This document shows positions 1 through 64,000 of a stretch of 64,000 bases of DNA, in pieces. The notes below the pieces were generated by a model. That model was not told the DNA's origin, made no database searches, and saw only the letters and a program-made list of their open reading frames with translations. Within the stretch, counting starts at the first letter, position 1; every line of letters begins with the position of its first letter. The stretch is from Xanthobacter autotrophicus (GTDB taxonomy: Bacteria > Pseudomonadota > Alphaproteobacteria > Rhizobiales > Xanthobacteraceae): contig NZ_VAUP01000015.1 of the NCBI RefSeq assembly GCF_005871085.1, forward strand, positions 372,001 to 436,000, in the 5' to 3' direction. The position numbers and the translations under genes are program-made.

Positions 1-744
1 GGCGGACTCTCGCGTTCCCTGCTCGGCATCGCCGGCCTGCTCGTCCTCCTGGCCTTGTGGTGGCTCGGCACGGATGTGCTGGCCGCACCCGGCAGCTTCG
101 CGCGGCGCTTCTCGCCCGCGAGCGCGTTCGCCAGTCTCGGCGGCCTGCTGCTTCACTCGGACCTTCCGATCCATGTCTATGTGAGCCTCCAGCGCATCTT
201 CATCGGCCTCGGCTTCGCGCTGGCCATCGGCGTGCCGCTGGGGCTCGCGGTGGGCACGTTCGGCGCACTGGAAGCGGCGACTACGCCGGCCTTCCAGTTC
301 CTGCGCATGATCTCGCCGCTCTCGTGGATGCCGCTGGCGGTGATGGTGTTCGGCGTAGGCGACCACCCCATCTATTTCCTGCTCGCCTTCGCCGCGGTGT
401 GGCCGATCCTGCTGTCCACAGCCGCCGGCGTGCGCCAGCTCGATCCGCGCTGGATCCTGCTTGCGAGGAGCCTTGCGGCGACGCGGTGGGAGATGCTCTC
501 GCGGGTAATCCTGCCGGGGGTGATGGGGCACATCCTCACCGGCGTGCGCCTCGCCATCGGCATCCTGTGGATCGTGCTTGTTCCGTGCGAGATGCTCGGG
601 GTCTCCGCCGGGCTCGGCTATTTCATCCTCGATACACGGGATCGCCTCGCCTATTCGGAGCTGATGGCCATGGTGCTGCTCATCGGCGTGCTCGGTTACG
701 CGCTCGACACCCTCGCCCGCACCCTCTGCCGCCGCTGGTCCTGA
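1..744 (+). CDS. ABC transporter permease, sulfonate/nitrate/taurine type (5' end outside window)
   Basis: This is an inner-membrane permease of the SsuC/TauC/NrtB family, which forms the channel of importers for sulfonates, taurine, nitrate or similar small anions. The reading frame is open from the first base, so the true start lies upstream of the window. At least five hydrophobic segments are visible. The cytoplasmic coupling loop that contacts the ATPase is present: the stretch around LARSLAATRWEMLSRVILP fits the EAA-loop consensus of the family (A--LGA-----F--I--P). The protein ends at TGA 742-744, which matches the usual C-terminus. Its ATPase and binding protein would be expected upstream. 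The decayed flavin monooxygenase just downstream suggests a former sulfur-scavenging locus, but the substrate cannot be read from the permease. Confidence 0.85.
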   Translation, partial: GGLSRSLLGIAGLLVLLALWWLGTDVLAAPGSFARRFSPASAFASLGGLLLHSDLPIHVYVSLQRIFIGLGFALAIGVPLGLAVGTFGALEAATTPAFQFLRMISPLSWMPLAVMVFGVGDHPIYFLLAFAAVWPILLSTAAGVRQLDPRWILLARSLAATRWEMLSRVILPGVMGHILTGVRLAIGILWIVLVPCEMLGVSAGLGYFILDTRDRLAYSELMAMVLLIGVLGYALDTLARTLCRRWS

Positions 745-766
745 GCGGCGGACGCGGTTGCGGCGC

Positions 767-937
767 CACCTTGTCCACGCAGCCGTCGAAGGTCTCGGTG
801 GCGAGCCATTCCTCCATCTCATCGGCGATGGACTGCGGCATTTCGACGAAGGATAGCCCGCCGTAGCCGCCAAACCGCTTGGCGCGCTGGCGCACGGTGA
901 GACTTTTCGCCACGGCGAGCGCCTCGGCCAATGGATT
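767..937 (-). pseudogene. C-terminal remnant of an LLM-class flavin-dependent monooxygenase (NtaA/SnaA/DszA type)
   Basis: On the minus strand about 55 residues resemble the C-terminus of NtaA/SnaA/DszA monooxygenases. They contain LTVRQ, a glycine-rich GGYGG and then SIADEMEEWL followed by a DG pair; the family typically shows GTPEQIADEMEEWF...ADGF here. A stop codon lies immediately upstream (complement of 938-940), so the roughly 380 N-terminal residues are missing. The tail after DG no longer follows the family. These enzymes use reduced flavin to oxidise organosulfur or aminopolycarboxylate substrates and often sit beside SsuC-like and Dpp-like transporters, which is the case here. I read it as a dead gene. 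Confidence rests on a short match only. Confidence 0.5.
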
Positions 938-1054
938 TCATTTTCCGAACAGGCCGTTATCGCCTGAGGCGCACCGAAACCGCGGAGGCGGTAGGCGGGC
1001 CTCCTCACCTCTGCTTGGGAGTCTGGTCGCCAGGCGTGGCTGGCGGCAGGGACC

Positions 1055-2032
1055 CTACTCCATGGCGAGGTGACAGGCGGCCGAATGCCCCGGTCCCACG
1101 GCTCGCAACTGCGGCCTGTCGGTACGGCACGCCGCTACGGCCATGGGGCAGCGCGTATGGAAAGCGCAGCCCGGCGGCGGTGCGTAGGGGCTCGGCAGGT
1201 CGCCGGCGAGCGGCGCGGCGCGGTGCGGGCCGCCATCGGTCCGCGGCACCGCGTCGAGCAGCGCTCGCGTATAGGGATGGGCCGGCGCGCGGAACAGGGT
1301 TTCGCGATCGGCCAGCTCGACGATGCGGCCGAGATACATCACCGCCACCCGGTCGCTCACATATTCCACCACCGACAGATCGTGGCTGATGAACAGGAAG
1401 GCGACGCCCAGCGCCTCCTGGAGGTCCGACAGCAGGTTCAGGATCTGCGCCTGCACCGATACGTCCAGCGCCGAGACCGGCTCGTCCAGCACCACCACGG
1501 CGGGATCAAGAGCCAGCGCGCGGGCGATGCCGATGCGCTGGCGCTGGCCGCCGGAGAACTGGTGCGGCGTGCGCTCGGCCGCGTCCTGCGGCAGGCCCAC
1601 CTTGTGCAGCAGGTCGCGGACCCGGGCCCGGCGTTCCTCCCGGGTGCCGACGGCGTGGATATGCAGCGGCTCGGCGATCAGCTCGCCCACGGTCCAGCGC
1701 GGATCAAGGGAGGCGAACGGATCCTGGAACACCATCTGCACCTTGCGCCGCGCGGTGCGCAGGCGGTGGCGCGGCACATGGGTGATGTCCTGCCCGGCGA
1801 GATGAATGCGGCCGCCCGCGGGCTCGATCAGCCGCACGATGGCGCGGCCCAGCGTGGACTTGCCGCAGCCGCTCTCGCCCACGAGGCCAAGCGTCTCGCC
1901 CGGCGCGATCGCGAGCGATACCCCGCTCACCGCCTGCACCGTGCCCCGTCCAGTCTGGAAGCGGATGGAGAGGTCCTCCACCTGAAGCACGGGATCAGGC
2001 GTCAAGGGCTTCACGCCGATGCTCTGGAACAT
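1055..2032 (-). CDS. Peptide/nickel-type ABC transporter ATP-binding protein, DppF/OppF family
   Basis: This is the second ATPase of a Dpp/Opp-type importer and powers uptake of short peptides or similar solutes. It shows Walker A GESGCGKST, the ABC signature FSGGQRQRIGIARAL, Walker B VVVLDEPVSALD, and the C-terminal oligopeptide domain with a cysteine-bearing FHTRCPMA motif. I start at ATG 2032 because GGAG lies six bases upstream, giving 325 residues, normal for DppF. A longer frame reaches 2083 but has no ribosome site. The gene overlaps the end of the upstream DppD-like gene by 38 bases, so the two are probably translationally coupled. It is the last gene of the six-gene operon running from 8259. 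Confidence 0.92.
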   Translation of the reverse strand: MFQSIGVKPLTPDPVLQVEDLSIRFQTGRGTVQAVSGVSLAIAPGETLGLVGESGCGKSTLGRAIVRLIEPAGGRIHLAGQDITHVPRHRLRTARRKVQMVFQDPFASLDPRWTVGELIAEPLHIHAVGTREERRARVRDLLHKVGLPQDAAERTPHQFSGGQRQRIGIARALALDPAVVVLDEPVSALDVSVQAQILNLLSDLQEALGVAFLFISHDLSVVEYVSDRVAVMYLGRIVELADRETLFRAPAHPYTRALLDAVPRTDGGPHRAAPLAGDLPSPYAPPPGCAFHTRCPMAVAACRTDRPQLRAVGPGHSAACHLAME

Positions 2033-3008
2033 GCACATCTCCGCTGCGCAGGCAGGCGACCGAGCCGCCGCCGGCCGCAACAAGGGGAGGAACCGCTACC
2101 GTGCAGGCCACCTCGGCCAGCGCGCAGCGCGGGGCGAAGGCGCAGCCGGACGGCCGGCCAGACAGGCTCGGCACCGTGCCCGGAATCTCGACCAGGCGCT
2201 GGCGCCCGAAGCGCCCCGAGCCGAGGCGTGGGCGGGCGGCGATGAGGCCGCGCGTGTAGGGATGCAGCGGACGGGCGAACAAGTCCGCCGTGGCGCGTTC
2301 CTCCACCTTGCGGCCGGCATACATCACCAGCACCCGATCTGCGTGCTGCGCCACCACGCCGAGGTCGTGGGTGATGAGCACCACGGCGGTGCCGCTCTCC
2401 CGCTTCAGCTCGTCCATGAGGTCGAGGATCTGCGCCTGGATGGTGACGTCGAGGGCCGTGGTGGGCTCGTCCGCCACCAGCACGGCGGGCGAGAGCGCCA
2501 GCGCCATGGCGATCATCACCCGCTGGCGCATGCCGCCGGACAGCCGGTGCGGGAAATCCGAAAAACGGCGGCGTGCGTCGGGAATGTGGACACGCTCCAG
2601 CAAAGCGATGGCCCGGTCGCGGGCGGCGGCGCGGCCGACCCTCTCATGCTCAAGGATCGCCTCCATGATCTGCTCGCCGATGGTCAGCACCGGATTCAGC
2701 GCCGTCATCGGCTCCTGGAAGATCATGGCGATGCGGGCGCCGCGCACCTTGCGCAGCTCCGCCTCCGACAAAGCCGCGAGATCGCGCCCCTCCAGCCGCA
2801 CGCGGCCGCCGTCGATGCGCCCGGGCGGTGGCACAAGGCCCAGCAGGGACAGGGCAGTGATGGACTTGCCGCAGCCGCTCTCGCCGACGATGGCCAGCGT
2901 CTCGCCGCGGTCGACGGCGAAGGAGAGGTCGTGGACCGCGCGGCGCGTGGTGCGGCCGCTGGCAAAGGCGATGGACAGGTTCTCCACCGCCAGAACAGGC
3001 TCGCTCAT
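1995..3008 (-). CDS. Peptide-type ABC transporter ATP-binding protein, DppD/OppD family
   Basis: This is the first ATPase of the Dpp/Opp-type importer. It carries Walker A GESGCGKS, the signature LSGGMRQRVMIAMAL, Walker B VLVADEPTTALD and the C-terminal oligopeptide domain with FAPRCALAE. I start at ATG 3008, where an AAGGGGG ribosome site precedes it. This ATG overlaps the stop of the upstream permease in an ATGA arrangement. The open frame continues to 3392, but that extension is only a shadow of the permease gene. The product is 337 residues, a normal length. With the DppF-like ATPase it would form the heterodimeric motor beneath the DppB/DppC-like permeases. Confidence 0.92.
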   Translation of the reverse strand: MSEPVLAVENLSIAFASGRTTRRAVHDLSFAVDRGETLAIVGESGCGKSITALSLLGLVPPPGRIDGGRVRLEGRDLAALSEAELRKVRGARIAMIFQEPMTALNPVLTIGEQIMEAILEHERVGRAAARDRAIALLERVHIPDARRRFSDFPHRLSGGMRQRVMIAMALALSPAVLVADEPTTALDVTIQAQILDLMDELKRESGTAVVLITHDLGVVAQHADRVLVMYAGRKVEERATADLFARPLHPYTRGLIAARPRLGSGRFGRQRLVEIPGTVPSLSGRPSGCAFAPRCALAEVACTVAVPPLVAAGGGSVACLRSGDVHVPEHRREALDA

Positions 3009-3895
3009 CGCCGCGCCCCCTTGGGGTTCAGGGCGTCGTTGAGGCCGTCGCCGAGCAGGTTCAGCGCCAGCACGGCGGCGACGATGGCGAGCCCCGGCAG
3101 GGTCGCCACGTACCAGTCGGTGCGCAGCACCTCGCGCCCGGCCCCCACCATGCCGCCCCAGCTCACCACGTTGGGATCCCCGAGGCCGAGGAAGGCGAGG
3201 GAGGATTCGGTGAGGATGGCGCTCGCCACCAGGATGGAGGCGGAGACGATCACCGGCGCCAGCGTGTTGGGCAAGATGTGGAGCAGGATGATGCGCCCGT
3301 CCGATGCGCCGAGCGCGATGGAGGCCGCCACCATTTCCCCGTGCCGCAGCTTCAGCACCTCCGCGCGCACCAGCCGCGCCAGGCTCGGCCATGCGGTGAT
3401 GCCGATGGCGAAGGTGATGGTGGGAATGGACGGCTGCAGGATCGCCACGATGGCGAGGGCGAACAGGAACGGCGGCACGGTCTGGAACAGCTCGGTGACG
3501 CGCATGAGGCCAGCGTCAAGGCGCCCGCCGTAATAGCCCGAGACCGCGCCGGTGGTGACGCCGATCACCAGCGACACCAGCGTCGCCACCGCGCCGATGA
3601 GCAGGGACACCCGCGCCCCGTGGAAAATGCCGGAGGCGATGTCGCGCCCGAGCATGTCGGTGCCCAGTGGATAGGCCGCATCCTGCCCCGGCCAGAGAAA
3701 GGGCTGGGCCACCATGTCCAGCGGGTCGTCGGGATAGACGATGTCGGCCGACGCCGCCATGGCGATGATGAGCGCGAAGAAGATGAGCCCCACCACCGCC
3801 GACGGGCGCCGCAGCAGGCGACGTAGCAGGGTGTCGCGGGGCGCGGCGGCCGCCTGGGACGAAACGGGCGGCGAGGCGAAATCGAGGAGAGCCAT
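3005..3895 (-). CDS. Peptide-type ABC transporter permease, DppC/OppC family
   Basis: This inner-membrane permease is one half of the Dpp/Opp-type channel. It has the short cytoplasmic N-terminus typical of DppC and an N-terminal membrane segment (LIFFALIIAMAAS). The region YPLGTDMLGRDIASGIFHGARVS opens the family's core; its key feature is the GTD-x-x-GRD signature. The EAA loop lies near ASIALGASDGRIILLHILPN. The ATG at 3895 has a strong GAGGAGG seven bases upstream; a TTG two codons earlier is less likely. The product is 296 residues. The gene lies 12 bases after the DppB-like gene and overlaps the DppD-like gene by four bases. Confidence 0.92.
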   Translation of the reverse strand: MALLDFASPPVSSQAAAAPRDTLLRRLLRRPSAVVGLIFFALIIAMAASADIVYPDDPLDMVAQPFLWPGQDAAYPLGTDMLGRDIASGIFHGARVSLLIGAVATLVSLVIGVTTGAVSGYYGGRLDAGLMRVTELFQTVPPFLFALAIVAILQPSIPTITFAIGITAWPSLARLVRAEVLKLRHGEMVAASIALGASDGRIILLHILPNTLAPVIVSASILVASAILTESSLAFLGLGDPNVVSWGGMVGAGREVLRTDWYVATLPGLAIVAAVLALNLLGDGLNDALNPKGARR

Positions 3896-3907
3896 GCTCA
3901 AGCCTCC

Positions 3908-4876
3908 TCAGCTCAGCTCGATGCGCGGATCGAGCACCGTATAGGCGAGATCCACCGCGAGATTGACGAAGACCACCACCACCGACGAGCAGAACAGGAT
4001 GCCCAGCAGCAGGTTGAGGTCGCGCTGGAACAGCGCCTCGAAGGCGAGCCGGCCGAGGCCCGGCCAAGCGAACACCGTCTCCACCAGGATGGCCCCGCCG
4101 AGGATGGAGCCGAGCTGCACGCCCAGCGTCGTCACGATGGGCAACAGCGCATTGCGCAGCACGTGGCGCAAGGCGATGCGCCGGGGCCGCACCCCCTTCG
4201 CCCGCGCCGTGCGTACGAAATCCTGCCCGTAGACCTCCAGCATGGAGGCGCGCATGAGGCGGGTGTAGATGGCCAGGTAGAACAGGCCCAGCGTCAGCGC
4301 CGGCAAGATGAGATGCTGGGCCACGTCGGCCGCATAGCCGAGGCCGGTGAGGCCGGATTCGATGCTGGCCATGCCACCCACGGGCAGCCAGTCGAGCAGC
4401 ACCGAGAATACCACCACCAGCATCACGCCGATCCAGAACACGGGCGTGGCATAGAACACCAGCGCGACCGAGGAGATCACCGTGTCCGCGAGCCGGCCGG
4501 CATGGCGCGCGGCGAGGAAGCCCAGCGTGCCGCCGACGCTGACCGCGAAGGCGATGGAGGTGCCCATGAGCAGCAGGGTGGCCGGCAGGCGCAGGGCGAT
4601 CAGCTCCGAAACCGGCATGCCCTGCCGGAAGGAATAGCCGAGATTGAGCGTCAGTACATTCTTCAGATACGACAGGAATTGTACATAGAGCGGCTGGTCG
4701 AGGCCGAACTGCTGGCGCAGGGCCGCCATGTATTCGGGCGTCGCCGAGCCTGCCTCTCCCGCCATCACCTGCGCCGCATCGCCGGGGGCGAGGCGGAGCA
4801 GGAAGAAGTTGATGACGGCGATGCCGATGATCACGAAGGCGATCTGCCCGAGCGACCGCTTCAGGTACCGTGCCAC
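3908..4876 (-). CDS. Peptide-type ABC transporter permease, DppB/OppB family
   Basis: This is the other permease of the Dpp/Opp-type importer, 322 residues. The N-terminal membrane segment (LGQIAFVIIGIAVINFFLLRLAPGD) ends in the RLAPGD motif that marks DppB proteins. An intervening periplasmic region follows, with a GLDQPLYVQFLSYL-like stretch, then the transport domain with at least five further helices. The EAA loop is near VRTARAKGVRPRRIALRHVLRNALLP. It begins three bases after the stop of the substrate-binding protein gene at 4880, so it is clearly co-transcribed with it. Family assignment is secure; the substrate is not determined by this subunit. Confidence 0.92.
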   Translation of the reverse strand: MARYLKRSLGQIAFVIIGIAVINFFLLRLAPGDAAQVMAGEAGSATPEYMAALRQQFGLDQPLYVQFLSYLKNVLTLNLGYSFRQGMPVSELIALRLPATLLLMGTSIAFAVSVGGTLGFLAARHAGRLADTVISSVALVFYATPVFWIGVMLVVVFSVLLDWLPVGGMASIESGLTGLGYAADVAQHLILPALTLGLFYLAIYTRLMRASMLEVYGQDFVRTARAKGVRPRRIALRHVLRNALLPIVTTLGVQLGSILGGAILVETVFAWPGLGRLAFEALFQRDLNLLLGILFCSSVVVVFVNLAVDLAYTVLDPRIELS

Positions 4877-4879
4877 GCC

Positions 4880-6520
4880 TCAGTTCCCCTTCGGCGCGTC
4901 GGCGTTCGGCCCATCGAACCAGGCGTTGCGGAGCGAGGAATAGACCTGGTCGCCCTGCTCCACCGCGCCCTTCAGGTTGGCGGCATGCACGGTGAAGAAC
5001 TTCAGCTCCAGGAGCGGCAGGGTGGGCACATCGCGTTGCACGATCTGCTGGAAGGCTCGGAAATCGGCGGCGCGGGCCTGCGGATTGCCTTCCACCGCCG
5101 CCCTTTCGATGAGCGCATCGACCTGCGCATTGCGATAGCCCGAGCCGTTGGTCCACGGCGTCTTGGTGCCGAGCCAGCCGGACCAGTATTCGCGCACGAC
5201 GCCGATCTGCGGATCTGGGAAGGCGGCGTTGTAGGAGGAGGAGATGTCGAAGTCGCGGTCGGCATAGACGCGCTTGATGAAGGCGCCGCTGTCCTGGGCG
5301 CGGATCGCCACCTCGATGCCCACGCGCTTGAGCGCCTGCTTCAGGAATTCGCCGGTGCGGCGATAATCGTCGCCATAGGGCAGGAAATCGTGGGTGAGCG
5401 CGAAGCGAACGCCATCCGTCCCCCGCTTGAAGCCGGCCTCTTCCAGCAGGGCCTCGGCCTTCTTGGGATCGAACGGATAGGTCGGCACGCTCGGGTCATG
5501 GAAGGCAGTGAGCGTGGAGGGAATGGGGCTGACGGCCGGCTTGCCGTAGCCGAACCACACCACCTTGGCCAGCGCCGCCTTGTCCACTGCATGGGCGATG
5601 GCCTGGCGCACCCGCACGTCCTTCAGATAGGGGTTCTCCACGTTCAGGTCGAAATAGAGCACCGGCGACAGCCATTCATAGCCGCGCGTCTCCACCTTCA
5701 GGTTGGGCAAGGCGGCGAGGCGCTCCACGTCGCGGAACGGCACGGGATTGAACGGCGCATATTGCACCTCGCCCTTCTCGATGGCCGCCGCGCGGGCCGC
5801 CGCATCGGGAATGACGCGGAACACCAGCTTGTCGAGATAGGGCTTGCCGGCATCCCAATAGGCCGGGTTGCGCTCGAGCACGAGATATTCGCCCTTGCGC
5901 CACTCCTTGAAGACGAAGGGACCGGTGCCCACCGGCTTGTTATTGTAGGGGTTGTTGAGAATATCCGTGCCTTCGTAGAGGTGCTTCGGCAGGATCGGCG
6001 CGCCGACGCCGTTGAGCACGGAGAAGATCGGCAGCGACGGCTTGGAGAATTTCAGCACTACCGTGTGGTCGTCTGGCGTTTCCACGGCGGAGACGTTCTC
6101 GAACAGCGCCTTGTTGCGCGGATGGATGGTCTTCCACACATTCTCCAGCGACCATTTCACGTCGCTCGCCGTGAACGGCTTGCCGTCGTGCCAGGTGACA
6201 CCCTTGCGCAGGTGGAAGGTGATGGTGAGGCCATCGGGGGCCACCTCCCAGCTTTCGGCGAGCTGCGGCGCCGGCTTCAGGTCGAACCCGTAGGTGACGA
6301 GGCCGTCGAACACATTGCCCGCCACCACCTGGGTCGGCTGGGCGACATTCGCCACCGGCGTCAGGGTCACCGGCTCCGGCTGGAGGATGATGGAGAGGGT
6401 CCCGCCCCGCACCGGAGCATCGGTGGCCGCTGCGGCCTGGAGGTGCGTCGGGCCGACCGACGCGGCAAGCGCGAGGGCCGAGGCGGCGGCAAGGAAACGG
6501 CGGCGGGAGAAAGGAGCCAT
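4880..6520 (-). CDS. Extracellular solute-binding protein family 5 (first of a tandem pair), Tat-exported
   Basis: This periplasmic binding protein delivers solute to the Dpp/Opp-type permease. The N-terminus from ATG 6520 contains SRRRFLAAASALALAASV, a textbook twin-arginine motif (S-R-R-x-F-L) with a short hydrophobic core. It is therefore predicted to be exported folded by the Tat system. The mature part has the SBP_bac_5 features WEVAPDGLTITFHLRKGVTWHDG and VGTGPFVFKEW. An upstream in-frame extension to 6574 would bury the Tat signal, so I reject it. The product is 546 residues. It is clearly paralogous to the next gene upstream; both share the LPKHLYEGTDILNNPYNN block. Ligand specificity cannot be read from sequence. 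Confidence 0.9.
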   Translation of the reverse strand: MAPFSRRRFLAAASALALAASVGPTHLQAAAATDAPVRGGTLSIILQPEPVTLTPVANVAQPTQVVAGNVFDGLVTYGFDLKPAPQLAESWEVAPDGLTITFHLRKGVTWHDGKPFTASDVKWSLENVWKTIHPRNKALFENVSAVETPDDHTVVLKFSKPSLPIFSVLNGVGAPILPKHLYEGTDILNNPYNNKPVGTGPFVFKEWRKGEYLVLERNPAYWDAGKPYLDKLVFRVIPDAAARAAAIEKGEVQYAPFNPVPFRDVERLAALPNLKVETRGYEWLSPVLYFDLNVENPYLKDVRVRQAIAHAVDKAALAKVVWFGYGKPAVSPIPSTLTAFHDPSVPTYPFDPKKAEALLEEAGFKRGTDGVRFALTHDFLPYGDDYRRTGEFLKQALKRVGIEVAIRAQDSGAFIKRVYADRDFDISSSYNAAFPDPQIGVVREYWSGWLGTKTPWTNGSGYRNAQVDALIERAAVEGNPQARAADFRAFQQIVQRDVPTLPLLELKFFTVHAANLKGAVEQGDQVYSSLRNAWFDGPNADAPKGN

Positions 6521-6548
6521 GGCAGTGTCTCGGACATGAAAAGAAGCG

Positions 6549-6573
6549 GCCGTCCGGACGAACCGGACGGCCA
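6549..6573 (-). terminator. Strong intra-operon stem-loop between the two binding-protein genes
   Basis: A perfect 10-bp inverted repeat (GGCCGTCCGG / CCGGACGGCC) with a five-base loop lies in the 68-base gap between the paired binding-protein genes. On the transcribed minus strand it is followed by GCTTCTTTTC, a weak uridine-rich tail. It could be a leaky terminator, or a 3' stabiliser that raises the amount of the first binding-protein mRNA over the rest of the operon. Confidence 0.6.
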
Positions 6574-6588
6574 AGTTTCGGGAGAAAC

Positions 6589-8259
6589 TCAGTTGGACTT
6601 GGGGGTGTCGGCCTTCGCTTCCGTCGGCTTGCCGTCGTCAATCCAGAAATCGCGGAACGAGCCATACACCTGGTCGCCGCTTGCCTTCGGGTGCTTGAGG
6701 TTGGCGGCCTCCACCGTGAAGAACTTCAGCTCGACCAGCGGCAGGGTGGGAAGATCGGTCAGCACGGTCTTCTGCAGGTCCTTGAACAGCTGGATGCGCT
6801 TTTCCGGGTCGCCCTCGCCTTGGGTGGCGGAGATCAGCGCATCCACCTTGTCGTTGCGATAGCCCGAGCCGTTGGTCCAGGGAATGTTCTTGCCGATGGA
6901 GCCGGACCAGTAGGCGCGGTTCACGCCCACCTGCGGATCGGAGAAGGCCGCGAACCAGGTGATGGAGATGTCGAAGTCGCGGTCGCCATAGACGCGGCGG
7001 GTAAAGGCGGCAGTATCCTGCGAGCGGACATTGGCCTCCACGCCCACGCGCTTCAGCGCCTGCTTCAGGTATTCGGCGGTGCGCTTGTAGTCGTCGCCAT
7101 AGGGGATGTAGTCGATATCGAGGGTGAAGCGGGCGCCGTCCGGCCCGCGCTTGTAGCCGGCCGCGTCCAGCAGCGCCTCGGCCTTTTTGGGATCGTAGTC
7201 ATAGGCGATGCCGCCGGCATCGTGGAAGGCAGCGAGGGTCGAGGGAATGGGGCTGGTCGCAGGCTTGGCGAAGCCGAACCACACCACCTTGGAGATGGCG
7301 TTGCGGTCGATGGCCTGGGCCAGCGCCTGACGCACCTTCACGTCCTTGAGGGGGCCGCGCTCCACGTTGAAGTCGGCGAACAGCCAGGGGGAAAGCCACT
7401 CATAGCCTTCGGTGGAAACCCGCAGGTTGGGCAGCTTGGCGAGGCGCTCGGCGTCCTTCAGCGGCACCGGGCTCAGCACGCCCCACTGCACCTCGCCCTT
7501 CTCCAGCGCTGCGGAGCGCGCGGCGGCGTCGGGGATCACGCGGAAGACCACGCGGTCGAGATAGGGCTTGCCCTTGTCCCAATATTCGGGATTGCGCTCC
7601 AGCACGATATAATTGCCGCGGCTCCATTCCTTGAAGACGAACGGCCCGGTGCCCACCGGCTTGTTGTTGTAGGGATTGTTGAGGATGTCGGTGCCCTCGT
7701 AGAGGTGCTTGGGCAGCACCTGGGCGCCGTTGGAATTCAGCGAGGACAGGATCGCCACCGAGGGTTGGCTGAGGTGCAGCACCACGGTGCGGTCGTCCGG
7801 CGCGTCCACCGAGGTGACCTTCGCGAAGATGGCCTGGTTGCGTGGGTGGATCTTCTTCCACACCTCCTCCAGCGTCCACTTCACGTCGGCGGAGGTGAAG
7901 GGCTTGCCGTCGTGCCATTTCACCCCGTCCCGCAGGTGCAGGGTGAAGGTCAGGCCGTCCTTCGAGGTCTCCCAGCTCTCGGCCAGGGCCGGCACCGCCT
8001 TGAGGTTGGCGTCATAGTCCACAAGACCGTCGAAGATGGAGCCGGTGACGATGCCTGTGGGCGCCGCCGTGTTGAGCGCGGCGGTGAGAATGACAGGCTC
8101 GGGCTGGATGATGGCGGTGAGGGTTCCGCCGGCCTTGGGCGGGGCGGACGCATCCCGGGCGTCCTGTGCGGCGGCGAGGCCGGCTGAGACCACCAACGCC
8201 ACAGCCGCCCCTGCGACGGCTTTCCAGAGCCCGATATGCACCATGTTCCAAGTCCCCAT
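6589..8259 (-). CDS. Extracellular solute-binding protein family 5 (second paralogue, promoter-proximal)
   Basis: This is the first gene of the importer operon and encodes a 556-residue periplasmic binding protein. Its N-terminus has a Sec-type signal: a hydrophobic stretch AVAGAAVALVVSAGL ending in AAAQ, the likely cleavage site. Unlike its paralogue downstream it has no twin arginine. Core motifs include WETSKDGLTFTLHLRDGVKWHDG and VGTGPFVFKEW. The ATG at 8259 has AAGGTG four bases upstream. The two binding proteins align along their whole length, so a tandem duplication is likely. The switch from Sec to Tat export between them is unusual. Having two may widen the solute range of one permease. 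Confidence 0.9.
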   Translation of the reverse strand: MGTWNMVHIGLWKAVAGAAVALVVSAGLAAAQDARDASAPPKAGGTLTAIIQPEPVILTAALNTAAPTGIVTGSIFDGLVDYDANLKAVPALAESWETSKDGLTFTLHLRDGVKWHDGKPFTSADVKWTLEEVWKKIHPRNQAIFAKVTSVDAPDDRTVVLHLSQPSVAILSSLNSNGAQVLPKHLYEGTDILNNPYNNKPVGTGPFVFKEWSRGNYIVLERNPEYWDKGKPYLDRVVFRVIPDAAARSAALEKGEVQWGVLSPVPLKDAERLAKLPNLRVSTEGYEWLSPWLFADFNVERGPLKDVKVRQALAQAIDRNAISKVVWFGFAKPATSPIPSTLAAFHDAGGIAYDYDPKKAEALLDAAGYKRGPDGARFTLDIDYIPYGDDYKRTAEYLKQALKRVGVEANVRSQDTAAFTRRVYGDRDFDISITWFAAFSDPQVGVNRAYWSGSIGKNIPWTNGSGYRNDKVDALISATQGEGDPEKRIQLFKDLQKTVLTDLPTLPLVELKFFTVEAANLKHPKASGDQVYGSFRDFWIDDGKPTEAKADTPKSN

Positions 8260-8285
8260 TTCACACCTTGTACTTGCTAATTACA

Positions 8286-8315
8286 AGGATAACCGGGGTC
8301 GAATTATTTAGTCAA
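8286..8315 (-). promoter_or_regulatory. Candidate sigma-70-type promoter of the peptide-importer operon
   Basis: On the minus strand TTGACT (8310-8315) and TATCCT (8286-8291) are separated by 18 bases. They lie about 27 bases upstream of the ATG at 8259. The surrounding 60 bases are markedly AT-rich compared with neighbouring DNA. This is motif reading only. Confidence 0.45.
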
Positions 8316-8392
8316 TATAATCTACCGTTTTTATATATTAAACGACAAGCCAAGGTGACAGGCGTTCGAGCTGCACCTTCAGGGAGGACGCC

Positions 8393-8593
8393 ATGACCGC
8401 CGCAAGTCTCACCGCGTCCGCCCACCCTCTGGCGTTTGCCGGAGCGTCCACCCAGACCTGCAAGGTGAGCACTCAGGGCTGTCCCGGTCCTGAACGACGG
8501 CGGCACACAAGCCATCGCTCAGGCGCGTCAGCGTCCTGCCCGAGGCGGCAGATCACAACCATCCCGGCGCGCGGGACATCTGGTCAGAGCTGA
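8393..8593 (+). CDS. Short open frame of unknown function, possibly the 5' remnant of a broken gene
   Basis: The frame encodes 66 residues with no family I recognise. The only thing in its favour is an excellent ribosome site, AGGGAGGA, four bases before ATG 8393. The first 35 residues look like ordinary protein; the rest is arginine- and serine-rich as in shadow frames. This would fit a true gene start cut short by a frameshift or deletion. Another disrupted gene lies 100 bases downstream. Confidence 0.25.
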   Translation: MTAASLTASAHPLAFAGASTQTCKVSTQGCPGPERRRHTSHRSGASASCPRRQITTIPARGTSGQS

Positions 8594-8699
8594 TGCGAGA
8601 GTCCTCAGCGACCATCGCCTCTCCCCGCAACTTTGGGTATCAATATCCCGAATCCGTTCAACACGCCGGAGCCCGGATGGCTGCGCCGTTTTCCCCTCG

Positions 8700-8862
8700 A
8701 TCGAGTTGCGGCATCTGCGCTACTCCGTGGCGGCCACCGAGCACCGAAGCTTCCGCAAGGCGGGGAGCACTTGAGGTAAAGGAATCTACCATTAGCTGGA
8801 GCGTGCGAGATCTTGAAGATGAGAGCGGCGTGTCGGGGTTCATCCGTGTGCACTCACGCGTC
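8700..8862 (+). pseudogene. LysR-family regulator remnant (N-terminal helix-turn-helix, frameshifted)
   Basis: Reading from 8700 gives IELRHLRYSVAATEHRSFRKAG, the opening of a LysR helix-turn-helix, and then a stop at 8772-8774. Shifting one base forward at about 8760-8767 restores ALEVKESTISWSVRDLEDESGV and a FIRVHSR tail, the rest of the same domain. LysR proteins normally read SFRKAGAALxVxESTISRRIRDLED across this junction. One frameshift has therefore broken the gene, and the roughly 200-residue effector domain is gone. It may once have controlled the neighbouring importer operon; that is inference. Confidence 0.7.
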
Positions 8863-8943
8863 GAAAAATCGGAAATTGGGGCGTATCGTGGCGAAAAGTC
8901 GAGTGCACACGACGAGACCCAACGCCTTGAAATTGCAAAAATA

Positions 8944-9936
8944 ATGTTGAAAAATCAATCATTTATATTCTCGGTAGCACCCATGATGGATTGGACGGAC
9001 CGCCATTGCCGGGCCTTCCACCGCACCCTCTCGCGCCAGGCGCGGCTCTACACGGAGATGGTCACCGCCCCCGCGATCCTCCACGGCGATCGCGCGCGCC
9101 TGCTGGGTTTCTCGCCCGATGAGCACCCGGTGGCGGTGCAGCTCGGCGGAAGCGATCCGGCGGAGCTGGCGCAGGCGGCGCGGATCTGCGCCGATTACGG
9201 CTATGACGAGATCAACCTCAACGTGGGCTGCCCGTCCGATCGGGTGCAGGGTGGCAATTTCGGCGCCTGCCTCATGCGCGAGCCGGAGCTGGTGGCCGAT
9301 TGCGTCGCCGCCATGAAGGCGGTCGTGGCCATTCCCGTCACCGTCAAGTGCCGCATCGGCGTGGACGACCAGGACCCGGAAGAAGCCCTCGATCGCCTCG
9401 CCGACGCCGTGGTGGCGGCGGGCACGGATGCGCTCATCGTCCATGCCCGCAAGGCGTGGCTGAAGGGCCTGTCGCCCCGCGAGAACCGCGATATCCCGCC
9501 CCTCGACTATGACCGTGTGCGCCGCCTGAAGGCCCGCCTGCCCCATGTGCCGGTGGCGCTCAATGGCGGCATCGCCAGCCTCGCCCAGGGCATGGAAGAG
9601 GCGCGCGGCCTCGACGGCATGATGCTGGGCCGCGCCGCCTACCAAGACCCCGAACTGCTCCTCGGCGTGGATCCGCTGCTGTTCGGCACGCTCGCCCCGC
9701 ATGCCGACGGCTTCGCCGCGGTGGAGGCGTTCGAGCCCTATGTGGCGCACCATCTGGAGGCCGGCGGACGGCTCTCCGACATCACCCGCCACATGCTGGG
9801 CCTGTTCACCGGCCGCAAGGGCGCGCGCATCTTCCGCCGTCATCTCTCCACCGAGGCCATCCGGCCCGGCGCCGGTCTCGACGTGCTGCGGGCGGCCGTG
9901 GACGAGGTGCGCCGGCGCCAGCCTGTGGCGGCCTGA
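8944..9936 (+). CDS. dusA: tRNA-dihydrouridine synthase A (tRNA U20/U20a)
   Basis: The enzyme is an FMN-dependent reductase that converts uridine to dihydrouridine in the D-loop of tRNA. The N-terminus FSVAPMMDWTDRHCRAFHR is diagnostic for DusA. The active-site cysteine lies in NLNVGCPSDRVQGG, and the FMN phosphate region in VALNGGIASL. The C-terminal half has HMLGLFTGRKGARIFRRHLS, the helical domain seen in DusA. I start at ATG 8944 (330 residues, the usual length). The ribosome site is weak, but the frame upstream is the LysR remnant and cannot be part of the protein. It is probably a single-gene unit. Confidence 0.93.
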   Translation: MLKNQSFIFSVAPMMDWTDRHCRAFHRTLSRQARLYTEMVTAPAILHGDRARLLGFSPDEHPVAVQLGGSDPAELAQAARICADYGYDEINLNVGCPSDRVQGGNFGACLMREPELVADCVAAMKAVVAIPVTVKCRIGVDDQDPEEALDRLADAVVAAGTDALIVHARKAWLKGLSPRENRDIPPLDYDRVRRLKARLPHVPVALNGGIASLAQGMEEARGLDGMMLGRAAYQDPELLLGVDPLLFGTLAPHADGFAAVEAFEPYVAHHLEAGGRLSDITRHMLGLFTGRKGARIFRRHLSTEAIRPGAGLDVLRAAVDEVRRRQPVAA

Positions 9937-10077
9937 GCACCCTGCCCTTCCGGCGCGATCTGCACGCCATGCGCGGCTCCTGAACGCGTGTATGCGGCTG
10001 CGGCGGTGGACAGGCGCGCCGATCCGCGCCACTCCTGCAGCACTCCCTGTGCCGCTCACGTTTGCCGGACCTGCCCC

Positions 10078-10914
10078 ATGCTCGCCTCCATCTCCACCCA
10101 CGACATCGTCATGCTCGCAGGAGCGATGCTGGCGGGCGGGGTGCTCACGGGGCTCATCGCCGGCATGCTGGGCATCGGCGGCGGCGGCGTCATCGTGCCG
10201 GTGCTGTACGAGGTGTTCGGCGTGCTCGGAGTGGACGACAGCCTGCGCATGCAGCTGTGCGTGGGCACTTCGCTCGCCATCATCATTCCCACCGCCATCT
10301 CCTCCCACAACGCCCACATGAAGAAGGGCGCGGTGCTGCCCGGCGTGGTGCGTAACTGGCGGGTGCCGGCCATCGTCGGCATCCTCACCGGCAGCGCCAT
10401 CGCTGCGGTGGTGGCGGGATGGGTGTTGCAGGCGGTGTTCGTGGTGGTCATCTCGCTGCTGGGGCTGAAAAGCCTGCTCGGCCGCAACGACATCCGCATC
10501 GCGGAGCATCTGCCCGGGCCCGGCACCATGCGGGCCTATGGCTTCGTCATCGGCCTCGCGTCGTCGCTGGTGGGGATTTCAGGGGGCGGCATCGCCACCA
10601 ACATCCTGCTGCTCTACGGGGTGCCGATCCATGCGGCGGTGGCCACCTCCGCCGGCATCGGCATCATCATCCCCATTCCCGGCGTCATCGGCTATGCCAT
10701 CGCCGGCTGGCCGCACCTCTCCCAGCTGCCGCCGCTCTCTCTGGGCTATGTCTCGGTGATCGGATTTGTCTGCATCGCGCCGGTGGCGGCACTGGTGGCG
10801 CCTTTCGGCGCGCGGCTCGCCCACCGGCTGGGACGCCGGCAGCTGGAAATCGGCTTCGGCGTGTTCCTGCTGCTGGTGGCCTCGCGCTTCCTCGTCGCCA
10901 TCATCTGGGGCTGA
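10078..10914 (+). CDS. TauE/SafE-family sulfite/organosulfonate exporter (membrane permease)
   Basis: This is an inner-membrane protein of 278 residues in the TauE/SafE (DUF81) family, whose studied members export sulfite or sulfonate-derived anions. Two family repeats are visible: an N-terminal GLIAGMLGIGGGGVIVPVL and a C-terminal GLASSLVGISGGGIATNIL, each opening a half of about four helices. I place the start at ATG 10078 because it directly precedes the first hydrophobic segment. The open frame extends upstream to 9988 but those 30 residues are not membrane-like. It may belong with the other sulfur-linked remnants at the start of the window. The substrate is not established. Confidence 0.85.
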   Translation: MLASISTHDIVMLAGAMLAGGVLTGLIAGMLGIGGGGVIVPVLYEVFGVLGVDDSLRMQLCVGTSLAIIIPTAISSHNAHMKKGAVLPGVVRNWRVPAIVGILTGSAIAAVVAGWVLQAVFVVVISLLGLKSLLGRNDIRIAEHLPGPGTMRAYGFVIGLASSLVGISGGGIATNILLLYGVPIHAAVATSAGIGIIIPIPGVIGYAIAGWPHLSQLPPLSLGYVSVIGFVCIAPVAALVAPFGARLAHRLGRRQLEIGFGVFLLLVASRFLVAIIWG

Positions 10915-10918
10915 CGGC

Positions 10919-11563
10919 TCACCAGCGGTGGGTGAAGCCGGCGGTGATGCTCTTGTTGAGCGTGGAGCCGGTATCGGCCAGCGCGGTGGTGACGGTAATG
11001 TCGCCCAGCACCTTCTGCTGCGCGCTGAGGCTCGGCAGCAGGGTGGGCGTCTCCTGCGTGGCCTTGGTGGCGAGGGAGAAGGTGGTGCCGGTCTCCACCA
11101 GCTTCAGGCTGACGGACTTGTCGGTCTCCCACGCTTCCGACGCGCCCGACGCCACGCGATAAGTGTCCGCCAACGTCGCGTCGAGGCCGCTCGCCAGCGT
11201 GACGGTGCGGGAGAAGGTGGTGGCCACCTTGCCGGTGGCGCCAGCGGGATCGAGGGAGACGTTCACCGTCCCCTTCTGCCACAGCAGCCAGTCGGGAAGC
11301 TGGGAGAGCGTGACCTTGGCATAGGCGGTGCCGCCAAGGTCGCTGGCGCCGGAGACCACCACGGGCGCGGCGCTGGTCGCCGACTTGGACAGATCCATGC
11401 CGAACACCGTGCCGATATCCTCCACCGCGCTCCAATAGGTCATGGAGACGCTGCCGTCGGCATTCAGCGTCTTCTTCGTCTCGCTGCTGGAATCGGCGCG
11501 GACGGGCGCGGCGGCGATCAGCAGGACCGGCAGAAGAAGCGCGGCGGTGGTGCGTGGCATCAT
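10919..11563 (-). CDS. Secreted protein of unknown function
   Basis: I do not recognise a family. The 214-residue product starts at ATG 11563, with GGAGG nine bases upstream, and has a clear Sec signal (TTAALLLPVLLIAAAPVRA, cleavage before DSSS). The mature part is rich in serine and threonine with alternating polar and hydrophobic residues, so mostly beta structure is likely. There are no cysteines in the mature part. It ends in the aromatic-terminated strand SITAGFTHRW, reminiscent of an outer-membrane beta-barrel end, but one strand is weak evidence. It is convergent with the TauE/SafE gene, four bases away, and divergent from the DUF815 ATPase. Confidence 0.7.
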   Translation of the reverse strand: MMPRTTAALLLPVLLIAAAPVRADSSSETKKTLNADGSVSMTYWSAVEDIGTVFGMDLSKSATSAAPVVVSGASDLGGTAYAKVTLSQLPDWLLWQKGTVNVSLDPAGATGKVATTFSRTVTLASGLDATLADTYRVASGASEAWETDKSVSLKLVETGTTFSLATKATQETPTLLPSLSAQQKVLGDITVTTALADTGSTLNKSITAGFTHRW

Positions 11564-11773
11564 CGGCGTTGGCCTCCGGGCAGGGTGAATACGGTGCCGC
11601 ACGGCAGCGGCGGAAGCGACTTTCATCATGGGTGCGGAAAAGTTAGGGCAAGATTGCTGCGGCGCGGCATTTTCCGCGCATGCGCGCGTCGCATGGCTTT
11701 TGCGCAACACCGGCGCGGCGGCGCCTTGCGGCGGCTGGCGGCCCGTCCTAATCCCCCGCACGGGAGGACCAAG

Positions 11774-12670
11774 ATGACACAACAGACCGACCCCGCGCTC
11801 GCCGCCGCCGCAACGCTGGAGGTGCTCGCCCGCATCGCCGATGCGCTGGAGCGCCTTGCCCCGCCCGCCGTGCCGACACCTGATTTCGAGGCCGCCGACG
11901 CCTTCGTGTGGCACAACGAACCGCCGCGCTTCGAACCGGTGCCGCGCGTGAACCGGGTGGAGATGGACCTGTTGCAGGGCATCGACCGGGTGCGTGACCA
12001 ATTGGTGGAGAACACGTCTCGCTTCGCCCGTGGCTTGCCGGCCAACAATGCGCTGCTGTGGGGCGCGCGGGGCATGGGCAAGAGCTCACTGGTGAAGGCC
12101 GCCCATGCCCGCATCAACCGCGACCGCGCCGCGCAGGCGTCCCGCCTCAAGCTGGTGGAGATCCACCGCGAGGACATCGAGGCCCTGCCTGCCCTTATGG
12201 GCCTGGTGCGCGGGTCGGCGCACCGCTTCATCGTGTTCTGCGACGACCTCTCGTTTGATTCCGACGACACCTCCTACAAGTCGCTCAAGGCGGTGCTGGA
12301 AGGCGGCATCGAGGGGCGGCCGGACAACGTCATCTTCTACGCCACCTCCAACCGCCGCCACCTTTTGCCCCGCGACATGATGGAGAACGAGCGCTCCACC
12401 GCCATCAATCCCGGCGAGGCAGTGGAGGAAAAGGTCTCCCTCTCCGACCGGTTCGGCCTGTGGCTGGGCTTCCACAAGTGCAGCCAGGACGAATATCTTT
12501 CCATGGTGGACGGCTATGTGGCCCATCACGGCCTCGGTGTGCCGGAAGAGCAGTGGCGGCCGCAGGCGCTGGAATGGGCCACCACTCGCGGCGCCCGCTC
12601 GGGCCGCACCGCCTTCCAGTTTGTGCAGGATCTGGCGGGCCGCCTCGGCCTGCCGCTCAAGGCAGACTGA
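11774..12670 (+). CDS. AAA-family ATPase, DUF815
   Basis: This is a 298-residue cytoplasmic ATPase of the DUF815 family, widespread in proteobacteria and without an assigned role. Walker A is GARGMGKSS and Walker B is FIVFCDDLSFD. Sensor-type residues lie around VIFYATSNRRHLLPR, which is very typical of this family. The N-terminal 70 residues are a helical extension. I start at ATG 11774, behind the ribosome site GGGAGGA. The gene is followed at once by a strong rho-independent terminator. The family assignment is firm; the biological function is not known. Confidence 0.88.
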   Translation: MTQQTDPALAAAATLEVLARIADALERLAPPAVPTPDFEAADAFVWHNEPPRFEPVPRVNRVEMDLLQGIDRVRDQLVENTSRFARGLPANNALLWGARGMGKSSLVKAAHARINRDRAAQASRLKLVEIHREDIEALPALMGLVRGSAHRFIVFCDDLSFDSDDTSYKSLKAVLEGGIEGRPDNVIFYATSNRRHLLPRDMMENERSTAINPGEAVEEKVSLSDRFGLWLGFHKCSQDEYLSMVDGYVAHHGLGVPEEQWRPQALEWATTRGARSGRTAFQFVQDLAGRLGLPLKAD

Positions 12671-12690
12671 TCACCGAACCCTGAAACGCA

Positions 12691-12718
12691 AAAGGCCGCC
12701 CCGAGAGGCGGCCTTTTT
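12691..12718 (+). terminator. Rho-independent terminator (works in both directions)
   Basis: Perfect 10-bp stem AAAGGCCGCC / GGCGGCCTTT with a six-base loop, followed by TT on the plus strand, directly after the DUF815 gene. The A-run on its left side gives a U-run for the minus strand, so it may also end the convergent SPOR transcript. Confidence 0.85.
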
Positions 12719-12748
12719 CATGAGGCGGCGGCCGAGCGACCGGCGTCG

Positions 12749-14608
12749 TCAGTTCTTGTTGACGACGCAGTCACCGCCCTGGGCGCGCAGGGACTGGCAC
12801 AGCTCGTTGGCCTGGTCGCGGCTGGCGAAGGGGCCGACCTGGGCACGGTAATAGATGCCCTTGTCGCCGAGGTCCGCCTTCTTCACGGTGGCCCGGTAGT
12901 TGCCGAGCAGATTGGGATACTTGGTCTGCAAGGCGCGCCAGGAGCCCATGGCATCGGCTTCCGAGCGCTGGGATGCCACCTGCACCACATAGGCCCCGGC
13001 GGCGGATGGCGCGGGGTTGATGGAGGCCGTCTGGCTGGGCGCTACGGCCGGAACGGTAGTGACCGGGTTCGGGTCCGGCAGGCCGGCCGGGATGGGATTC
13101 TGCATCGGCGCATAGGCCGACACAGTGCCGGGCACGGTCTGGGCAAAGCTGCCGTCGGCGCGCACGGCCACGGTGCGGACCCGCTTAGGCTCGGTCAGGT
13201 TCTGGGTGGCCTGCATGGGGGCGGGCGGCGGCGCGCTCGTATCCGCGGGCAGAGCCCGGGCGGCGGCGGTGACATCCACCGGCTGCTCCTCGCGCGAGAC
13301 CATGCGCTCGTTGCCGGCGTTGGCGCCCATGCGATCGTAGATCATTTTTTGCCCGCCATCGGCGGACTGGGGCGCGGGCGTGGCGGTCTTGGCCGGTGCG
13401 GTGTCGGCCTTGATCACCGGAGTCGTGCTCGCCGCGGTCAGGGAGGACCTGCCCGACGCCATATTGAAGGCGAACACGCCGGCGACGCCCGCCACCACCA
13501 GACCCAGCACCGAGACACCGAGAATCAGCGCGAGGCGACCTTTACGACGGCGCGGCTCGGCGTCGTACATCTCCTCGCCATGGGGCGGCATGTAGCCGTC
13601 TTCCCCATATTCCGGATCATAGGTGTCATCGTAGTCGTCATAGCCGTCGTCGTCGCGACGGGCGGCCGAATAGGCATACCCCGCCTCGTCGTCCTCCGCC
13701 TCATAGCTGCGGCCCTGGGCAGCCGCATGGGAGCGCGGGTCGACACGGGCGCCGGTGCGGGGGTCCTGACGGGGATCCTGACGCGAGGGGGCATATCCGG
13801 CCTGCTGGCCATAGGCGGCGGCACCCGCCGGGCGGGCGGGCGGCAGGTCGTCGTAATCATCCTCGTAATCGTCTTCGTCCCGGTCCTGCCCGCCCACGGG
13901 CGGAGCCACGCGGGATAGCGACCCATAGCCGGAGCGCACCGTTGCGTCAGGGGCACCGCGCGTGGCGGCTGGTGCGGGCGCGAAGGAGGGCGCCGCCTGG
14001 GGTTGGACGGCGCGTGCGGCCGGCACGGCGGGCTGGGGCGCAGGTGGCGGGGCATAAAGCGAGGGGCTGGACGGACGCGGAGGGACCGCGGGCGCGGGGC
14101 GTACCGGCGCCTGATTGGACACCGGACGGGCGGGCGCATGGGCGGGGGGCGGCGCGGCCTGATGGCTGGCCTGCGGCTCGGCTTCCCAGTCCTCGTCGTC
14201 CTCGTCGTCGTAGTAGGTGGGAGCCGGCGGCGGCACGGGACGCGCCGGAGCGCGGGCGACCGTCCGGGGATCGGGATAGGCGGGCGCGGCCGGCGCCGCC
14301 TGGCGCTGCGCTACGCGCGGATCAAACCGTGGGTCGATGCGCGGGTCCTGCCCGCGCGGATCGGTGGCCTGCTGGGTGCGATCCTGGGTTGCACGATCTT
14401 GAGGGGCACGATCTTGGGGCGCCCGATCCTGCGGGGCACGATCGAGGCCCGAGAAGTCGTCGAACGGGTCGTCGTCGCCGATCAGCCTGGCCAGCTCGGC
14501 CAGGGGATCGCCCCCCGTCGCGGCGGACGACGGAGCGGAGCGGGGCCGCTGCCCACCCTCCGCGGCACCTTCATCACGCCGGTAGCGGAACCTGCTTTCG
14601 TCGACCAT
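12749..14608 (-). CDS. SPOR-domain cell-envelope protein with long disordered cytoplasmic region
   Basis: SPOR proteins bind denuded peptidoglycan at the division septum. This one has 619 residues. Residues 1-350 are cytoplasmic and low-complexity: four repeats of D-R-A-x-Q near 56-75, proline/alanine-rich tracts and several acidic DDED/DDYDD clusters. A single membrane helix spans about 358-382 after a basic RRRKGR stop. A periplasmic linker leads to the SPOR domain at about 540-619 (AYVVQVASQRSEADA ... IYYRAQVGPFASRDQAN), which ends at the C-terminus. Head-to-tail with argS and the dGTPase-like gene, as in many Hyphomicrobiales. There nagZ-scpA-scpB usually follow, but here a terminator and a convergent ATPase gene do. 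Confidence 0.88.
   Translation of the reverse strand: MVDESRFRYRRDEGAAEGGQRPRSAPSSAATGGDPLAELARLIGDDDPFDDFSGLDRAPQDRAPQDRAPQDRATQDRTQQATDPRGQDPRIDPRFDPRVAQRQAAPAAPAYPDPRTVARAPARPVPPPAPTYYDDEDDEDWEAEPQASHQAAPPPAHAPARPVSNQAPVRPAPAVPPRPSSPSLYAPPPAPQPAVPAARAVQPQAAPSFAPAPAATRGAPDATVRSGYGSLSRVAPPVGGQDRDEDDYEDDYDDLPPARPAGAAAYGQQAGYAPSRQDPRQDPRTGARVDPRSHAAAQGRSYEAEDDEAGYAYSAARRDDDGYDDYDDTYDPEYGEDGYMPPHGEEMYDAEPRRRKGRLALILGVSVLGLVVAGVAGVFAFNMASGRSSLTAASTTPVIKADTAPAKTATPAPQSADGGQKMIYDRMGANAGNERMVSREEQPVDVTAAARALPADTSAPPPAPMQATQNLTEPKRVRTVAVRADGSFAQTVPGTVSAYAPMQNPIPAGLPDPNPVTTVPAVAPSQTASINPAPSAAGAYVVQVASQRSEADAMGSWRALQTKYPNLLGNYRATVKKADLGDKGIYYRAQVGPFASRDQANELCQSLRAQGGDCVVNKN
14384..14443 (-). repeat. 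In-gene tandem repeat, four 15-bp units
   Basis: Four consecutive 15-bp units encode D-R-A-P/T-Q inside the disordered region of the SPOR protein (residues 56-75). The third-position differences are few, so the array looks recent and may vary in copy number between strains. Confidence 0.75.
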
Positions 14609-14715
14609 ATCGCCTCGATGTGTTGTCGCCGCCCGTGAACCTGCGGATCCAAGACCGCGCCGAGAAGTCTAGCCTGGTGGGCCAACCGCTCCGTCCGCAG
14701 CCACGGGACAAGCGA

Positions 14716-16476
14716 TCATTTCATCTCGTCTACGGCCGTCACCCCCAGAACCTTGAGACCGGAGGCGAGCACCGTGGCCACGCCATGGACCAAGGCCAAG
14801 CGAGCCGAGGTCAACTCTCGATCATTCTCGATAATGAAGCGTAAATGAGGCAAGTCCTTTCCACGGTTCCACTGGCCGTGAAACTCGCTGGCAAGTTCGT
14901 GCAGGAAGAAGGAGATGCGGTGCGGCTCCCGCGCTCCCGCCGCCTGCTCCACGAGACGCGGCCAGCTGGCGAGCCGGCGCAGCAGCGTGATTTCTCCCTC
15001 GTCGTCGAGTCGGCCAAGCTGCGCGGTGGCGAAAGACACCGCCTCCTGCGGCAGGTCGGCGAACTCCTCCGTCGCCTTGCGCAGGATCGATTTGGCCCGC
15101 GCGTGCGCATACTGCACGTAAAACACCGGATTTTCACGCGACTGCTCGATCACCTTGGCGAGATCGAAGTCGAGCGGCGCGTCGTTCTTGCGGAACAGCA
15201 TCATGAAGCGGACCGCGTCGCGCCCCACCTCATCCACCACCTCGCGCAGGGTGACGAACGAGCCCGAGCGCTTGGACATACGCACCGGCTCGCCGGCGCG
15301 GAACAGCCGCACCAGCTGGATCAGCTCCACGTCCAGGCTCGCCCGTCCGCCGGATACCGCCTTCACCGCCGCCTGCATGCGCTTGACATAGCCGCCGTGG
15401 TCGGCGCCCCACACGTCGATCATCTTCAGGAAGCCGCGATCCACCTTGTCCTTGTGATAAGCGATGTCACCGGCAAAATAGGTGTAGCTGCCGTCCGACT
15501 TCTTCAGCGGCCGATCCACGTCGTCGCCGAAATCGGTGGAGCGGAACAGGGTCTGCTCGCGATCCTCCCAATCCTCGATGGGCGCACCCTTGGGCGGCGG
15601 CAGGCGGCCCTCATAGACCTCCCCCGACGTGCGCAGCGCCTCGATGGCGGCGCCCACGCGGTCCACCGCGCCGGTGGAGAGGGAGCGCTCGGAGAAGAAC
15701 ACGTCGAAGGAGATGCCCAGCGCCGCGAGATCCTCGCGGATCGCCACCATCATGGTCGCGATGGCCTCGGCCCGCACCAGCGGCAGCCATTCCGCCTCGC
15801 TCTTCTCCTTGAGCGCCGGGCCGTGCGCGGCGGCGAGCTTCTGCCCCACCGGGACCAGGTAATCGCCCGGGTAGAGACCTTCCGGGATCTCGCCGATGTC
15901 CTCACCCAGCGCCTCGCGGTAGCGCAGGAAGGCGGAACGGGCCAGCACGTCCACCTGCGCGCCGGCATCGTTGATGTAATATTCCTTGGTCACGGCAAAG
16001 CCGGCGAAATCCATGAGGCTCGCCAGCGCATCGCCGAACACCGCGCCCCGGCAATGGCCAACATGCATGGGGCCGGTGGGGTTGGCGGAGACGTATTCCA
16101 CGTTCACCTTCTCACCCGCGCCCAGCGGCGAGCGGCCGAAATCCAGCCCCTGCGTGAGCACGGCGGCCAGCACCACCGGCCAGAACGAGCCGTCCAACGC
16201 GATGTTGATGAAGCCAGGGCCGGCCACATCCACCTTCGTCACGCCCGCCACCGCGCGAAGCTTGCCGGCGATACGCTCGGCGAGATCCCGCGGCTTCAGG
16301 CCGGCATCCTTGGCCAGCACCATGGCGGCATTGGTGGCGAGATCGCCATGGCTCGCGTCGCGCGGCGGCTCGACGACCACGCGGGCAAGATCGAGGTCCT
16401 TGGCGATGATGCCCTCGGCGACAAGGGCGGCGACGGCTTCGCGCACGTGATCGGCGAAGATCGCGTAGACGTTCAT
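14716..16476 (-). CDS. argS: Arginyl-tRNA synthetase
   Basis: This class I synthetase charges tRNA-Arg. The 586-residue product has the N-terminal Add-1 domain ([20 protein letters not shown]), the HIGH-type motif in [11 protein letters not shown], and the KMSKS-type motif in [13 protein letters not shown]-terminal DALR anticodon-binding domain ends the protein. Length and domain order are standard for alphaproteobacterial ArgS. It follows the dGTPase-like gene by 35 bases and precedes the SPOR gene by about 105, all on the minus strand, so one transcript is plausible. Confidence 0.97.
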
Positions 16477-16511
16477 GGGGCGGGGTCCAATCGGGTTGCT
16501 TGGCCCGGCGC

Positions 16512-17717
16512 CTAACGCAAGTCCGGCGTCAAGTCAAAGAAACGGGCGTGCTGGTCGAGGGCGTAGCGGTCGGTCATGCCGGCGATGTAGTCGGTCACGC
16601 GGCGGGCGAGCCGCCGGTCGTCGAGCTGGTCCAGGTCGTCGTGCCAGGAGGGTGGCATGTCCTCGGGATGGGCGATGAAATGGCCGAACAGGTCGCGCAG
16701 CACCCCCTTCGCCTCCTCCATTACCCGTTCGACCCGCTCGTGACGGTACATGCGCGAGAAGAGGAAGGCCTTCAAAGCCTTTTCCTTCTGCCGCATGGCG
16801 TCGGAAAAGGCGATCACGGGATGCTCGAGAGCGCGCACCTCCTGGGCGGAGGCCACCCCCGCCATCCCGGCGCGCCTTGAGCCCTCGGCCACCACGTCCT
16901 CGATGAGGCGGGTGATGACGCGGCGGAGCATCTCGTTGACCGTGCGCGCCACCCCGAGCCCGGGATAGAGCCCGCGCACCTCGCCCAGCGCCTCGCCCAC
17001 GAGAGGCAGGCCGGCGAGATCGTCGAGGGTGAACATGTGCGCCCGCAGCCCGTCGTCGAGGTCGTGTACGTCATAGGCGATGTCGTCGGAGATGGCGGCC
17101 ACCTGCGCTTCGGCGGAAGCATGGCTCCAGAGCTCAAGATCCTGCTGCGCCGAATGCACCTCGATAGCGTGGGGCAGGCCACCGAGATAGCGGCCGATGC
17201 CGCGACCGTCGCGGCCGGTGAGCGGGCCGTTGTGCTTGGCGATGCCCTCGAGCGTCTCCCATGTGAGGTTGAGGCCGTCGAACTGGGCATAGCGCCGCTC
17301 GATGCGGGTGACGACCCGCAGCGACTGGGCGTTGTGATCAAACCCGCCGTGCCCGGCCATGCAGGCGTCGAGCGCCCGTTCTCCGGCATGGGCGAACGGC
17401 GGATGGCCGAGGTCGTGGGCGAGGGCCAGCGCCTCCGCCAGATCCTCGTCGAGCCCCAGCGCGCGGGCGATGGAGCGGGCCACCTGCACCACCTCCAGGG
17501 TGTGGGTGAGGCGGGTGCGGTAATGGTCGCCCTCGTTGAAAACGAACACCTGGGTCTTCTGCTTCAGCCGCCGGAAGGCGGTGGAATGGATGATGCGGTC
17601 GCAGTCGCGCCGGAACGGGCTACGCGGGGGCATTTCCCCTTCCGGGAAGAGCCGGCCGCGCACCTGCTGCGCGTCGCAGGCCCACGATACGCGAGGCAGC
17701 GCGCCGCTCACCGCCAT
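16512..17717 (-). CDS. dGTP triphosphohydrolase-like HD-domain protein
   Basis: The protein is a soluble HD-domain hydrolase of the deoxyguanosinetriphosphate triphosphohydrolase-like family, which cleaves dNTPs to nucleoside and triphosphate. The metal-binding residues are visible: RTRLTHT with His72, then HDLGHPPF with His101-Asp102, and a later [10 protein letters not shown] with the final Asp. Start at ATG 17717 (401 residues), with GAGGGG six bases upstream. A ten-residue extension exists but has no ribosome site. It is divergent from erpA, the usual arrangement in this order, and leads into argS. Confidence 0.93.
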
Positions 17718-17868
17718 GATCGTCCCCTCACCTTCCGCGCCCCGCAACCGACGCTGGCGCCCGGATGGGACAGCCTCGCCGACGTTTTTCCGACACCGCC
17801 CTTTAACTCGGGGGCCGTTGGACTTACCTTATGGGCCATTGCCAGCTTCAATTCGTAAAGTCGATATC

Positions 17869-18243
17869 ATGGAAACAACTCTCGCCCCGACCCCGGCCGC
17901 CGACCTCCCGGCGCCCGACACCGAATTTACCGTGACCGATGCCGCTGCGCGCCGCATCTGCCAGATCCTCTCGCCCGAACCGGCCGGAACGTTCCTGCGC
18001 ATCAGCGTGGAAGGCGGCGGCTGCTCCGGCTTCTCCTACAAGTATGACGTGACGCGCGAGCAGGGCGAGGACGACCTCGTCATCGAGAAGGAAGGCGCCA
18101 AGATCGTCGTTGATCGCATCTCGATCGACTACATCAAGGGCTCCCAGCTCGATTACAAGGCGGACCTGATGGGCTCGGCCTTCAAGATCTCGAACCCCAT
18201 GGCCACCGCCAAGTGCGGGTGCGGGTCCAGCTTCGGGGTCTGA
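17869..18243 (+). CDS. erpA: Iron-sulfur cluster insertion protein, A-type carrier (ErpA/IscA)
   Basis: A-type carriers receive Fe-S clusters from scaffold proteins and pass them to target apoenzymes. The 124-residue product has the three conserved cysteines: Cys52 in GGGCSGFSYKY, and Cys116 and Cys118 in KCGCGSSF. The first 20 residues are a variable extension. ATG 17869 is the only sensible start. It is divergently transcribed from the dGTPase-like gene, with 150 bases between them. ErpA rather than IscA is inferred from the isolated position without iscS or iscU. Confidence 0.9.
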   Translation: METTLAPTPAADLPAPDTEFTVTDAAARRICQILSPEPAGTFLRISVEGGGCSGFSYKYDVTREQGEDDLVIEKEGAKIVVDRISIDYIKGSQLDYKADLMGSAFKISNPMATAKCGCGSSFGV

Positions 18244-18366
18244 TCGCTTTTTGCGTCCTGAGGCCTATTGCGTCTCGCTGGCGTCACCACCCGGCGTGCC
18301 CGGGTGGGCGGCTGGTCTTTGCGCAGTGCTCGTGTCGGAGCATAGACCTTCGGGTCCGACGCAACG

Positions 18367-19530
18367 TCACGGCGCCACGTTCTTCGGGACGGCGTGGAAC
18401 CAGGGCCTTGGCAGGCCCACCGGCCAGTCGTCGCCGTAGCAGGGAAAGAAGCGCTCGGTCCGGGCCATGATGATGAGGTCCGGGGCGAAGGCCTTCACGT
18501 CATCGAAATTGAAGTCGCATGAGCCGGTGACGCGTCGGGATTCGTGAATCCAAGCCACCACGCTCACATCCGCGTTCAGAAACAGGCGCGGCCATGACCC
18601 GCCGGTGAAGGAATCACCGAGAATCAGCACGCGCTGGCCCGTGGGGGCGTAGTCATATGCCAGCGACTTGAAGGCCGCGTGCTCGTTGTGATGCACCAGC
18701 GCCGGATCAAACCGTGCCGGGGCGGCACGATCCTTGATGGCGAAGGGCTCTTCCGACTCCGGCTTCGATGGCAGGCGGGTGGTGCGCAGCAGATCGCCCC
18801 GCGCGGCGGGAATGGGCGGCCCCAGCACCGCCGCCGGGTCCACCTGCCAGTCCGGATGCCCCGCCGCCACCATCACCGCATTGAAGGACAGCACACTGGA
18901 ACGGCTGTTCCAGTGGGTGTCGGTCATGAGGTACCGCGGCCGGGCACTGGCCTTGAGCACCGCCCGCAGGTCGACCGTGGTGACGCCCTCCGCCTTCAAT
19001 CCGGCGAGGGCGAGGTCGTATTCGGTGGTGGGATAGTTCAAAGCGTCGTACCAGTTGGGCAGGGCCTCCACCTCAACCGACTGGGCATTGGGCGGAATAG
19101 CGACCACGACGCGGGTGCCTCTCGGGGCCAGCACCCGCTGCATCTCGCCCACCATGGTCACGAAACGCTCGACGTTGGCGGTCCGCACCAGCGCGCCCGC
19201 CGACTGGGCCGGCGTCTGTTCGCGGCCCCAGAACAGCTGGCCGTCGCGTCCCGTATAGAACGGCCGGCTGTCGGGCGAACCGAGCACCTCGCGCAGATCC
19301 CGGCGCAGGATGGGCAGGGTGGCGCGGAAGCCGAAATTATCCTGAAGATAGATGCCGATGTTACGGAACTTGTAGTTCAGCGTCTGGCTCCAGGTGAAGC
19401 TTTCGGGGATCGGCACCCGCCATTGGCCGGATGCCAGCGGATCCGGAATGAGGTTGGACACCAGGAGGAAGCCGAACAGGCCAGCGACGAGCAGGCCCAC
19501 ATGGCGGCGCGAACGCGAGAGCAGGGTCAC
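18367..19530 (-). CDS. AlgX/AlgJ-like SGNH-hydrolase-fold acetyltransferase
   Basis: Proteins of this family take acetyl groups from an MBOAT partner and place them on a polysaccharide in the periplasm. The 387-residue product has one N-terminal anchor (HVGLLVAGLFGFLLVSNLI). The key catalytic motif of the AlgJ/AlgX family is present as TDTHWNSR, with the Asp and His of the triad. A GDS near VLILGDSFTGGSW supplies the nucleophilic serine block. Just 12 bases separate it from the MBOAT gene upstream, so the two form an operon. No polymer-synthesis genes are adjacent. The target glycan is unknown. Confidence 0.85.
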   Translation of the reverse strand: MTLLSRSRRHVGLLVAGLFGFLLVSNLIPDPLASGQWRVPIPESFTWSQTLNYKFRNIGIYLQDNFGFRATLPILRRDLREVLGSPDSRPFYTGRDGQLFWGREQTPAQSAGALVRTANVERFVTMVGEMQRVLAPRGTRVVVAIPPNAQSVEVEALPNWYDALNYPTTEYDLALAGLKAEGVTTVDLRAVLKASARPRYLMTDTHWNSRSSVLSFNAVMVAAGHPDWQVDPAAVLGPPIPAARGDLLRTTRLPSKPESEEPFAIKDRAAPARFDPALVHHNEHAAFKSLAYDYAPTGQRVLILGDSFTGGSWPRLFLNADVSVVAWIHESRRVTGSCDFNFDDVKAFAPDLIIMARTERFFPCYGDDWPVGLPRPWFHAVPKNVAP

Positions 19531-19542
19531 GATGGCGCCTCC

Positions 19543-20949
19543 TCAAAACCGGTAATAGAGGAATGGCGTGGCCGTGGTGCCGCCCACCCATGCCACGCTC
19601 GCCAGCATCAGCACGGCGATGAAGACATAATCCGCCACGGTCGCAAAAGCCCCCTGGCCGGCCAGCGCCCTCCAGCGCGGCCAGCGGAAGAAGCCGATGA
19701 ACCCACCCACCACCAGCGCCGCGATGGCCAGCGGTGTCAGCCCGAAGCCTAGCGCCAGCGAGGCCCGGCTGAAGCCGTGGAGGCCGATGAGTCCGGAGAA
19801 CATGTCCATGGCGCCGCCGAGGCTGTCGGCACGAAACCACACCCAGCCCAGCATCACTGCCAGCACCGTATAAAGATGGGCCATGACGCCCGGCGCCCGT
19901 TTCAGCCAGCGGCCGAGGAACGCCCGCTCGATGATGAGGAAGGCGCCATGATGGGCGCCCCAGATAACGAAGTTCCAGCTCGCCCCGTGCCACAGGCCGC
20001 ACAGCAGGAACACGGCGGAGAGGTTCAGGTAGGTGCGCAATTCCCCGCGCCGGTTACCGCCCAAGGGGATGTAGAGATAATCGCGCAGGAAAGCGGACAG
20101 GCTCATGTGCCAGCGCCGCCAGAAATCGGTTATGGAATGAGCTGTGTAGGGCACGCGGAAATTGCGCGGCAGCACGAAGCCCACCATCACGCCGAGGCCC
20201 ACCGCCATGGTGGAATAGCCGGCGAAGTCGAAATAGATCTGCACCGTATAGGCGTAGAGCCCGAGCCAGGCCTCCACGAAGGTGGGGTGGGTGGTGGTGT
20301 CGAATACCCCATCCGCGAGCCGCGCCACCTCGTCGGCGATCAGCACCTTCCAGGCGAGGCCGATGACGAACAGCCGCGCCCCGGCGGAGAACCGCCCCAT
20401 GGTTGTGCGCCGCTGCGACAGCTGCTTGGCCACCGTGGCGTAGCGCACGATAGGGCCGGCGACCAACTGCGGAAACATGCACATGTAGAGCGCGAACTGC
20501 GCTGGATCGCGATTGGCCCGCACCTTCCGCTTGTAGATGTCGGCGAGGTACGAGATGGCGTGGAAGGAATAGAAGGAAATGCCCAGCGGCAGCGAGATCC
20601 GCGGCAAGGGCAGTGACGCGCCCAGCGGCTCGATCAGACCATTCAGGTTCTCCACCAGGAAGCCCGTATACTTGAAAATGCCAAGCAAAAGCAGATTGAA
20701 GGCGACCCCATAGACCAGCAGGCGCTGGCGCGGAGCCCCGTCGCGATCGTCGATGGCGCGGGCCAGCAGGAAGTTGATCGCCACCGACGCCAATAGAATG
20801 AGAATATGGGGCGTATAACCCGCAGAATAAAACACGAGCGAGAAGGCAAGAAAAATAGTGTTCCGCGTCGTGATGGACTTCGCGGAAAAATAAGACGCAA
20901 GGAACAACGGGAAGAAGTAGAACAGAAACTCGATGGACGCGAACGTCAT
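19543..20949 (-). CDS. MBOAT-family membrane O-acyltransferase (AlgI/DltB-like)
   Basis: This polytopic inner-membrane protein moves acyl groups, usually acetyl, across the membrane for transfer to a sugar polymer. The product is 468 residues from ATG 20949. The invariant catalytic histidine is His321 in GLWHGASWNFVIWG, close to His322 of AlgI. The region FFPQLVAGPIVR-like (MFPQLVAGPIVRYA) is also family-typical. Several bases upstream the frame stays open, but that part overlaps the divergent xthA promoter and is not hydrophobic. The first 300 bases are lower in GC than the surroundings. It precedes the AlgX-like gene in an apparent two-gene operon. Confidence 0.9.
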   Translation of the reverse strand: MTFASIEFLFYFFPLFLASYFSAKSITTRNTIFLAFSLVFYSAGYTPHILILLASVAINFLLARAIDDRDGAPRQRLLVYGVAFNLLLLGIFKYTGFLVENLNGLIEPLGASLPLPRISLPLGISFYSFHAISYLADIYKRKVRANRDPAQFALYMCMFPQLVAGPIVRYATVAKQLSQRRTTMGRFSAGARLFVIGLAWKVLIADEVARLADGVFDTTTHPTFVEAWLGLYAYTVQIYFDFAGYSTMAVGLGVMVGFVLPRNFRVPYTAHSITDFWRRWHMSLSAFLRDYLYIPLGGNRRGELRTYLNLSAVFLLCGLWHGASWNFVIWGAHHGAFLIIERAFLGRWLKRAPGVMAHLYTVLAVMLGWVWFRADSLGGAMDMFSGLIGLHGFSRASLALGFGLTPLAIAALVVGGFIGFFRWPRWRALAGQGAFATVADYVFIAVLMLASVAWVGGTTATPFLYYRF

Positions 20950-21116
20950 GCCACTGCGCCGCCACTGAAGGACAAGGGGGCGTTCCTGCCACTCTTTGCC
21001 CGCCATCGCAACCCTTGCCCTCGTACCCCTTGGCCGGATTTGCGGTGCGCCCGCCGGAACGGCCATTGCCTCCCGGCGGCACCGGGGTATCCTCCGCCTC
21101 CGAAGGAGCCCGCCCC

Positions 21117-21905
21117 ATGCGTATCGCCACCTGGAACGTCAATTCCGTCCGCCAGCGGCTGGACCACGCCGTGCGCTGGCTGGGGGAGACGCGGCCGGAC
21201 ATCGTCTGCCTCCAGGAGATCAAGTGCCAGACCGAGGCCTTCCCGAAGGAGGCCTTCGAGCAGCTTGGCTATAACGTCACCGTGCATGGGCAGAAGGGCT
21301 TCAACGGTGTCGCCCTGCTCTCCCGCCTGCCGCTGGAGGACGTGACCCACGGCCTCGCTGGCGACGATGGCGACGTGCAGGCCCGTTTCATCGAGGCGGT
21401 GGTGTCGGTGAAGGGCGGCGTGGTGCGGGTCGCCTGCCTGTACCTACCCAACGGCAACCCGGTGGACACCGAGAAATATCCCTACAAGCTTGGCTTCATG
21501 GAGCGGCTTGAAGCCTTCGCCGCCGACCGGCTGAAGCTGGAGGAGCCGCTGATCCTCGCCGGGGACTTCAACGTGATCCCCGAGGCGCGCGACGCGGCGG
21601 ACCCTTCCGCCTGGGTGAATGACGCCCTGTTCCTGCCGCGCACCCGCTCGGCGTTCCGCTCGCTCACCCATCTCGGGCTCACCGACGCCCTGCGCGCCAC
21701 CTCCGACGCGGGGCGGCTCTACACCTTCTGGGACTACCAGGCGGGGGCGTGGCAGCGCGACATGGGCATTCGCATCGACCACCTGCTGCTGTCGCCCCAG
21801 GCGGCGGACAAGCTCATCGCCACCGGCATCGACAAGCATGTGCGCGCCTGGGAGAAGCCCTCGGACCATGTGCCCATCTGGGCCGATCTCGCCATCGCGG
21901 CCTGA
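21117..21905 (+). CDS. xthA: Exodeoxyribonuclease III
   Basis: This Mg-dependent AP endonuclease and 3' exonuclease acts in base-excision repair. The 262-residue product has the family motifs: MRIATWNVNSVR, LQEIKCQ with the metal-binding Glu, and GDFNVIPEARD. A C-terminal SDHVPIWAD carries the catalytic Asp-His. The ATG at 21117 has AAGGAG at a good distance; the frame upstream is open but unsupported. It is divergent from the MBOAT gene and followed by the GFA gene after eight bases. Confidence 0.95.
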   Translation: MRIATWNVNSVRQRLDHAVRWLGETRPDIVCLQEIKCQTEAFPKEAFEQLGYNVTVHGQKGFNGVALLSRLPLEDVTHGLAGDDGDVQARFIEAVVSVKGGVVRVACLYLPNGNPVDTEKYPYKLGFMERLEAFAADRLKLEEPLILAGDFNVIPEARDAADPSAWVNDALFLPRTRSAFRSLTHLGLTDALRATSDAGRLYTFWDYQAGAWQRDMGIRIDHLLLSPQAADKLIATGIDKHVRAWEKPSDHVPIWADLAIAA

Positions 21906-21913
21906 GTTCGGTC

Positions 21914-22330
21914 ATGTGGGAAGCATCCCACGCCGGCGGCTGCCTGTGCGGGCGCCTGCGCTACCGGGTGCGCCGCATTGAGAGCGCCTATTGGTGCCAT
22001 TGCACCATGTGCCGCCGGGCCTCGGGATCCGGGGCATTGCCGTGGCTCACCGTGGCGCGGGCGGATTTCGAGATGACGGCCGGCACCCCGGCGCTCTTCT
22101 CATCCTCGCCGGGCGTGACGCGCCTGTTCTGCGGCCATTGCGGCAGCCCGATCCTGTTTGACATGGCGAAGGAAGCTGCGGTGGACGTGACCGTCGGCAC
22201 GCTGGACGATCCGGACGCCGTGGCGCCCACCCATCACATCTGGACGCAATCGGCGCTTGAGATGACGGCAGAGCTCGGAACCGGCCTGCCGCGGCATGAG
22301 GCGGAGCGGGAAGAGGCGAACGGGGGTTGA
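21914..22330 (+). CDS. GFA-family zinc protein (glutathione-dependent formaldehyde-activating enzyme/centromere protein V fold)
   Basis: The 138-residue product has the seven cysteines of the GFA fold: Cys10 and Cys12 (GGCLCG), Cys28, Cys30 and Cys33 (CHCTMC), and Cys73 and Cys76 (FCGHCGSP). These bind zinc. The founding enzyme speeds addition of glutathione to formaldehyde, but most members have no demonstrated reaction, so I give no specific function. The gene lies eight bases after xthA and is likely co-transcribed. Confidence 0.88.
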   Translation: MWEASHAGGCLCGRLRYRVRRIESAYWCHCTMCRRASGSGALPWLTVARADFEMTAGTPALFSSSPGVTRLFCGHCGSPILFDMAKEAAVDVTVGTLDDPDAVAPTHHIWTQSALEMTAELGTGLPRHEAEREEANGG

Positions 22331-22392
22331 AACGACCCCGAAGGAGACGCCGGGCGGCGAGTCGGCAGACCGAGCCTAAGCGCGGGGGATAC

Positions 22393-22770
22393 ATGACCGA
22401 TATCGAGGAGTCCGAACGCAGGATTCTTTTCTATATCATCTCAAACATGATCGGATCCGAGGCTGACGCCATCGGCCAGATCCGCCATCTGAAAGTGAAG
22501 GGCAGAAGCTATTCGGGGAAGGGCGTTTTTACCCACTTCCATGCAGCGAACGGTACTGAGCCCGAAAGATTCGACCGCCACGTCAGCGGTGACTTCCCCG
22601 AAACGTTATTCATCCGCCTGAATATTGGATTTACAATCTTTTTCGTGGGCCCCTCCATCGTAACCTTGGAGGGTTACACCTATGGAAGCGATCCTTGGCC
22701 CGAGGAAGCCTTGCTTCAGATCGTGTGGCCGAAAGAGGTCATGGACGCCTACCGGCGCCATTGCGCCTAA
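22393..22770 (+). CDS. Hypothetical protein, lower-GC than its neighbours
   Basis: I do not recognise this 125-residue protein. The N-terminus MTDIEESERRILFYIISNMIG is amphipathic; the middle contains FIRLNIGFTIFFVGPSIVTLEGY, too short and broken to be a clear membrane helix. It has a single cysteine, at the penultimate position. There is no signal peptide. ATG 22393 follows GGGGGA. The base composition is noticeably more AT-rich and the codon choice less biased than in xthA or exoR, which may indicate recent acquisition. It is convergent with the exoR-like gene, 24 bases away. Confidence 0.6.
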   Translation: MTDIEESERRILFYIISNMIGSEADAIGQIRHLKVKGRSYSGKGVFTHFHAANGTEPERFDRHVSGDFPETLFIRLNIGFTIFFVGPSIVTLEGYTYGSDPWPEEALLQIVWPKEVMDAYRRHCA

Positions 22771-22794
22771 GGCGGAAGCCGGCGCTTCCCGCCC

Positions 22795-23730
22795 TCACCT
22801 CTTGGCGGTCTTCAGCCAGTTTTCAAGGTAAAGCAGCGCTTTCTCGCGCTCGTCCGGCGTCGCGTCGGCGAAAGCCTCCTCCTGAAGCGACACCACCCAT
22901 TTGTCCTCGGGTCGCACCGCGGCATCACGCGCCAGGGTCAGCCACATGAGGCCCCGCGCCGCCTGACGCGGCACCCCATCGTCGCCCCGCAGCAGCAGCT
23001 GACCCAGGGTCGCCTGCGCCTGGAACTGGCCCTTCTGCGAGGCCAGCGTCAGCCAGCGACCGGCGTTGCGCGCATCGCGCGGGCCACCGACGCCTTCCAG
23101 ATAGAGCTTGCCCAGATGGTACTGGGCATCCGCATCGCCGAAATAGGAGGCGGCATAGGAGAACATGTCCCGCGCCCGCGAGGCGTCGCGCTTCACCCCG
23201 GCGGAGGGAATGCCCACGAGGTAATAGGAGCCCAGCGCCACGAAGGCATTGGCCACGAAGCGGGATTGCGCCGTGCCGGGGTAGTCCTCGGCATGGGTGT
23301 TGGCGATCTTGGAGAAATAGTCGAACGCCTTGGCGTCGTCGCGCTTCACGCCGTCGCCGTCGGCATAGATGCGGCCGAGCTTCCACTGGGCCATGGCGTG
23401 GCCCTGGGAGGCGGCATAGCCGAGGGCGTCGATGCCCTTGGCGGTCTGGCCGGCGCGCAGGGCCTGGGCCCCGGTGCGGAAGGCCTCGTCCACCGGACGC
23501 ACGGCAGGCGCCAGTGGCACGTCGGCCGGCGGCGTCATGGGCTGGGTCTCATAAGGCTGGAGCGTCTGCGCCGTTCCATCGAACGCAAGGGCCAGCGGCA
23601 CCGAAAGACATGCCGCCGCCACGGCGCCCGCGAACAGGGCGGCGCAGGCGCGCCGCGCGCCCGCCGACCGCCCGAGGCGTCCGGCCGCGCGGCCCGCATA
23701 TCTGATCTTCGTTGTGCCGCCCAAAATCAT
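22795..23730 (-). CDS. exoR: ExoR-like periplasmic Sel1-repeat regulator
   Basis: In rhizobia ExoR is a periplasmic protein that holds the ExoS sensor kinase inactive and so controls exopolysaccharide and motility through ChvI. The product is 311 residues from ATG 23730. A signal peptide with core ALFAGAVAAACLSVPLALA is followed by Sel1-type repeats: GIDALGYAASQGHAMAQWKLGRIYADGDGV, KAFDYFSKIAN and AQYHLGKLYLEGVGG. The order of these blocks matches rhizobial ExoR closely, including the YADGDGVK and LGSYYLVGIP stretches. The N-terminus is longer than in Sinorhizobium. ExoS and ChvI are not in the window. Confidence 0.82.
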   Translation of the reverse strand: MILGGTTKIRYAGRAAGRLGRSAGARRACAALFAGAVAAACLSVPLALAFDGTAQTLQPYETQPMTPPADVPLAPAVRPVDEAFRTGAQALRAGQTAKGIDALGYAASQGHAMAQWKLGRIYADGDGVKRDDAKAFDYFSKIANTHAEDYPGTAQSRFVANAFVALGSYYLVGIPSAGVKRDASRARDMFSYAASYFGDADAQYHLGKLYLEGVGGPRDARNAGRWLTLASQKGQFQAQATLGQLLLRGDDGVPRQAARGLMWLTLARDAAVRPEDKWVVSLQEEAFADATPDEREKALLYLENWLKTAKR

Positions 23731-24187
23731 GATGGAGGGAAGGTGCCGGAGCGTGGCGGCAATATCGGGGCCGCGGAAAGGCCGAGCCGCGGCGTTGGAG
23801 CGGCAACCTCTTGGGCGTCGCCCGGAGCCAAGCCCCGCGACGCCCAGCGGCGCCACCCGTTCGAGAATGCAACGTCCGTCCATAAGGACCCACCCCAGGC
23901 GCGGCGTTCGGAAACACTTTCCGAGCTACGCTCACGTCGCGCGTTGCTTTCCGTTTCACTGGGGTTTTGTGGCGGCTTCGCGGCGCCTTGGGGCCCCTGC
24001 CGGGGCGGCAACTTCAAAGGCTCGGGAGTGTGTCTTCGCCGTCACAATATTGAGATCGAAAGCCGCCGCTTTCCTTGGCACGAACACTGTATCGGACGAT
24101 GCGGAGGCGCTGGAGCGTGGCAAAGGAGCAACATTCCATGGCCAACCCCTTGAGCGACGGGGGCCGGGCCCCCGTCGGAATGTGTTC
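23731..24187. other. Non-coding stretch between exoR and valS
   Basis: These 457 bases hold no frame I can support on either strand. The only structure I see is the hairpin at 24155-24177 close to the valS stop. The part next to exoR presumably contains its promoter, but no clear -35/-10 pair stands out. Confidence 0.5.
24155..24177 (-). terminator. Hairpin after valS
   Basis: A perfect 10-bp inverted repeat, CGACGGGGGC / GCCCCCGTCG, with a three-base loop starts 10 bases after the valS stop. There is no uridine run after it on the minus strand, so it may be a 3'-end stabiliser rather than an intrinsic terminator. Confidence 0.5.
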
Positions 24188-26980
24188 TCAGGCCGCCCCG
24201 CCCGAAAGCTGGGTGATGGCGGCGCGGACCTTGGCCTTGCGGTTGAGATATTCCTCGCGCTTCTCGCGCTCGGCCTCCACCACCTCTTCCGGCGCGCGGG
24301 CGACGAAGCTCTCGTTGCCGAGCTTGGCGTCGATGCGGGCCACCTCCTGGTCCAGCTTGCCTTCTTCCTTGCGCAAGCGGCCGAGTTCGGCGGCAAGGTC
24401 CACCACGCCGGCCAGCGGCAGGGCGGCCACCTCGCCGCGCACCACCATCTGCACCGACTCGCCCGGAACGGTATCGGCCACCGTCACGCCGGAGAGGCGG
24501 GCGAGGCGGCGGATGGCGTCGTCCCACGCGGCGGCACGCGCCGTGGTCTCCGCGCCCGGCTCAACCAGCACCAGCGGCACCTGCGCGCCGGCCGGCACGT
24601 TCATCTCCGCGCGCACCGAGCGGATCTCGGTGATGAGGTCCACCACCCAGCCCACTTCCGCCTCGGCATCGGGCGCCTCAAGGCCTGAAAGATCGGGCCA
24701 GGGGGCGAGGGCCAGCAGGCTGGTGCGGGCGGGGCCGTCCTTGCCGGTCTCGGCCCACAGCTCCTCGGTCAGGAACGGCATGAAGGGGTGCAGCAGCGCC
24801 ATGGCCACATCCAGCACATAGGCCGTTGCCGCCCGCGTCTCGTCCTTGGCCGGGCCGTCGGGACCGGAGAGCAGGGGCTTGGCCAGCTCCAGGTGCCAAT
24901 CGCACACCACGTTCCAAAGGAAGCGGTAGATGGCGGCGGCCGCCTCGTTGAAGCGATAGGCCAGGATCGCCTCGGACACCTCGGCGGAGGCGCGGGCGGC
25001 CTCGCCGATGATCCAGCGGTTGATGGTGCCCTCCACCTTGGCCGGGTCGAAGCCCTCCACCCGCGCGCAGCCGTTCATCTGGGCGAAGCGCACCGCATTC
25101 CAGAGCTTGGTTGCGAAGTTGCGGTAGCCCTCCACGCGACCGGTGGCGAGCTTGATGTCGCGCCCCTGCGCCGCCATGGCCGCGAGGGTGAAGCGCAGGG
25201 CGTCGGCGCCGTATTTCTCCACGAGGTCCAGCGGGTCGATGACGTTGCCCTTGGACTTCGACATCTTCGCCCCCTTCTCGTCGCGGACGAGGGCGTGGAT
25301 GTAGACATCCTTGAACGGCACTTCGCCATCCATGAAGTGCAGGCCCATCATCATCATCCGGGCCACCCAGAAGAAGATGATGTCGAAGCCCGTCACCAGC
25401 ACGCTGGTGGGGTAGAACTTCTTCAGTTCGGCCGTCTCGTCCGGCCAGCCCATGGTGGAGAACGGCCACAGGGCCGAGGAGAACCAGGTGTCGAGCACGT
25501 CCTCATCGCGGGTGAGGAAGCCGGCGCGCTTGTCGGCGTCGTCGATCAGCGCCTGGGCGTCCTCGGGCGAGAGCGTCTCGTTGCCCACATTGTGGGCGAG
25601 CGCCTGCTCGAAGGCCTGGTCCTCGTCCTCGGCCACGAAGACATTGCCGAAGGGGTCGTACCAGGCCGGGATCTGGTGACCCCACCACAGCTGGCGGGAG
25701 ATGCACCAGGGCTGGATATTCTCCAGCCACTCGAAATAGGTCTTCTCCCAGTTCTTCGGCACGAAGCTGGTGCGCCCCTCCCGCACCGCCGCCAGCGCCG
25801 GCTGGGCCAGGGTCTTGGCGTCCACATACCACTGGTCGGTGAGCCAGGGCTCGATGACCACGTTGGAGCGGTCGCCGTGGGGCACCATGTGGGTGTGCGG
25901 CTCGATCTGCTCCAGCAGCTCGAGGCCGGTCAGAAGCTCCACGATCTGCTTGCGCGCGGCGAAGCGGTCCTGGCCCTTCAGGTGGGAGAGCTGGCCGGCG
26001 GCGTCGGGCGCATCCACATAGGCCTCGGGGCGCTCGGCATAATCGTCGAGGATGCCCTGCGGGTCGATGCGTGCTTCGCCGTCCAGCACGTTGATCATGG
26101 GCAGGCCATGGCGCTTGCCCACCTCGAAGTCGTTGAAATCGTGCGCCGGGGTGATCTTCACCGCGCCCGAGCCCTTCTCGGGATCGGAATATTCGTCGGC
26201 GACGATGGGGATGCGCCGGCCCACCAGCGGCAGGATCACAAATTTGCCGATGAGGTCGCGGTAGCGCTCATCCTCGGGGTGCACGGCAACGGCCGTGTCG
26301 CCCAGCATGGTCTCGGGTCGGGTGGTGGCCACCGTGATGAAGCGGTCCTTCTCGCCCTCGATGGGATAGCGCAGGTGCCAGAGGTTGCCCTTCACCTCCA
26401 CCGGCAGCACTTCGAGATCGGAAATGGCGGACTGGAACTTGGGGTCCCAGTTCACGAGGCGCTTGTCCTTGTAGATCAGCCCCTCGCGATAGAGCTGCAC
26501 GAACACCTTCAGCACGGCGCGGCTCAGGCCCTCGTCCATGGTGAAGCGCTCGCGCGACCAGTCGCAGGAGGCGCCGAGCTTCTTCAGCTGATTGACGATG
26601 GTGCCGCCCGATTCGGCCTTCCACGCCCACACCTTCTCCACGAAGGCGACGCGGCCCATGTCGCGCCGGCCCGGCAGTTTCTGGGCCGCGAGCTGGCGCT
26701 CCACCACCATCTGGGTGGCGATGCCCGCATGGTCGGTGCCCGGCTGCCACAGCACGTCCTTGCCGCGCATGCGCTCGAAGCGGGCCAGCACGTCCTGAAG
26801 CGTGTTGTTGAGCGCGTGGCCCATGTGCAGGGAGCCGGTGACGTTCGGCGGCGGGATGACGATGGAGAAGCCTTCGGCGTCCTTGCGCTCGGGACGGCCG
26901 CACCGGAACGCGCCGGCCTCTTCCCACTGGGCGGCGATGCGCTCTTCCACGGCGGCGGGATCGAAGACTTTTTCCAGCAT
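24188..26980 (-). CDS. valS: Valyl-tRNA synthetase
   Basis: This class I synthetase charges tRNA-Val and edits mischarged threonine. The 930-residue product starts at ATG 26980 with [15 protein letters not shown], the usual alphaproteobacterial beginning; a 20-residue upstream extension is rejected. The HIGH motif is HMGH at residues 52-55 in [15 protein letters not shown]. The KMSKS loop is in [17 protein letters not shown]. The editing domain has the characteristic [19 protein letters not shown]-terminal coiled-coil arm ([26 protein letters not shown]) contacts the tRNA. It follows popZ after a terminator, so it has its own promoter. Confidence 0.97.
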
Positions 26981-27155
26981 GAAACGGGCTCCGCGGATGG
27001 TGCCGGGCGCAGTGCAGGGACGCACGTCGCGGCCGGCCATGCCTCCGCAACGGTCGGGACAGGTCTGCGGGCGTTAAAGCCGTTCCGGCAGGCCGGCGTC
27101 AACTACGCGGAGCGGTGCCCCACCACGCGGCGCCCGTCCGGACCCGGCACAACGG

Positions 27156-27193
27156 AAAAAGCCGCCGATCAGCGGGCGCGATCGGCGGCTTGA
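27156..27193 (-). terminator. Rho-independent terminator after popZ
   Basis: Stem AAGCCGCCGATC / GATCGGCGGCTT with a nine-base loop; on the minus strand it runs into TTTTTCC. It lies 23 bases after the popZ stop and separates popZ from valS. Confidence 0.85.
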
Positions 27194-27215
27194 AACCGGA
27201 AATGCAAAATCAACG

Positions 27216-28175
27216 TCAGCGCGGGCGGCGCGCCACCCGCTCGATCTCGGCCCGCACCAGGCGCTCCACGATGGAGGGGAGATTCTGGTCCAGCCAATCC
27301 TTCAGCATCGGCCGCAGGATCTCCTTCACCAGATCCTCGATGGTGCGCTGCTTCTGTGGCAGCAGCAGATCGCCCAGCGACTGGAAGGCCGCAGCCACCA
27401 CATCGTCCACGTTGGGCGACAGCAGATCGCGGCGGCGCACCGCGTCCCCACGCAGGTCGGTGTCGGCATCCATGGCGGCGGGCTCCTCGGCAACGGGCGG
27501 GGCGGCACGCCGCGCCATCTGCGGCGCGCGGTCCTCACCCCGTGAGCTTGCCTCACCGCGGGGACCAGAGCGCAGCTCGGGGGCCGGGCGCTCGCCAAGC
27601 CGGGGAGCGCGGGGGGCGGCAGGCGCCTCGAAGCGCTCCGGCTCGGAGGGGGGTGCGGCCCGCCGCTCGAAATCGCGGACCACGCGCGGCGCGGCCTCCG
27701 GCGCGAACGCCCGGCCCCGCTCGCGGCCCGACGGCTCCGCCGGCGACTGCCCGTTCATGGCCGGACCATGGGCCGGATGCCCGTTGGCGTCGTGCGGGAT
27801 GTCGTGCGGATCGGCTTCGGAGGGATCGATGGCCTGGGTCTCGGAGGTCAAATGCTCACTCAGCTCCTCAAGGTCGATGCGGGCGCGGGCGCGCATCTGC
27901 CCGTCGGCGGACGCGGGCCGGGAGGGGACTTCGCGGCGCCCCGCCTCGCGTGGGTCGTAAACGCGGGGTTCGACGCGGCGGGCCGGACGCTCGGCCGCAT
28001 CGGGATCGGGTTCCGGGGCATCGGGCGCACGGCGTTCCGCCGGGCCCGGCCGGGCCGCCCGCTCGGACGCCGGGCGCGCAGCAGCGGGCGGAGCATCATC
28101 ATCCGCCATGATACGACGGATGGAGGCGAGGATGTCTTCCATTGACGGCTCTTGCACCTTTGGGATCGCAGCCAT
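27216..28175 (-). CDS. popZ: PopZ-type polar organising protein (DUF2497)
   Basis: PopZ forms a polymer network at cell poles that anchors the chromosome origin and recruits cell-cycle proteins. The 319-residue product has the three-part layout of the family. An N-terminal helix binds partners (EPSMEDILASIRRIMADDD), a long disordered acidic/proline-rich spacer runs from about 30 to 215, and a conserved C-terminal oligomerisation block follows (VDDVVAAAFQSLGDLLL ... LVKEILRPMLKDWLDQNLPSIVERLVRAEIERVA). The start is ATG 28175. The spacer is arginine-rich as well as acidic. It sits between tolC-type and valS genes as in many relatives. Confidence 0.92.
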   Translation of the reverse strand: MAAIPKVQEPSMEDILASIRRIMADDDAPPAAARPASERAARPGPAERRAPDAPEPDPDAAERPARRVEPRVYDPREAGRREVPSRPASADGQMRARARIDLEELSEHLTSETQAIDPSEADPHDIPHDANGHPAHGPAMNGQSPAEPSGRERGRAFAPEAAPRVVRDFERRAAPPSEPERFEAPAAPRAPRLGERPAPELRSGPRGEASSRGEDRAPQMARRAAPPVAEEPAAMDADTDLRGDAVRRRDLLSPNVDDVVAAAFQSLGDLLLPQKQRTIEDLVKEILRPMLKDWLDQNLPSIVERLVRAEIERVARRPR

Positions 28176-28322
28176 GTTCGACCTCGGCCGAAAGCGTCCC
28201 GGCGCACCCATGCGTGCAGCCGCACCGGCGGGCGAGAATCGCCAAACGCGAAGGCAAGTATTCACCCTGGCACCGGGCTGCAAAAGAGCCTTGCACACCC
28301 GAATGCAGCGTTATTTTGAGGG

Positions 28323-29714
28323 CTATTTTCCGTCGGGCGTGCGAACGCCGGCCCAGCTGTCGCGCACCTGATTGTAGTGCACCTGCGGGTTGTAGACGTC
28401 CACCTTCAAGCCCAGCGAAATCGCATCGAGCTTGCCGATGATGGAGACCAGCGAATAGGCCGCCACCACCCGGTCGCGCTGCGCCACCACGAGGGCCGAC
28501 TGGGAGTTGGTCAGGTCACGCTGGGCATTCAACACGTCGGTGGTGGTGCGCTGGCCCACGCGCCATTCCTCGCGCACGCCTTCCAGCGCCAGCGTGTTGG
28601 CGGCAACCGAGGCCTGTGCCGCCTGGATCTGGACCTTCGCCGCCTCCAGTGCGCCCCAATACTGCACGGCCTGGGCGCGGATGGCGTCGCGGTTCACGTC
28701 CACGTCGATGCGCGCCTGCGACAGCAGCTCCTTCGCCTGGCGGATGTTCGCGTACTCGATGCCGCCCTGGTAGATCGGCACGGACAGGTTGAGGGTCGCC
28801 GCAGCGGTGCCGACGCGCTCGACGCCGATATTCGAATCATAGGCCTGCGAGACCTGGCCCTGAAGGCTCAGGTTCGGCAGCAGCGCGCCTTCGGCGACCT
28901 TCACCTGGAACACCGCCGCATCCACGGCGAACTCCGAGGCCTTGATGGCGGGATGCTGGCTCAGCCCGTTCGCGATCACCCGATCCACCTTGGGAGGCAG
29001 CATGCCTTCGATGGAGCGGGGCGTGAACAGCTTGCCCGGCTCGACACCGATGACCTGCCGGTACACCGCCCGGGCCGAGGAGAGGTTCGCGACGGCCTGG
29101 CTCACCTGATACTGGGCGTCCGCCACGCGCGCCTCGGCCTGGGCCACGTCGGTGCGCGTCACCTCGCCCACGTTGAAGCGGTCACGGGTAGCCCGCAATT
29201 CCTGCTCGAAGGCGGCGAGGCTCTGGCGCTGAAGGTCCAGCAGGGCGATGGCCTGGATGACGTTCATATAGGCCGTCACACCGTTCAGCAGCACCGATTG
29301 CTCGGTGTTGCGGAGCGTCTCGCGCGAGCCGCGCACCTGTGATTCGGCCGTGCGGGTCTGGTTGGCGGTGGTGAAGCCGTTGAACAGCGTATAGGCCGCT
29401 GTCAGGGCGAACTGGCGCGGCCAGGCGCTGCCGCTGGCCGTCGGGGATCCAGTCGACTGATACCGGTAGGCTTCCGGCCCGGCCGATGCGCTGGCGCCGA
29501 GGGTCGGCCGATAGCCCGAGAGAGCCTGCGGCACCTTCTCGTCCACCGCCCGCGTTCCCGCCCGCTGCGAATTCAGCGTGGGATTGTTCACATAGGCCAT
29601 GGCGAGAGCGGCATCCAGGGATTGGCCGGATGCGCTCCCCATGCCGAGCGCGATGATGCTGGCCCCCGCCAAAAATGCATATCCGTTTCGGCGAAAGAGT
29701 CTCGCAACCGACAT
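28323..29714 (-). CDS. TolC-family outer-membrane efflux/secretion channel
   Basis: TolC proteins are trimeric outer-membrane channels that join type I secretion systems and tripartite efflux pumps. The 463-residue product has a signal peptide (FLAGASIIALGMGSASG) and the two OEP repeats that give the coiled-coil barrel. The family opening is QSLDAALAMAYVNNPTLNSQRAGTRAVDEKVPQALSGYRP. Later come LSAARAVYRQVIGVEPGKL-like and QRDLTNSQSALVVAQRDRVVAAYSLVSIIGKL. The last of these is diagnostic for the C-terminal repeat. It follows the pcm-like gene and precedes popZ, a conserved neighbourhood. Its inner-membrane partner may be elsewhere; the MacAB-like operon in this window is a candidate user. Confidence 0.92.
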   Translation of the reverse strand: MSVARLFRRNGYAFLAGASIIALGMGSASGQSLDAALAMAYVNNPTLNSQRAGTRAVDEKVPQALSGYRPTLGASASAGPEAYRYQSTGSPTASGSAWPRQFALTAAYTLFNGFTTANQTRTAESQVRGSRETLRNTEQSVLLNGVTAYMNVIQAIALLDLQRQSLAAFEQELRATRDRFNVGEVTRTDVAQAEARVADAQYQVSQAVANLSSARAVYRQVIGVEPGKLFTPRSIEGMLPPKVDRVIANGLSQHPAIKASEFAVDAAVFQVKVAEGALLPNLSLQGQVSQAYDSNIGVERVGTAAATLNLSVPIYQGGIEYANIRQAKELLSQARIDVDVNRDAIRAQAVQYWGALEAAKVQIQAAQASVAANTLALEGVREEWRVGQRTTTDVLNAQRDLTNSQSALVVAQRDRVVAAYSLVSIIGKLDAISLGLKVDVYNPQVHYNQVRDSWAGVRTPDGK

Positions 29715-29872
29715 CCCAATCTCCCGGTCCGACGCGGCGTGCAGACGTGCTGCAGCGACTCTGCCGCGCGGTAACTTGTTCGAAAGATATCTGCACCGCT
29801 CGCGATCGGGAACCGATCGGTTCGATGTAGCGGACGTTTTCGGGGCAGCGCGGCAAACGCGCCACAGGTGCT

Positions 29873-30535
29873 TCAGAAAACGAAGCGCGGCGCGGCTTTG
29901 AAACCCGGCAGCGCCGGCACGGCGGCGTTAAAGGCCACCCGCTCACTCATGGCGCCCGCGACCTTGGTGAACACCTGGGCCTGCCCGGCGCCCCCGTGGC
30001 CCACCACGGCGACGACTCGGCCGCCTTCCTTCACCTGGGCGAAGAGGCTGGCCGGCACTTCGTCGACGGCTCCGTTGATGAGAATGAGGTCGTAGGGTGC
30101 CTCCGCGGCCCAGCCGGCGTTCAGCGGCCCCTGCATCACCGCCACGTTCGCGACGCCCAGTTCGGCGAGGGTGGCCGTCGCGGTCGCGGCAAGGCCAGCG
30201 TCCTCCTCCACGGCAACCACCTGCTGCGCGAGACGCGACAGAACGGCGGCGGAATAACCAGTGCCTGTGCCCACGTCGAGCACGTGCTCGTGCTCCTGCA
30301 CGTCGGCGACCTGCACGAGGCGCGCCAGAATCATCGGCTCGATGAGATAGCGCGGGGCATTGCCGGAGGTGAGCGCCAGATCGTCGTCGATATAGGCGAG
30401 CGACTTCAGCTGAGCCGGCACGAACTTTTCGCGCGGGATCTCCAGCATGGCGGCGACGATGCGAGGATCGGTGACATTGTTGGTGCGGACCTGTCCGTCC
30501 ACCATGCCGCGGCGAAGCTCGACGAAATCGATCAT
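29873..30535 (-). CDS. Protein-L-isoaspartate O-methyltransferase family protein
   Basis: The family repairs isoaspartyl residues by SAM-dependent methylation. The 220-residue product starts at ATG 30535 (MIDFVELRRGMVDGQVRTNNV) and has the SAM-binding motif HVLDVGTGTGYSAAVLSRLA. Post-motif regions VVAVEEDAGLA and YDLILINGAVDEVP follow. In this alphaproteobacterial subgroup the PCMT active-site segment is changed (VRTNNVTDPRIVAAM), and the repair activity is not certain. The frame is open to 30961 but without homology there. It lies upstream of the tolC-type gene on the same strand. Confidence 0.88.
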   Translation of the reverse strand: MIDFVELRRGMVDGQVRTNNVTDPRIVAAMLEIPREKFVPAQLKSLAYIDDDLALTSGNAPRYLIEPMILARLVQVADVQEHEHVLDVGTGTGYSAAVLSRLAQQVVAVEEDAGLAATATATLAELGVANVAVMQGPLNAGWAAEAPYDLILINGAVDEVPASLFAQVKEGGRVVAVVGHGGAGQAQVFTKVAGAMSERVAFNAAVPALPGFKAAPRFVF

Positions 30536-31026
30536 GATGCGTCTCCGGCCAAACCCGGACCCGGACCGGCCCGGCCGAAACATCCCGGGCGGCGGCTCCG
30601 TGCCAAAACTCTTGATGAGGACACCTTCCTGCCGACCGGATCGCCAGGCGATCCGCCCGGATCGGGCGCTGGCGCGACCGGCGTCCCCATAAGGTTCGGA
30701 AACGCCTGTGCCGCTCGGCTCAAGAGCCATATTGCCGCCCCTTTTGCAAGGCGCTCCATATGGTCCAGGCCGTCGTGGGCGGGCCGATGTGGCCGCAAGT
30801 CGCATGGTCCCGCGCCGGCAGCGGGTGGAGGTTGATCCCCTGCCCCGGCCCGAAGCCGCCTGCGGCGCCCACGCGTCGGGCAAGGCCGCGCCCCGCGACC
30901 GCCCGTCGCGCGACGTAGCGGAGGCGACTATCGCAAGACAGCGACGAGCTCGCCAAACCACGCCGGGGGTTGCGCGACGAGACGCACGGCCAGTTTCGCG
31001 GTGAGACGCAGGGAGAGACCCGCAGG
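30536..31026. other. Non-coding stretch between the pcm-like and globin genes
   Basis: Divergent promoters for the methyltransferase and the truncated haemoglobin should lie in these 491 bases. I see open frames only as shadows and no clear promoter, RNA or repeat. Confidence 0.45.
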
Positions 31027-31464
31027 ATGAACGCTTCCCTTCCCCCGACTTCGGCCGGGCCCGCCCCTGGCCTCGACGAGGAAGCCGTGCGCCGGCTGGT
31101 CCACCTGTTCTATGAGCGCGTGCACAAGGACCCGGTGCTCGGGCCGATTTTTTCCGGCCGCATCGCCCCCGATGCCTGGCCCGTGCATCTCGCCAAGATG
31201 TGCGATTTCTGGTCGTCCGTGCTGCTGAAGTCCGGACGCTACGAGGGCCGCCCCCTGCCGCCCCATTTGGCGCTGGGATCGGACGCCGGAGACGCGCAGT
31301 TTGCCCGCTGGCTCGCCTTGTTCCGTCCCACGGCGCTGGAAGTGCTGCCGCCGGACGCTGCGCAGGCCGCCATCGCCCATGCCGAGCGGATGGCCCATTC
31401 CTTCCGCCTCGCCATCGGTTTCCACAGCGGCGAGGACATCACGCGCATGCCGCCCCTAAGGTAA
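31027..31464 (+). CDS. Group III truncated haemoglobin
   Basis: This is a small haem protein of 145 residues; group III members bind oxygen and NO, but their role is not settled. By comparison with the Campylobacter Ctb protein, all key positions are present: Tyr29 (B10) in LFYERV, His54 (E7) in WPVHLAKM, the proximal haem ligand His80 in PPHLAL, and Trp95 (G8) in ARWLALF. FWSSVLL in the middle is family-typical. The start is ATG 31027, with AGGGAGAG about ten bases upstream. The first 14 residues are a proline-rich tail. It is a single gene with no obvious partner. Confidence 0.9.
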   Translation: MNASLPPTSAGPAPGLDEEAVRRLVHLFYERVHKDPVLGPIFSGRIAPDAWPVHLAKMCDFWSSVLLKSGRYEGRPLPPHLALGSDAGDAQFARWLALFRPTALEVLPPDAAQAAIAHAERMAHSFRLAIGFHSGEDITRMPPLR

Positions 31465-31834
31465 AATAGGCTTCTGTTTCGGCTTCACCCCGGCCCTGCA
31501 ACGCGACCTGCCGTAGCGGCCGCAGCGTCTTGCGCGGAAGGCTGCTTCCGGCACCGCGTCCCAACCGTTACAAATGCGAACGAATATCACCCTAGGTTGC
31601 ATTTTAACGCATGGCAGTCGTGCCAAAACCGCATGGCATGCGTTCCGTGGCGGAAAAGACAACGCTGACAACGTCGAACGCCCGGTCGCCGGTCTGGCTG
31701 GAAGCCATTGGTAACAATTAACTTTATGAAATCGGTTACATTGCGGCATATGGCCACAATTGGCCATATGTTATCACAGTACCGTGTCGTCTATACAACG
31801 TACGCGTGTTACACGTTCAGAGGGTGGGTCCCCC
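31465..31834. other. AT-richer intergenic region with palindromes upstream of a glycosyltransferase
   Basis: The 370 bases between the globin and the glycosyltransferase are lower in GC than the window and carry two inverted repeats. One is AACGCATGGCA (31606-31616) against TGGCATGCGTT (31634-31644), 10 of 11 matching. The other is the perfect palindrome at 31747-31770. A minus-strand frame of 103 residues crosses this region but shows no family and no ribosome site. Confidence 0.55.
31747..31770. promoter_or_regulatory. Perfect 10-bp inverted repeat, candidate operator
   Basis: CATATGGCCA and TGGCCATATG are separated by the four bases CAAT. The element ends 64 bases before the GTG start of the glycosyltransferase and lies in AT-rich DNA, where a promoter is expected. 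A dimeric regulator is the most natural reader, but I cannot name one. As RNA it would be a weak hairpin without a uridine run. Confidence 0.55.
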
Positions 31835-32917
31835 GTGCGAAACAATGCTGTCACCGTTGCGGCGGTCATCCCACTTTACAATGGGGCGCCCTTCATCCGC
31901 GAGGCGCTGGAAAGCGTCCTGAGCCAGACGGAGCCGGCGGACGAGATCATCGTGGTGGATGACGGCTCCACCGACGACGGCCCCGCCATCGTCGAGGAGA
32001 TGGCGCTCAGCAACCCCATCACCCTGCTGCGCAAGCCCAATGGTGGGCAATCATCGGCGCGCAACCTCGCCATCCAGCACACCGCATGCAGCCACGTGGC
32101 CTTCCTCGATCAGGACGACGCCTGGTACGAGGAGCATCTGGAAATCCTCAAGCGGCCGTTCACGCAAGGCCACGTGCGCCGCCTCGGCCTGGTCTACGGC
32201 AACCTTGATCAGATCGACCGCAAGGGACGGCTGATCCAGCAGTGCTGCCTGGATGAGAACCTCTCGCCCCAGCCCAAGCGCTCGCTCCGCGACTGCCTGC
32301 GCCACGACATGTTCATTCTGCCCGGGGCGACGCTGGCGTCGAAGCAGGCCATGATCGATGCCGGGCTGTTCGACGAGCGCCTGTCCGGCTACGAGGACGA
32401 CGACCTGTTCGTGCGGATGTTCGCGCGCGGCGTTGGCATCCTCTATCTCAACGTCGCCGTGACGCGCTGGCGCATCTATTCCGGCTCGACCTCCTACAGC
32501 CCGCGCATGGCGCGCTCACGCGCGATCTATTTCCACAAGCTGGTAGAAATCTTCCCGGACGAGCCGCGCATCGAACTTTTTCCGACCCGCGACGCCATTG
32601 GACCCCACTTTCTCGGCCTGCTCACCGGCGAGTTCATCGCCGCCTCCCGAAGCGGAGACAAGGACCGCTTGCTGCGCGCCTGGGATGATGTTCAGCAGGT
32701 GGTTGCGGTCATGCAGCCCAAGGTTCGCCGCAGAATGGCGTTGGTCCACCCCATCATCGAGGCGACACTTCTCACCCCTGTCCGTTCGCTGTCGCGACGC
32801 GCCATGCGCTACGTGGCCCGCGATGTCCTGAGGGAGCTGCGGGAGCTGGAGGAGATGCATAAATGGTCCGGGGACAAGCTGAAGGCTCTGCTTGCGCCCG
32901 CCGCGGTAACACCTTAA
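31835..32917 (+). CDS. Family 2 glycosyltransferase
   Basis: This is a soluble GT-A-fold transferase, 360 residues. The nucleotide-binding start is TVAAVIPLYNGAPFIREALESVL, followed by EIIVVDDGSTDDG. The metal-binding motif is FLDQDDAWY (D-Q-D-D), and an acceptor-side ED pair occurs in SGYEDDDLFVRMF. The C-terminal 120 residues are helical and unlike anything I can name. I choose GTG 31835 because an AGAGGGTGGG ribosome site precedes it; upstream codons to 31760 are not conserved-looking. It is alone rather than in a polysaccharide cluster. The donor and acceptor sugars are unknown. Confidence 0.85.
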   Translation: MRNNAVTVAAVIPLYNGAPFIREALESVLSQTEPADEIIVVDDGSTDDGPAIVEEMALSNPITLLRKPNGGQSSARNLAIQHTACSHVAFLDQDDAWYEEHLEILKRPFTQGHVRRLGLVYGNLDQIDRKGRLIQQCCLDENLSPQPKRSLRDCLRHDMFILPGATLASKQAMIDAGLFDERLSGYEDDDLFVRMFARGVGILYLNVAVTRWRIYSGSTSYSPRMARSRAIYFHKLVEIFPDEPRIELFPTRDAIGPHFLGLLTGEFIAASRSGDKDRLLRAWDDVQQVVAVMQPKVRRRMALVHPIIEATLLTPVRSLSRRAMRYVARDVLRELRELEEMHKWSGDKLKALLAPAAVTP

Positions 32918-32933
32918 GAACGCGCCTTCGTGA

Positions 32934-33007
32934 GGCCACGTGGCGGAGTGGTTACGCAGCGGACTGCAAATCCGTGCACCCCGGTTCGATTCCGGGCGTG
33001 GCCTCCA
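32934..33007 (+). tRNA. tRNA-Cys (anticodon GCA)
   Basis: A complete 74-base cloverleaf with encoded CCA. The acceptor arms are GGCCACG and CGTGGCC, the anticodon loop reads CTGCAAA, and the T-arm is CCCCGGTTCGATTCCGGG. It lies 17 bases after the glycosyltransferase stop. Confidence 0.95.
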
Positions 33008-33221
33008 TTCTCCGCCGACCATTCCCGAGCGTGTCGGTCCCGAGGCTTCGCCGCCAGCGCAAGAGCGCGGCTTGCGGGCCACAGACGCCGCCGAAGCGGC
33101 GGTTCCGCGCCTTCGCGCCCCATCGATGATACACCGAGATACCACACACCGTTGACTTGCGCAGGCGGCGGCGGTTGATGAACCTTATGCGGCCCCACTC
33201 CTTTGGCCGCCGGAGACAGGC

Positions 33222-35087
<1,866 letters not shown>

Positions 35088-35213
35088 TTTTACAAGGCTT
35101 TGCACCCGGTTTGCGGACCGGGTGCGGCAATGCGGGCGCAGAAAATACGCGTTTCGACTTCACAAGCGGGCAAGCGGTTGCTATATCGCCCGCCTCGGTC
35201 GCAAGACCCACGG

Positions 35214-35289
35214 TCCCTGATAGCTCAGTTGGTAGAGCGTTCGACTGTTAATCGAATGGTCGCAGGTTCGAGTCCTGCTCAGGGAGCCA
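35214..35289 (+). tRNA. tRNA-Asn (anticodon GTT)
   Basis: A complete 76-base cloverleaf with encoded CCA. The acceptor arms are TCCCTGA and TCAGGGA, the D-arm TAGCTCAGTTGGTAGAGC, the anticodon loop CTGTTAA, and the T-arm CGCAGGTTCGAGTCCTGC. Confidence 0.95.
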
Positions 35290-35384
35290 TTTTCACCCCG
35301 CACAGCACGCCCAGGGTCGCCGGCAGGGCATAAGGCCCGGCAGCCACGGCGCGGGATGTGAACCGGGGCCAGCCTCGCCTCCCC

Positions 35385-35425
35385 GCCTCAGATCATTCGC
35401 CTCAGATCATTCGCCTCAGATCATT
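35385..35425. repeat. Three tandem copies of a 14-bp unit
   Basis: The unit GCCTCAGATCATTC is repeated head to tail at 35385, 35399 and 35413; the last copy differs only in its final base. It lies between tRNA-Asn and gabT in non-coding DNA. No function is evident; copy number may vary. Confidence 0.9.
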
Positions 35426-35465
35426 GCAAGGCCGCCTAAAGCGCTACTTGAGAGCGCCGCTTCAA

Positions 35466-35485
35466 GCCGCGGCGCGCGCCGCGGC
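35466..35485. repeat. Perfect 20-bp palindrome downstream of gabT
   Basis: GCCGCGGCGC is followed without any spacer by GCGCCGCGGC, 65 bases beyond the gabT stop. A terminator role is possible but there is no uridine run and no loop. Confidence 0.6.
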
Positions 35486-35550
35486 AGCCGAGGAAACGGG
35501 CCGGCCTCCTGTGCCCGCCCGCTTCCGCGGATTGATCAAGTTCCCCTGCT

Positions 35551-36837
35551 TCAGGCGGCACCTGCCACCAGTGCCCGCTCCAGCTTGCCGAGCCCCTCGT
35601 CGAGGAGGGCGTCGGTGATGGTCAGCGGGTTCAGGAGGCGGATGGTGTTGCCGTAGACGCCGCAGGTGATCAGGATCAGCCCGTCCGCCAGCGCCGCCTG
35701 GGTCACGCGCTTGGCGGCATCGGCGTCGGGCTCCACGGTACCGCGCTTCTTCACCACGTCGAAGGCGATCATGGCGCCGGGTCCCCGGATCGAGCCGATG
35801 GCAACCGCATCGTTGCGCAGCGCCACGCGGGCGAGAGCGTCCTTGATGCGGGCGCCGATGACGTTGGCGCGCTCGACCAGCCTCTCCTCGGCGATCACGT
35901 CCAGCACGGCGAGGGCGGCGGCGCAGGCGATGGGATTTCCGGCATAGGTGCCGCCAAGGCCACCGGGCTCAGCCGCATCCATGATCGCCTCGCGGCCGAT
36001 CACCCCCGAGAGGGGAAAGCCGCCGGCCAGCGACTTAGCCACGGTGACGAGGTCCGGCTCGACCCCGGAATGCGCGATGCCGAACATGCGGCCGGTGCGG
36101 GCAAAGCCGGTCTGCACCTCGTCGGCGATCAGCACGATGCCGTGCGCGTCGCAGGTCTGGCGCAGCGCCACCAGCAGCTCGGTGGGCGCCGGCAGGAAGC
36201 CGCCCTCGCCCTGCACCGGCTCGATGATGATCGCCGCCACGTCCTGCGGGCCGATGTCGGCGCGAAACAGGTAGTCGAGCGCCTTGAGCGTGTCGGCGAC
36301 GCTCACGCCATGGTCGGCGCAGGGGAACGGGAGATGGAAGATGCCGGGCGGGGAAATGCCAAACTTCTTCTTGTAGGGCAGCACCTTGCCGGTGAGCGCC
36401 ATGGTGAGTGCCGTACGGCCGTGGAAGCCGCCGGAAAAGGCGACAACGCCGGTGCGGCCGGTGGCGGCCTTGGCGATCTTCACCGCATTCTCCACCGCCT
36501 CGGCACCGGTGGAGAACAGGATGGATTTCGCCGCGCCGGAGAAGGGGGCGATGGCGTTCAGTCTCTCGCACAGCGCCACATAGGGCTCGTAGGGCACGAT
36601 CTGGAACGCGGTGTGGGTATAGGCATCGAGCTGCGCGCGCACCGCCGCCAGAACCTTGGGGTGGCGGTGGCCGGTGTTGAGGACGGCGATGCCACCGGCG
36701 AAATCGATGTAGCGCGTGCCGTCGGCGTCCCAGACCTCCGACCCCTCCGCCTTCTGCGCGAAGACCGGATAGGCGGTCGCGATGCCCCGGGGAATGGCCT
36801 TGGTTCGGCGGGCTTGCAGCGCGGCATTCTCGGACAT
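35551..36837 (-). CDS. gabT: 4-aminobutyrate aminotransferase
   Basis: This PLP enzyme transfers the amino group of GABA to 2-oxoglutarate, giving succinate semialdehyde and glutamate. The 428-residue product has the class III aminotransferase features. These are YIDFAGGIAVLNTGHRHPKV near the start, the PLP aspartate in LIADEVQTGFARTG, and the Schiff-base lysine in VTVAKSLAGGFPLSGVIG. FFSTGAEAVENAVKIAKAATGR-like binds the phosphate (ILFSTGAEAVENAVKIA). ATG 36837 has AAGGAGGAG six bases upstream. No gabD is adjacent. Related omega-transaminases with other substrates cannot be fully excluded. Confidence 0.92.
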   Translation of the reverse strand: MSENAALQARRTKAIPRGIATAYPVFAQKAEGSEVWDADGTRYIDFAGGIAVLNTGHRHPKVLAAVRAQLDAYTHTAFQIVPYEPYVALCERLNAIAPFSGAAKSILFSTGAEAVENAVKIAKAATGRTGVVAFSGGFHGRTALTMALTGKVLPYKKKFGISPPGIFHLPFPCADHGVSVADTLKALDYLFRADIGPQDVAAIIIEPVQGEGGFLPAPTELLVALRQTCDAHGIVLIADEVQTGFARTGRMFGIAHSGVEPDLVTVAKSLAGGFPLSGVIGREAIMDAAEPGGLGGTYAGNPIACAAALAVLDVIAEERLVERANVIGARIKDALARVALRNDAVAIGSIRGPGAMIAFDVVKKRGTVEPDADAAKRVTQAALADGLILITCGVYGNTIRLLNPLTITDALLDEGLGKLERALVAGAA

Positions 36838-36928
36838 GGCGCTCCTCCTTATCGTTGCCTCAGGATAAGACGCGATCGCGTTCGGCGGGAATGGGCTTGA
36901 TCGGGGCAAGCGCCGCCGCCGGCCGGTA

Positions 36929-37643
<715 letters not shown>

Positions 37644-37651
<8 letters not shown>

Positions 37652-38870
37652 GGATCGCCTCCACCGGATCGATGCTGGCGGCGCGCACCGCCGGGGCAAG
37701 GCCGGCGACCACGCCGGTCAGGGTGGCGAGCAGCGCCGCCGCCACGAACAGGCTGGGCTCCAGGATCAGCGGGAACAGCTCCGATCCGTCCACCTGCCGC
37801 AACAGGTGATGCCACAGGATCAGAGCCCCGGCGCCAGCCGCCGACCCCAGCACCGAGCCGAACAGCCCGAGCACCCCGCCCTGGATGAGGAAGATCCGCA
37901 ATATCCGCCCCCGGGAAGCGCCCATGGCACGCAGGATGCCGATGTCCTTGGAACGCTGGATCACCGACACCACCAGCACGGCTGCAATGCCGAACGCCAC
38001 CGAGATGCCCACGAACAGCCGGATCAGCGTGTTGGAGGTCTGCTGCGCCCGCACCGCCGTGAAGAACTGGGCATTGGTGGTGATCCAGCTGTCCGCCTCC
38101 ACCGGCACCACGGCGGCGATGTCGCGGGCGATGGTGTCGGCGGCATAGGTGTCGGTCACGGTCATGTCGATGGTGGTGGCGCCGCCGATGAGGTTGAGCA
38201 GGCTCTGGGCGGTGCGCAGGGCCACATAGGTATTGCGCTCGTTGGCGCCCTTGTTGCCGAAATCGAAGATGCCGGTAATGGTCAGGATCCGCCCGCTGCC
38301 GTTGGCGGTGGTCACGTTCAGCTTGTCGCCGACGCCCGCGCCCAGGTCCTTCGCCAGCTCGGTGCCGATGAGAATGTCGTCGGTGCCGAGCCGCGTCTCC
38401 CCCGCCACCAGATAGTCGGGCACGCGCACGATCCGGAAATACTGCTCGGGCTCCATCCCGGTGATGGAGATGGAGCGGCTGGCATCGCCCCGCACCGCGA
38501 GGGCGGAGCCGGAGGCCGTGGGCGCCACCACCACCACGTCCGGCCGCGCCCGCATGGCCACCGCGATGGACTGCCACTGGTCGATGGAGAGGATGCGCTG
38601 GGAGGGCTTCTGCACCAGCGCGCCTTCGATCACCCCCGGATCAAAGCGCAGCGGCCGCGCCACCTCGTCCAGCGGCGAAAGCTGGATCTGCGGCTGGGAG
38701 GTCAGCACCCGTTTGATGAAATTGGTCTGAAGCCCGGCCAGCATGGCCGACATGAACACGATCACCCCAACGCCGATGGTGATGCCGCCGAGGATGAAGG
38801 CGGTCTGCATGCGGCCTTCGCCGAGGAAGCGCAGGGCGGCAATCCATTCGAACGGCAGCCAGCGGTTCAT
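37644..38870 (-). CDS. ABC transporter permease, FtsX/MacB type
   Basis: The 408-residue membrane protein has the four-helix MacB/LolC layout: an N-terminal helix ([26 protein letters not shown]), a large periplasmic MacB-PCD domain of about 230 residues, and three C-terminal helices. Near the end, [30 protein letters not shown] carries the FtsX-family P-x-E-A-I-R-G ending. ATG 38870 overlaps the upstream adaptor stop by four bases. With the ATPase it forms the pump; the substrate is not evident. Confidence 0.9.
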
Positions 38871-40147
38871 CGCAACACCGGCCGGATGCGCTGGCCGGCG
38901 CGCACCCCCGAGGCCACGGGCAACACCTCCTCGCCGGGGGTGAGCCCCTCCAGCACCTGCACCTGATCGCCGGCCCACAGGCCGAGGCGGACCTTCTGCT
39001 CCCGCGCCCGCCCCTCCCGCACCACCAGCACAAAGGGCGCCGCCGAGGCGGGGGCGTGGACGGTGCGCGCGGGCACCACCACGGCATCGGGCCGGCGATC
39101 CACCGCAATGTCCACGGAGACGGTCATGTCCTGCCGCAGATAGGCGGGCGGATCGGGCACCGTCAGTTTCACCTCCACCGAGGCGCGGGTGATGTCCACG
39201 GAGGGGTTGATATAGGTGAGGCGCGCGGGGAATCTCTGGTCCGGATAGGCATCGGCGGAAGCAATGGCATCCTGGCCGGGCTGAAGCAGCCGCAGGTTCT
39301 TCTCGTCGATCTGCACGACAAGCTGGATGGCTCCGGCCGGGGCCAGCACCAGCAGAGTCTTGCCGGCCTGCACCACCGTACCGCGCTCCACGCTGCGGGT
39401 GATGAGCACGCCATCGCGGGGCGCGGTGATGGTCGCATAGCCCAGCCGCGCATGGGCGGTGGCCAGATTCGCCTTGGCCTGGCTGAGCTGGGTCTCGGCG
39501 ATGACGTAATCACTGCCGCCGGGGCTGGTGGTGTAGACCTGAAGCTCGGCAGTGCGCGAGAGAGTCAGGGCCACATTGAGCGCCCGTGTGGCCTCGTCCA
39601 GTGCGGCCTGGGTGCCGGCGCCGGATTTCGCCAGCTTGTCGGCGCGATCGAAGGCCGTCCGGGCGTTGTCCAGATTGGCGCGGGCCTGCTTCTGCGCTTC
39701 CTCGGCGGCGGGCCGGGACAATTCCCTCAGCTGCCGCATGCGGGCATCGGCCTGGGCCACGGCGCCCTCGGCCTGCACCACCGCCGAGTCAAGTTCGGTC
39801 CCGTCGAGGGCGATGAGCGGCTGGCCCTGCCGCACGGCCTGCCCCTCCTCCACCAGTACCTCCTTGACGGTGCCGGTGATCTGGCTGCCGATGCTCACCC
39901 GATAGGGGGTCTCCACATGGCCGGTGGCGACCACGGCGCGCACCAGCTCGGCCTTCACCACCGGATAGACCACCACCTCCGGCCCCGCGCGCCAGCGCAG
40001 CAGCCCCCAGCCCGCACCGGAAAGCACCAGCACGAGGACCGCGATGCGCCATTTGCGGCGCCACAGGGCGGCCGCAAGGTCGCGGCGCCCCGCGCCCTTC
40101 GGCGGGTCGCGCGGTACGGTTTTGGCGGCGGGGACAGGCTGATCCAC
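38867..40147 (-). CDS. Periplasmic adaptor subunit, membrane-fusion (MacA/HlyD) family
   Basis: Adaptors link an inner-membrane pump to an outer-membrane channel. The 426-residue product has one N-terminal anchor (WRIAVLVLVLSGAGWGLL), a biotinyl-lipoyl domain opening (SIGSQITGTVKEVLVEEGQAVRQGQPLIALDG), an alpha-hairpin of heptads (roughly 125-220) and a beta-barrel domain. The C-terminus holds a membrane-proximal domain (APFVLVVREGRAREQKVRLG). It is the first gene of the three-gene efflux operon. The TolC-family protein at 28323 would be a plausible outer-membrane partner. Confidence 0.88.
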   Translation of the reverse strand: MDQPVPAAKTVPRDPPKGAGRRDLAAALWRRKWRIAVLVLVLSGAGWGLLRWRAGPEVVVYPVVKAELVRAVVATGHVETPYRVSIGSQITGTVKEVLVEEGQAVRQGQPLIALDGTELDSAVVQAEGAVAQADARMRQLRELSRPAAEEAQKQARANLDNARTAFDRADKLAKSGAGTQAALDEATRALNVALTLSRTAELQVYTTSPGGSDYVIAETQLSQAKANLATAHARLGYATITAPRDGVLITRSVERGTVVQAGKTLLVLAPAGAIQLVVQIDEKNLRLLQPGQDAIASADAYPDQRFPARLTYINPSVDITRASVEVKLTVPDPPAYLRQDMTVSVDIAVDRRPDAVVVPARTVHAPASAAPFVLVVREGRAREQKVRLGLWAGDQVQVLEGLTPGEEVLPVASGVRAGQRIRPVLR

Positions 40148-40322
40148 TTGATCCCTGAATGGTTGCGGCGTGGGGGTACGGGTATGTCCGCTTCCGGGAA
40201 GTCCGGCCGCCGGGATGGCAGTGCGAGCCTTGCGATCATGGTCTGCATTGCAGGCCGGTTAAAGGCGATGGCTCAACTTGAGCGCAGCCATGGGCCGCGC
40301 ACGTCCTTTTTTTCGGGCCCGC

Positions 40323-43300
40323 TCAATAATCCCACTGGGCGCCAATGCCCACCTCGGCGGAGCCATCGGCGCCGGTGGCGCCCTGAAGGCGGATGTTCTT
40401 GGTGATGTCCATGTCCACCGTGACCTGGCTGGAGCCAGGCGTGGTGCCCTGCCGCACGCCCAGATACATGCGATCGTTGAGACGCCGGCCGATGCCCACC
40501 TGTCCGCCAGTGCCGGCGGCATTGGTGCCCACGTCCAGGCTGTCCACGCCCAGCGAGCGGCGCATCTTGTCCAGCACCCCGCCGCCGCCGGAGAATTGCG
40601 CGATGGTCTGGGCGATCTGCAATGCCTGGGCACCGGTGAGCGAGCCGGCCGAGCGGCCGAACATGAGGCGGGAGAGCACCTCGTCCTGCGGCAGGGTGGG
40701 GGTGGAGCTGAACGTGACGTCGGGACGCGAGGCCGCCCCGGTGACCAGGATCTGTGCGGTGATGTCGTTGGCGGTGGTCTCCGCCACGAAGTCGAGGTCC
40801 GGGTCGGTGGTGCCGTTGAAGGTGATCTTGCCACGGGTGAAATTCAGCCGCCGGCCGAGAATATCGAAGGTGCCGCGCCGCATCTCGAAGCCGCCCAGCG
40901 TCGCCGGGCTGGCGGTGGTGCCGCCCACCTTGAGGTCACCGCCGAGTTCCGCTTCCAGCCCCATGCCGCGCACGAACACGTTGTTCGGCGCCGAGACCGT
41001 GAGGTCCAGCGGCATGCCGGCATTGCTCCGGCGCGGCGCGTTGGCCCCGGCCTTGCCGCCCGGCCGGTTGGTGGTCACGTTCCAGTTGCGGCCGCCGTTC
41101 ACGTGACGCACGTTCAGCGCCGCGCCGCCGCCGGGCAGGCGATCGGGAATGTTCACATCGAGATGGCGCACCACGATCCGGCCAGTGAGGCGCGGATTGT
41201 TGGCGAACGCCCCCTCCACCGCCAGACGCCCCTCGGCCACGAGGCGCATCAGGTCGCTGTTGACGAGGCCGGCATTGGTGAGATCCACGTCGATACGGCC
41301 GGGAAAGCCCTGCGCCGGCTCCAGCGCCACCGTGCCACGCGCCGAGAGGCCGCCGCCATTGGGCGTGCGGGCTGTGAGCGAGGAGAGCGTCACCGAGCGA
41401 TCGGTGCCGGTGATCACGCCCTCGATGTTGGAGAGGTTCACCCCGTTCACGCCGTCGTCGAAGCGGGCGCCGGAGATGCGCACCGTGCCGCCCGCCCGGG
41501 GCGCTGCGGCGGTGCCGCGCACGGTGGCATCGATGGCCGCGCGCCCGCGCACCTGCGCGCCGGAGGTGGCGAGCATGGGATTGGCAAGGCCCAGGTCCAG
41601 CGCGCCCCGGATCGCAAGGTCGAGGTCTCCCGCGCCCAAGGGCGCCGAGCCGGTGAGGGTCACATCCGACAGGAACCGCCCGGTGACGGTCGCCCGCGTG
41701 CTCACCCGCCCGTCCGCGAACCTCCCATCGGCGCGGATATCGAGGGGGCCGACGCCGTTGGCGGACAGGTCCCGCGTGCTGACGCGCGCCACGGTGAGCG
41801 AATAGGTGCCGGTGGGCGCCGCCGCCGGCCCGTCGAGCCGCGCGGAGCCCGACAGCGTGCCGGACAGGCCGAGGCCGGGGGCGGCGAGGTCCGCCAGCGC
41901 CAGCGGCAGGGTGGTGAGGGTCACGTCGAGGGCCAGCGAAGAGCCCGCCCGACCGGACACGCTGGCGCTGCCGCCGCGCGTGGCCAGCGCCAGCCGGTCG
42001 ATGGTGAGGGTGTCGCCGGACCAGCGGAAATTCGCCGGCGCAGAATTGGTGATGCTGGTGCCGCTGCGCGCCAGAGAAAGGCGATCAAGGCGGAAGCCGA
42101 TGGTGCCGTCGCGCGGGGTCAGGAGGCCCGCCGTGGTCAGCGTCGCTCCGTTGACCACGGCATCGAGGTTGAGGCTGGTTCCCGCCGCGCCATTGCCCGC
42201 CGCCGCGCCATTGGCGGTGAGGTTGGCCTGCGAAATGTCCATGCCTCCGGCATTCACGGCGCGCAGCCGCACCGTGCCGTCCAGCACCGGCGCGCCGGCC
42301 GGATCCACCACGGTGGCGTCAATGCGGGCGCTGCCGACGCTCTGCCCGGCGGCGGAGACATTGGCGGCGTCGGCCTTCACCGCCACGCGCTGGCGGCCGC
42401 CGGTAGCGTCCAGCCGCACATCCGCATTCAGCCGCCCGGCCAGCTCGGTGAGCGCGAGGGGCGACAGATCATTGAGATCGCCGGCGGCGATGGCCAAAGT
42501 CCCGTCCGCAAGCCCCTTGGCATCGAGCCGCACATCGCCCTTGGCCGAGACCGAGCCGATAGCGACGGCGAGGTCTTTCAGCTGCCGCGCGCCATCGGCC
42601 AGCGTGGCGAAAGCACCCGAACCGGTGGCGGGCTTGCCGGCCACCCGGCCGTCGAGGGTGAACTCAGCCGCCGGATTGCCGGTGAGGTCGGAGGCCGTCA
42701 CGGCGAGGCTCAGGCCCTCCACCTTCTGCTTCATGGCGGTGCCGGCGGGCATCAGCAGCCGCGCGGTGAGGCCAAGAGTGTCCAGGCTGCCCCGGAACGC
42801 CGCCTCGCCCGTCACCGCGCCGGAGACGCGGGGATCGAGCTTGCCCACATCCGCCAGCGCGAGCTTAGCCGCAAGGTCGGCACGGGCACGGGAGATGGTG
42901 CCGTCGGCGGTCACCGTCAGGCTGTCAGAGGCGAGGTTGAAGCGGTCGACGCGGATGGCGTCCTGCCCGTCCCGCGCCAGCTTGGCGGCAAGGGTCGTGG
43001 CGCCGCCGAACAGGCCGTCCACCGCCGCGATGCCGGTGGCCACATCCCTGGTGCCGCCGGTGATGCTCGTATCCACGCGGGAGAGATCGCCGCTGGCATC
43101 GATTGTGGCGTCCAGTGCCGCCGTGCCGGCCAGCGTCCGCCCGGCGAGGGGCGAGAAGGCGGCGAGATCCAGCTTTTCGAGCTTGAGCGTGCCGGCGATC
43201 TTCTCCGCCGACGCATTGCCGGTGAAGCGGCTGGTGAGGGCGGCAAGCTCCACCGTGGCAGCGGTGACGGAAGGCGCACGCCCCTTGGGTTGCGCCCCGG

Positions 43301-44624
43301 CCACGCGGAAGCGGGCGGTGCGCCCCAGGGCCTGCGCCACCTTGGGATCATCGGCCGAGAGCCCGTCCGCTTTGCCGTCGAGGGTGAAGGCCAGGTTCTG
43401 GCGGGCATCGGGAAGGGTGGCGACGTTGATTTCGAGGGTCGCGGCGCCATAGCCGGCGCCCTTCAGGCCCTCCGCCGTGGCGCGGGCGGCAAGGACGGGG
43501 GCTGCGAACGCGCCCTTCAGGGTACCGTCCACCGCCGCCGCCTTCCAGGTCACGCCCGGTGCGAGCGCGGCAAAGCGCGCAGCCTCGCCGGCCTTGAGGC
43601 CGAACACGAGATCGGCGGTCATGGCGTTCGCATCCACCGTGCCATGCACCCCGGCGCCGAAGCCTGCGGAGCGGGCGGTGGCGGTCTCAATGGCGATGCG
43701 GCGGGCCTTGTCGATGGTGGCGGTGCCGGCGAGTTCCACGCCGCCCTCCAGCAGCGGGGCGATCTGGGCCGGAAGCAGCCGGGCAATGTCGGCCTCGGCG
43801 GTGAAGCTCACGCGCCGCCCGGCTCCGGTGGCGCGCACCTGGGCTGAGCCGTCGATCCTGGCGGAGGTGCCGGCCGAAACATTGAGACGCCCGTCCCAGG
43901 CATCCAGCGGGCCGACGCCCTTGAGCGTCGCCGTGATGGCCGGCAGGTCGGCGATGCCGGCGGCACGCGCCACGAGGCCGCCCGCCGGCTCCTCGGCGGT
44001 GATGTCGAGGTCGAGATGCTCGGTCTGCGGCACATAGCCGAGCCGGCCGGTGAGGCTGCCGGGCTGGTCGCGCCGCTTGAGATTGAAGGCGCCGGACAGG
44101 CCCCGGTCCAGCGAGCGCAGTTCGGCGGTGGCTACCAGCGTCAGCACGGCCGCATGACCGAGCACCGGTTCGCCGATGACGATCTCGTCCAGCGAAAGGC
44201 GCCCGACCCGCACCGGCAGGGCGAAGCCGCCGCCGCTGCTCGCCGCCTGGGGCGCAGCCGGGGCCGGGGGCAGCTCGGGCTTGCGCTGAAGCGCGACGCG
44301 GGCGGCGCCAGCGGAATTGATGTCGAGCGTACCCACGAGCAGCGACAGGGGATTCCAGTCGAGGCTCACATTCTCCACCTCGGCGAACGGCCCCTTGGGA
44401 TCGGACACCACGATGCGCGCCACCGCCATGTTGGCGGGCACGAAGCCGGTGATGCCGGAGATGTCGACGTTCAGCCCGTTGGAAGAGGCAAGCGAAGAGC
44501 CCACGCGGGCCAAGAGCGCCTTGCCCGGCGGGGTCTGGAGGGCGCCGAACGCCAGAGCGAGCAGCACCAGCACGCCCGCGAGCGCGAGGCCGGTCCATTT
44601 GGCGATGGTGCGCATGATTGCCAT
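40323..44624 (-). CDS. tamB: Translocation and assembly module protein TamB (AsmA-like bridge protein)
   Basis: TamB is a very long periplasmic beta-groove protein anchored in the inner membrane; it works with TamA in outer-membrane assembly and is thought to carry phospholipids. The 1433-residue product has an N-terminal anchor (WTGLALAGVLVLLALAFGAL) and extended repetitive beta-rich segments of the AsmA type. The conserved C-terminal DUF490 domain runs from about 1060, with RGTFDILGRRLNFTRGKITFNGT and the ending VDMDITKNIRLQG ... GIGAQWDY. It starts within the tamA stop (TGATG), so translation is coupled. A long plus-strand frame opposite it is a GC shadow. Confidence 0.92.
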   Translation of the reverse strand: MAIMRTIAKWTGLALAGVLVLLALAFGALQTPPGKALLARVGSSLASSNGLNVDISGITGFVPANMAVARIVVSDPKGPFAEVENVSLDWNPLSLLVGTLDINSAGAARVALQRKPELPPAPAAPQAASSGGGFALPVRVGRLSLDEIVIGEPVLGHAAVLTLVATAELRSLDRGLSGAFNLKRRDQPGSLTGRLGYVPQTEHLDLDITAEEPAGGLVARAAGIADLPAITATLKGVGPLDAWDGRLNVSAGTSARIDGSAQVRATGAGRRVSFTAEADIARLLPAQIAPLLEGGVELAGTATIDKARRIAIETATARSAGFGAGVHGTVDANAMTADLVFGLKAGEAARFAALAPGVTWKAAAVDGTLKGAFAAPVLAARATAEGLKGAGYGAATLEINVATLPDARQNLAFTLDGKADGLSADDPKVAQALGRTARFRVAGAQPKGRAPSVTAATVELAALTSRFTGNASAEKIAGTLKLEKLDLAAFSPLAGRTLAGTAALDATIDASGDLSRVDTSITGGTRDVATGIAAVDGLFGGATTLAAKLARDGQDAIRVDRFNLASDSLTVTADGTISRARADLAAKLALADVGKLDPRVSGAVTGEAAFRGSLDTLGLTARLLMPAGTAMKQKVEGLSLAVTASDLTGNPAAEFTLDGRVAGKPATGSGAFATLADGARQLKDLAVAIGSVSAKGDVRLDAKGLADGTLAIAAGDLNDLSPLALTELAGRLNADVRLDATGGRQRVAVKADAANVSAAGQSVGSARIDATVVDPAGAPVLDGTVRLRAVNAGGMDISQANLTANGAAAGNGAAGTSLNLDAVVNGATLTTAGLLTPRDGTIGFRLDRLSLARSGTSITNSAPANFRWSGDTLTIDRLALATRGGSASVSGRAGSSLALDVTLTTLPLALADLAAPGLGLSGTLSGSARLDGPAAAPTGTYSLTVARVSTRDLSANGVGPLDIRADGRFADGRVSTRATVTGRFLSDVTLTGSAPLGAGDLDLAIRGALDLGLANPMLATSGAQVRGRAAIDATVRGTAAAPRAGGTVRISGARFDDGVNGVNLSNIEGVITGTDRSVTLSSLTARTPNGGGLSARGTVALEPAQGFPGRIDVDLTNAGLVNSDLMRLVAEGRLAVEGAFANNPRLTGRIVVRHLDVNIPDRLPGGGAALNVRHVNGGRNWNVTTNRPGGKAGANAPRRSNAGMPLDLTVSAPNNVFVRGMGLEAELGGDLKVGGTTASPATLGGFEMRRGTFDILGRRLNFTRGKITFNGTTDPDLDFVAETTANDITAQILVTGAASRPDVTFSSTPTLPQDEVLSRLMFGRSAGSLTGAQALQIAQTIAQFSGGGGVLDKMRRSLGVDSLDVGTNAAGTGGQVGIGRRLNDRMYLGVRQGTTPGSSQVTVDMDITKNIRLQGATGADGSAEVGIGAQWDY

Positions 44625-46588
44625 CAGAAGGCCTGCCCCAGGCTGACGTAGACGCCGAAGGACCCGTCGTCGGGGCCGGGATTGAGCGGCACTGCGAAAT
44701 CCAGCCGCAGCGGCCCGATGGGCGTGTAATAGCGCAGGCCGATGCCCGCCGCGTATTTCAGGCCGCTGAAGTCGGGATATTCGGTGGCGAAGGCCGAGCC
44801 CATATCGAAGAAGGGCACGATGCCGATGGTGTCGGTGATGCGCACGCGCAGCTCCGCTGACGCCTCGAAGAAGGACAGGCCGCCGACGATCTGGCCGAAC
44901 GCGTTGCGCGGGCTCGCCGACTGGTAGTCGTAGCCGCGCACCGAGCCGCCGCCGCCCACGTAGAAGCGCCGCTGCGGTGGCACGTTGTAGAGGTCTGACA
45001 CCCCCACGAGGCTGCCCGCGGCCACCCGCCCGGCGATGATGACGCGCCGGTCGTCGTCAAAGGCGTGATAGGCGGAGAGCGCGGCCTTCAGCATCACCGG
45101 GCCGGCGCCGCTGTCGCCGAGATAGGCGAAGGGCTCCACCGTGGCATTGAGGCGGATGCCGCGGGAGGGATCGAGCGCGTTGTCGGTGGTGTCGTAGAAG
45201 ATGTCGACCGGGATACCGGTGACCAGGGCATCGTAGATACCGGTGGTGTCCTCCACCTGCCCGTCCTCGAAATCCACGCCCACCTGCATGGACAGTTGGT
45301 CGTCGAAGCGGTGGCGCACGGCGAGAAGCGCGACGACGCCCTCGCGCACATAGGCGTTGGTCACCTCGCGCAGGATCGCGGCGTTGAGGATCAGGTCGTC
45401 CTGCGGGGTCCAGATGCCCGGCTTCACGAAGCTGGCGGCGAGCTTGTAGCCGAACGGGTCGGCATTGGGCACCGCCTCCGGGGCGCCGCCGAACCATGAC
45501 ACGGAGGCGTCGAGCCGCAATGTCTCGCCGCCGCCGAACAGGTTGCGGTGGCCCCAGAAGCCGTTGATGGACGACCCGTCGGTGCTGGAATACTTGGCCG
45601 AGAAGCCCACGTAGCGCGGCTCGCGCGGGCGCACCTCGATAGAGATGGGCAGGCGGCCCTGGGCATCCAGCCGCTCGCCCTCGCGGATGCGAACGCTGGC
45701 GATGGCCTGGATGGTCAGAAGGCGCTTGCGCAAGCGGGTGAGCCGGTCCGGCGAATAGGGCGTGCCGGGCGGAATCTCGACCCGCTCCTCGATGAAGTTG
45801 GGCGGCAGGAAATCGGCGCCGGAGACGGTGAAGGTGCCGAAGGTGGCGACCGGCCCGGTCTCGATCAACAGCGTGACGTTGAGCCGGTGGGTGGCGTGGT
45901 CGGCCACCACGTCCTTGCCGGTGAGGCGGGCGAAGGGGTGGCCGCGCTCGCGCCAGAAATCCACAACCACCGCCTCGGCGCGGACCACGCGATCGGCGCG
46001 CGCCGATTCGCCCGGCTCCAGGCCCAGGGCGCGCAGGCTGGGGCCGTCGGAGAGCGGGCGGCGGGTGGCGGCATCGAGAATGCGGATGTCGCCGAAGACG
46101 AAGGGGGGCCCGGGGTCCACATCCACCCGCACCGGCACCGGACCGGCCTTGCGAGCCCGCTCCACCACGTCGAAGATGTTGGGCGAATTGGGCGCCAGGC
46201 CGGCGACGGTGATGCGGATGGTGGCGCCGTAGCGGCCTTCCCCGTAGAGCGCGGCGGTGATGCGCTCGAAATCGGCGAGCGCGCGGCGCACCAGGCCGGC
46301 GGCACCGGAGGGCGGACGATCCTTCAGGCTTTCAAGGCCGGACGCCTGGGTCACGGCGGTCTTGAGGCTGCTGTCGCCGCCCTGGACCTCGATGTTCAAA
46401 GTATAGGGCGTGGCATCGATGACGGGCGCTTGGCCCGAGGTTGGATTCGGATTGAACAACGCCGCGATCGAACCAAAGAAATCGTCGTTCTGCGCGTGCG
46501 AAGGCGCAGCCGAAAGCATTACAGCCACGACTGCAAGCAACAACGGACGCAGCCGGGTCCCAAAATATGATGCAGATGTCGTCACCAA
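44624..46588 (-). CDS. tamA: Outer-membrane assembly factor TamA (Omp85 family)
   Basis: TamA is an Omp85-type beta-barrel that partners TamB. The 654-residue product has a signal peptide (LLLAVVAVMLSAAPSHA) and an N-terminal region of POTRA domains (about 60-270). FTVSGADFLPPNFIEERVEIPPGTPYSPD is a typical last POTRA. The C-terminal 16-stranded barrel contains the VRGYDYQSASP motif (VRGY substrate-binding loop) and ends in the aromatic residue of SLGQAF. TamA leads a two-gene operon with TamB. The 5' flank (46589-46884) is AT-rich and separates it from the divergent phosphate symporter; no promoter motif is clear. Confidence 0.93.
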   Translation of the reverse strand: MVTTSASYFGTRLRPLLLAVVAVMLSAAPSHAQNDDFFGSIAALFNPNPTSGQAPVIDATPYTLNIEVQGGDSSLKTAVTQASGLESLKDRPPSGAAGLVRRALADFERITAALYGEGRYGATIRITVAGLAPNSPNIFDVVERARKAGPVPVRVDVDPGPPFVFGDIRILDAATRRPLSDGPSLRALGLEPGESARADRVVRAEAVVVDFWRERGHPFARLTGKDVVADHATHRLNVTLLIETGPVATFGTFTVSGADFLPPNFIEERVEIPPGTPYSPDRLTRLRKRLLTIQAIASVRIREGERLDAQGRLPISIEVRPREPRYVGFSAKYSSTDGSSINGFWGHRNLFGGGETLRLDASVSWFGGAPEAVPNADPFGYKLAASFVKPGIWTPQDDLILNAAILREVTNAYVREGVVALLAVRHRFDDQLSMQVGVDFEDGQVEDTTGIYDALVTGIPVDIFYDTTDNALDPSRGIRLNATVEPFAYLGDSGAGPVMLKAALSAYHAFDDDRRVIIAGRVAAGSLVGVSDLYNVPPQRRFYVGGGGSVRGYDYQSASPRNAFGQIVGGLSFFEASAELRVRITDTIGIVPFFDMGSAFATEYPDFSGLKYAAGIGLRYYTPIGPLRLDFAVPLNPGPDDGSFGVYVSLGQAF

Positions 46589-46884
46589 ACCAGCCCAACG
46601 CCCTCAGTTCAAGCCATTGCTACGGTGAAGATATGATTATTTTATTGCAGGTTAACCTACACGATGGGGTGTCCTAACGCCACCCTGTACGCCATTTAGC
46701 CTTAAGCAATTACCATACGGCACCGCATGAGGCGGGATCGCCCCTGCGCGGGCTCCGATCCTCGCATCCCCACCAATTATGTTGCAGCGCAATATGATTG
46801 GTGCCTACTCTTGGGCCTTCCCACGCTTGCCTCGAGGCGAAGCGCACGAGAATCGCAACGGAGGTTGCCAACGGAGGTCTCGCC

Positions 46885-48573
46885 ATGGGCTCTTCCATGA
46901 GCTTTTCCGTCACGCTGCTGGATCTGGCCGGCTTCGCCGCCCTGCTCCTGTGGGGCATCCACATGGTGCAGACCGGGGTGATGCGGGCGCTGGGGCCGCG
47001 GCTGAAGGTGGTGCTGGGCCGCGCCCTGCGCCATCCGCTGCAGGGCTTCGTGGCGGGGGCGGCCGTGACCACCCTGCTTCAGAGCAGCACGGCGACGGCG
47101 CTCATGGTCTCCGGCTTCACGGCGGCGGGGCTCGTCGCGCTGGTGCCGGCGCTGGCGGTGATGTTAGGGGCCAATATCGGCACCACCCTCATCGTTCAGG
47201 TGCTGTCCTTCGATGTCTCGGCGGTGGCGCCGGTGGCGATCCTTGCCGGGCTCATCATGTTCCGGCGCGGTGCCGGTACCGGCATGCGCGACCTCGGCCG
47301 GGTGATGATCGGCCTCGGCCTCGTGGTGCTGGCGCTCTCCCACCTCGTGGACCTGCTGCGGCCGCTGGAGGATGCCCCCTCGATCCGCATGCTGCTCGGC
47401 GCCGTCGCCACGGTGCCGCTGCTGGATGTGCTCCTGGCGGCGGTGCTGACCTGGGCGGTGCATTCCTCGGTGGCGGTGGTGCTCATCACCGCTTCCCTTG
47501 CCGCCCAAGGCGTGGTGCCGCCCAATGCCGCCATCGCCTTGGTGCTTGGCGCCAACCTCGGCAGTGCCATCGCGCCGATGGTGGAGGCCATGGGCCGGAG
47601 CGACGCGGCGGCGCGGCGCCTGCCTATGGGCAATCTCATCAACCGCGTCCTCGGCGTCGCCGTGGCGCTGGCGTTCATCGAGCCCCTCGGCCGCTGGATG
47701 GTCGAGTTCCAGCCGGACACCGCCCGCGTGGCGGTGGACTTCCACACCCTGTTCAACCTCGCCACGGCGCTGATCTTCCTGCCCCTGCTGAAGCCATTCG
47801 CGCGGGCGCTCGAATGGCTCTATCCGGACCGGGAGGATGCCGCCGACCCCGCCCGGCCGCGCTATCTCGCCGCCACCGACCGCGATATGCCGGTGTTGGC
47901 GCTGGGCGCTGCCGCCCGCGAGGCGCTGCGCCTTGCCGACGCGCTGGAGGAGATGCTGGAGGAGGCCGCCGGCGCGCTCGCCACCGGCGACCGCCGACGC
48001 ATCGCCGAAACGCGCGGGCGCGACGACATTCCCGACCGCCTGAACCGGGAGATCCGCACCTATCTCGCCATGCTGGACCCGGAGGACATGAACCCCGCCG
48101 ACCGCCGCCGGGTGGAGGAGATCCTCGCCTTCTCCGCCAACATGGAGCAGGCGGCGGACGTGGTGTGCGGCCGCCTGATGACCGACGCCGGCAAGCGTCT
48201 CAAGCGCGGCATCGCCTTTTCATCCGCGCAACAGGCGGAGCTGGACCAGCTCATGGCGCGGCTGAAGGCCAATATCCGCCTCGCTTCCTCCCTGTTCATG
48301 ACCGCCGACCCGCGCGCCGCGCGCCTGCTGGCGCTGGAGAAAACCGCCTTCCGCGACAGCGAGACCCTGGCGGCGCGCCGGCATTTCGACCGCCTGCGTC
48401 AGGGCCTTGCCCCGCTCGCCGATGCCAGCGGCCTGCACATCGACATCGTGCGCGACCTGAAGCTGGTGAATTCCCACGTGGTGGCCGCCGCCGCCTATCC
48501 GGTGCTGGCCCGCACTGGCGAACTGCTGGATACGCGCATCGCGGCAGGACGCGAACCCATCGAGCTGTCGTGA
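46885..48573 (+). CDS. Na+/phosphate cotransporter family protein with PhoU-like C-terminal domain
   Basis: This membrane protein of 562 residues resembles NptA/YjbB. It has two inverted Na/Pi repeats of membrane helices with the repeated QSSTATA motif (TTLLQSSTATALMVSGFTA; second copy SSVAVVLITASLAAQG). A soluble helical C-terminus of about 200 residues resembles PhoU and is expected to lie in the cytoplasm. Bacterial members export or import phosphate with sodium. ATG 46885 has GGAGG upstream; the earlier frame from 46798 is not membrane-like. The gene is convergent with oxyR, 24 bases apart. Confidence 0.9.
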   Translation: MGSSMSFSVTLLDLAGFAALLLWGIHMVQTGVMRALGPRLKVVLGRALRHPLQGFVAGAAVTTLLQSSTATALMVSGFTAAGLVALVPALAVMLGANIGTTLIVQVLSFDVSAVAPVAILAGLIMFRRGAGTGMRDLGRVMIGLGLVVLALSHLVDLLRPLEDAPSIRMLLGAVATVPLLDVLLAAVLTWAVHSSVAVVLITASLAAQGVVPPNAAIALVLGANLGSAIAPMVEAMGRSDAAARRLPMGNLINRVLGVAVALAFIEPLGRWMVEFQPDTARVAVDFHTLFNLATALIFLPLLKPFARALEWLYPDREDAADPARPRYLAATDRDMPVLALGAAAREALRLADALEEMLEEAAGALATGDRRRIAETRGRDDIPDRLNREIRTYLAMLDPEDMNPADRRRVEEILAFSANMEQAADVVCGRLMTDAGKRLKRGIAFSSAQQAELDQLMARLKANIRLASSLFMTADPRAARLLALEKTAFRDSETLAARRHFDRLRQGLAPLADASGLHIDIVRDLKLVNSHVVAAAAYPVLARTGELLDTRIAAGREPIELS

Positions 48574-48597
48574 AGGCCCGCCGGGCGCCGGCGCCAC

Positions 48598-49506
48598 TCA
48601 GTGCCGGGGTGCGAGCAGCTCCTGCGGCAGGGCGCGGCACACCTGCGCCACATCGGCCAGAAGCCGGCCCATGGCCGAGGTCTTGCGCCACAGCAGGGCG
48701 ATCTGCCGGCTGGGCTTGGAATCGCTGAATTCCAACAGGTGGATGTTCTCGGCCGGCCGGGTGGGATTGCGCGTTGCCAGCATGGGCAGCAGCGTCATGC
48801 CCACCCCCGCCGCCACCATCTGGCGCAGGGTTTCAAGACTGGTGGCGCGGAATTCCGACTTCTCCCGCGCCCCGGCCATCTGGCACACGTCCAGCGCCTG
48901 GTCGCGCAGGCAGTGGCCGTCCTCCAGCAGCATCAAATTATAGCGCGACAGCTCGGTGATGGAGAGGTTGTCGCGGCTGGCCAGCGCATGGGTGCCCGGC
49001 ACGGCGAGGAGGAACGGCTCCTCAAACAGGAACTCGGAATGGAAGTGGCTGTCGTGCACCGGAAGCGCCAGGAAGGCGGCATCCAGCGTGCCGTAATTCA
49101 GGCGCGAGATGAGGGCGGCGCTCTTCTCCTCGAACAGCAGCAGTTCCAGCTCCGGGAAGCGGGCGCGGATGAGGGGTACCACATGAGGCAGGAGGTAAGG
49201 CCCCAGCGTCGGGAACACGCCGAGCTTGAGCGCGCCGGCCTCCGCCGCGCAACTGCGGCGGGCGCCTTCCTTCAATTGCTCCACCTCGTCGAGGATGCGC
49301 CGCGCCCGCTCCACCGCCTCGCGGCCGGCGGGGGTGAGCATGACGCGTCGCGGGGCCCGCTCCACCAGCGGCACGCCCAGTTCCTCCTCCAGCTTGCGCA
49401 GCTGGGTGGAGAGGGTGGGCTGGCTGACAAGGCACGCCTCGGCCGCCCGCCGGAAGTTCCGGTGGTCGGCCAGGGCGACGAGATATTGCAGTTCGCGCAA
49501 GGTCAC
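48598..49506 (-). CDS. oxyR: Hydrogen-peroxide sensor and LysR-type activator OxyR
   Basis: OxyR senses peroxide through a reversible disulfide and activates antioxidant genes. The 302-residue product has the LysR helix-turn-helix (FRRAAEACLVSQPTLSTQLRKLEEELG) and, at exactly the positions of E. coli OxyR, Cys199 and Cys208 in EDGHCLRDQALDVC. The surrounding block GHCLRDQ is diagnostic. It is the third gene of ahpC-ahpF-oxyR on the minus strand and lies 58 bases after ahpF. Peroxide-induced autoregulation by read-through is therefore likely. A tandem OxyR-type site lies in front of ahpC (51912-51948). Confidence 0.95.
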   Translation of the reverse strand: MTLRELQYLVALADHRNFRRAAEACLVSQPTLSTQLRKLEEELGVPLVERAPRRVMLTPAGREAVERARRILDEVEQLKEGARRSCAAEAGALKLGVFPTLGPYLLPHVVPLIRARFPELELLLFEEKSAALISRLNYGTLDAAFLALPVHDSHFHSEFLFEEPFLLAVPGTHALASRDNLSITELSRYNLMLLEDGHCLRDQALDVCQMAGAREKSEFRATSLETLRQMVAAGVGMTLLPMLATRNPTRPAENIHLLEFSDSKPSRQIALLWRKTSAMGRLLADVAQVCRALPQELLAPRH

Positions 49507-49564
49507 CGCAGGCGGCCCCCATCGGAGGTCGCCCGGAAGAAGAGGAAGTGGCGTGCCCGGCCAG

Positions 49565-51154
49565 TCACGCGGCCTTCACCGCCTCTTCCTTCGGCGCGCT
49601 GGAGCGGATGAGGTGATCGAAGGCGGAGAGCGAGGCCTTGGCGCCTTCGCCCAGCGCAATCACGATCTGCTTGTAGGGCACCGTGGTGCAGTCGCCGGCG
49701 GCGAATACGCCGGGCACCGAGGTCTGGCCGTGGGCATCCACCACGATCTCGCCGCGGGGGGAAAGCTCCACCGCGCCCTTCAGCCATTCGGTGTTGGGCA
49801 GAAGGCCGATCTGCACGAAGATGCCCTCCAGTTCCACCTTCACGCTGTCGCCGGTGTTGCGGTTCTCGTAGACAAGGCCGCTCACCTTCTGGCCGTCGCC
49901 CAGCACTTCGGTGGTCTTGGCCGAGGTGAGGATGGTGACGTTGGACAGGCTCTTGAGCTTGCGCTGGAGTACGTCGTCGGCGCGCAGCGCGCTGTCGAAC
50001 TCGATCAGCGTCACATGGGCGACGATGCCGGCCAGATCGATGGCCGCTTCCACGCCGGAATTGCCGCCGCCGATCACCGCCACGCGCTTGCCCTTGAACA
50101 GCGGGCCGTCGCAATGGGGGCAATAGGCCACGCCCTTGTTGCGATAGGTGTCCTCGCCCGGCACGTTCATCTGCCGCCAGCGGGCGCCGGTGGCCAGGAT
50201 CACCGTCTTGGAGCGCAGGCTCGCGCCGTTGGCGAATTCCACCTCGATGATGTCGGCGCCGGGCACCAGCTTCACCGCCTTCTGGAGGTTGAGGATATCC
50301 ACCTCATACTCGCGCACGTGCTGCTCCAGCGCGGCGGCAAGCTTCGGGCCCTCGGTGTAAGGCACGGAGATGAAATTCTCGATGGCCATGGTGTCCAGCA
50401 CCTGCCCGCCGAAGCGCTCGGCGGCGACGCCGGTGCGGATGCCCTTGCGCGCCGCATAGATGGCCGCCGTGGCGCCGGCCGGGCCACCGCCCACCACCAG
50501 CACGTCGAAGCGGTTCATCTCGGCCATGCGCTTGGCGTCGCGGGCGGCCGCGCCGGTGTCGAGCTTGGCGACGATCTCCTCGACGCCCATCCGGCCCTGG
50601 CCGAAGACTTCGCCGTTCAGGTACACGGTGGGCACCGACATGACCTGCCGGGCATCCACTTCCTTCTGGAACAGGGCGCCGTCGATGGCCACATGGCGGA
50701 TGTTCGGGTTCAGCACGGCCATGAGGTTCAGGGCCTGCACCACGTCCGGGCAGTTCTGGCAGGACTGGGAGAAATAGGTCTCGAAGACGAAGTTGCCATC
50801 CAGCGCCTTGATCTGCTCGATGACCTCCGGCTCCAGCTTGGGCGGATAGCCGCCGGTCTGCAGCAGCGCCAGCACCAGCGAAGTAAATTCGTGGCCCATG
50901 GGCAGGCCGGCGAAGGTGAGCGCGATGCTCTCGCCGGGGCTCGACAGGGCGAAGGAGGGCACGCGCGCGCCGGCGGCATCGCCATCGCGGCGCTCGGCGA
51001 CGGTGACCTTGGCGGAACACTCGGTGATGTCGGAGAGCAGTTCCAGCATCTCCTTCGACTTCGCGCCGTCATCCACGAAGGCGGTGATTTCCACGGGCCG
51101 GACGAGCCGCTCCAGATACGCCTTGAGCTGAGTCTTCATGGCTGTGTCGAGCAT
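49565..51154 (-). CDS. ahpF: Alkyl hydroperoxide reductase subunit F
   Basis: AhpF is a flavoprotein that passes electrons from NADH to AhpC. The 529-residue product has the N-terminal thioredoxin-like double domain with the redox pair Cys132/Cys135 (SCQNCPDV). The FAD-binding region is [23 protein letters not shown]. The thioredoxin-reductase-like active site Cys345/Cys348 is in VAYCPHCDG, the same numbering as E. coli. Start [17 protein letters not shown] fits family N-termini; a second ATG five codons later is possible. It lies 111 bases after ahpC, with a strong hairpin in between. Confidence 0.96.
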
Positions 51155-51201
51155 GGCAATTCTCCGACGAATGCTTTGTAAAACGAGAAGGTGCTCCGCA
51201 C

Positions 51202-51226
51202 CCGCCGCGCGCAGAACGCGCGGCGG
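51202..51226 (-). terminator. Strong stem-loop between ahpC and ahpF
   Basis: Perfect 10-bp stem CCGCCGCGCG / CGCGCGGCGG with a five-base loop. On the minus strand it is preceded by a C-run (complement of the nine G's at 51228-51236) and not followed by U's. It could stabilise the ahpC mRNA 3' end or reduce read-through into ahpF, matching the usual excess of AhpC over AhpF. Confidence 0.6.
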
Positions 51227-51265
51227 AGGGGGGGGGTCCTCCCCAATGGAAGGACCCGGACGGCC

Positions 51266-51829
51266 TCAGATCTTGCCGACGAGGTCGAGCGAGGGGGCAA
51301 GGGTCGCCTCGCCTTCCTGCCACTTGGCCGGGCACACCTCGCCAGGATGGGAGGCGACGTACTGCGCAGCCTTGATCTTCCGCAAAAGCTCGGAAGCGTC
51401 GCGGCCGATGCCCTCGGCGGTGACTTCCACGGCCTGGATGATGCCGTTGGGGTCCACGATGAAGGTGCCGCGATCGGCGAGGCCCTGGCCCGCGCGCATC
51501 ACTTCGAAGTTGTTGGTGATGGCGCCGCTGGCGTCACCGAGCATGGCGTACTGCACCTTGCCGATGGTCTCGGACGAATCGTGCCACGCCTTGTGGGTGA
51601 AGTGGGTGTCGGTGGAGACCGAATAGACCTCGACGCCGAGCTTCTTGAAATCTTCGTAGTGATCGGCGAGATCACCCAGCTCGGTGGGGCACACGAAGGT
51701 GAAATCGGCCGGGTAGAAGAAGAACACCGACCACTTGCCGGCGAGGTCCGCCTCGGAAACGTCGATGAACTTGCCCTGCTTGAAAGCGGTGGTCTTGAAA
51801 GGCTTGACCGGAGTATTGACGAGGGACAT
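51266..51829 (-). CDS. ahpC: Alkyl hydroperoxide reductase subunit C (typical 2-Cys peroxiredoxin)
   Basis: AhpC reduces hydrogen peroxide and organic peroxides using electrons from AhpF. The 187-residue product has the peroxidatic Cys47 in FTFVCPTE and the resolving Cys166 in [18 protein letters not shown] and the C-terminal tail match AhpC1-type peroxiredoxins. ATG 51829 has AAGGA six bases upstream. It is the first gene of the ahpC-ahpF-oxyR operon. Confidence 0.97.
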
Positions 51830-51911
51830 GGCAATTCCTTGGATGGCTGTTGCGGTGCGAGAGGCCAGGGCCTTCGCGATGCAACATAAGGCCGAGCTAG
51901 GGATAAATGAA

Positions 51912-51948
51912 ATAGATAAGATTGTCGATATCGATAGATATTAGCTAT
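51912..51948. promoter_or_regulatory. Tandem OxyR-type binding site upstream of ahpC
   Basis: The region 51934-51948 reads ATAGATATTAGCTAT, an exact match to the OxyR half-site ATAG-n-T-nnn-A-n-CTAT. Seven bases earlier, 51912-51926 reads ATAGATAAGATTGTC, which matches the ATAG-n-T-nnn-A part with a degenerate right arm. The seven-base spacing is that of the E. coli tandem OxyR consensus. The site lies 83-119 bases before the ahpC ATG. The consensus is established; its use here is inference. Confidence 0.8.
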
Positions 51949-52137
51949 CACAAAACCACCCAACCGGTTCATCCGGCGGCGAAAGCCCGTGAAACAGGCA
52001 GCTGGGACAAGCGGGGGCGCGGCCGAAAGTGCGGTGCGACATTTGCGCGCGACTTACGTCGGGAAAGACGATGGCGCGGTCCCACAGCGGCTAGCTTGGG
52101 ACCCGGCCAGCGCAGCGCCGCCCCGGCCACTCCATAG

Positions 52138-52160
52138 ATCCCCCGGTCAAGCCGGGGGAT
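52138..52160. repeat. Short intergenic palindrome
   Basis: ATCCCCCGG and CCGGGGGAT are separated by TCAAG. Palindromes built on this CCCGG-TCAAG-CCGGG core are common between genes in alphaproteobacteria; a functional role is not established. Confidence 0.7.
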
Positions 52161-52204
52161 GACGGTTGGGAGGATTTACATCCGCTTGAAACTCGGCGCC
52201 GTCG

Positions 52205-52242
52205 CCCCCTCTCCCGCTTGCGGGGGAGGGTTGGGGAGGGGG
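52205..52242 (+). repeat. Dispersed GC-rich palindromic repeat, copy 1
   Basis: The core CCCTCTCCCGCTTGCGGG is followed by GGAGGGTTGGGG-type sequence. Two more copies lie at 56514-56552 (same orientation) and 56597-56636 (inverted). All are non-coding. The element resembles the short palindromes scattered through Hyphomicrobiales genomes. Confidence 0.8.
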
Positions 52243-52312
52243 CAGACCCCGGCCAAATGACACCGGCGGGCAAGGGTGAAAACCACCCCGGCCCCACCCT
52301 GCCCCCCCGCTT

Positions 52313-52374
52313 CGAAGCCGGATGTTTCCGGCTTCGGCTCTTGGGGAACCGAACTCGGCAACGGCCGAGTTCGG
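52313..52374 (-). terminator. Two back-to-back perfect hairpins after the MarR gene
   Basis: Hairpin 1 (52349-52374) has the 11-bp stem CCGAACTCGGC / GCCGAGTTCGG and loop AACG. Hairpin 2 (52313-52336) has the 10-bp stem CGAAGCCGGA / TCCGGCTTCG and loop TGTT. They start 66 bases after the MarR stop on the transcribed minus strand. There is no uridine run, so they may act as a 3' barrier to exonucleases or as non-canonical terminators of the long nicotinate operon. Confidence 0.6.
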
Positions 52375-52439
52375 ACGGGCGAGGGTTCTCACCGTGCCAG
52401 ATCGCAGGATTACGGCTGCGCCCTGCGCGCAGACCGCCC

Positions 52440-52937
52440 CTACCGCAGCCGCGCCAAGAGCTTCAGCAGCGTGGCGCGCTCGGCCGGATCAAGCGGCGCC
52501 AGCGTTTCCTCGGTGATGGCGAAGGCGTTGGGGGTGGCGCGGGCGATCACCGCGCGTCCCGCCTCGGTGGGCAGCACCACGAGGAGCCGCGCATCCTCGG
52601 GGTCGGGCCGGGTCTCCACGAAGCCGCGCCGCGCGAGCCGGTCCACCACGCCCTTGATGGTGGCCGCATCCATGGCGGTGTGGCGGCCCAGAAGATTCTG
52701 CGAGCAGGGGCCGGTCTCGGCCAGCTTCGCCAGCGCGGCCCATTGGGTCATGGTGAGCTCGTCACCGATGCGCGCGGCGAACAAGGTGGCATGGCGCTGC
52801 GCCACCTGGCGCAGCATGAAGCCGACCTGCTCGTCGAGGATATAGGGCGCGATGGCCTTGGCGCGGCGCGCCGGGCGGCGGGGAGGCGCGGCCTCCGCCG
52901 GTTCGGCCTTGACCGCTGCGGACTTTCTTTGAGCCAT
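52440..52937 (-). CDS. MarR-family regulator, NicR/BpsR-like
   Basis: MarR proteins are dimeric winged-helix regulators that release DNA on binding a small aromatic. The 165-residue product has a basic, alanine-rich N-terminal tail and then YILDEQVGFMLRQVAQRHATLFAARI. The winged helix follows: TMTQWAALAKLAETGPCSQNLLGRHTAMDAATIKGVVDRLARRG. These blocks resemble NicR of Pseudomonas putida and BpsR of Bordetella, repressors of nicotinate genes that respond to 6-hydroxynicotinate. It is the last gene of the operon, two bases after livF. The NicR role is inferred from similarity and context. Confidence 0.85.
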   Translation of the reverse strand: MAQRKSAAVKAEPAEAAPPRRPARRAKAIAPYILDEQVGFMLRQVAQRHATLFAARIGDELTMTQWAALAKLAETGPCSQNLLGRHTAMDAATIKGVVDRLARRGFVETRPDPEDARLLVVLPTEAGRAVIARATPNAFAITEETLAPLDPAERATLLKLLARLR

Positions 52938-52939
52938 GC

Positions 52940-53644
52940 CTACACCGCCAGATATGCGTCGCGAATCTCGGGGTTCGCCTCAAGGTCCGCCATGGTACCA
53001 GAGAACCTTATGCGACCCTTCTCGATAATATAGGCGCGATCCGAGATCAGCTTGGCGAAGTGCAGGTTCTGCTCCGAGATGACGATGGAGAGGCCCTGTT
53101 TCTTCATGGTGAGGATGGCATCCGCCATCTGCTCCACGATCTTGGGCGCGAGCCCCTCGGAGGGTTCGTCCAGCAGTACCAGGGAGGGATTGCCCATGAG
53201 CGTGCGGCCGATGGTGAGCATCTGCTGCTCGCCGCCGCTCATCTGGCCGCCGGGGCGCTTGCGCATCTCGCCGAGGTTGGGGAACAGCACATAGAGCTGC
53301 TCCGGGCTCCAGGTGGCGACGCCGGGGCGCGGCGCCTGCCGGCCCACCATGAAGTTCTCCTCCACGGTGAGCTGGTTGAAGATGCGCCGGTCCTCGGGCA
53401 CGTAGCCGAGGCCCCGGCGCACGATCTCATAGGTGGGCAGGGCGGAGACATCTTCCCCGTCGAATACCACCGTGCCGGCGCGCTGGGGCACGAGGCCCAC
53501 GATGGAGCGGAAGGTGGTGCTCTTGCCAGCGCCGTTGCGGCCGAGCAGCGCCACCACTTCGCCGGCGCCTACCTCCAGCCCCACGTCGTAGAGGATGTGG
53601 GCCGGGCCGTAATGGCTGTTGAGGTTCGAGACCTGGAGTTTCAT
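52940..53644 (-). CDS. Branched-chain-type ABC importer ATP-binding protein, LivF family
   Basis: One of the two ATPases of the importer in the nicotinate operon, 234 residues. Walker A is GRNGAGKST, the signature MSGGEQQMLTIGRTL, Walker B LVLLDEPSEGLAP, and the YEIVRRGLGYVPEDRRIFNQLTVEEN block is typical of LivF. ATG 53644 overlaps the LivG-like stop by four bases. HAAT-type importers of this kind carry amino acids, amides, urea or aromatic acids. Its position argues for nicotinate or a related pyridine. Confidence 0.92.
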   Translation of the reverse strand: MKLQVSNLNSHYGPAHILYDVGLEVGAGEVVALLGRNGAGKSTTFRSIVGLVPQRAGTVVFDGEDVSALPTYEIVRRGLGYVPEDRRIFNQLTVEENFMVGRQAPRPGVATWSPEQLYVLFPNLGEMRKRPGGQMSGGEQQMLTIGRTLMGNPSLVLLDEPSEGLAPKIVEQMADAILTMKKQGLSIVISEQNLHFAKLISDRAYIIEKGRIRFSGTMADLEANPEIRDAYLAV

Positions 53645-54423
53645 GCGGCGCTCCCCTCGCGATGCCGGGCGTCGTAGAGCAGGCCCTCGCCGAGATAGAT
53701 GGCGCGGACCTGCGGGTCGCGGCGCACCTCCAGTGGCGTGCCACGGGCGATAAGCTGGCCGCGGTTCAGCACCATCACCGCGTCGGCGTGCTCGAACACC
53801 ACGTCCATGTCGTGCTCGGTGAAGAGCACGCCGATGCCCTTCTCCCGCGCGATCTCGGCGGTGAGGCGCATCAGCTCCACCCGCTCCTTGGGGGCCATGC
53901 CTGCGGTGGGCTCGTCCATCAGCAGCAGGCGCGGCTGGTTGGCCAGCGCCACCGCCAGCTCCAGCCGCTTGAGGTCGCCATAGGCCAGCTCCCCGCACGG
54001 CCGCTCGGCCTGGGAGGTGAGGCCCACCAGCTCCAGCAGGCCCTCGGCCTCGGCCCGGCAGGCGGTGCCGGCGAAGCCGAACACGCGCCGGATCAGTCCG
54101 TGGAACGAGAGCAGCGCCACCTGCACGTTCTCCCGCACCGTCATGGAGGAGAAGGTGGCGGTTATCTGGAACGTGCGCCCCACCCCGAGCCGCCACACCG
54201 CGCGCGGCGGCAGGCCCTTGATGTCGCGCCCGTCGATGCGGATGGTGCCGGCATCGGGCTTGATCTGGCCGTTCAACATGTTGAAGCAGGTGCTCTTGCC
54301 CGCCCCGTTGGGGCCGATGAGCGCCAGGAGCGTGCCCGCCTCCAGGCTGAAGGTGACGCCGCGCACCGCATGGACGCCGCCATAGGATTTCTCGAGGTTC
54401 TCGACCTGAAGCAGCAAGCTCAT
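53641..54423 (-). CDS. Branched-chain-type ABC importer ATP-binding protein, LivG family
   Basis: The partner ATPase, 260 residues. Walker A is GPNGAGKST, Walker B LLLMDEPTAGMAP, and the C-terminal extension IYLGEGLLYDARHREG is LivG-like, ending after the characteristic V-x-x-x-YLG. The signature helix is LAYGDLKRLELAVAL, a slight variant of the usual LSYGxQR. ATG 54423 overlaps the permease stop by four bases. It is co-translated with the permease and LivF-like genes. Confidence 0.92.
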   Translation of the reverse strand: MSLLLQVENLEKSYGGVHAVRGVTFSLEAGTLLALIGPNGAGKSTCFNMLNGQIKPDAGTIRIDGRDIKGLPPRAVWRLGVGRTFQITATFSSMTVRENVQVALLSFHGLIRRVFGFAGTACRAEAEGLLELVGLTSQAERPCGELAYGDLKRLELAVALANQPRLLLMDEPTAGMAPKERVELMRLTAEIAREKGIGVLFTEHDMDVVFEHADAVMVLNRGQLIARGTPLEVRRDPQVRAIYLGEGLLYDARHREGSAA

Positions 54424-56312
54424 CGCGCGGCCTCCACCTTGGCAAGGGTTGCGGCCTCGGCTGCGGCCTTTTTCGGGGCGAACCAGCGGTGGCGCATGTC
54501 CTCGATGAAGCCCACCACCCCTTTCGGGAAGGCCAGCACCACCACCACGATCACCGCCCCCAGCACCAGCTTGGAGAGGTCGGTCTGGCTCATGAGCCAG
54601 ATGGCCAGCGCCTTGTAGAGCACCGCCCCCACCACCGCGCCGGACACCGTCTCGATGCCGCCCAGCAGCACCATGACGAGGCCGTCCACCGAGGTCGGGA
54701 TGCCCATGAAATCGGGGAACACCGAGCCCTTCAGGAAGGCGTAGAGCGCCCCGGCGATGCCCGCGAAGGTGCCGGCCACCACGAAGGCGGCCCATTGCAG
54801 GCGCGCCCGGTCCAGCCCGATGGCCTCGGCGCGCAGGGTGCTGTCGCGCACCGCCCTAAGGCCATAGCCGAACGGCGAGAACACCAGCATCCGCAGCAGG
54901 CCGACGCCGATCACCGCCACCGCCAGCGCCAGCCAGAAGAAGCCCTGCGGCCGCGCCGCCCACGTCGACGGCCAGATGCCCAGCAGGCCGTTGTCGCCCC
55001 CCGTCACGTCCACCCACTGGAAGGCGATGGACCAGGCGATCTGCGCGAAGGCCAGCGTCAGCATGGCGAAATAGACGCCCGACAGCCGCACGCAGAACCA
55101 GCCGAACAGCACCGCCCCCACCAGCCCCAAAACCGGGCCGACGAGGAGGGCCGCCTCCATGGGCGCGCCGAGGAACTTCACCATGAAGGCCGCGCCATAG
55201 GCCCCGAGGCCGAAATAGGCGGCATGGCCGAAGGAGGCGAGGCCGCCCACGGTCATGATGAAATGCAGGCTGGCTGCGAACAGCACGAAGATGAGGATTT
55301 CCGCGCCCACGGTGAGGGCATAATTGCCGAGAAAGAAGGGCAGCGTCGCCACCGCGGCCACCGCCACGGCCACCGCCACCCGCTCGGCGGTGGAGAACGG
55401 CCGCCACGGGCGGATAGTGAGGCCGGCGGCGGGCCGCGGCGCGCTCTCGGCCTTGCCGAACAGGCCCCAGGGCCGCACCACCAGCACCACCGCCATCACC
55501 AGGAACACCATGATGAGTGAGATCTGGGGCAGGATGAGAATGCCGAAGGCGTTCAGCTCCGCCACGATGATGGCGGCGACGAACGCCCCCAGCACCGAGC
55601 CCAGCCCGCCGATGACCACCACCACGAACACTTCCACGATAACGGAGAGGTCCATGGTGTGGGTCACCGTGGTGCGCGGGATCTGCAAGGCGCCGCCCAG
55701 CGCGGCGAGGAAGACGCCCAGCGCAAACACACCGGTGAACAGCCATTTCTGGTTCACGCCGAGGGCCGCCACCATCTCGCGATCCTGCGTCGCCGCGCGC
55801 ACCAGCACGCCCCAGCGGGTCTGGTGGAACAGCAGCCACAGGGCGCCGAGCACCACGGGGCCGAGCACCATCAGGAACAGATCGTAGGTGGGCACCATGC
55901 GGCCGAACAGGCTCACCGCGCCGGCAAGGCCGGGGGCGCGTGGGCCGAGCAGGTCCTCAGGCCCCCAGATGACGACCACGAGGTCCTGCACCATCAGCGT
56001 CACGCCGAAGGTGGCGAGGAGCTGGAACAGTTCGGGGGCGTGATAGATGCGGCGCAGCAGCACCATTTCCATCAGTGCGCCCATGGCCGCGACGATGACC
56101 GAGGCGGCGAGGATCGCGCCCCAGAAGCCGATGGGGCCGGCAAGGCGCGTGGTGAGCATGTAGGCCACGTAGGCGCCCAGCATGTAGAAAGCGCCGTGCG
56201 CGAAATTCACGATGCGCGTCACGCCGAAGATGATCGACAGGCCCGACGCCACCAGAAACAGCGACGCGGCGCTGGCGAGCCCGCTCAGGGCCTGGACCAA
56301 CAGGAATTCCAC
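54420..56312 (-). CDS. Fused branched-chain-type ABC permease (LivH-LivM in one chain)
   Basis: In most HAAT importers LivH and LivM are two proteins; here one 630-residue chain holds both. The N-terminal half (about 1-290) is LivH-like, with FLVASGLSIIFGVTRIVNFAHGAFYMLGAYVA and GGLGSVLGAFVAAIIV. After a linker (about 295-320, RPWGLFGKAES) the LivM-like half begins, with VGGLASFGHAAYFGLGAYGAAF and a GGIETVSGAVVGAVLY block. Roughly 17 hydrophobic segments are visible. The start is GTG 56312, preceded by GAGGCGAG. The frame upstream to 56465 runs into repeat DNA. It overlaps livG by four bases. Confidence 0.9.
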   Translation of the reverse strand: MEFLLVQALSGLASAASLFLVASGLSIIFGVTRIVNFAHGAFYMLGAYVAYMLTTRLAGPIGFWGAILAASVIVAAMGALMEMVLLRRIYHAPELFQLLATFGVTLMVQDLVVVIWGPEDLLGPRAPGLAGAVSLFGRMVPTYDLFLMVLGPVVLGALWLLFHQTRWGVLVRAATQDREMVAALGVNQKWLFTGVFALGVFLAALGGALQIPRTTVTHTMDLSVIVEVFVVVVIGGLGSVLGAFVAAIIVAELNAFGILILPQISLIMVFLVMAVVLVVRPWGLFGKAESAPRPAAGLTIRPWRPFSTAERVAVAVAVAAVATLPFFLGNYALTVGAEILIFVLFAASLHFIMTVGGLASFGHAAYFGLGAYGAAFMVKFLGAPMEAALLVGPVLGLVGAVLFGWFCVRLSGVYFAMLTLAFAQIAWSIAFQWVDVTGGDNGLLGIWPSTWAARPQGFFWLALAVAVIGVGLLRMLVFSPFGYGLRAVRDSTLRAEAIGLDRARLQWAAFVVAGTFAGIAGALYAFLKGSVFPDFMGIPTSVDGLVMVLLGGIETVSGAVVGAVLYKALAIWLMSQTDLSKLVLGAVIVVVVLAFPKGVVGFIEDMRHRWFAPKKAAAEAATLAKVEAAR

Positions 56313-56513
56313 TTGTCTCGCCTCTCGTTCACCGGCCTGGAAGGGGTTTTGTTCTTGGACCCGCCGCCGTCGAGGGAGGAGGGTGTTGCGGCAAGGGCGC
56401 GGGCGCCCTGGCCTTTTGGTTTGCACCGGCTGGCCCCCGGCGGGAAAGGGAGAAGCCCTTCGCACGGACGGTGCCTTCGAGCGTCGAGCCCGCCATTCGT
56501 GCCATCCCGCCCT

Positions 56514-56552
56514 GCCCCCTCTCCCGCTTGCGGGGGAGGGTTGGGGTGGGGG
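56514..56552 (+). repeat. Dispersed GC-rich palindromic repeat, copy 2
   Basis: Same core as the copy at 52205, CCCTCTCCCGCTTGCGGG, followed by GGAGGGTTGGGG and GTGGGGG. Confidence 0.8.
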
Positions 56553-56596
56553 AACGCGGCGCTACCCGCCAGCACACTGCCTAAAGGAGAGGCCCT

Positions 56597-56636
56597 GCCC
56601 CCTCCCCGGCACTCCCCCGCAAGCGGGAGAGGGGGA
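56597..56636 (-). repeat. Dispersed GC-rich palindromic repeat, copy 3 (inverted)
   Basis: The reverse orientation of the same core, CCCCCGCAAGCGGGAGAGGG, lies 44 bases from copy 2, so the pair can form a long stem. Confidence 0.8.
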
Positions 56637-56643
56637 GACAACC

Positions 56644-57852
56644 TCAGTTGGCCGGGCGCAGCTTGGCGGCTTCGGCTTCCGGCGGCAGGTAGTCGGCGCC
56701 GGGCTTGAAGGTGAAGTTCACCATCACGCCCTTGCCGTCCTGCTGCGCGGTGGTGCCGATATAGGCGCCCAGCGTCGACTGGTGGTCGCCGGCGCGATAG
56801 ACGATGTCGCCGAAGGGGGTTGAAACCTTCAGGTTCTTCATGGCCTTGACGATGCCGTCGGTGGTGTGGTCGTCGGTAGCCTTCAGCACCGCGGCGATGG
56901 ACTTCACCGTCGAGTAGCCGACGATGGAGCCGAGGCGCGGATAGTCCTTGTGGAGCTGCTGGTAGGCGTCGAGGAACGCCTGATGCTCGGCGGTCTTGAT
57001 GCCGTACCAGGGATAGCCGGTGACGATCCAGCCTTCCGGCGTCTCGGTCTTCAGCGGGTCGAGATATTCCGGCTCGCCGGTGAGATAGCTCACCACCGCG
57101 CGGTCCTTGAAGATGCCGCGGGTATTGCCCTCGCGCACCAGCTTCACCAGGTCGCCGGCGAAGGTGGCGTTGAGGATGGCGTCGGGCTTGGCGGCGTCGA
57201 TGGCCTGAAGCACCGGGCCGGCGTCGATCTTGTTGAGCGGCGGCCACTGCTCGGCCACGAATTCCACATCCGGCCGCTTCTTCTTGAGCAGGTCCTTGAA
57301 CACCGCCACGAACGACTGACCGAATTCATAATTGGGGGCGATGGTGGCCCAGCGCTTGGCGGGCAGCTTTGCCGCCTCTTCCGCCAGCATGGCGGCCTGC
57401 ATGTAGTTCGAGGTGCGCAGGCGGAAGGTGTAGTCGTTGCCCTTCGACCAGACGATGGCATCGGTGAGCGGCTCGGCGGCGATGTAGACCACCTGCTTCT
57501 GCTTGGCGAAGTCCGCCAGAGCCAGCCCGACGTTGGAGAGGAAGCCGCCGGAGATCATCACAACACCATCGCGCGAGACCAGCTCGTTGGCGGCGGTGAG
57601 GGCGTCAGCGGGCTTGCCGCCGTCATCCTTGGAGATGATGACCAGCTTCTTGCCCTTGATGCCGCCGGCGTCGTTGATCTCCTTCAGCGCCAGTTCCATG
57701 CCCTTGCGATAGGGCTCGGTGAAGGCGGGCAGCGCCGAATAGGAATTGATCTCGCCCACCTTGATCTCGCCTTCGAGCGCCTTCGCGGCGCCGGAGGCGA
57801 GCAGCAGGGCGGCGAACGTCGCCCCGAATGTTGCACTGATGAGTTTCTTCAT
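56644..57852 (-). CDS. Branched-chain-type ABC importer substrate-binding protein, LivK family
   Basis: This 402-residue periplasmic protein captures solute for the LivHMGF-like importer. The signal peptide has core FGATFAALLLASGAAKALEG, with cleavage near the ALEG. Family blocks are IKVGEINSYSALPAFTEPYRKGMELALKEINDAGGIKGKKL, KPADALTAANELV and YEFGQSFVAVFKDLLKK. The mature chain lacks cysteine. The gene lies 53 bases after the AA_synth gene and leads the transport part of the operon. Nicotinate or 6-hydroxynicotinate is the expected ligand by context, but the binding site cannot be read directly. Confidence 0.9.
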   Translation of the reverse strand: MKKLISATFGATFAALLLASGAAKALEGEIKVGEINSYSALPAFTEPYRKGMELALKEINDAGGIKGKKLVIISKDDGGKPADALTAANELVSRDGVVMISGGFLSNVGLALADFAKQKQVVYIAAEPLTDAIVWSKGNDYTFRLRTSNYMQAAMLAEEAAKLPAKRWATIAPNYEFGQSFVAVFKDLLKKKRPDVEFVAEQWPPLNKIDAGPVLQAIDAAKPDAILNATFAGDLVKLVREGNTRGIFKDRAVVSYLTGEPEYLDPLKTETPEGWIVTGYPWYGIKTAEHQAFLDAYQQLHKDYPRLGSIVGYSTVKSIAAVLKATDDHTTDGIVKAMKNLKVSTPFGDIVYRAGDHQSTLGAYIGTTAQQDGKGVMVNFTFKPGADYLPPEAEAAKLRPAN

Positions 57853-57905
57853 GTGCTGTTCCCCTGTTTATCCGAAGTCCTGCACTACAGGCTGCGCCGC
57901 CCGGT

Positions 57906-58490
57906 TCAGCGCAAGCCGTCCTCACCCTTGATCTCGTCCGCCTTCAGCCCGCCGACGCGCGGCAGCGGCCGGCCGGAATCAGTCACCGCCACGGCCACCA
58001 CGATCTCATTGGCGCGGGGCGCGTCGGAAATGCTCACCTGCATGCCGTCGAAATGGCTGCGCACGAAGGCAGCGTCCTTGTGTCCCAAAGGAATGTCCAG
58101 CTCCGCGCCCAGCCCGCCGCGCCGCTTGGACGAGGGGATGAGCGCCGCGCCCTTGCCGAGCACCGCGCGCACCGGCGCGCCCATCTTGGGATGCAAGAGC
58201 GCGGCCGCATGCTCCAGCTCGCCGTTCTCGCCCACCAGCGCGGCCTTGCCGTAGCTCTGCGCCGCAGGCCCCTCGATGCCCAGCGCCGCCACGGCGCGGG
58301 CCGCCAGCAGGCCGCCCAGCTCCTCGCCCATGGCGATGAGGTCGGAGAGGTCTTCCACATAGGTACCGGCGAACGGGTTCTCGATCACCGCCACCGCCGC
58401 CGCCCGGCGGGTGGGCGGGGAGACGGGGCGGCCCATCTCCGTCCGCGTCTCCTCGACGATGGTGACGATCTTGCGGATTTTCGCGCTCAT
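57906..58490 (-). CDS. AA_synth-family protein (DUF1185), paralogue 1
   Basis: A 194-residue soluble protein of the AA_synth family (named amino-acid synthesis, but without a proven reaction). Conserved blocks shared with its neighbour are ENPFAGTYVED (37-47), YGKAALVG, GELEH (90-94), PSSK (119-122), H137 with D139, RSHFD (144-148) and SDAP (155-158). The many conserved Glu, His, Asp and Lys residues look like an active site. It overlaps paralogue 2 by four bases and has no signal peptide. Because the pair lies between 6-hydroxynicotinate reductase and the importer, a role in ring opening or later nitrogen release is likely. Confidence 0.85.
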   Translation of the reverse strand: MSAKIRKIVTIVEETRTEMGRPVSPPTRRAAAVAVIENPFAGTYVEDLSDLIAMGEELGGLLAARAVAALGIEGPAAQSYGKAALVGENGELEHAAALLHPKMGAPVRAVLGKGAALIPSSKRRGGLGAELDIPLGHKDAAFVRSHFDGMQVSISDAPRANEIVVAVAVTDSGRPLPRVGGLKADEIKGEDGLR

Positions 58491-59071
58491 CGCAGGCCGT
58501 CCCGCTTGGAGATGTCCGCCGCCGCGAGGCCACCCACGCGGGCATGGACGCGCGGCCCGCAGGTCATCACCAGCACCAGAGCGATCTCGTCGGCCTTGGG
58601 GGCGTCGGATACGCCGACTTCCATGGCGTCGAAGTGGCTCCGCACATAGGAGGCATCGCTATGGGTCACCGGCACGTCGAGGCGCGTGCCCGGCCCGCCC
58701 ACCTTCTTGGTGGAGGGCACGATGGCCAAAGCGTCGCCCAGGGCTTCGCGCATGGCGTAGCCGCCGGGAACATGCCACAGGGCGCCGTGCTCGATCTCGC
58801 CGGCGGCGCCCACGATGGCGCCCTTGCCATAGCCGTCCACGGCGGCCGGATCACCGCCGAGGGTCTTGACCAGCTCCTTCGCCATGGCGACGCCCAGCGG
58901 CTTCAGATCCTCCATGAAGGGCGCGATGTCCTCCACATAGCGGCCGGCATAGGGGTTCTCGATGACCGTGACGATGGCGGCGCGACGGCGCGGCGTGGCG
59001 GCGACGGGGCCGCCTTCGTGGAAGATCTCCTCCACGATCCGGACCTGCTTGCGGATCTTGACCTCAGGCAT
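58487..59071 (-). CDS. AA_synth-family protein (DUF1185), paralogue 2
   Basis: Also 194 residues and aligned end to end with paralogue 1: ENPYAGRYVED, YGKGAIVG, GEIEH, VRSHFDAM and SDAP are kept. The two differ most in residues 50-75 and 95-112. That leaves the likely catalytic set intact in both, so they may be subunits of one heteromer or act on successive substrates. The gene overlaps the UPF0280 gene by eight bases and paralogue 1 by four, so all three are translationally coupled. I cannot name the reaction. Confidence 0.85.
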   Translation of the reverse strand: MPEVKIRKQVRIVEEIFHEGGPVAATPRRRAAIVTVIENPYAGRYVEDIAPFMEDLKPLGVAMAKELVKTLGGDPAAVDGYGKGAIVGAAGEIEHGALWHVPGGYAMREALGDALAIVPSTKKVGGPGTRLDVPVTHSDASYVRSHFDAMEVGVSDAPKADEIALVLVMTCGPRVHARVGGLAAADISKRDGLR

Positions 59072-60020
59072 GAGCTGCTTCGCTTTCTTGTTGGCGGGCG
59101 AGGGACAAAGCGGAACGGCCGGGAAACCTCCCCTCGGCCGGATCGGTGGAAACGCTCACGCCCTGCAGATGCAGCGCGGCGGAGGAGATGAGGCCCCGCC
59201 CCACAAGGGCGGAGGCGCAGGCAAGGCCCTCCGCCAGCGCCTCATGGACCTCGGCGGGGGAAAGCTGCGGCACGGCGCGCGTCACCTTCAGCGGGCCGAG
59301 GTCGCTGTCGCTCTGCACCTCGCGGGCGGCCATGCGGACGATGCCGGGATGGCCGGGCAGGTTCACCGCATTGGCGATGACGGTGGCCGCCGCATCCGCC
59401 GCCGCGGCGGTGGGGGCAAGCACGGTGACGGCATCGGCGATGCCGAGGGAAAAGCTGCGCCCGCGCCAGCCCGAGGTGGCGATGCCGCGCACCGGGCTCT
59501 CCGCGCCCACCCGCGCCGTGCCGATGAGGCTCGGCCGGTCCGGGCGATCCACGAGGCCGGCCACATAGTCGGCCCCCGGCGCCAGATGAAGGGCGATATC
59601 GCCGCCATTGTTCACATAGGCGCGGGCGATGCCGGGCAGCGCCAGCGCTTCCAGCACCTCCTCGGCCACCGCGCCGGCCACCGCCGCCATGGGGGTGATG
59701 AAGCCGGCCCGGGCGTGGGGCTCAACCGCCGCCCACATGCGCCGGGCCACCTTCCCGTCGAGCGGGCAGGCCCCCGCATAGGCGGGACGGCGCAGCAAAG
59801 GCAGTTCCGCGCACAGCTCATCCAGCAGGCCAGTGAGCCGCGCCACCGCCGCCCGGTAGGCTGCCGCCACCTGCCGGGGATCGCCGCTCGCCTCCAAGAC
59901 GAGGTCGATGGGACCATCGTTCAGGTGCAGCCGGCGCCCGTCCGCAAGCAGCTTGACCTGCGGCGCGCGGGGCGCCACCGGCGGGGCTGCGAGGGGGGCG
60001 GACAATGCAGCATTCAGCAT
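59064..60020 (-). CDS. UPF0280-family protein (ApbE-like fold)
   Basis: A 318-residue soluble protein of the UPF0280 family, related in fold to the FAD-transferase ApbE and without an assigned function. Typical blocks are ITPMAAVAGAVAEEVLEAL, ARAYVNNGGDIALHL, VRGIATSGWRGRSFSLGIADAVTVLA, and DAAATVIANAVNLPG. ATG 60020 follows the reductase stop by five bases. The short N-terminal 30 residues are alanine/proline-rich. Members are found beside 6-hydroxynicotinate reductase and AA_synth genes, as here, so a pathway role (flavin attachment or substrate hydrolysis) is inferred only. Confidence 0.85.
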   Translation of the reverse strand: MLNAALSAPLAAPPVAPRAPQVKLLADGRRLHLNDGPIDLVLEASGDPRQVAAAYRAAVARLTGLLDELCAELPLLRRPAYAGACPLDGKVARRMWAAVEPHARAGFITPMAAVAGAVAEEVLEALALPGIARAYVNNGGDIALHLAPGADYVAGLVDRPDRPSLIGTARVGAESPVRGIATSGWRGRSFSLGIADAVTVLAPTAAAADAAATVIANAVNLPGHPGIVRMAAREVQSDSDLGPLKVTRAVPQLSPAEVHEALAEGLACASALVGRGLISSAALHLQGVSVSTDPAEGRFPGRSALSLARQQESEAAHA

Positions 60021-60025
60021 GGCCG

Positions 60026-61531
60026 TCAGCCTTGCGAGCGGGTCGAGAGCGGCCAGGGATTGTCGCCGATGGGCGCCACTTCCCGCACGCTGTCGCGGTG
60101 AAGGATATCGCCCACCGGCCGCACATGGTCCATGTGCCCGCCGAGCGCGGCGTAGGCCTCCAGCGTCAGCGTGAACTCGATGGGTGCCACGAGAGCCGGC
60201 GTGGGCACATAGCCGAAAGCATTCTCCGGCACCCGCATCACATCCACCATGAAGGTGATGCCGCCGCCCGGCCAGACGTAGACCGGCGCGCCGCCGCAGG
60301 TGACACGGGTGATGGCCTCCTTCACCGAGCGGGTGAGCCGCACCGGATTTTCCGTCACCCCCGCGCGCAGCGATCCGCCGGCCCCGGCCATGAACAGCAC
60401 GGACGACAGCGCCGGCTCGCAATTCTCGCGGATGCGCTCCACGGAGGGGGCGAGATCTTGCGGGATGTCGGCCTCGCGCGGCACCAGGTTTTCGTCGAGC
60501 ACATAATAGCCGAAATGCTCGCCGGTGGTGGAGACCAGCAGCAGCCGCAGGCCGGGCCAGGCCGCCTTGGCATCGAACGCGCCGAGGATGGAGAGCGGAT
60601 CGGAAATATTGGTGCCGCCCCAGCCCAGCCCCGGCTCGGCCACCTGGAAATAGCGGCCGGGGGTGGAGCGGCGGCCCTTCATGCGGATGCCGGTGTCGCG
60701 CACGCCCAGAAGCTTGCCGGCCTGATGCTCGGAGAGGACGCCGGTGATGTGGTCGTCCACCACCACCACCTCGTCCACCTTGCCGAACCATTGCCGCGCG
60801 AACATGCCGATGGTGGCGGAGCCGCAGCCCACCCGCATGCGTTCTTCCTGCGATCCATTGACGATGGGCGCATGGCCGGCCTGCACGATGATGCTCGCGC
60901 CACCATCCACGGTGAGTTCCACCGGCTTGGCATTGCACAGGTCGAGGAGCGCCTCGCAGGTGACGCGGCCTTCCTTCTTGGCCCCGCCGGTGAGGTGGTG
61001 GACCCCGCCCAGCGACAGCATCTGCGAACCGTATTCAGAGGTGGTGACATGGCCCACCGGCTCGCCGGCCACGCGCACGGTGGCCTGCTCCGGGCCAAGG
61101 AAGCGATCGGTGTCGATCTTCACCTTCACGCCGGCATAGGAAAAGATGCCCTCCGTGACCACGGTCACCATGTCCACGCCGTTCACCTCGGCAGAGACGA
61201 TGAAGGGGGCGGGCTTGTAGTCGGGATAGGTGGTGCCGGAGCCCACGGCGGTGACGAAGGTGCCGCCATCGGCCACCAGGCGCCCGTCCCAGTCGCCGCC
61301 GCGATCGAAGGGCACCACCTTGCCGCCCTGCTCCAGCGTGCGGTCGAGGATAACGTGGGGATCGACGCGGATCAGCTCGCCGGCGCGGTTGGCGTAGCGA
61401 TCGCAGGCACCGGTGTTGCCGGGCTTGATGTAGCACATGACCGGGCAGGCATCGCAGCGGATCTTGTCGTCGGCAGCCGATGCGGCGACGGGGGTCTGGC
61501 CTGAGGCGTCGCCTTGGATGTTCTGCGCCAT
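60026..61531 (-). CDS. 6-hydroxynicotinate reductase
   Basis: This iron-sulfur enzyme reduces 6-hydroxynicotinate to 1,4,5,6-tetrahydro-6-oxonicotinate, the step that breaks aromaticity in the reductive nicotinate pathway known in Azorhizobium and Eubacterium barkeri. The 501-residue product has a four-cysteine cluster near the N-terminus: Cys26, Cys29, Cys33 and Cys43 (RCDACPVMCY ... GACDRY), suited to a [4Fe-4S] centre. Further family blocks are GTTYPDYKPAPFIVSAEVNGVDMVT and SEYGSQMLSLGGVHHLTGG. It leads the long minus-strand operon and faces the nicotinate dehydrogenase genes. The assignment rests on recognised family sequence plus this context. Confidence 0.88.
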   Translation of the reverse strand: MAQNIQGDASGQTPVAASAADDKIRCDACPVMCYIKPGNTGACDRYANRAGELIRVDPHVILDRTLEQGGKVVPFDRGGDWDGRLVADGGTFVTAVGSGTTYPDYKPAPFIVSAEVNGVDMVTVVTEGIFSYAGVKVKIDTDRFLGPEQATVRVAGEPVGHVTTSEYGSQMLSLGGVHHLTGGAKKEGRVTCEALLDLCNAKPVELTVDGGASIIVQAGHAPIVNGSQEERMRVGCGSATIGMFARQWFGKVDEVVVVDDHITGVLSEHQAGKLLGVRDTGIRMKGRRSTPGRYFQVAEPGLGWGGTNISDPLSILGAFDAKAAWPGLRLLLVSTTGEHFGYYVLDENLVPREADIPQDLAPSVERIRENCEPALSSVLFMAGAGGSLRAGVTENPVRLTRSVKEAITRVTCGGAPVYVWPGGGITFMVDVMRVPENAFGYVPTPALVAPIEFTLTLEAYAALGGHMDHVRPVGDILHRDSVREVAPIGDNPWPLSTRSQG

Positions 61532-61580
61532 GGAGGGCGGGCTCCGGCCCCGGCGGACAGCCGGCGGGGCGATTTCGATT

Positions 61581-61602
61581 TCATATGTACACTAATGAAA
61601 AA
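61581..61602. promoter_or_regulatory. Candidate MarR-type operator upstream of 6-hydroxynicotinate reductase
   Basis: Arms TTTCAT and ATGAAA flank a ten-base centre, ATGTACACTA, containing GTAC. The element is AT-rich in GC-rich surroundings and lies 50-71 bases before the reductase ATG, where an RNA-polymerase site is expected. It has the size of a MarR operator and the operon encodes one MarR protein. The link is inference. Confidence 0.5.
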
Positions 61603-61875
61603 GGAGCAGCCCAAAGTGTCAAGCACAAGGATGAGGCACGCCGCCCGAAGAGGCAGCAGACCTGTCCTATCCTTTTGCGGCCACAGGTTTATGACCTGTC
61701 ATGCGCCGCTTCAGGGCGGGTGGGCGCGCCGCGCATTTGTGCGCAGTGCGCGCTTGACGCCAGATCATTCGTATAGAAACAATCCAGGGAAGCGTGAGGC
61801 GTGTCGCCTCGCGCTGTGAGCGTTTTAAAGTTCGACGCGATGGGCTTTTTCTCACCCCTTCCGCCCTCTACCGCC

Positions 61876-61983
61876 GTCATGGCCGGGCTTGTCCCAGCCA
61901 TCCACGCGGGGAGGCTGGGATCGGTTTTCGGACGTTGTCCCAAGCCGCTCGGCGTGGATGCCCGGGACGAGCCCGGGCATGAC
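61876..61983. repeat. Long intergenic inverted repeat
   Basis: Two 32-base arms (61876-61907 and 61952-61983) match in 28 positions and are separated by 44 bases. Each arm begins with GTCATG and ends with CATCCACGC (read inward). The element could fold into a cruciform or RNA stem. Similar GTCATG-GCCGGGCTT elements recur between genes in this bacterial order. Confidence 0.8.
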
Positions 61984-62064
61984 ATCGCGCGGGAGGCAAG
62001 TTCGGCCGAGTTGTCAAACATGCTCTTAAACACTGGCACGTCCGAATAGCGGACCGAAACGAAG

Positions 62065-62538
62065 ATGTCCGAGCCGGTTCAATTTCAGGTGAATGGCACA
62101 GCGCACGCGTTCGCGCTGCCCCGCTCCACGCCCCTCATCTATGTGCTGCGCAACGACCTGGGCCTCAACGGCCCCAAGTTCGGCTGCGGGCTGGGGGAGT
62201 GCGGCGCCTGCACCGTGCTCATGGACGGCGTCGCCGCCCGCTCCTGCGTCACCACCTTGGGCACGGCGGAGGGGCGCGCCATCACCACGCTGGAGGGCCT
62301 CGGCACCCTTGCGGCGCCCCACCCCGTGCAGGCCGCCTTCATCGCCGAGCAGGCAGCGCAATGCGGCTACTGCCTGAATGGCATGATCATGACCACCGTC
62401 GCCTTCCTCGCCCGCACCCCCTCGCCCACGGAGGACGAGGTCCGCGCCGCCCTGCGCTACAATCTGTGCCGGTGCGGGACCCATGTGGAGATCCTGCGCG
62501 CGGTGATGCGCGCCGCCCACGGGGAGGCAAGCGAATGA
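62065..62538 (+). CDS. Nicotinate dehydrogenase small subunit, [2Fe-2S] (NicA-like)
   Basis: The small subunit of a xanthine-dehydrogenase-family molybdenum hydroxylase passes electrons from the molybdenum centre. The 157-residue product has both [2Fe-2S] motifs: the plant-ferredoxin-like Cys41, Cys46, Cys49 and Cys61 (GCGLGECGACTVL), and the helical-bundle Cys100, Cys103, Cys135 and Cys137 (CGYC ... CRC). Length and sequence resemble NicA of Pseudomonas putida, which with NicB makes 6-hydroxynicotinate from nicotinate. The ATG of the next gene overlaps its stop (ATGA). The NicA role is supported by the reductase next door. Confidence 0.85.
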   Translation: MSEPVQFQVNGTAHAFALPRSTPLIYVLRNDLGLNGPKFGCGLGECGACTVLMDGVAARSCVTTLGTAEGRAITTLEGLGTLAAPHPVQAAFIAEQAAQCGYCLNGMIMTTVAFLARTPSPTEDEVRAALRYNLCRCGTHVEILRAVMRAAHGEASE

Positions 62539-64000
62539 CCGAGCCGCGCCCGGACAAGAACCAGATCCTCGCCGCCACCGGCACTCTCTGCGTGCTGCGG
62601 CCGGCGCAATCCGTCGCCGGCCTCCAGCGCAGCGCCATGCCACGGGACGGCGCCCTCGACCTGTTCCTGCTGGTGGACGACACCGGCGCCGTCACCGCTT
62701 TCAACGGCCATGTGGACCTCGGCACCGGCATCCGCACGGCGCTGACCCAGATCGTGGCCGAGGAGCTGGACGTGGCGCTGGAGCGCGTCACCATGGTGCT
62801 CGGCCACACCGGCCTTGCGCCCAACCAGGGCGCCACCATCGCCTCCGATTCCATCCAGGTCTCCGCCCAGCCCCTGCGCCGCGCCGCCGCGCAGGCCCGC
62901 CACCGGCTGGTGGAACTCGCCGCCGAGACGCTGGGGCTGGACGCCGACACGCTGGAGGTGGAGGACGGCATCGTCCGCCCCCGCGACGGCGGCAATGCCG
63001 GCCTCACCTACGCCGATCTGCTGAAGGGCCGCGCCGAGCGCCTGCTTCTTTCCGACGACATCCCGGTGAAGCCCGCCAGCGCCCACCGCATCGTCGGCCA
63101 GCGGGTGCCGCGGGTGGACATCCCCGCCAAGGCCACGGGCAGCTTCACCTATGTGCATGACGTGCGCGTGCCCGCCATGCTGCACGGCCGCGTGGTGCGC
63201 CCGCCCTATGCCGGCATCGACGCGGGCGAGTTCGTCGGCAAAAGCCTCATCTGGGTGGATGAGGCCTCGGTGGCGCATATTCCCGGCATGGTGGCGGTGG
63301 TCACCATGGGCGATTTCGTGGGCGTGGTGGCCGAACGCGAGGAGCAGGCCGCCGAAGCCGCCCGTCGCCTGAAGGTGGAGTGGAAGCCCACCCCCACCCT
63401 GCCCGACCTCGACAACGTGGAGAACGCGCTGCGCGCGATCCCAGCCGAGAACCGGCGCACCCTGCATGAGCGCGGCGACCCCGACGCCGCCCGCGCGGCC
63501 GCAGCCGAGACCCTCGACCGCACTTATGTGTGGCCCTACCAGATGCACGCCTCCATCGGCCCCTCGTGCGCGGTGGCGAATGTGGGCGAGGATGGCGCCA
63601 CTATCTGGGCCGGCACGCAGAATCCCTATCCCCTGCGCATGGATATCGCCCTGCTGCTGGGCCTGCCGGAAGAGGCGGTGGAGATCGTCCGCTTCGAGGC
63701 CGCCGGCTGCTATGGCCGCAATTGCGCGGACGACGTGGCCGCCGACGCCGCCCTGCTGTCGCGCGCCGTGGGCCGTCCGGTGCGGGTGCAGCTGACCCGC
63801 GAGCAGGAGCATGCATGGGAGCCCAAGGGCGCCGCCCAGCTCATGCAGGTGAAGGGCGGCCTCAACGCCGACGGCACACCTGCGGCCTACGATTTCAACA
63901 CCCGCTATCCCTCCAACGCGGCGGTGACCCTGGCGCTGCTGCTGACGGGACGGGTGCCGGCGGACAATCCCGTGTTCGAGATGGGCGACCGCACCGCCAT
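62535..64000 (+). CDS. Nicotinate dehydrogenase large, molybdopterin-binding subunit (NicB-like; 3' end outside window)
   Basis: The frame starts at ATG 62535, overlapping the small-subunit stop by four bases, and is open to the last base, giving 488 codons without a stop. It reads as an aldehyde-oxidase/xanthine-dehydrogenase-type Mo subunit. The molybdopterin domain starts with LVDDTGAVTAFNGHVDLGTGIRTALTQIVAEELDV, and a Q-x-x-H-like ASIGPSCAVAN block follows. YGRNCADDVAADAALLSRAVGRPVRVQLTREQE is the typical MoCoBD stretch. No FAD subunit lies between this gene and the [2Fe-2S] subunit. NicB of Pseudomonas carries C-terminal cytochrome c domains; whether this one does cannot be seen here. 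Confidence 0.85.
   Translation, partial: MTEPRPDKNQILAATGTLCVLRPAQSVAGLQRSAMPRDGALDLFLLVDDTGAVTAFNGHVDLGTGIRTALTQIVAEELDVALERVTMVLGHTGLAPNQGATIASDSIQVSAQPLRRAAAQARHRLVELAAETLGLDADTLEVEDGIVRPRDGGNAGLTYADLLKGRAERLLLSDDIPVKPASAHRIVGQRVPRVDIPAKATGSFTYVHDVRVPAMLHGRVVRPPYAGIDAGEFVGKSLIWVDEASVAHIPGMVAVVTMGDFVGVVAEREEQAAEAARRLKVEWKPTPTLPDLDNVENALRAIPAENRRTLHERGDPDAARAAAAETLDRTYVWPYQMHASIGPSCAVANVGEDGATIWAGTQNPYPLRMDIALLLGLPEEAVEIVRFEAAGCYGRNCADDVAADAALLSRAVGRPVRVQLTREQEHAWEPKGAAQLMQVKGGLNADGTPAAYDFNTRYPSNAAVTLALLLTGRVPADNPVFEMGDRTA

Follow-up and report, generated by a model that had tools for sequence, protein, structure and literature searches.

A reductive nicotinate locus of the Azorhizobium type in a Xanthobacter-like bacterium, with candidate roles for UPF0280 and AA_synth proteins

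Gene content of the locus

The window, that is, the whole stretch of 64,000 nucleotides analysed here, carries genes for a MarR regulator, a Liv-type importer, two AA_synth proteins (PF06684), a UPF0280 protein and 6-hydroxynicotinate reductase (Hnr), together with a divergent NicA/NicB pair that crosses the window edge (Table 1). The gene identities given in an earlier sequence-only reading held up, with Pfam and NCBIfam matches far above chance: the two AA_synth proteins scored 244.9 and 244.2 bits against a cut-off of 27, and a 296-aa piece of the UPF0280 protein scored 422.3 bits against NF003322 (cut-off 290). The UPF0280 gene was then refined to 59064-60020, starting at the ATG at 60020. 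A gap of 5 bp separates hnr from this gene, which overlaps AA1 by 8 bp, and AA1 in turn overlaps AA2 by 4 bp.

Table 1. Features of the nicotinate locus, in window positions
Feature	Position	Strand	Basis
MarR-family regulator, NicR-like by position	52440..52937	-	Pfam MarR 8e-13
Importer ATPase, LivF-type	52940..53644	-	ORF; homologues likewise ordered in relatives; start set by eye
LivG-type ATPase	53641..54423	-	Pfam ABC_tran 1.2e-32, BCA_ABC_TP_C 4.9e-10; start set by eye
LivH/LivM permease, fused	54420..56312	-	ORF; homologues in relatives; start set by eye
LivK-like periplasmic binding protein	56644..57852	-	Pfam Peripla_BP_6 2.2e-68
AA2, AA_synth subtype tracking enamidase	57906..58490	-	PF06684 4.5e-73; AA2 clade SH-aLRT 97
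AA1, AA_synth subtype after UPF0280 in enamidase and HyuA genomes alike	58487..59071	-	PF06684 7e-73; tree, context
UPF0280/COG2122 protein, 318 aa, proposed Hnr maturation factor	59064..60020	-	NCBIfam NF003322 8.3e-127
6-hydroxynicotinate reductase (Hnr)	60026..61531	-	Cluster of PMC3511419; N-terminal cysteines
hnr/nicA divergent promoter region, two operator-like sites	61532..62064	.	Sites kept in relatives
NicA-like [2Fe-2S] subunit	62065..62538	+	Pfam Fer2_2 1.4e-26
NicB-like molybdopterin/cytochrome c subunit	62535..64000, on to L004:5084 (= 66083 in window numbering)	+	Pfam domains

In the region between hnr and nicA, the operator-like sequence CATTNGTRTANA was found at 61586-61597 on the minus strand and at 61766-61777 on the plus strand, and it is conserved in four Xanthobacter relatives. 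MarR homologues were present in 12 of the 25 clustered loci. Completed from the genome, NicB has a full length of 1182 aa (L004:1536-5084) and contains the Pfam domains MoCoBD_2, MoCoBD_1, Cytochrom_C (two stretches) and Cytochrome_CBB3. NicAB is a predicted nicotinate dehydrogenase of the xanthine-dehydrogenase family, its substrate being assigned by homology.

Hnr matched no Pfam or NCBIfam model and no PDB sequence. Since no family model matches, its name was taken from the cluster of PMC3511419, whose Hnr homologue is given, in the accessible text of that paper, as 42% identical to Eubacterium barkeri Hnr. The N-terminal residues Cys26, 29, 33 and 43 are invariant, and the AF2 model of the protein is poor (pLDDT 62.4, pTM 0.45).

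Enamidase and the nicotinate pathway

The sequence-only reading had reported no enamidase. This is correct for the window but not for the locus, where the enamidase gene starts 4006 bp past position 64000 (G000:C1:440006-441205, equal to L004:7007-8206 and to 68006-69205 in window numbering), with a ferredoxin-NADP reductase-like gene between it and NicB. Genes beyond 64000 had been mentioned as one possible source of the ring-opening step, and it is there that the enamidase was found. Its product aligned over 381 aa with 2VUN (phmmer 9.2e-111), the Eubacterium barkeri enzyme, whose chain is labelled ENAMIDASE, and the second-best match reached 5.5e-6. In this alignment the amidohydrolase site retains its HxH, Glu, His, His and Asp, presumably the metal ligands.

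On the best overall explanation, which very probably holds, the locus provides its Xanthobacter-like host with the whole upper part of nicotinate breakdown, as in Azorhizobium caulinodans, judged from gene content, homology and co-occurrence, with activities that are predicted. Nicotinate would be taken up by the importer and converted by NicAB into 6-hydroxynicotinate, with the electrons passing to cytochrome c. Hnr would then use reduced ferredoxin, perhaps supplied via the neighbouring ferredoxin-NADP reductase-like gene, to form 1,4,5,6-tetrahydro-6-oxonicotinate (THON), and the enamidase would open the THON ring and release ammonia to give 2-formylglutarate. The succession of uptake, hydroxylation and reduction proposed earlier was judged to be right.

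It had also been proposed that the AA_synth proteins, the UPF0280 protein or both open the THON ring and release ammonia. Their genes do lie directly after hnr, and solved AA_synth proteins, according to the accessible text of PMC2954203, are hexameric, have a cavity and share a conserved cluster of four histidines, three of which are kept in both AA1 and AA2. This role is nevertheless very unlikely, as a canonical enamidase, which that reading had itself set against its proposal, lies just past the window. In a comparison of 385 alphaproteobacterial genomes, 68 of them with Hnr, nine of the Hnr genomes had no AA_synth match. UPF0280 is there with either ring-opener, being retained in each of the 38 Hnr genomes that lack an enamidase orthologue (a HyuA-type gene is carried by 36 of them), and AA2 accompanies the enamidase instead of replacing it. 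As the locus represents a known pathway, there is no need to seek a new ring-opener here.

A locus of the maleamate pathway, as in the Pseudomonas nic cluster, with its later genes placed elsewhere, would account for the NicA/NicB-type dehydrogenase with its cytochrome c domains. However, Hnr and the enamidase complete a reductive route, and inspection by eye of the ORFs in the 17 kb to the right of the window showed nothing NicC-like; a locus of this kind is very unlikely. NicD, NicX, NicE and NicF were likewise not recognised by eye among the ORFs to the right of the window. Among the representatives of ORF clusters found in at least four loci, no recurrent aldehyde dehydrogenase or decarboxylase was seen by eye beside hnr.

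Within the Azorhizobium-type reductive pathway the locus is nothing out of the ordinary, and the pathway itself is already known. A cluster much like it was described in 2012 for Azorhizobium caulinodans, Bradyrhizobium japonicum, Rhodopseudomonas palustris and strain SG-6C; according to the accessible text, which names neither NicA nor NicB, it comprises, as here, Hnr, genes covering steps one to three, an ABC importer and conserved proteins without an assigned function (PMC3511419). Of these last, the paper counts two and the present locus has three. In the present locus, moreover, about 6.5 kb separate the start of hnr from that of the enamidase gene, which is preceded by NicB and the reductase-like gene. 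The pairing of NicA/NicB with hnr is not unique to one locus, as it was seen in 7 of the 26 named loci (Xanthobacter, Rhodopseudomonas and Bradyrhizobium).

Hnr and enamidase are also found together in the fermentation cluster of Eubacterium barkeri. The nicotinate dehydrogenase of that organism is reportedly a selenium-containing FAD enzyme, and its formylglutarate is said to be reduced and fermented, whereas the present locus encodes NicAB with cytochrome c domains. The NicA/NicB architecture is reportedly that of the Pseudomonas putida nic cluster, in which the later steps are oxidative and not, as here, reductive.

UPF0280 as a candidate maturation factor of Hnr

UPF0280 and Hnr were detected in the identical 68 of the 385 genomes. 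The two genes lay on one contig and strand in 67 of these, with a median gap of 35 bp, and within 200 bp of each other in 66. UPF0280 followed hnr in all 26 named loci, with AA_synth as the next gene in 25; the contig of the remaining locus ends at that point.

The structural model of UPF0280 (pLDDT 90.6) was compared by Foldseek, and the matches were 2O34 (2.1e-9), the flavin transferase FmnB (1.9e-5) and ApbE (3.9e-4), with a probability of 1.00, although the TM-scores to the listed ApbE and FmnB chains were low (0.24-0.48). In contrast to this likeness in fold, the 318-aa sequence matched no Pfam family, ApbE (PF02424) included, at E up to 0.01, and hhalign to one ApbE gave a probability of only 8%. 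In that weak alignment, D209 and T213 of UPF0280, invariant among 23 sequences, stand opposite the Asp and Thr of the ApbE Asp-x-x-x-Thr, which we take to be its metal site. An invariant GRSxSxG occupies the region of the ApbE His-x-x-Asp-Pro, presumably the catalytic one. The motif D-x-x-(S/T)-(G/S)-(A/S/T)-(S/T), assumed to be the ApbE target motif in the partner protein, was found in none of the 68 Hnr sequences. On the supporting side, a canonical ApbE had no match (E up to 0.001) in 38 of the 68 Hnr genomes.

The co-occurrence in the same 68 genomes and the flavin-transferase-like fold make it likely that UPF0280 serves Hnr as a dedicated maturation factor. Hnr reportedly contains a covalent flavin, and UPF0280 could possibly be the protein that attaches it, a narrower proposal that we hold with clearly less confidence. 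If true, this would be the first defined reaction for the family within the literature covered.

The four invariant N-terminal cysteines of Hnr would also suit another role, in which UPF0280 matures the Fe-S clusters of Hnr through the kind of sulfur or Fe-S chemistry ascribed to COG2122 in homocysteine synthesis. In the accessible text of PMC5764234, the authors assign COG2122 to homocysteine synthesis, the Desulfovibrio protein is described as acting with DUF39 and a NIL/ferredoxin protein, with a persulfide modification proposed, and the COG2122 homology is stated to stop short of the flavin-binding region of ApbE. MA1715 is termed a sulfur trafficking protein in the accessible text of PMC12068725. 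We consider this Fe-S role rather unlikely, given that the nearest folds of UPF0280 outside its own family are flavin transferases and that its D209 and T213 fall opposite the ApbE residues, even if in a weak alignment.

Ring-opening enzymes and AA_synth subtypes among Hnr genomes

Enamidase orthologues (at least 71% identity) were present in 30 of the 68 Hnr genomes. HyuA-type (hydantoinase/oxoprolinase) orthologues (at least 59%) were found in 36 of the 38 others and in none of the 30 enamidase genomes, where the best listed HyuA matches reached only 45-47%. The two Hnr genomes with neither orthologue are 70% and 86% complete. The enamidase/HyuA state changed seven times on the Hnr tree, and the starred branches force at least four changes of the enamidase label; a sign test would need more than these four supported, independent switches (p 0.125).

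The idea that HyuA is specific to Hnr genomes was rejected, as it was also found without Hnr in G114, G217, G307 and G383 (64-66%) and, as a fragment, in G127 (67%). The claim is therefore restricted to Hnr genomes, in which HyuA and enamidase exclude each other. One enamidase genome, G300, has distant HyuA/HyuB paralogues (33-35%) close to hnr; HyuB was counted near hnr only.

The HyuA/HyuB pair of one representative (L076, of a sister cluster outside the window) matched Hydantoinase_A and Hydantoinase_B (Pfam 3.9e-87, 4.8e-53 and 3e-162). The nearest solved proteins to this HyuA were N-methylhydantoinase (1.3e-129) and 5-oxoprolinase (3.6e-108), with carboxylases at 3e-90 or weaker, and the nearest solved chain to HyuB was 6YRA_B (9.4e-84). 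As far as sequence indicates, the pair is nearer to lactamases than to carboxylases. The genome comparison points to HyuAB as an alternative opener of the reduced nicotinate ring: the predicted activity, which HyuAB of the sister lineages probably has, is the opening of THON using ATP, and this step appears to be performed by interchangeable unrelated enzymes. No published account of HyuAB in this role was recognised by title among the papers listed in a search that most subscription journals lay outside; the accessible text of PMC6346535, on nicotine, places oxoprolinase in the context of glutathione.

AA_synth as an obligate partner of Hnr was also rejected, being present in 59 of the 68 genomes. 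Every one of the 30 enamidase genomes has a copy in the AA2 clade (SH-aLRT 97), as against 3 of the 38 other Hnr genomes, on a tree that omits a partial copy (G079:C33, length filter) and 11 extra copies of enamidase genomes. An AA2-like gene without enamidase, within the fetched stretch of each locus, was seen in L015, L017-L019 and L021. AA2 looks like a partner of the enamidase and not its substitute, and it may possibly act next to it on the enamine or formyl product, for example as a tautomerase, a decarboxylase or a helper of a semialdehyde dehydrogenase. AA_synth (DUF1185) proteins belong to other heterocycle-degradation sets with other substrates, namely TgnF (trigonelline) and HcdD (7-hydroxycoumarin); in the accessible text of PMC7913881, TgnF is cited as stimulating semialdehyde oxidation, and no effect of HcdD was observable by its authors.

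The comparison gives candidate roles to UPF0280/COG2122 and AA_synth/DUF1185, two families without a settled function. Tentatively, the Hnr branch may be modular: Hnr would always need UPF0280 for its covalent flavin, in a divergent ApbE-type reaction, and THON would be opened either by the metal enzyme enamidase with AA2 or by the unrelated, ATP-dependent lactamase HyuAB, with lineages having exchanged the two several times.

Additionally, of the 22 genomes that have AA_synth but no Hnr, three are represented on the AA_synth tree, by copies chosen for their high scores, and the other 19 are omitted; the one of the three with AA2 (G082) also has an enamidase.

The pathway locus and its right-hand continuation

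The window corresponds to G000:C1:372001-436000. The 17 kb to its right (the right-hand portion of L004) were found to hold the remainder of nicB, a reductase-like gene and an amidohydrolase that matched 2VUN, an enamidase of solved structure, across 381 residues (9.2e-111; second-best match 5.5e-6). The sequence-only reading had proposed that the ring was opened by the AA_synth or UPF0280 proteins or, alternatively, by genes beyond 64000; with an enamidase just past the window, the first proposal is abandoned and the second was borne out. The complete NicB is 1182 aa long and carries both molybdopterin and cytochrome c domains, and the reductase-like gene resembled ferredoxin-NADP reductases (NF008178, 7.7e-52, 176 bits, under the model cut-off of 390).

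Features of the locus and related genes
Feature	Position	Strand	Remark
Whole locus	52440-64000	both	nicotinate gene set
hnr	60026-61531	minus	6-hydroxynicotinate reductase (Hnr)
UPF0280 gene	59064-60020	minus	COG2122 family
AA1	58487-59071	minus	AA_synth (PF06684/DUF1185)
AA2	57906-58490	minus	AA_synth
Liv-type ABC importer		minus	binding protein, fused permease, two ATPases
MarR regulator gene		minus	
nicA	62065-62538	plus	divergent from hnr
nicB	62535, runs out of window	plus	divergent from hnr
CATTNGTRTANA, first site	61586-61597	minus	between hnr and nicA
CATTNGTRTANA, second site	61766-61777	plus	between hnr and nicA
Stretch of ~215 bp	about 61815-62029		short inverted repeats
Enamidase	C1:440006-441205		399 aa, amidohydrolase; alignment to 2VUN
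Third AA_synth gene	L006:10032-10730	minus	same genome (G000)
Site in G082 (enamidase, AA2)	G082:C8:31988-33163		L168

The hnr and UPF0280 genes are separated by 5 bp, UPF0280 and AA1 overlap by 8 bp, and AA1 and AA2 by 4 bp. The closest named relatives of hnr belong to three Xanthobacter strains (97-98%) and a fourth (85%). Azorhizobium caulinodans and Xanthobacter are members of one family. The route through 1,4,5,6-tetrahydro-6-oxonicotinate (THON) is summarised for E. barkeri and Azorhizobium in an Aspergillus paper, where the E. barkeri enamidase is called bifunctional (PMC9304392). The locus is an ordinary pathway whose essentials were already published (PMC3511419), and what the comparison adds is a set of firm associations that can be put to the test: one concerns UPF0280, another AA2, and the third a probable HyuA/HyuB ring-opener in relatives.

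The pairing of NicAB with hnr, which had been put forward as distinctive, is present but is one variant of a step. NicAB (NicB of at least 60%) lay beside hnr in two of 68 genomes (G000 and G361) and in 7/26 named loci; NicB-like matches near hnr were weaker only (26-42%) in 60/68 genomes, and none was found in the region in 6/68. A FAD-subunit gene was present in 32 of 40 clustered loci (one representative Pfam-confirmed). The dehydrogenase step is thus exchangeable in its own right.

In the divergent hnr/nicA region, the inverted CATTNGTRTANA pair gave the only two matches of its pattern in the whole window (up to one mismatch), the pattern being derived from those same two sites and the chance expectation being 0.72. 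Both sites are kept in four Xanthobacter relatives and are likely to be MarR operators. The ~215-bp stretch in this region is missing from the close relatives L007-L009, L010 being too divergent there to judge, and is possibly a small repeat element, although one 14-base piece of it occurred a single time in the window.

UPF0280 and 6-hydroxynicotinate reductase

UPF0280 followed hnr in all 26 named loci, with about 1 kb between them in L025. Of 385 alphaproteobacterial genomes, 68 had Hnr (E up to 1e-30), and exactly those 68 also had UPF0280 (type NF003322, E up to 1e-10). Both genes shared contig and strand in 67/68 (gap -10 to 225 bp, median 35) and lay on separate contigs in the other genome, G231. 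Kinship among genomes inflates the Fisher value, and therefore the link rests on the lack of any exception across 42 genera.

AF2 modelled UPF0280 well (pLDDT 90.6). Foldseek placed its own-family structure 2O34 first, followed by FmnB (E 1.9e-5) and ApbE (3.9e-4), with probability 1.00; TM-scores to the ApbE/FmnB chains listed were 0.24-0.48. Hnr reportedly carries a covalent flavin, and canonical ApbE gave no match in 38/68 Hnr genomes (G000 has one, elsewhere than the locus). UPF0280 is therefore the candidate in those 38 genomes, if this flavin needs an ApbE-type enzyme. Against a flavin-transferase, an invariant GRSxSxG stands in UPF0280 in place of the ApbE His region, and the ApbE target motif was absent from 68/68 Hnr sequences. 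Published work assigns COG2122 in Desulfovibrio and methanogens to homocysteine synthesis or sulfide assimilation (PMC5764234, PMC12068725), and one paper remarks that its homology stops short of the flavin-binding region of ApbE (PMC5764234). Given the replaced His region, the missing motif and these sulfur roles, only a maturation role for Hnr in general, by whatever chemistry, is considered likely.

Enamidase and HyuA/HyuB among Hnr genomes

When the enamidase of the window's genome was used as query, 32/68 Hnr genomes matched at E up to 1e-50; G104 and G289 (38-41% only) were counted as enamidase-less, and orthologues (at least 71% identity, E below 1e-180) were present in 30. One further recurring family, HyuA, had a full ORF in 21 of 35 fetched enamidase-less regions versus none of the five enamidase regions clustered, and HyuB stood beside it in 13 versus none. 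One such pair matched Hydantoinase_A and Hydantoinase_B in Pfam; its closest solved relatives were N-methylhydantoinase and 5-oxoprolinase, acetone and acetophenone carboxylases being farther.

Genome-wide, HyuA orthologues (at least 59%, E up to 1e-230) were detected in 36/38 enamidase-less Hnr genomes and in 0/30 with enamidase. G226 and G313, with neither, are 70% and 86% complete. HyuA homologues in enamidase genomes reached 45-47% at best among the matches listed; G300 has HyuA/HyuB paralogues of 33-35% near hnr, and G000 has one HyuB-family gene on a different contig from the locus. The Hnr tree required seven changes of enamidase/HyuA state, with at least four forced for the enamidase label and at least five for HyuA on starred branches. 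In independent pairs, HyuA, where it differed, was always opposite to enamidase (supported pairs, n = 4 only).

HyuA of 64-66% also occurred without Hnr in four genomes of family f115 (G114, G217, G307 and G383; G114 and G383 also have AA_synth), as did a 67% fragment in G127, so HyuA may act on other lactams too. Of the 26 named loci, 11 had enamidase within the fetched stretch (a partial copy in one case, 51% identity in another), and one, L031, had HyuA there. Two bins labelled Actinomycetota (L023) and Acidobacteria (L032) held hnr, UPF0280, AA_synth and enamidase (51% and 77%, respectively) together, which suggests inter-phylum transfer or mis-binning; the hnr of L032 is split in two.

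AA_synth subtypes

Of 98 AA_synth rows on one tree, 34 formed a clade (SH-aLRT 97) that contained AA2 of the window and a copy from 30/30 enamidase genomes; the tree covered only three of the 22 genomes that have AA_synth but lack Hnr. In eight genomes (G001, G007, G065, G185, G279, G303, G357 and G381) AA2 adjoins enamidase, distant from UPF0280. Against a strict link, L015, L017-L019 and L021 hold AA2-like genes with no enamidase within the fetched stretch. Beyond those 30 enamidase genomes, the clade included G082 and the HyuA genomes G080, G195 and G104. In the Hnr tree the latter three (L152, L153 and L080) branch within enamidase groups; their AA2 copies are therefore possibly leftovers, and these genomes possible snapshots of a recent enamidase/HyuA swap. 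G082 has enamidase and AA2, with no Hnr or UPF0280 match; its enamidase may serve another lactam, or G082 may import THON. Enamidase at E up to 1e-120 was found in 15 of 240 genomes searched, 14 of them with Hnr.

With types assigned by better match, UPF0280 adjoined AA1-like genes alone in 20/36 HyuA genomes and both types in 1/36; in the 30 enamidase genomes the counts were AA1 with AA2 17, AA1 alone 3, AA2 alone 1 and none 9, contig ends included. AA_synth gave no match in 9/68 Hnr genomes.

Lys83, His95, His100 and His146 were conserved in at least 97/98 rows. One more histidine, residue 176 in AA1, was present in 54/64 rows outside the AA2 clade versus 2/34 inside, where Leu (28, including AA2 of the window) or Phe (4) was found. 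Through a numbering offset, the three histidines and that at position 176 match the conserved histidine cluster reported for the dimer interface in the solved AA_synth structure (PMC2954203), and AA2 thus seems to have an altered site. Our best guess is that AA2 would act in the step following enamidase. Published functional links for AA_synth proteins are few: TgnF is reported to stimulate succinate semialdehyde oxidation, and HcdD had no measurable effect (PMC7913881).

The third AA_synth gene of G000 belongs to a side branch within the AA1-containing clade; read by eye, it lies next to an ABC transporter and the apparent start of a beta-hydroxyacid dehydrogenase.
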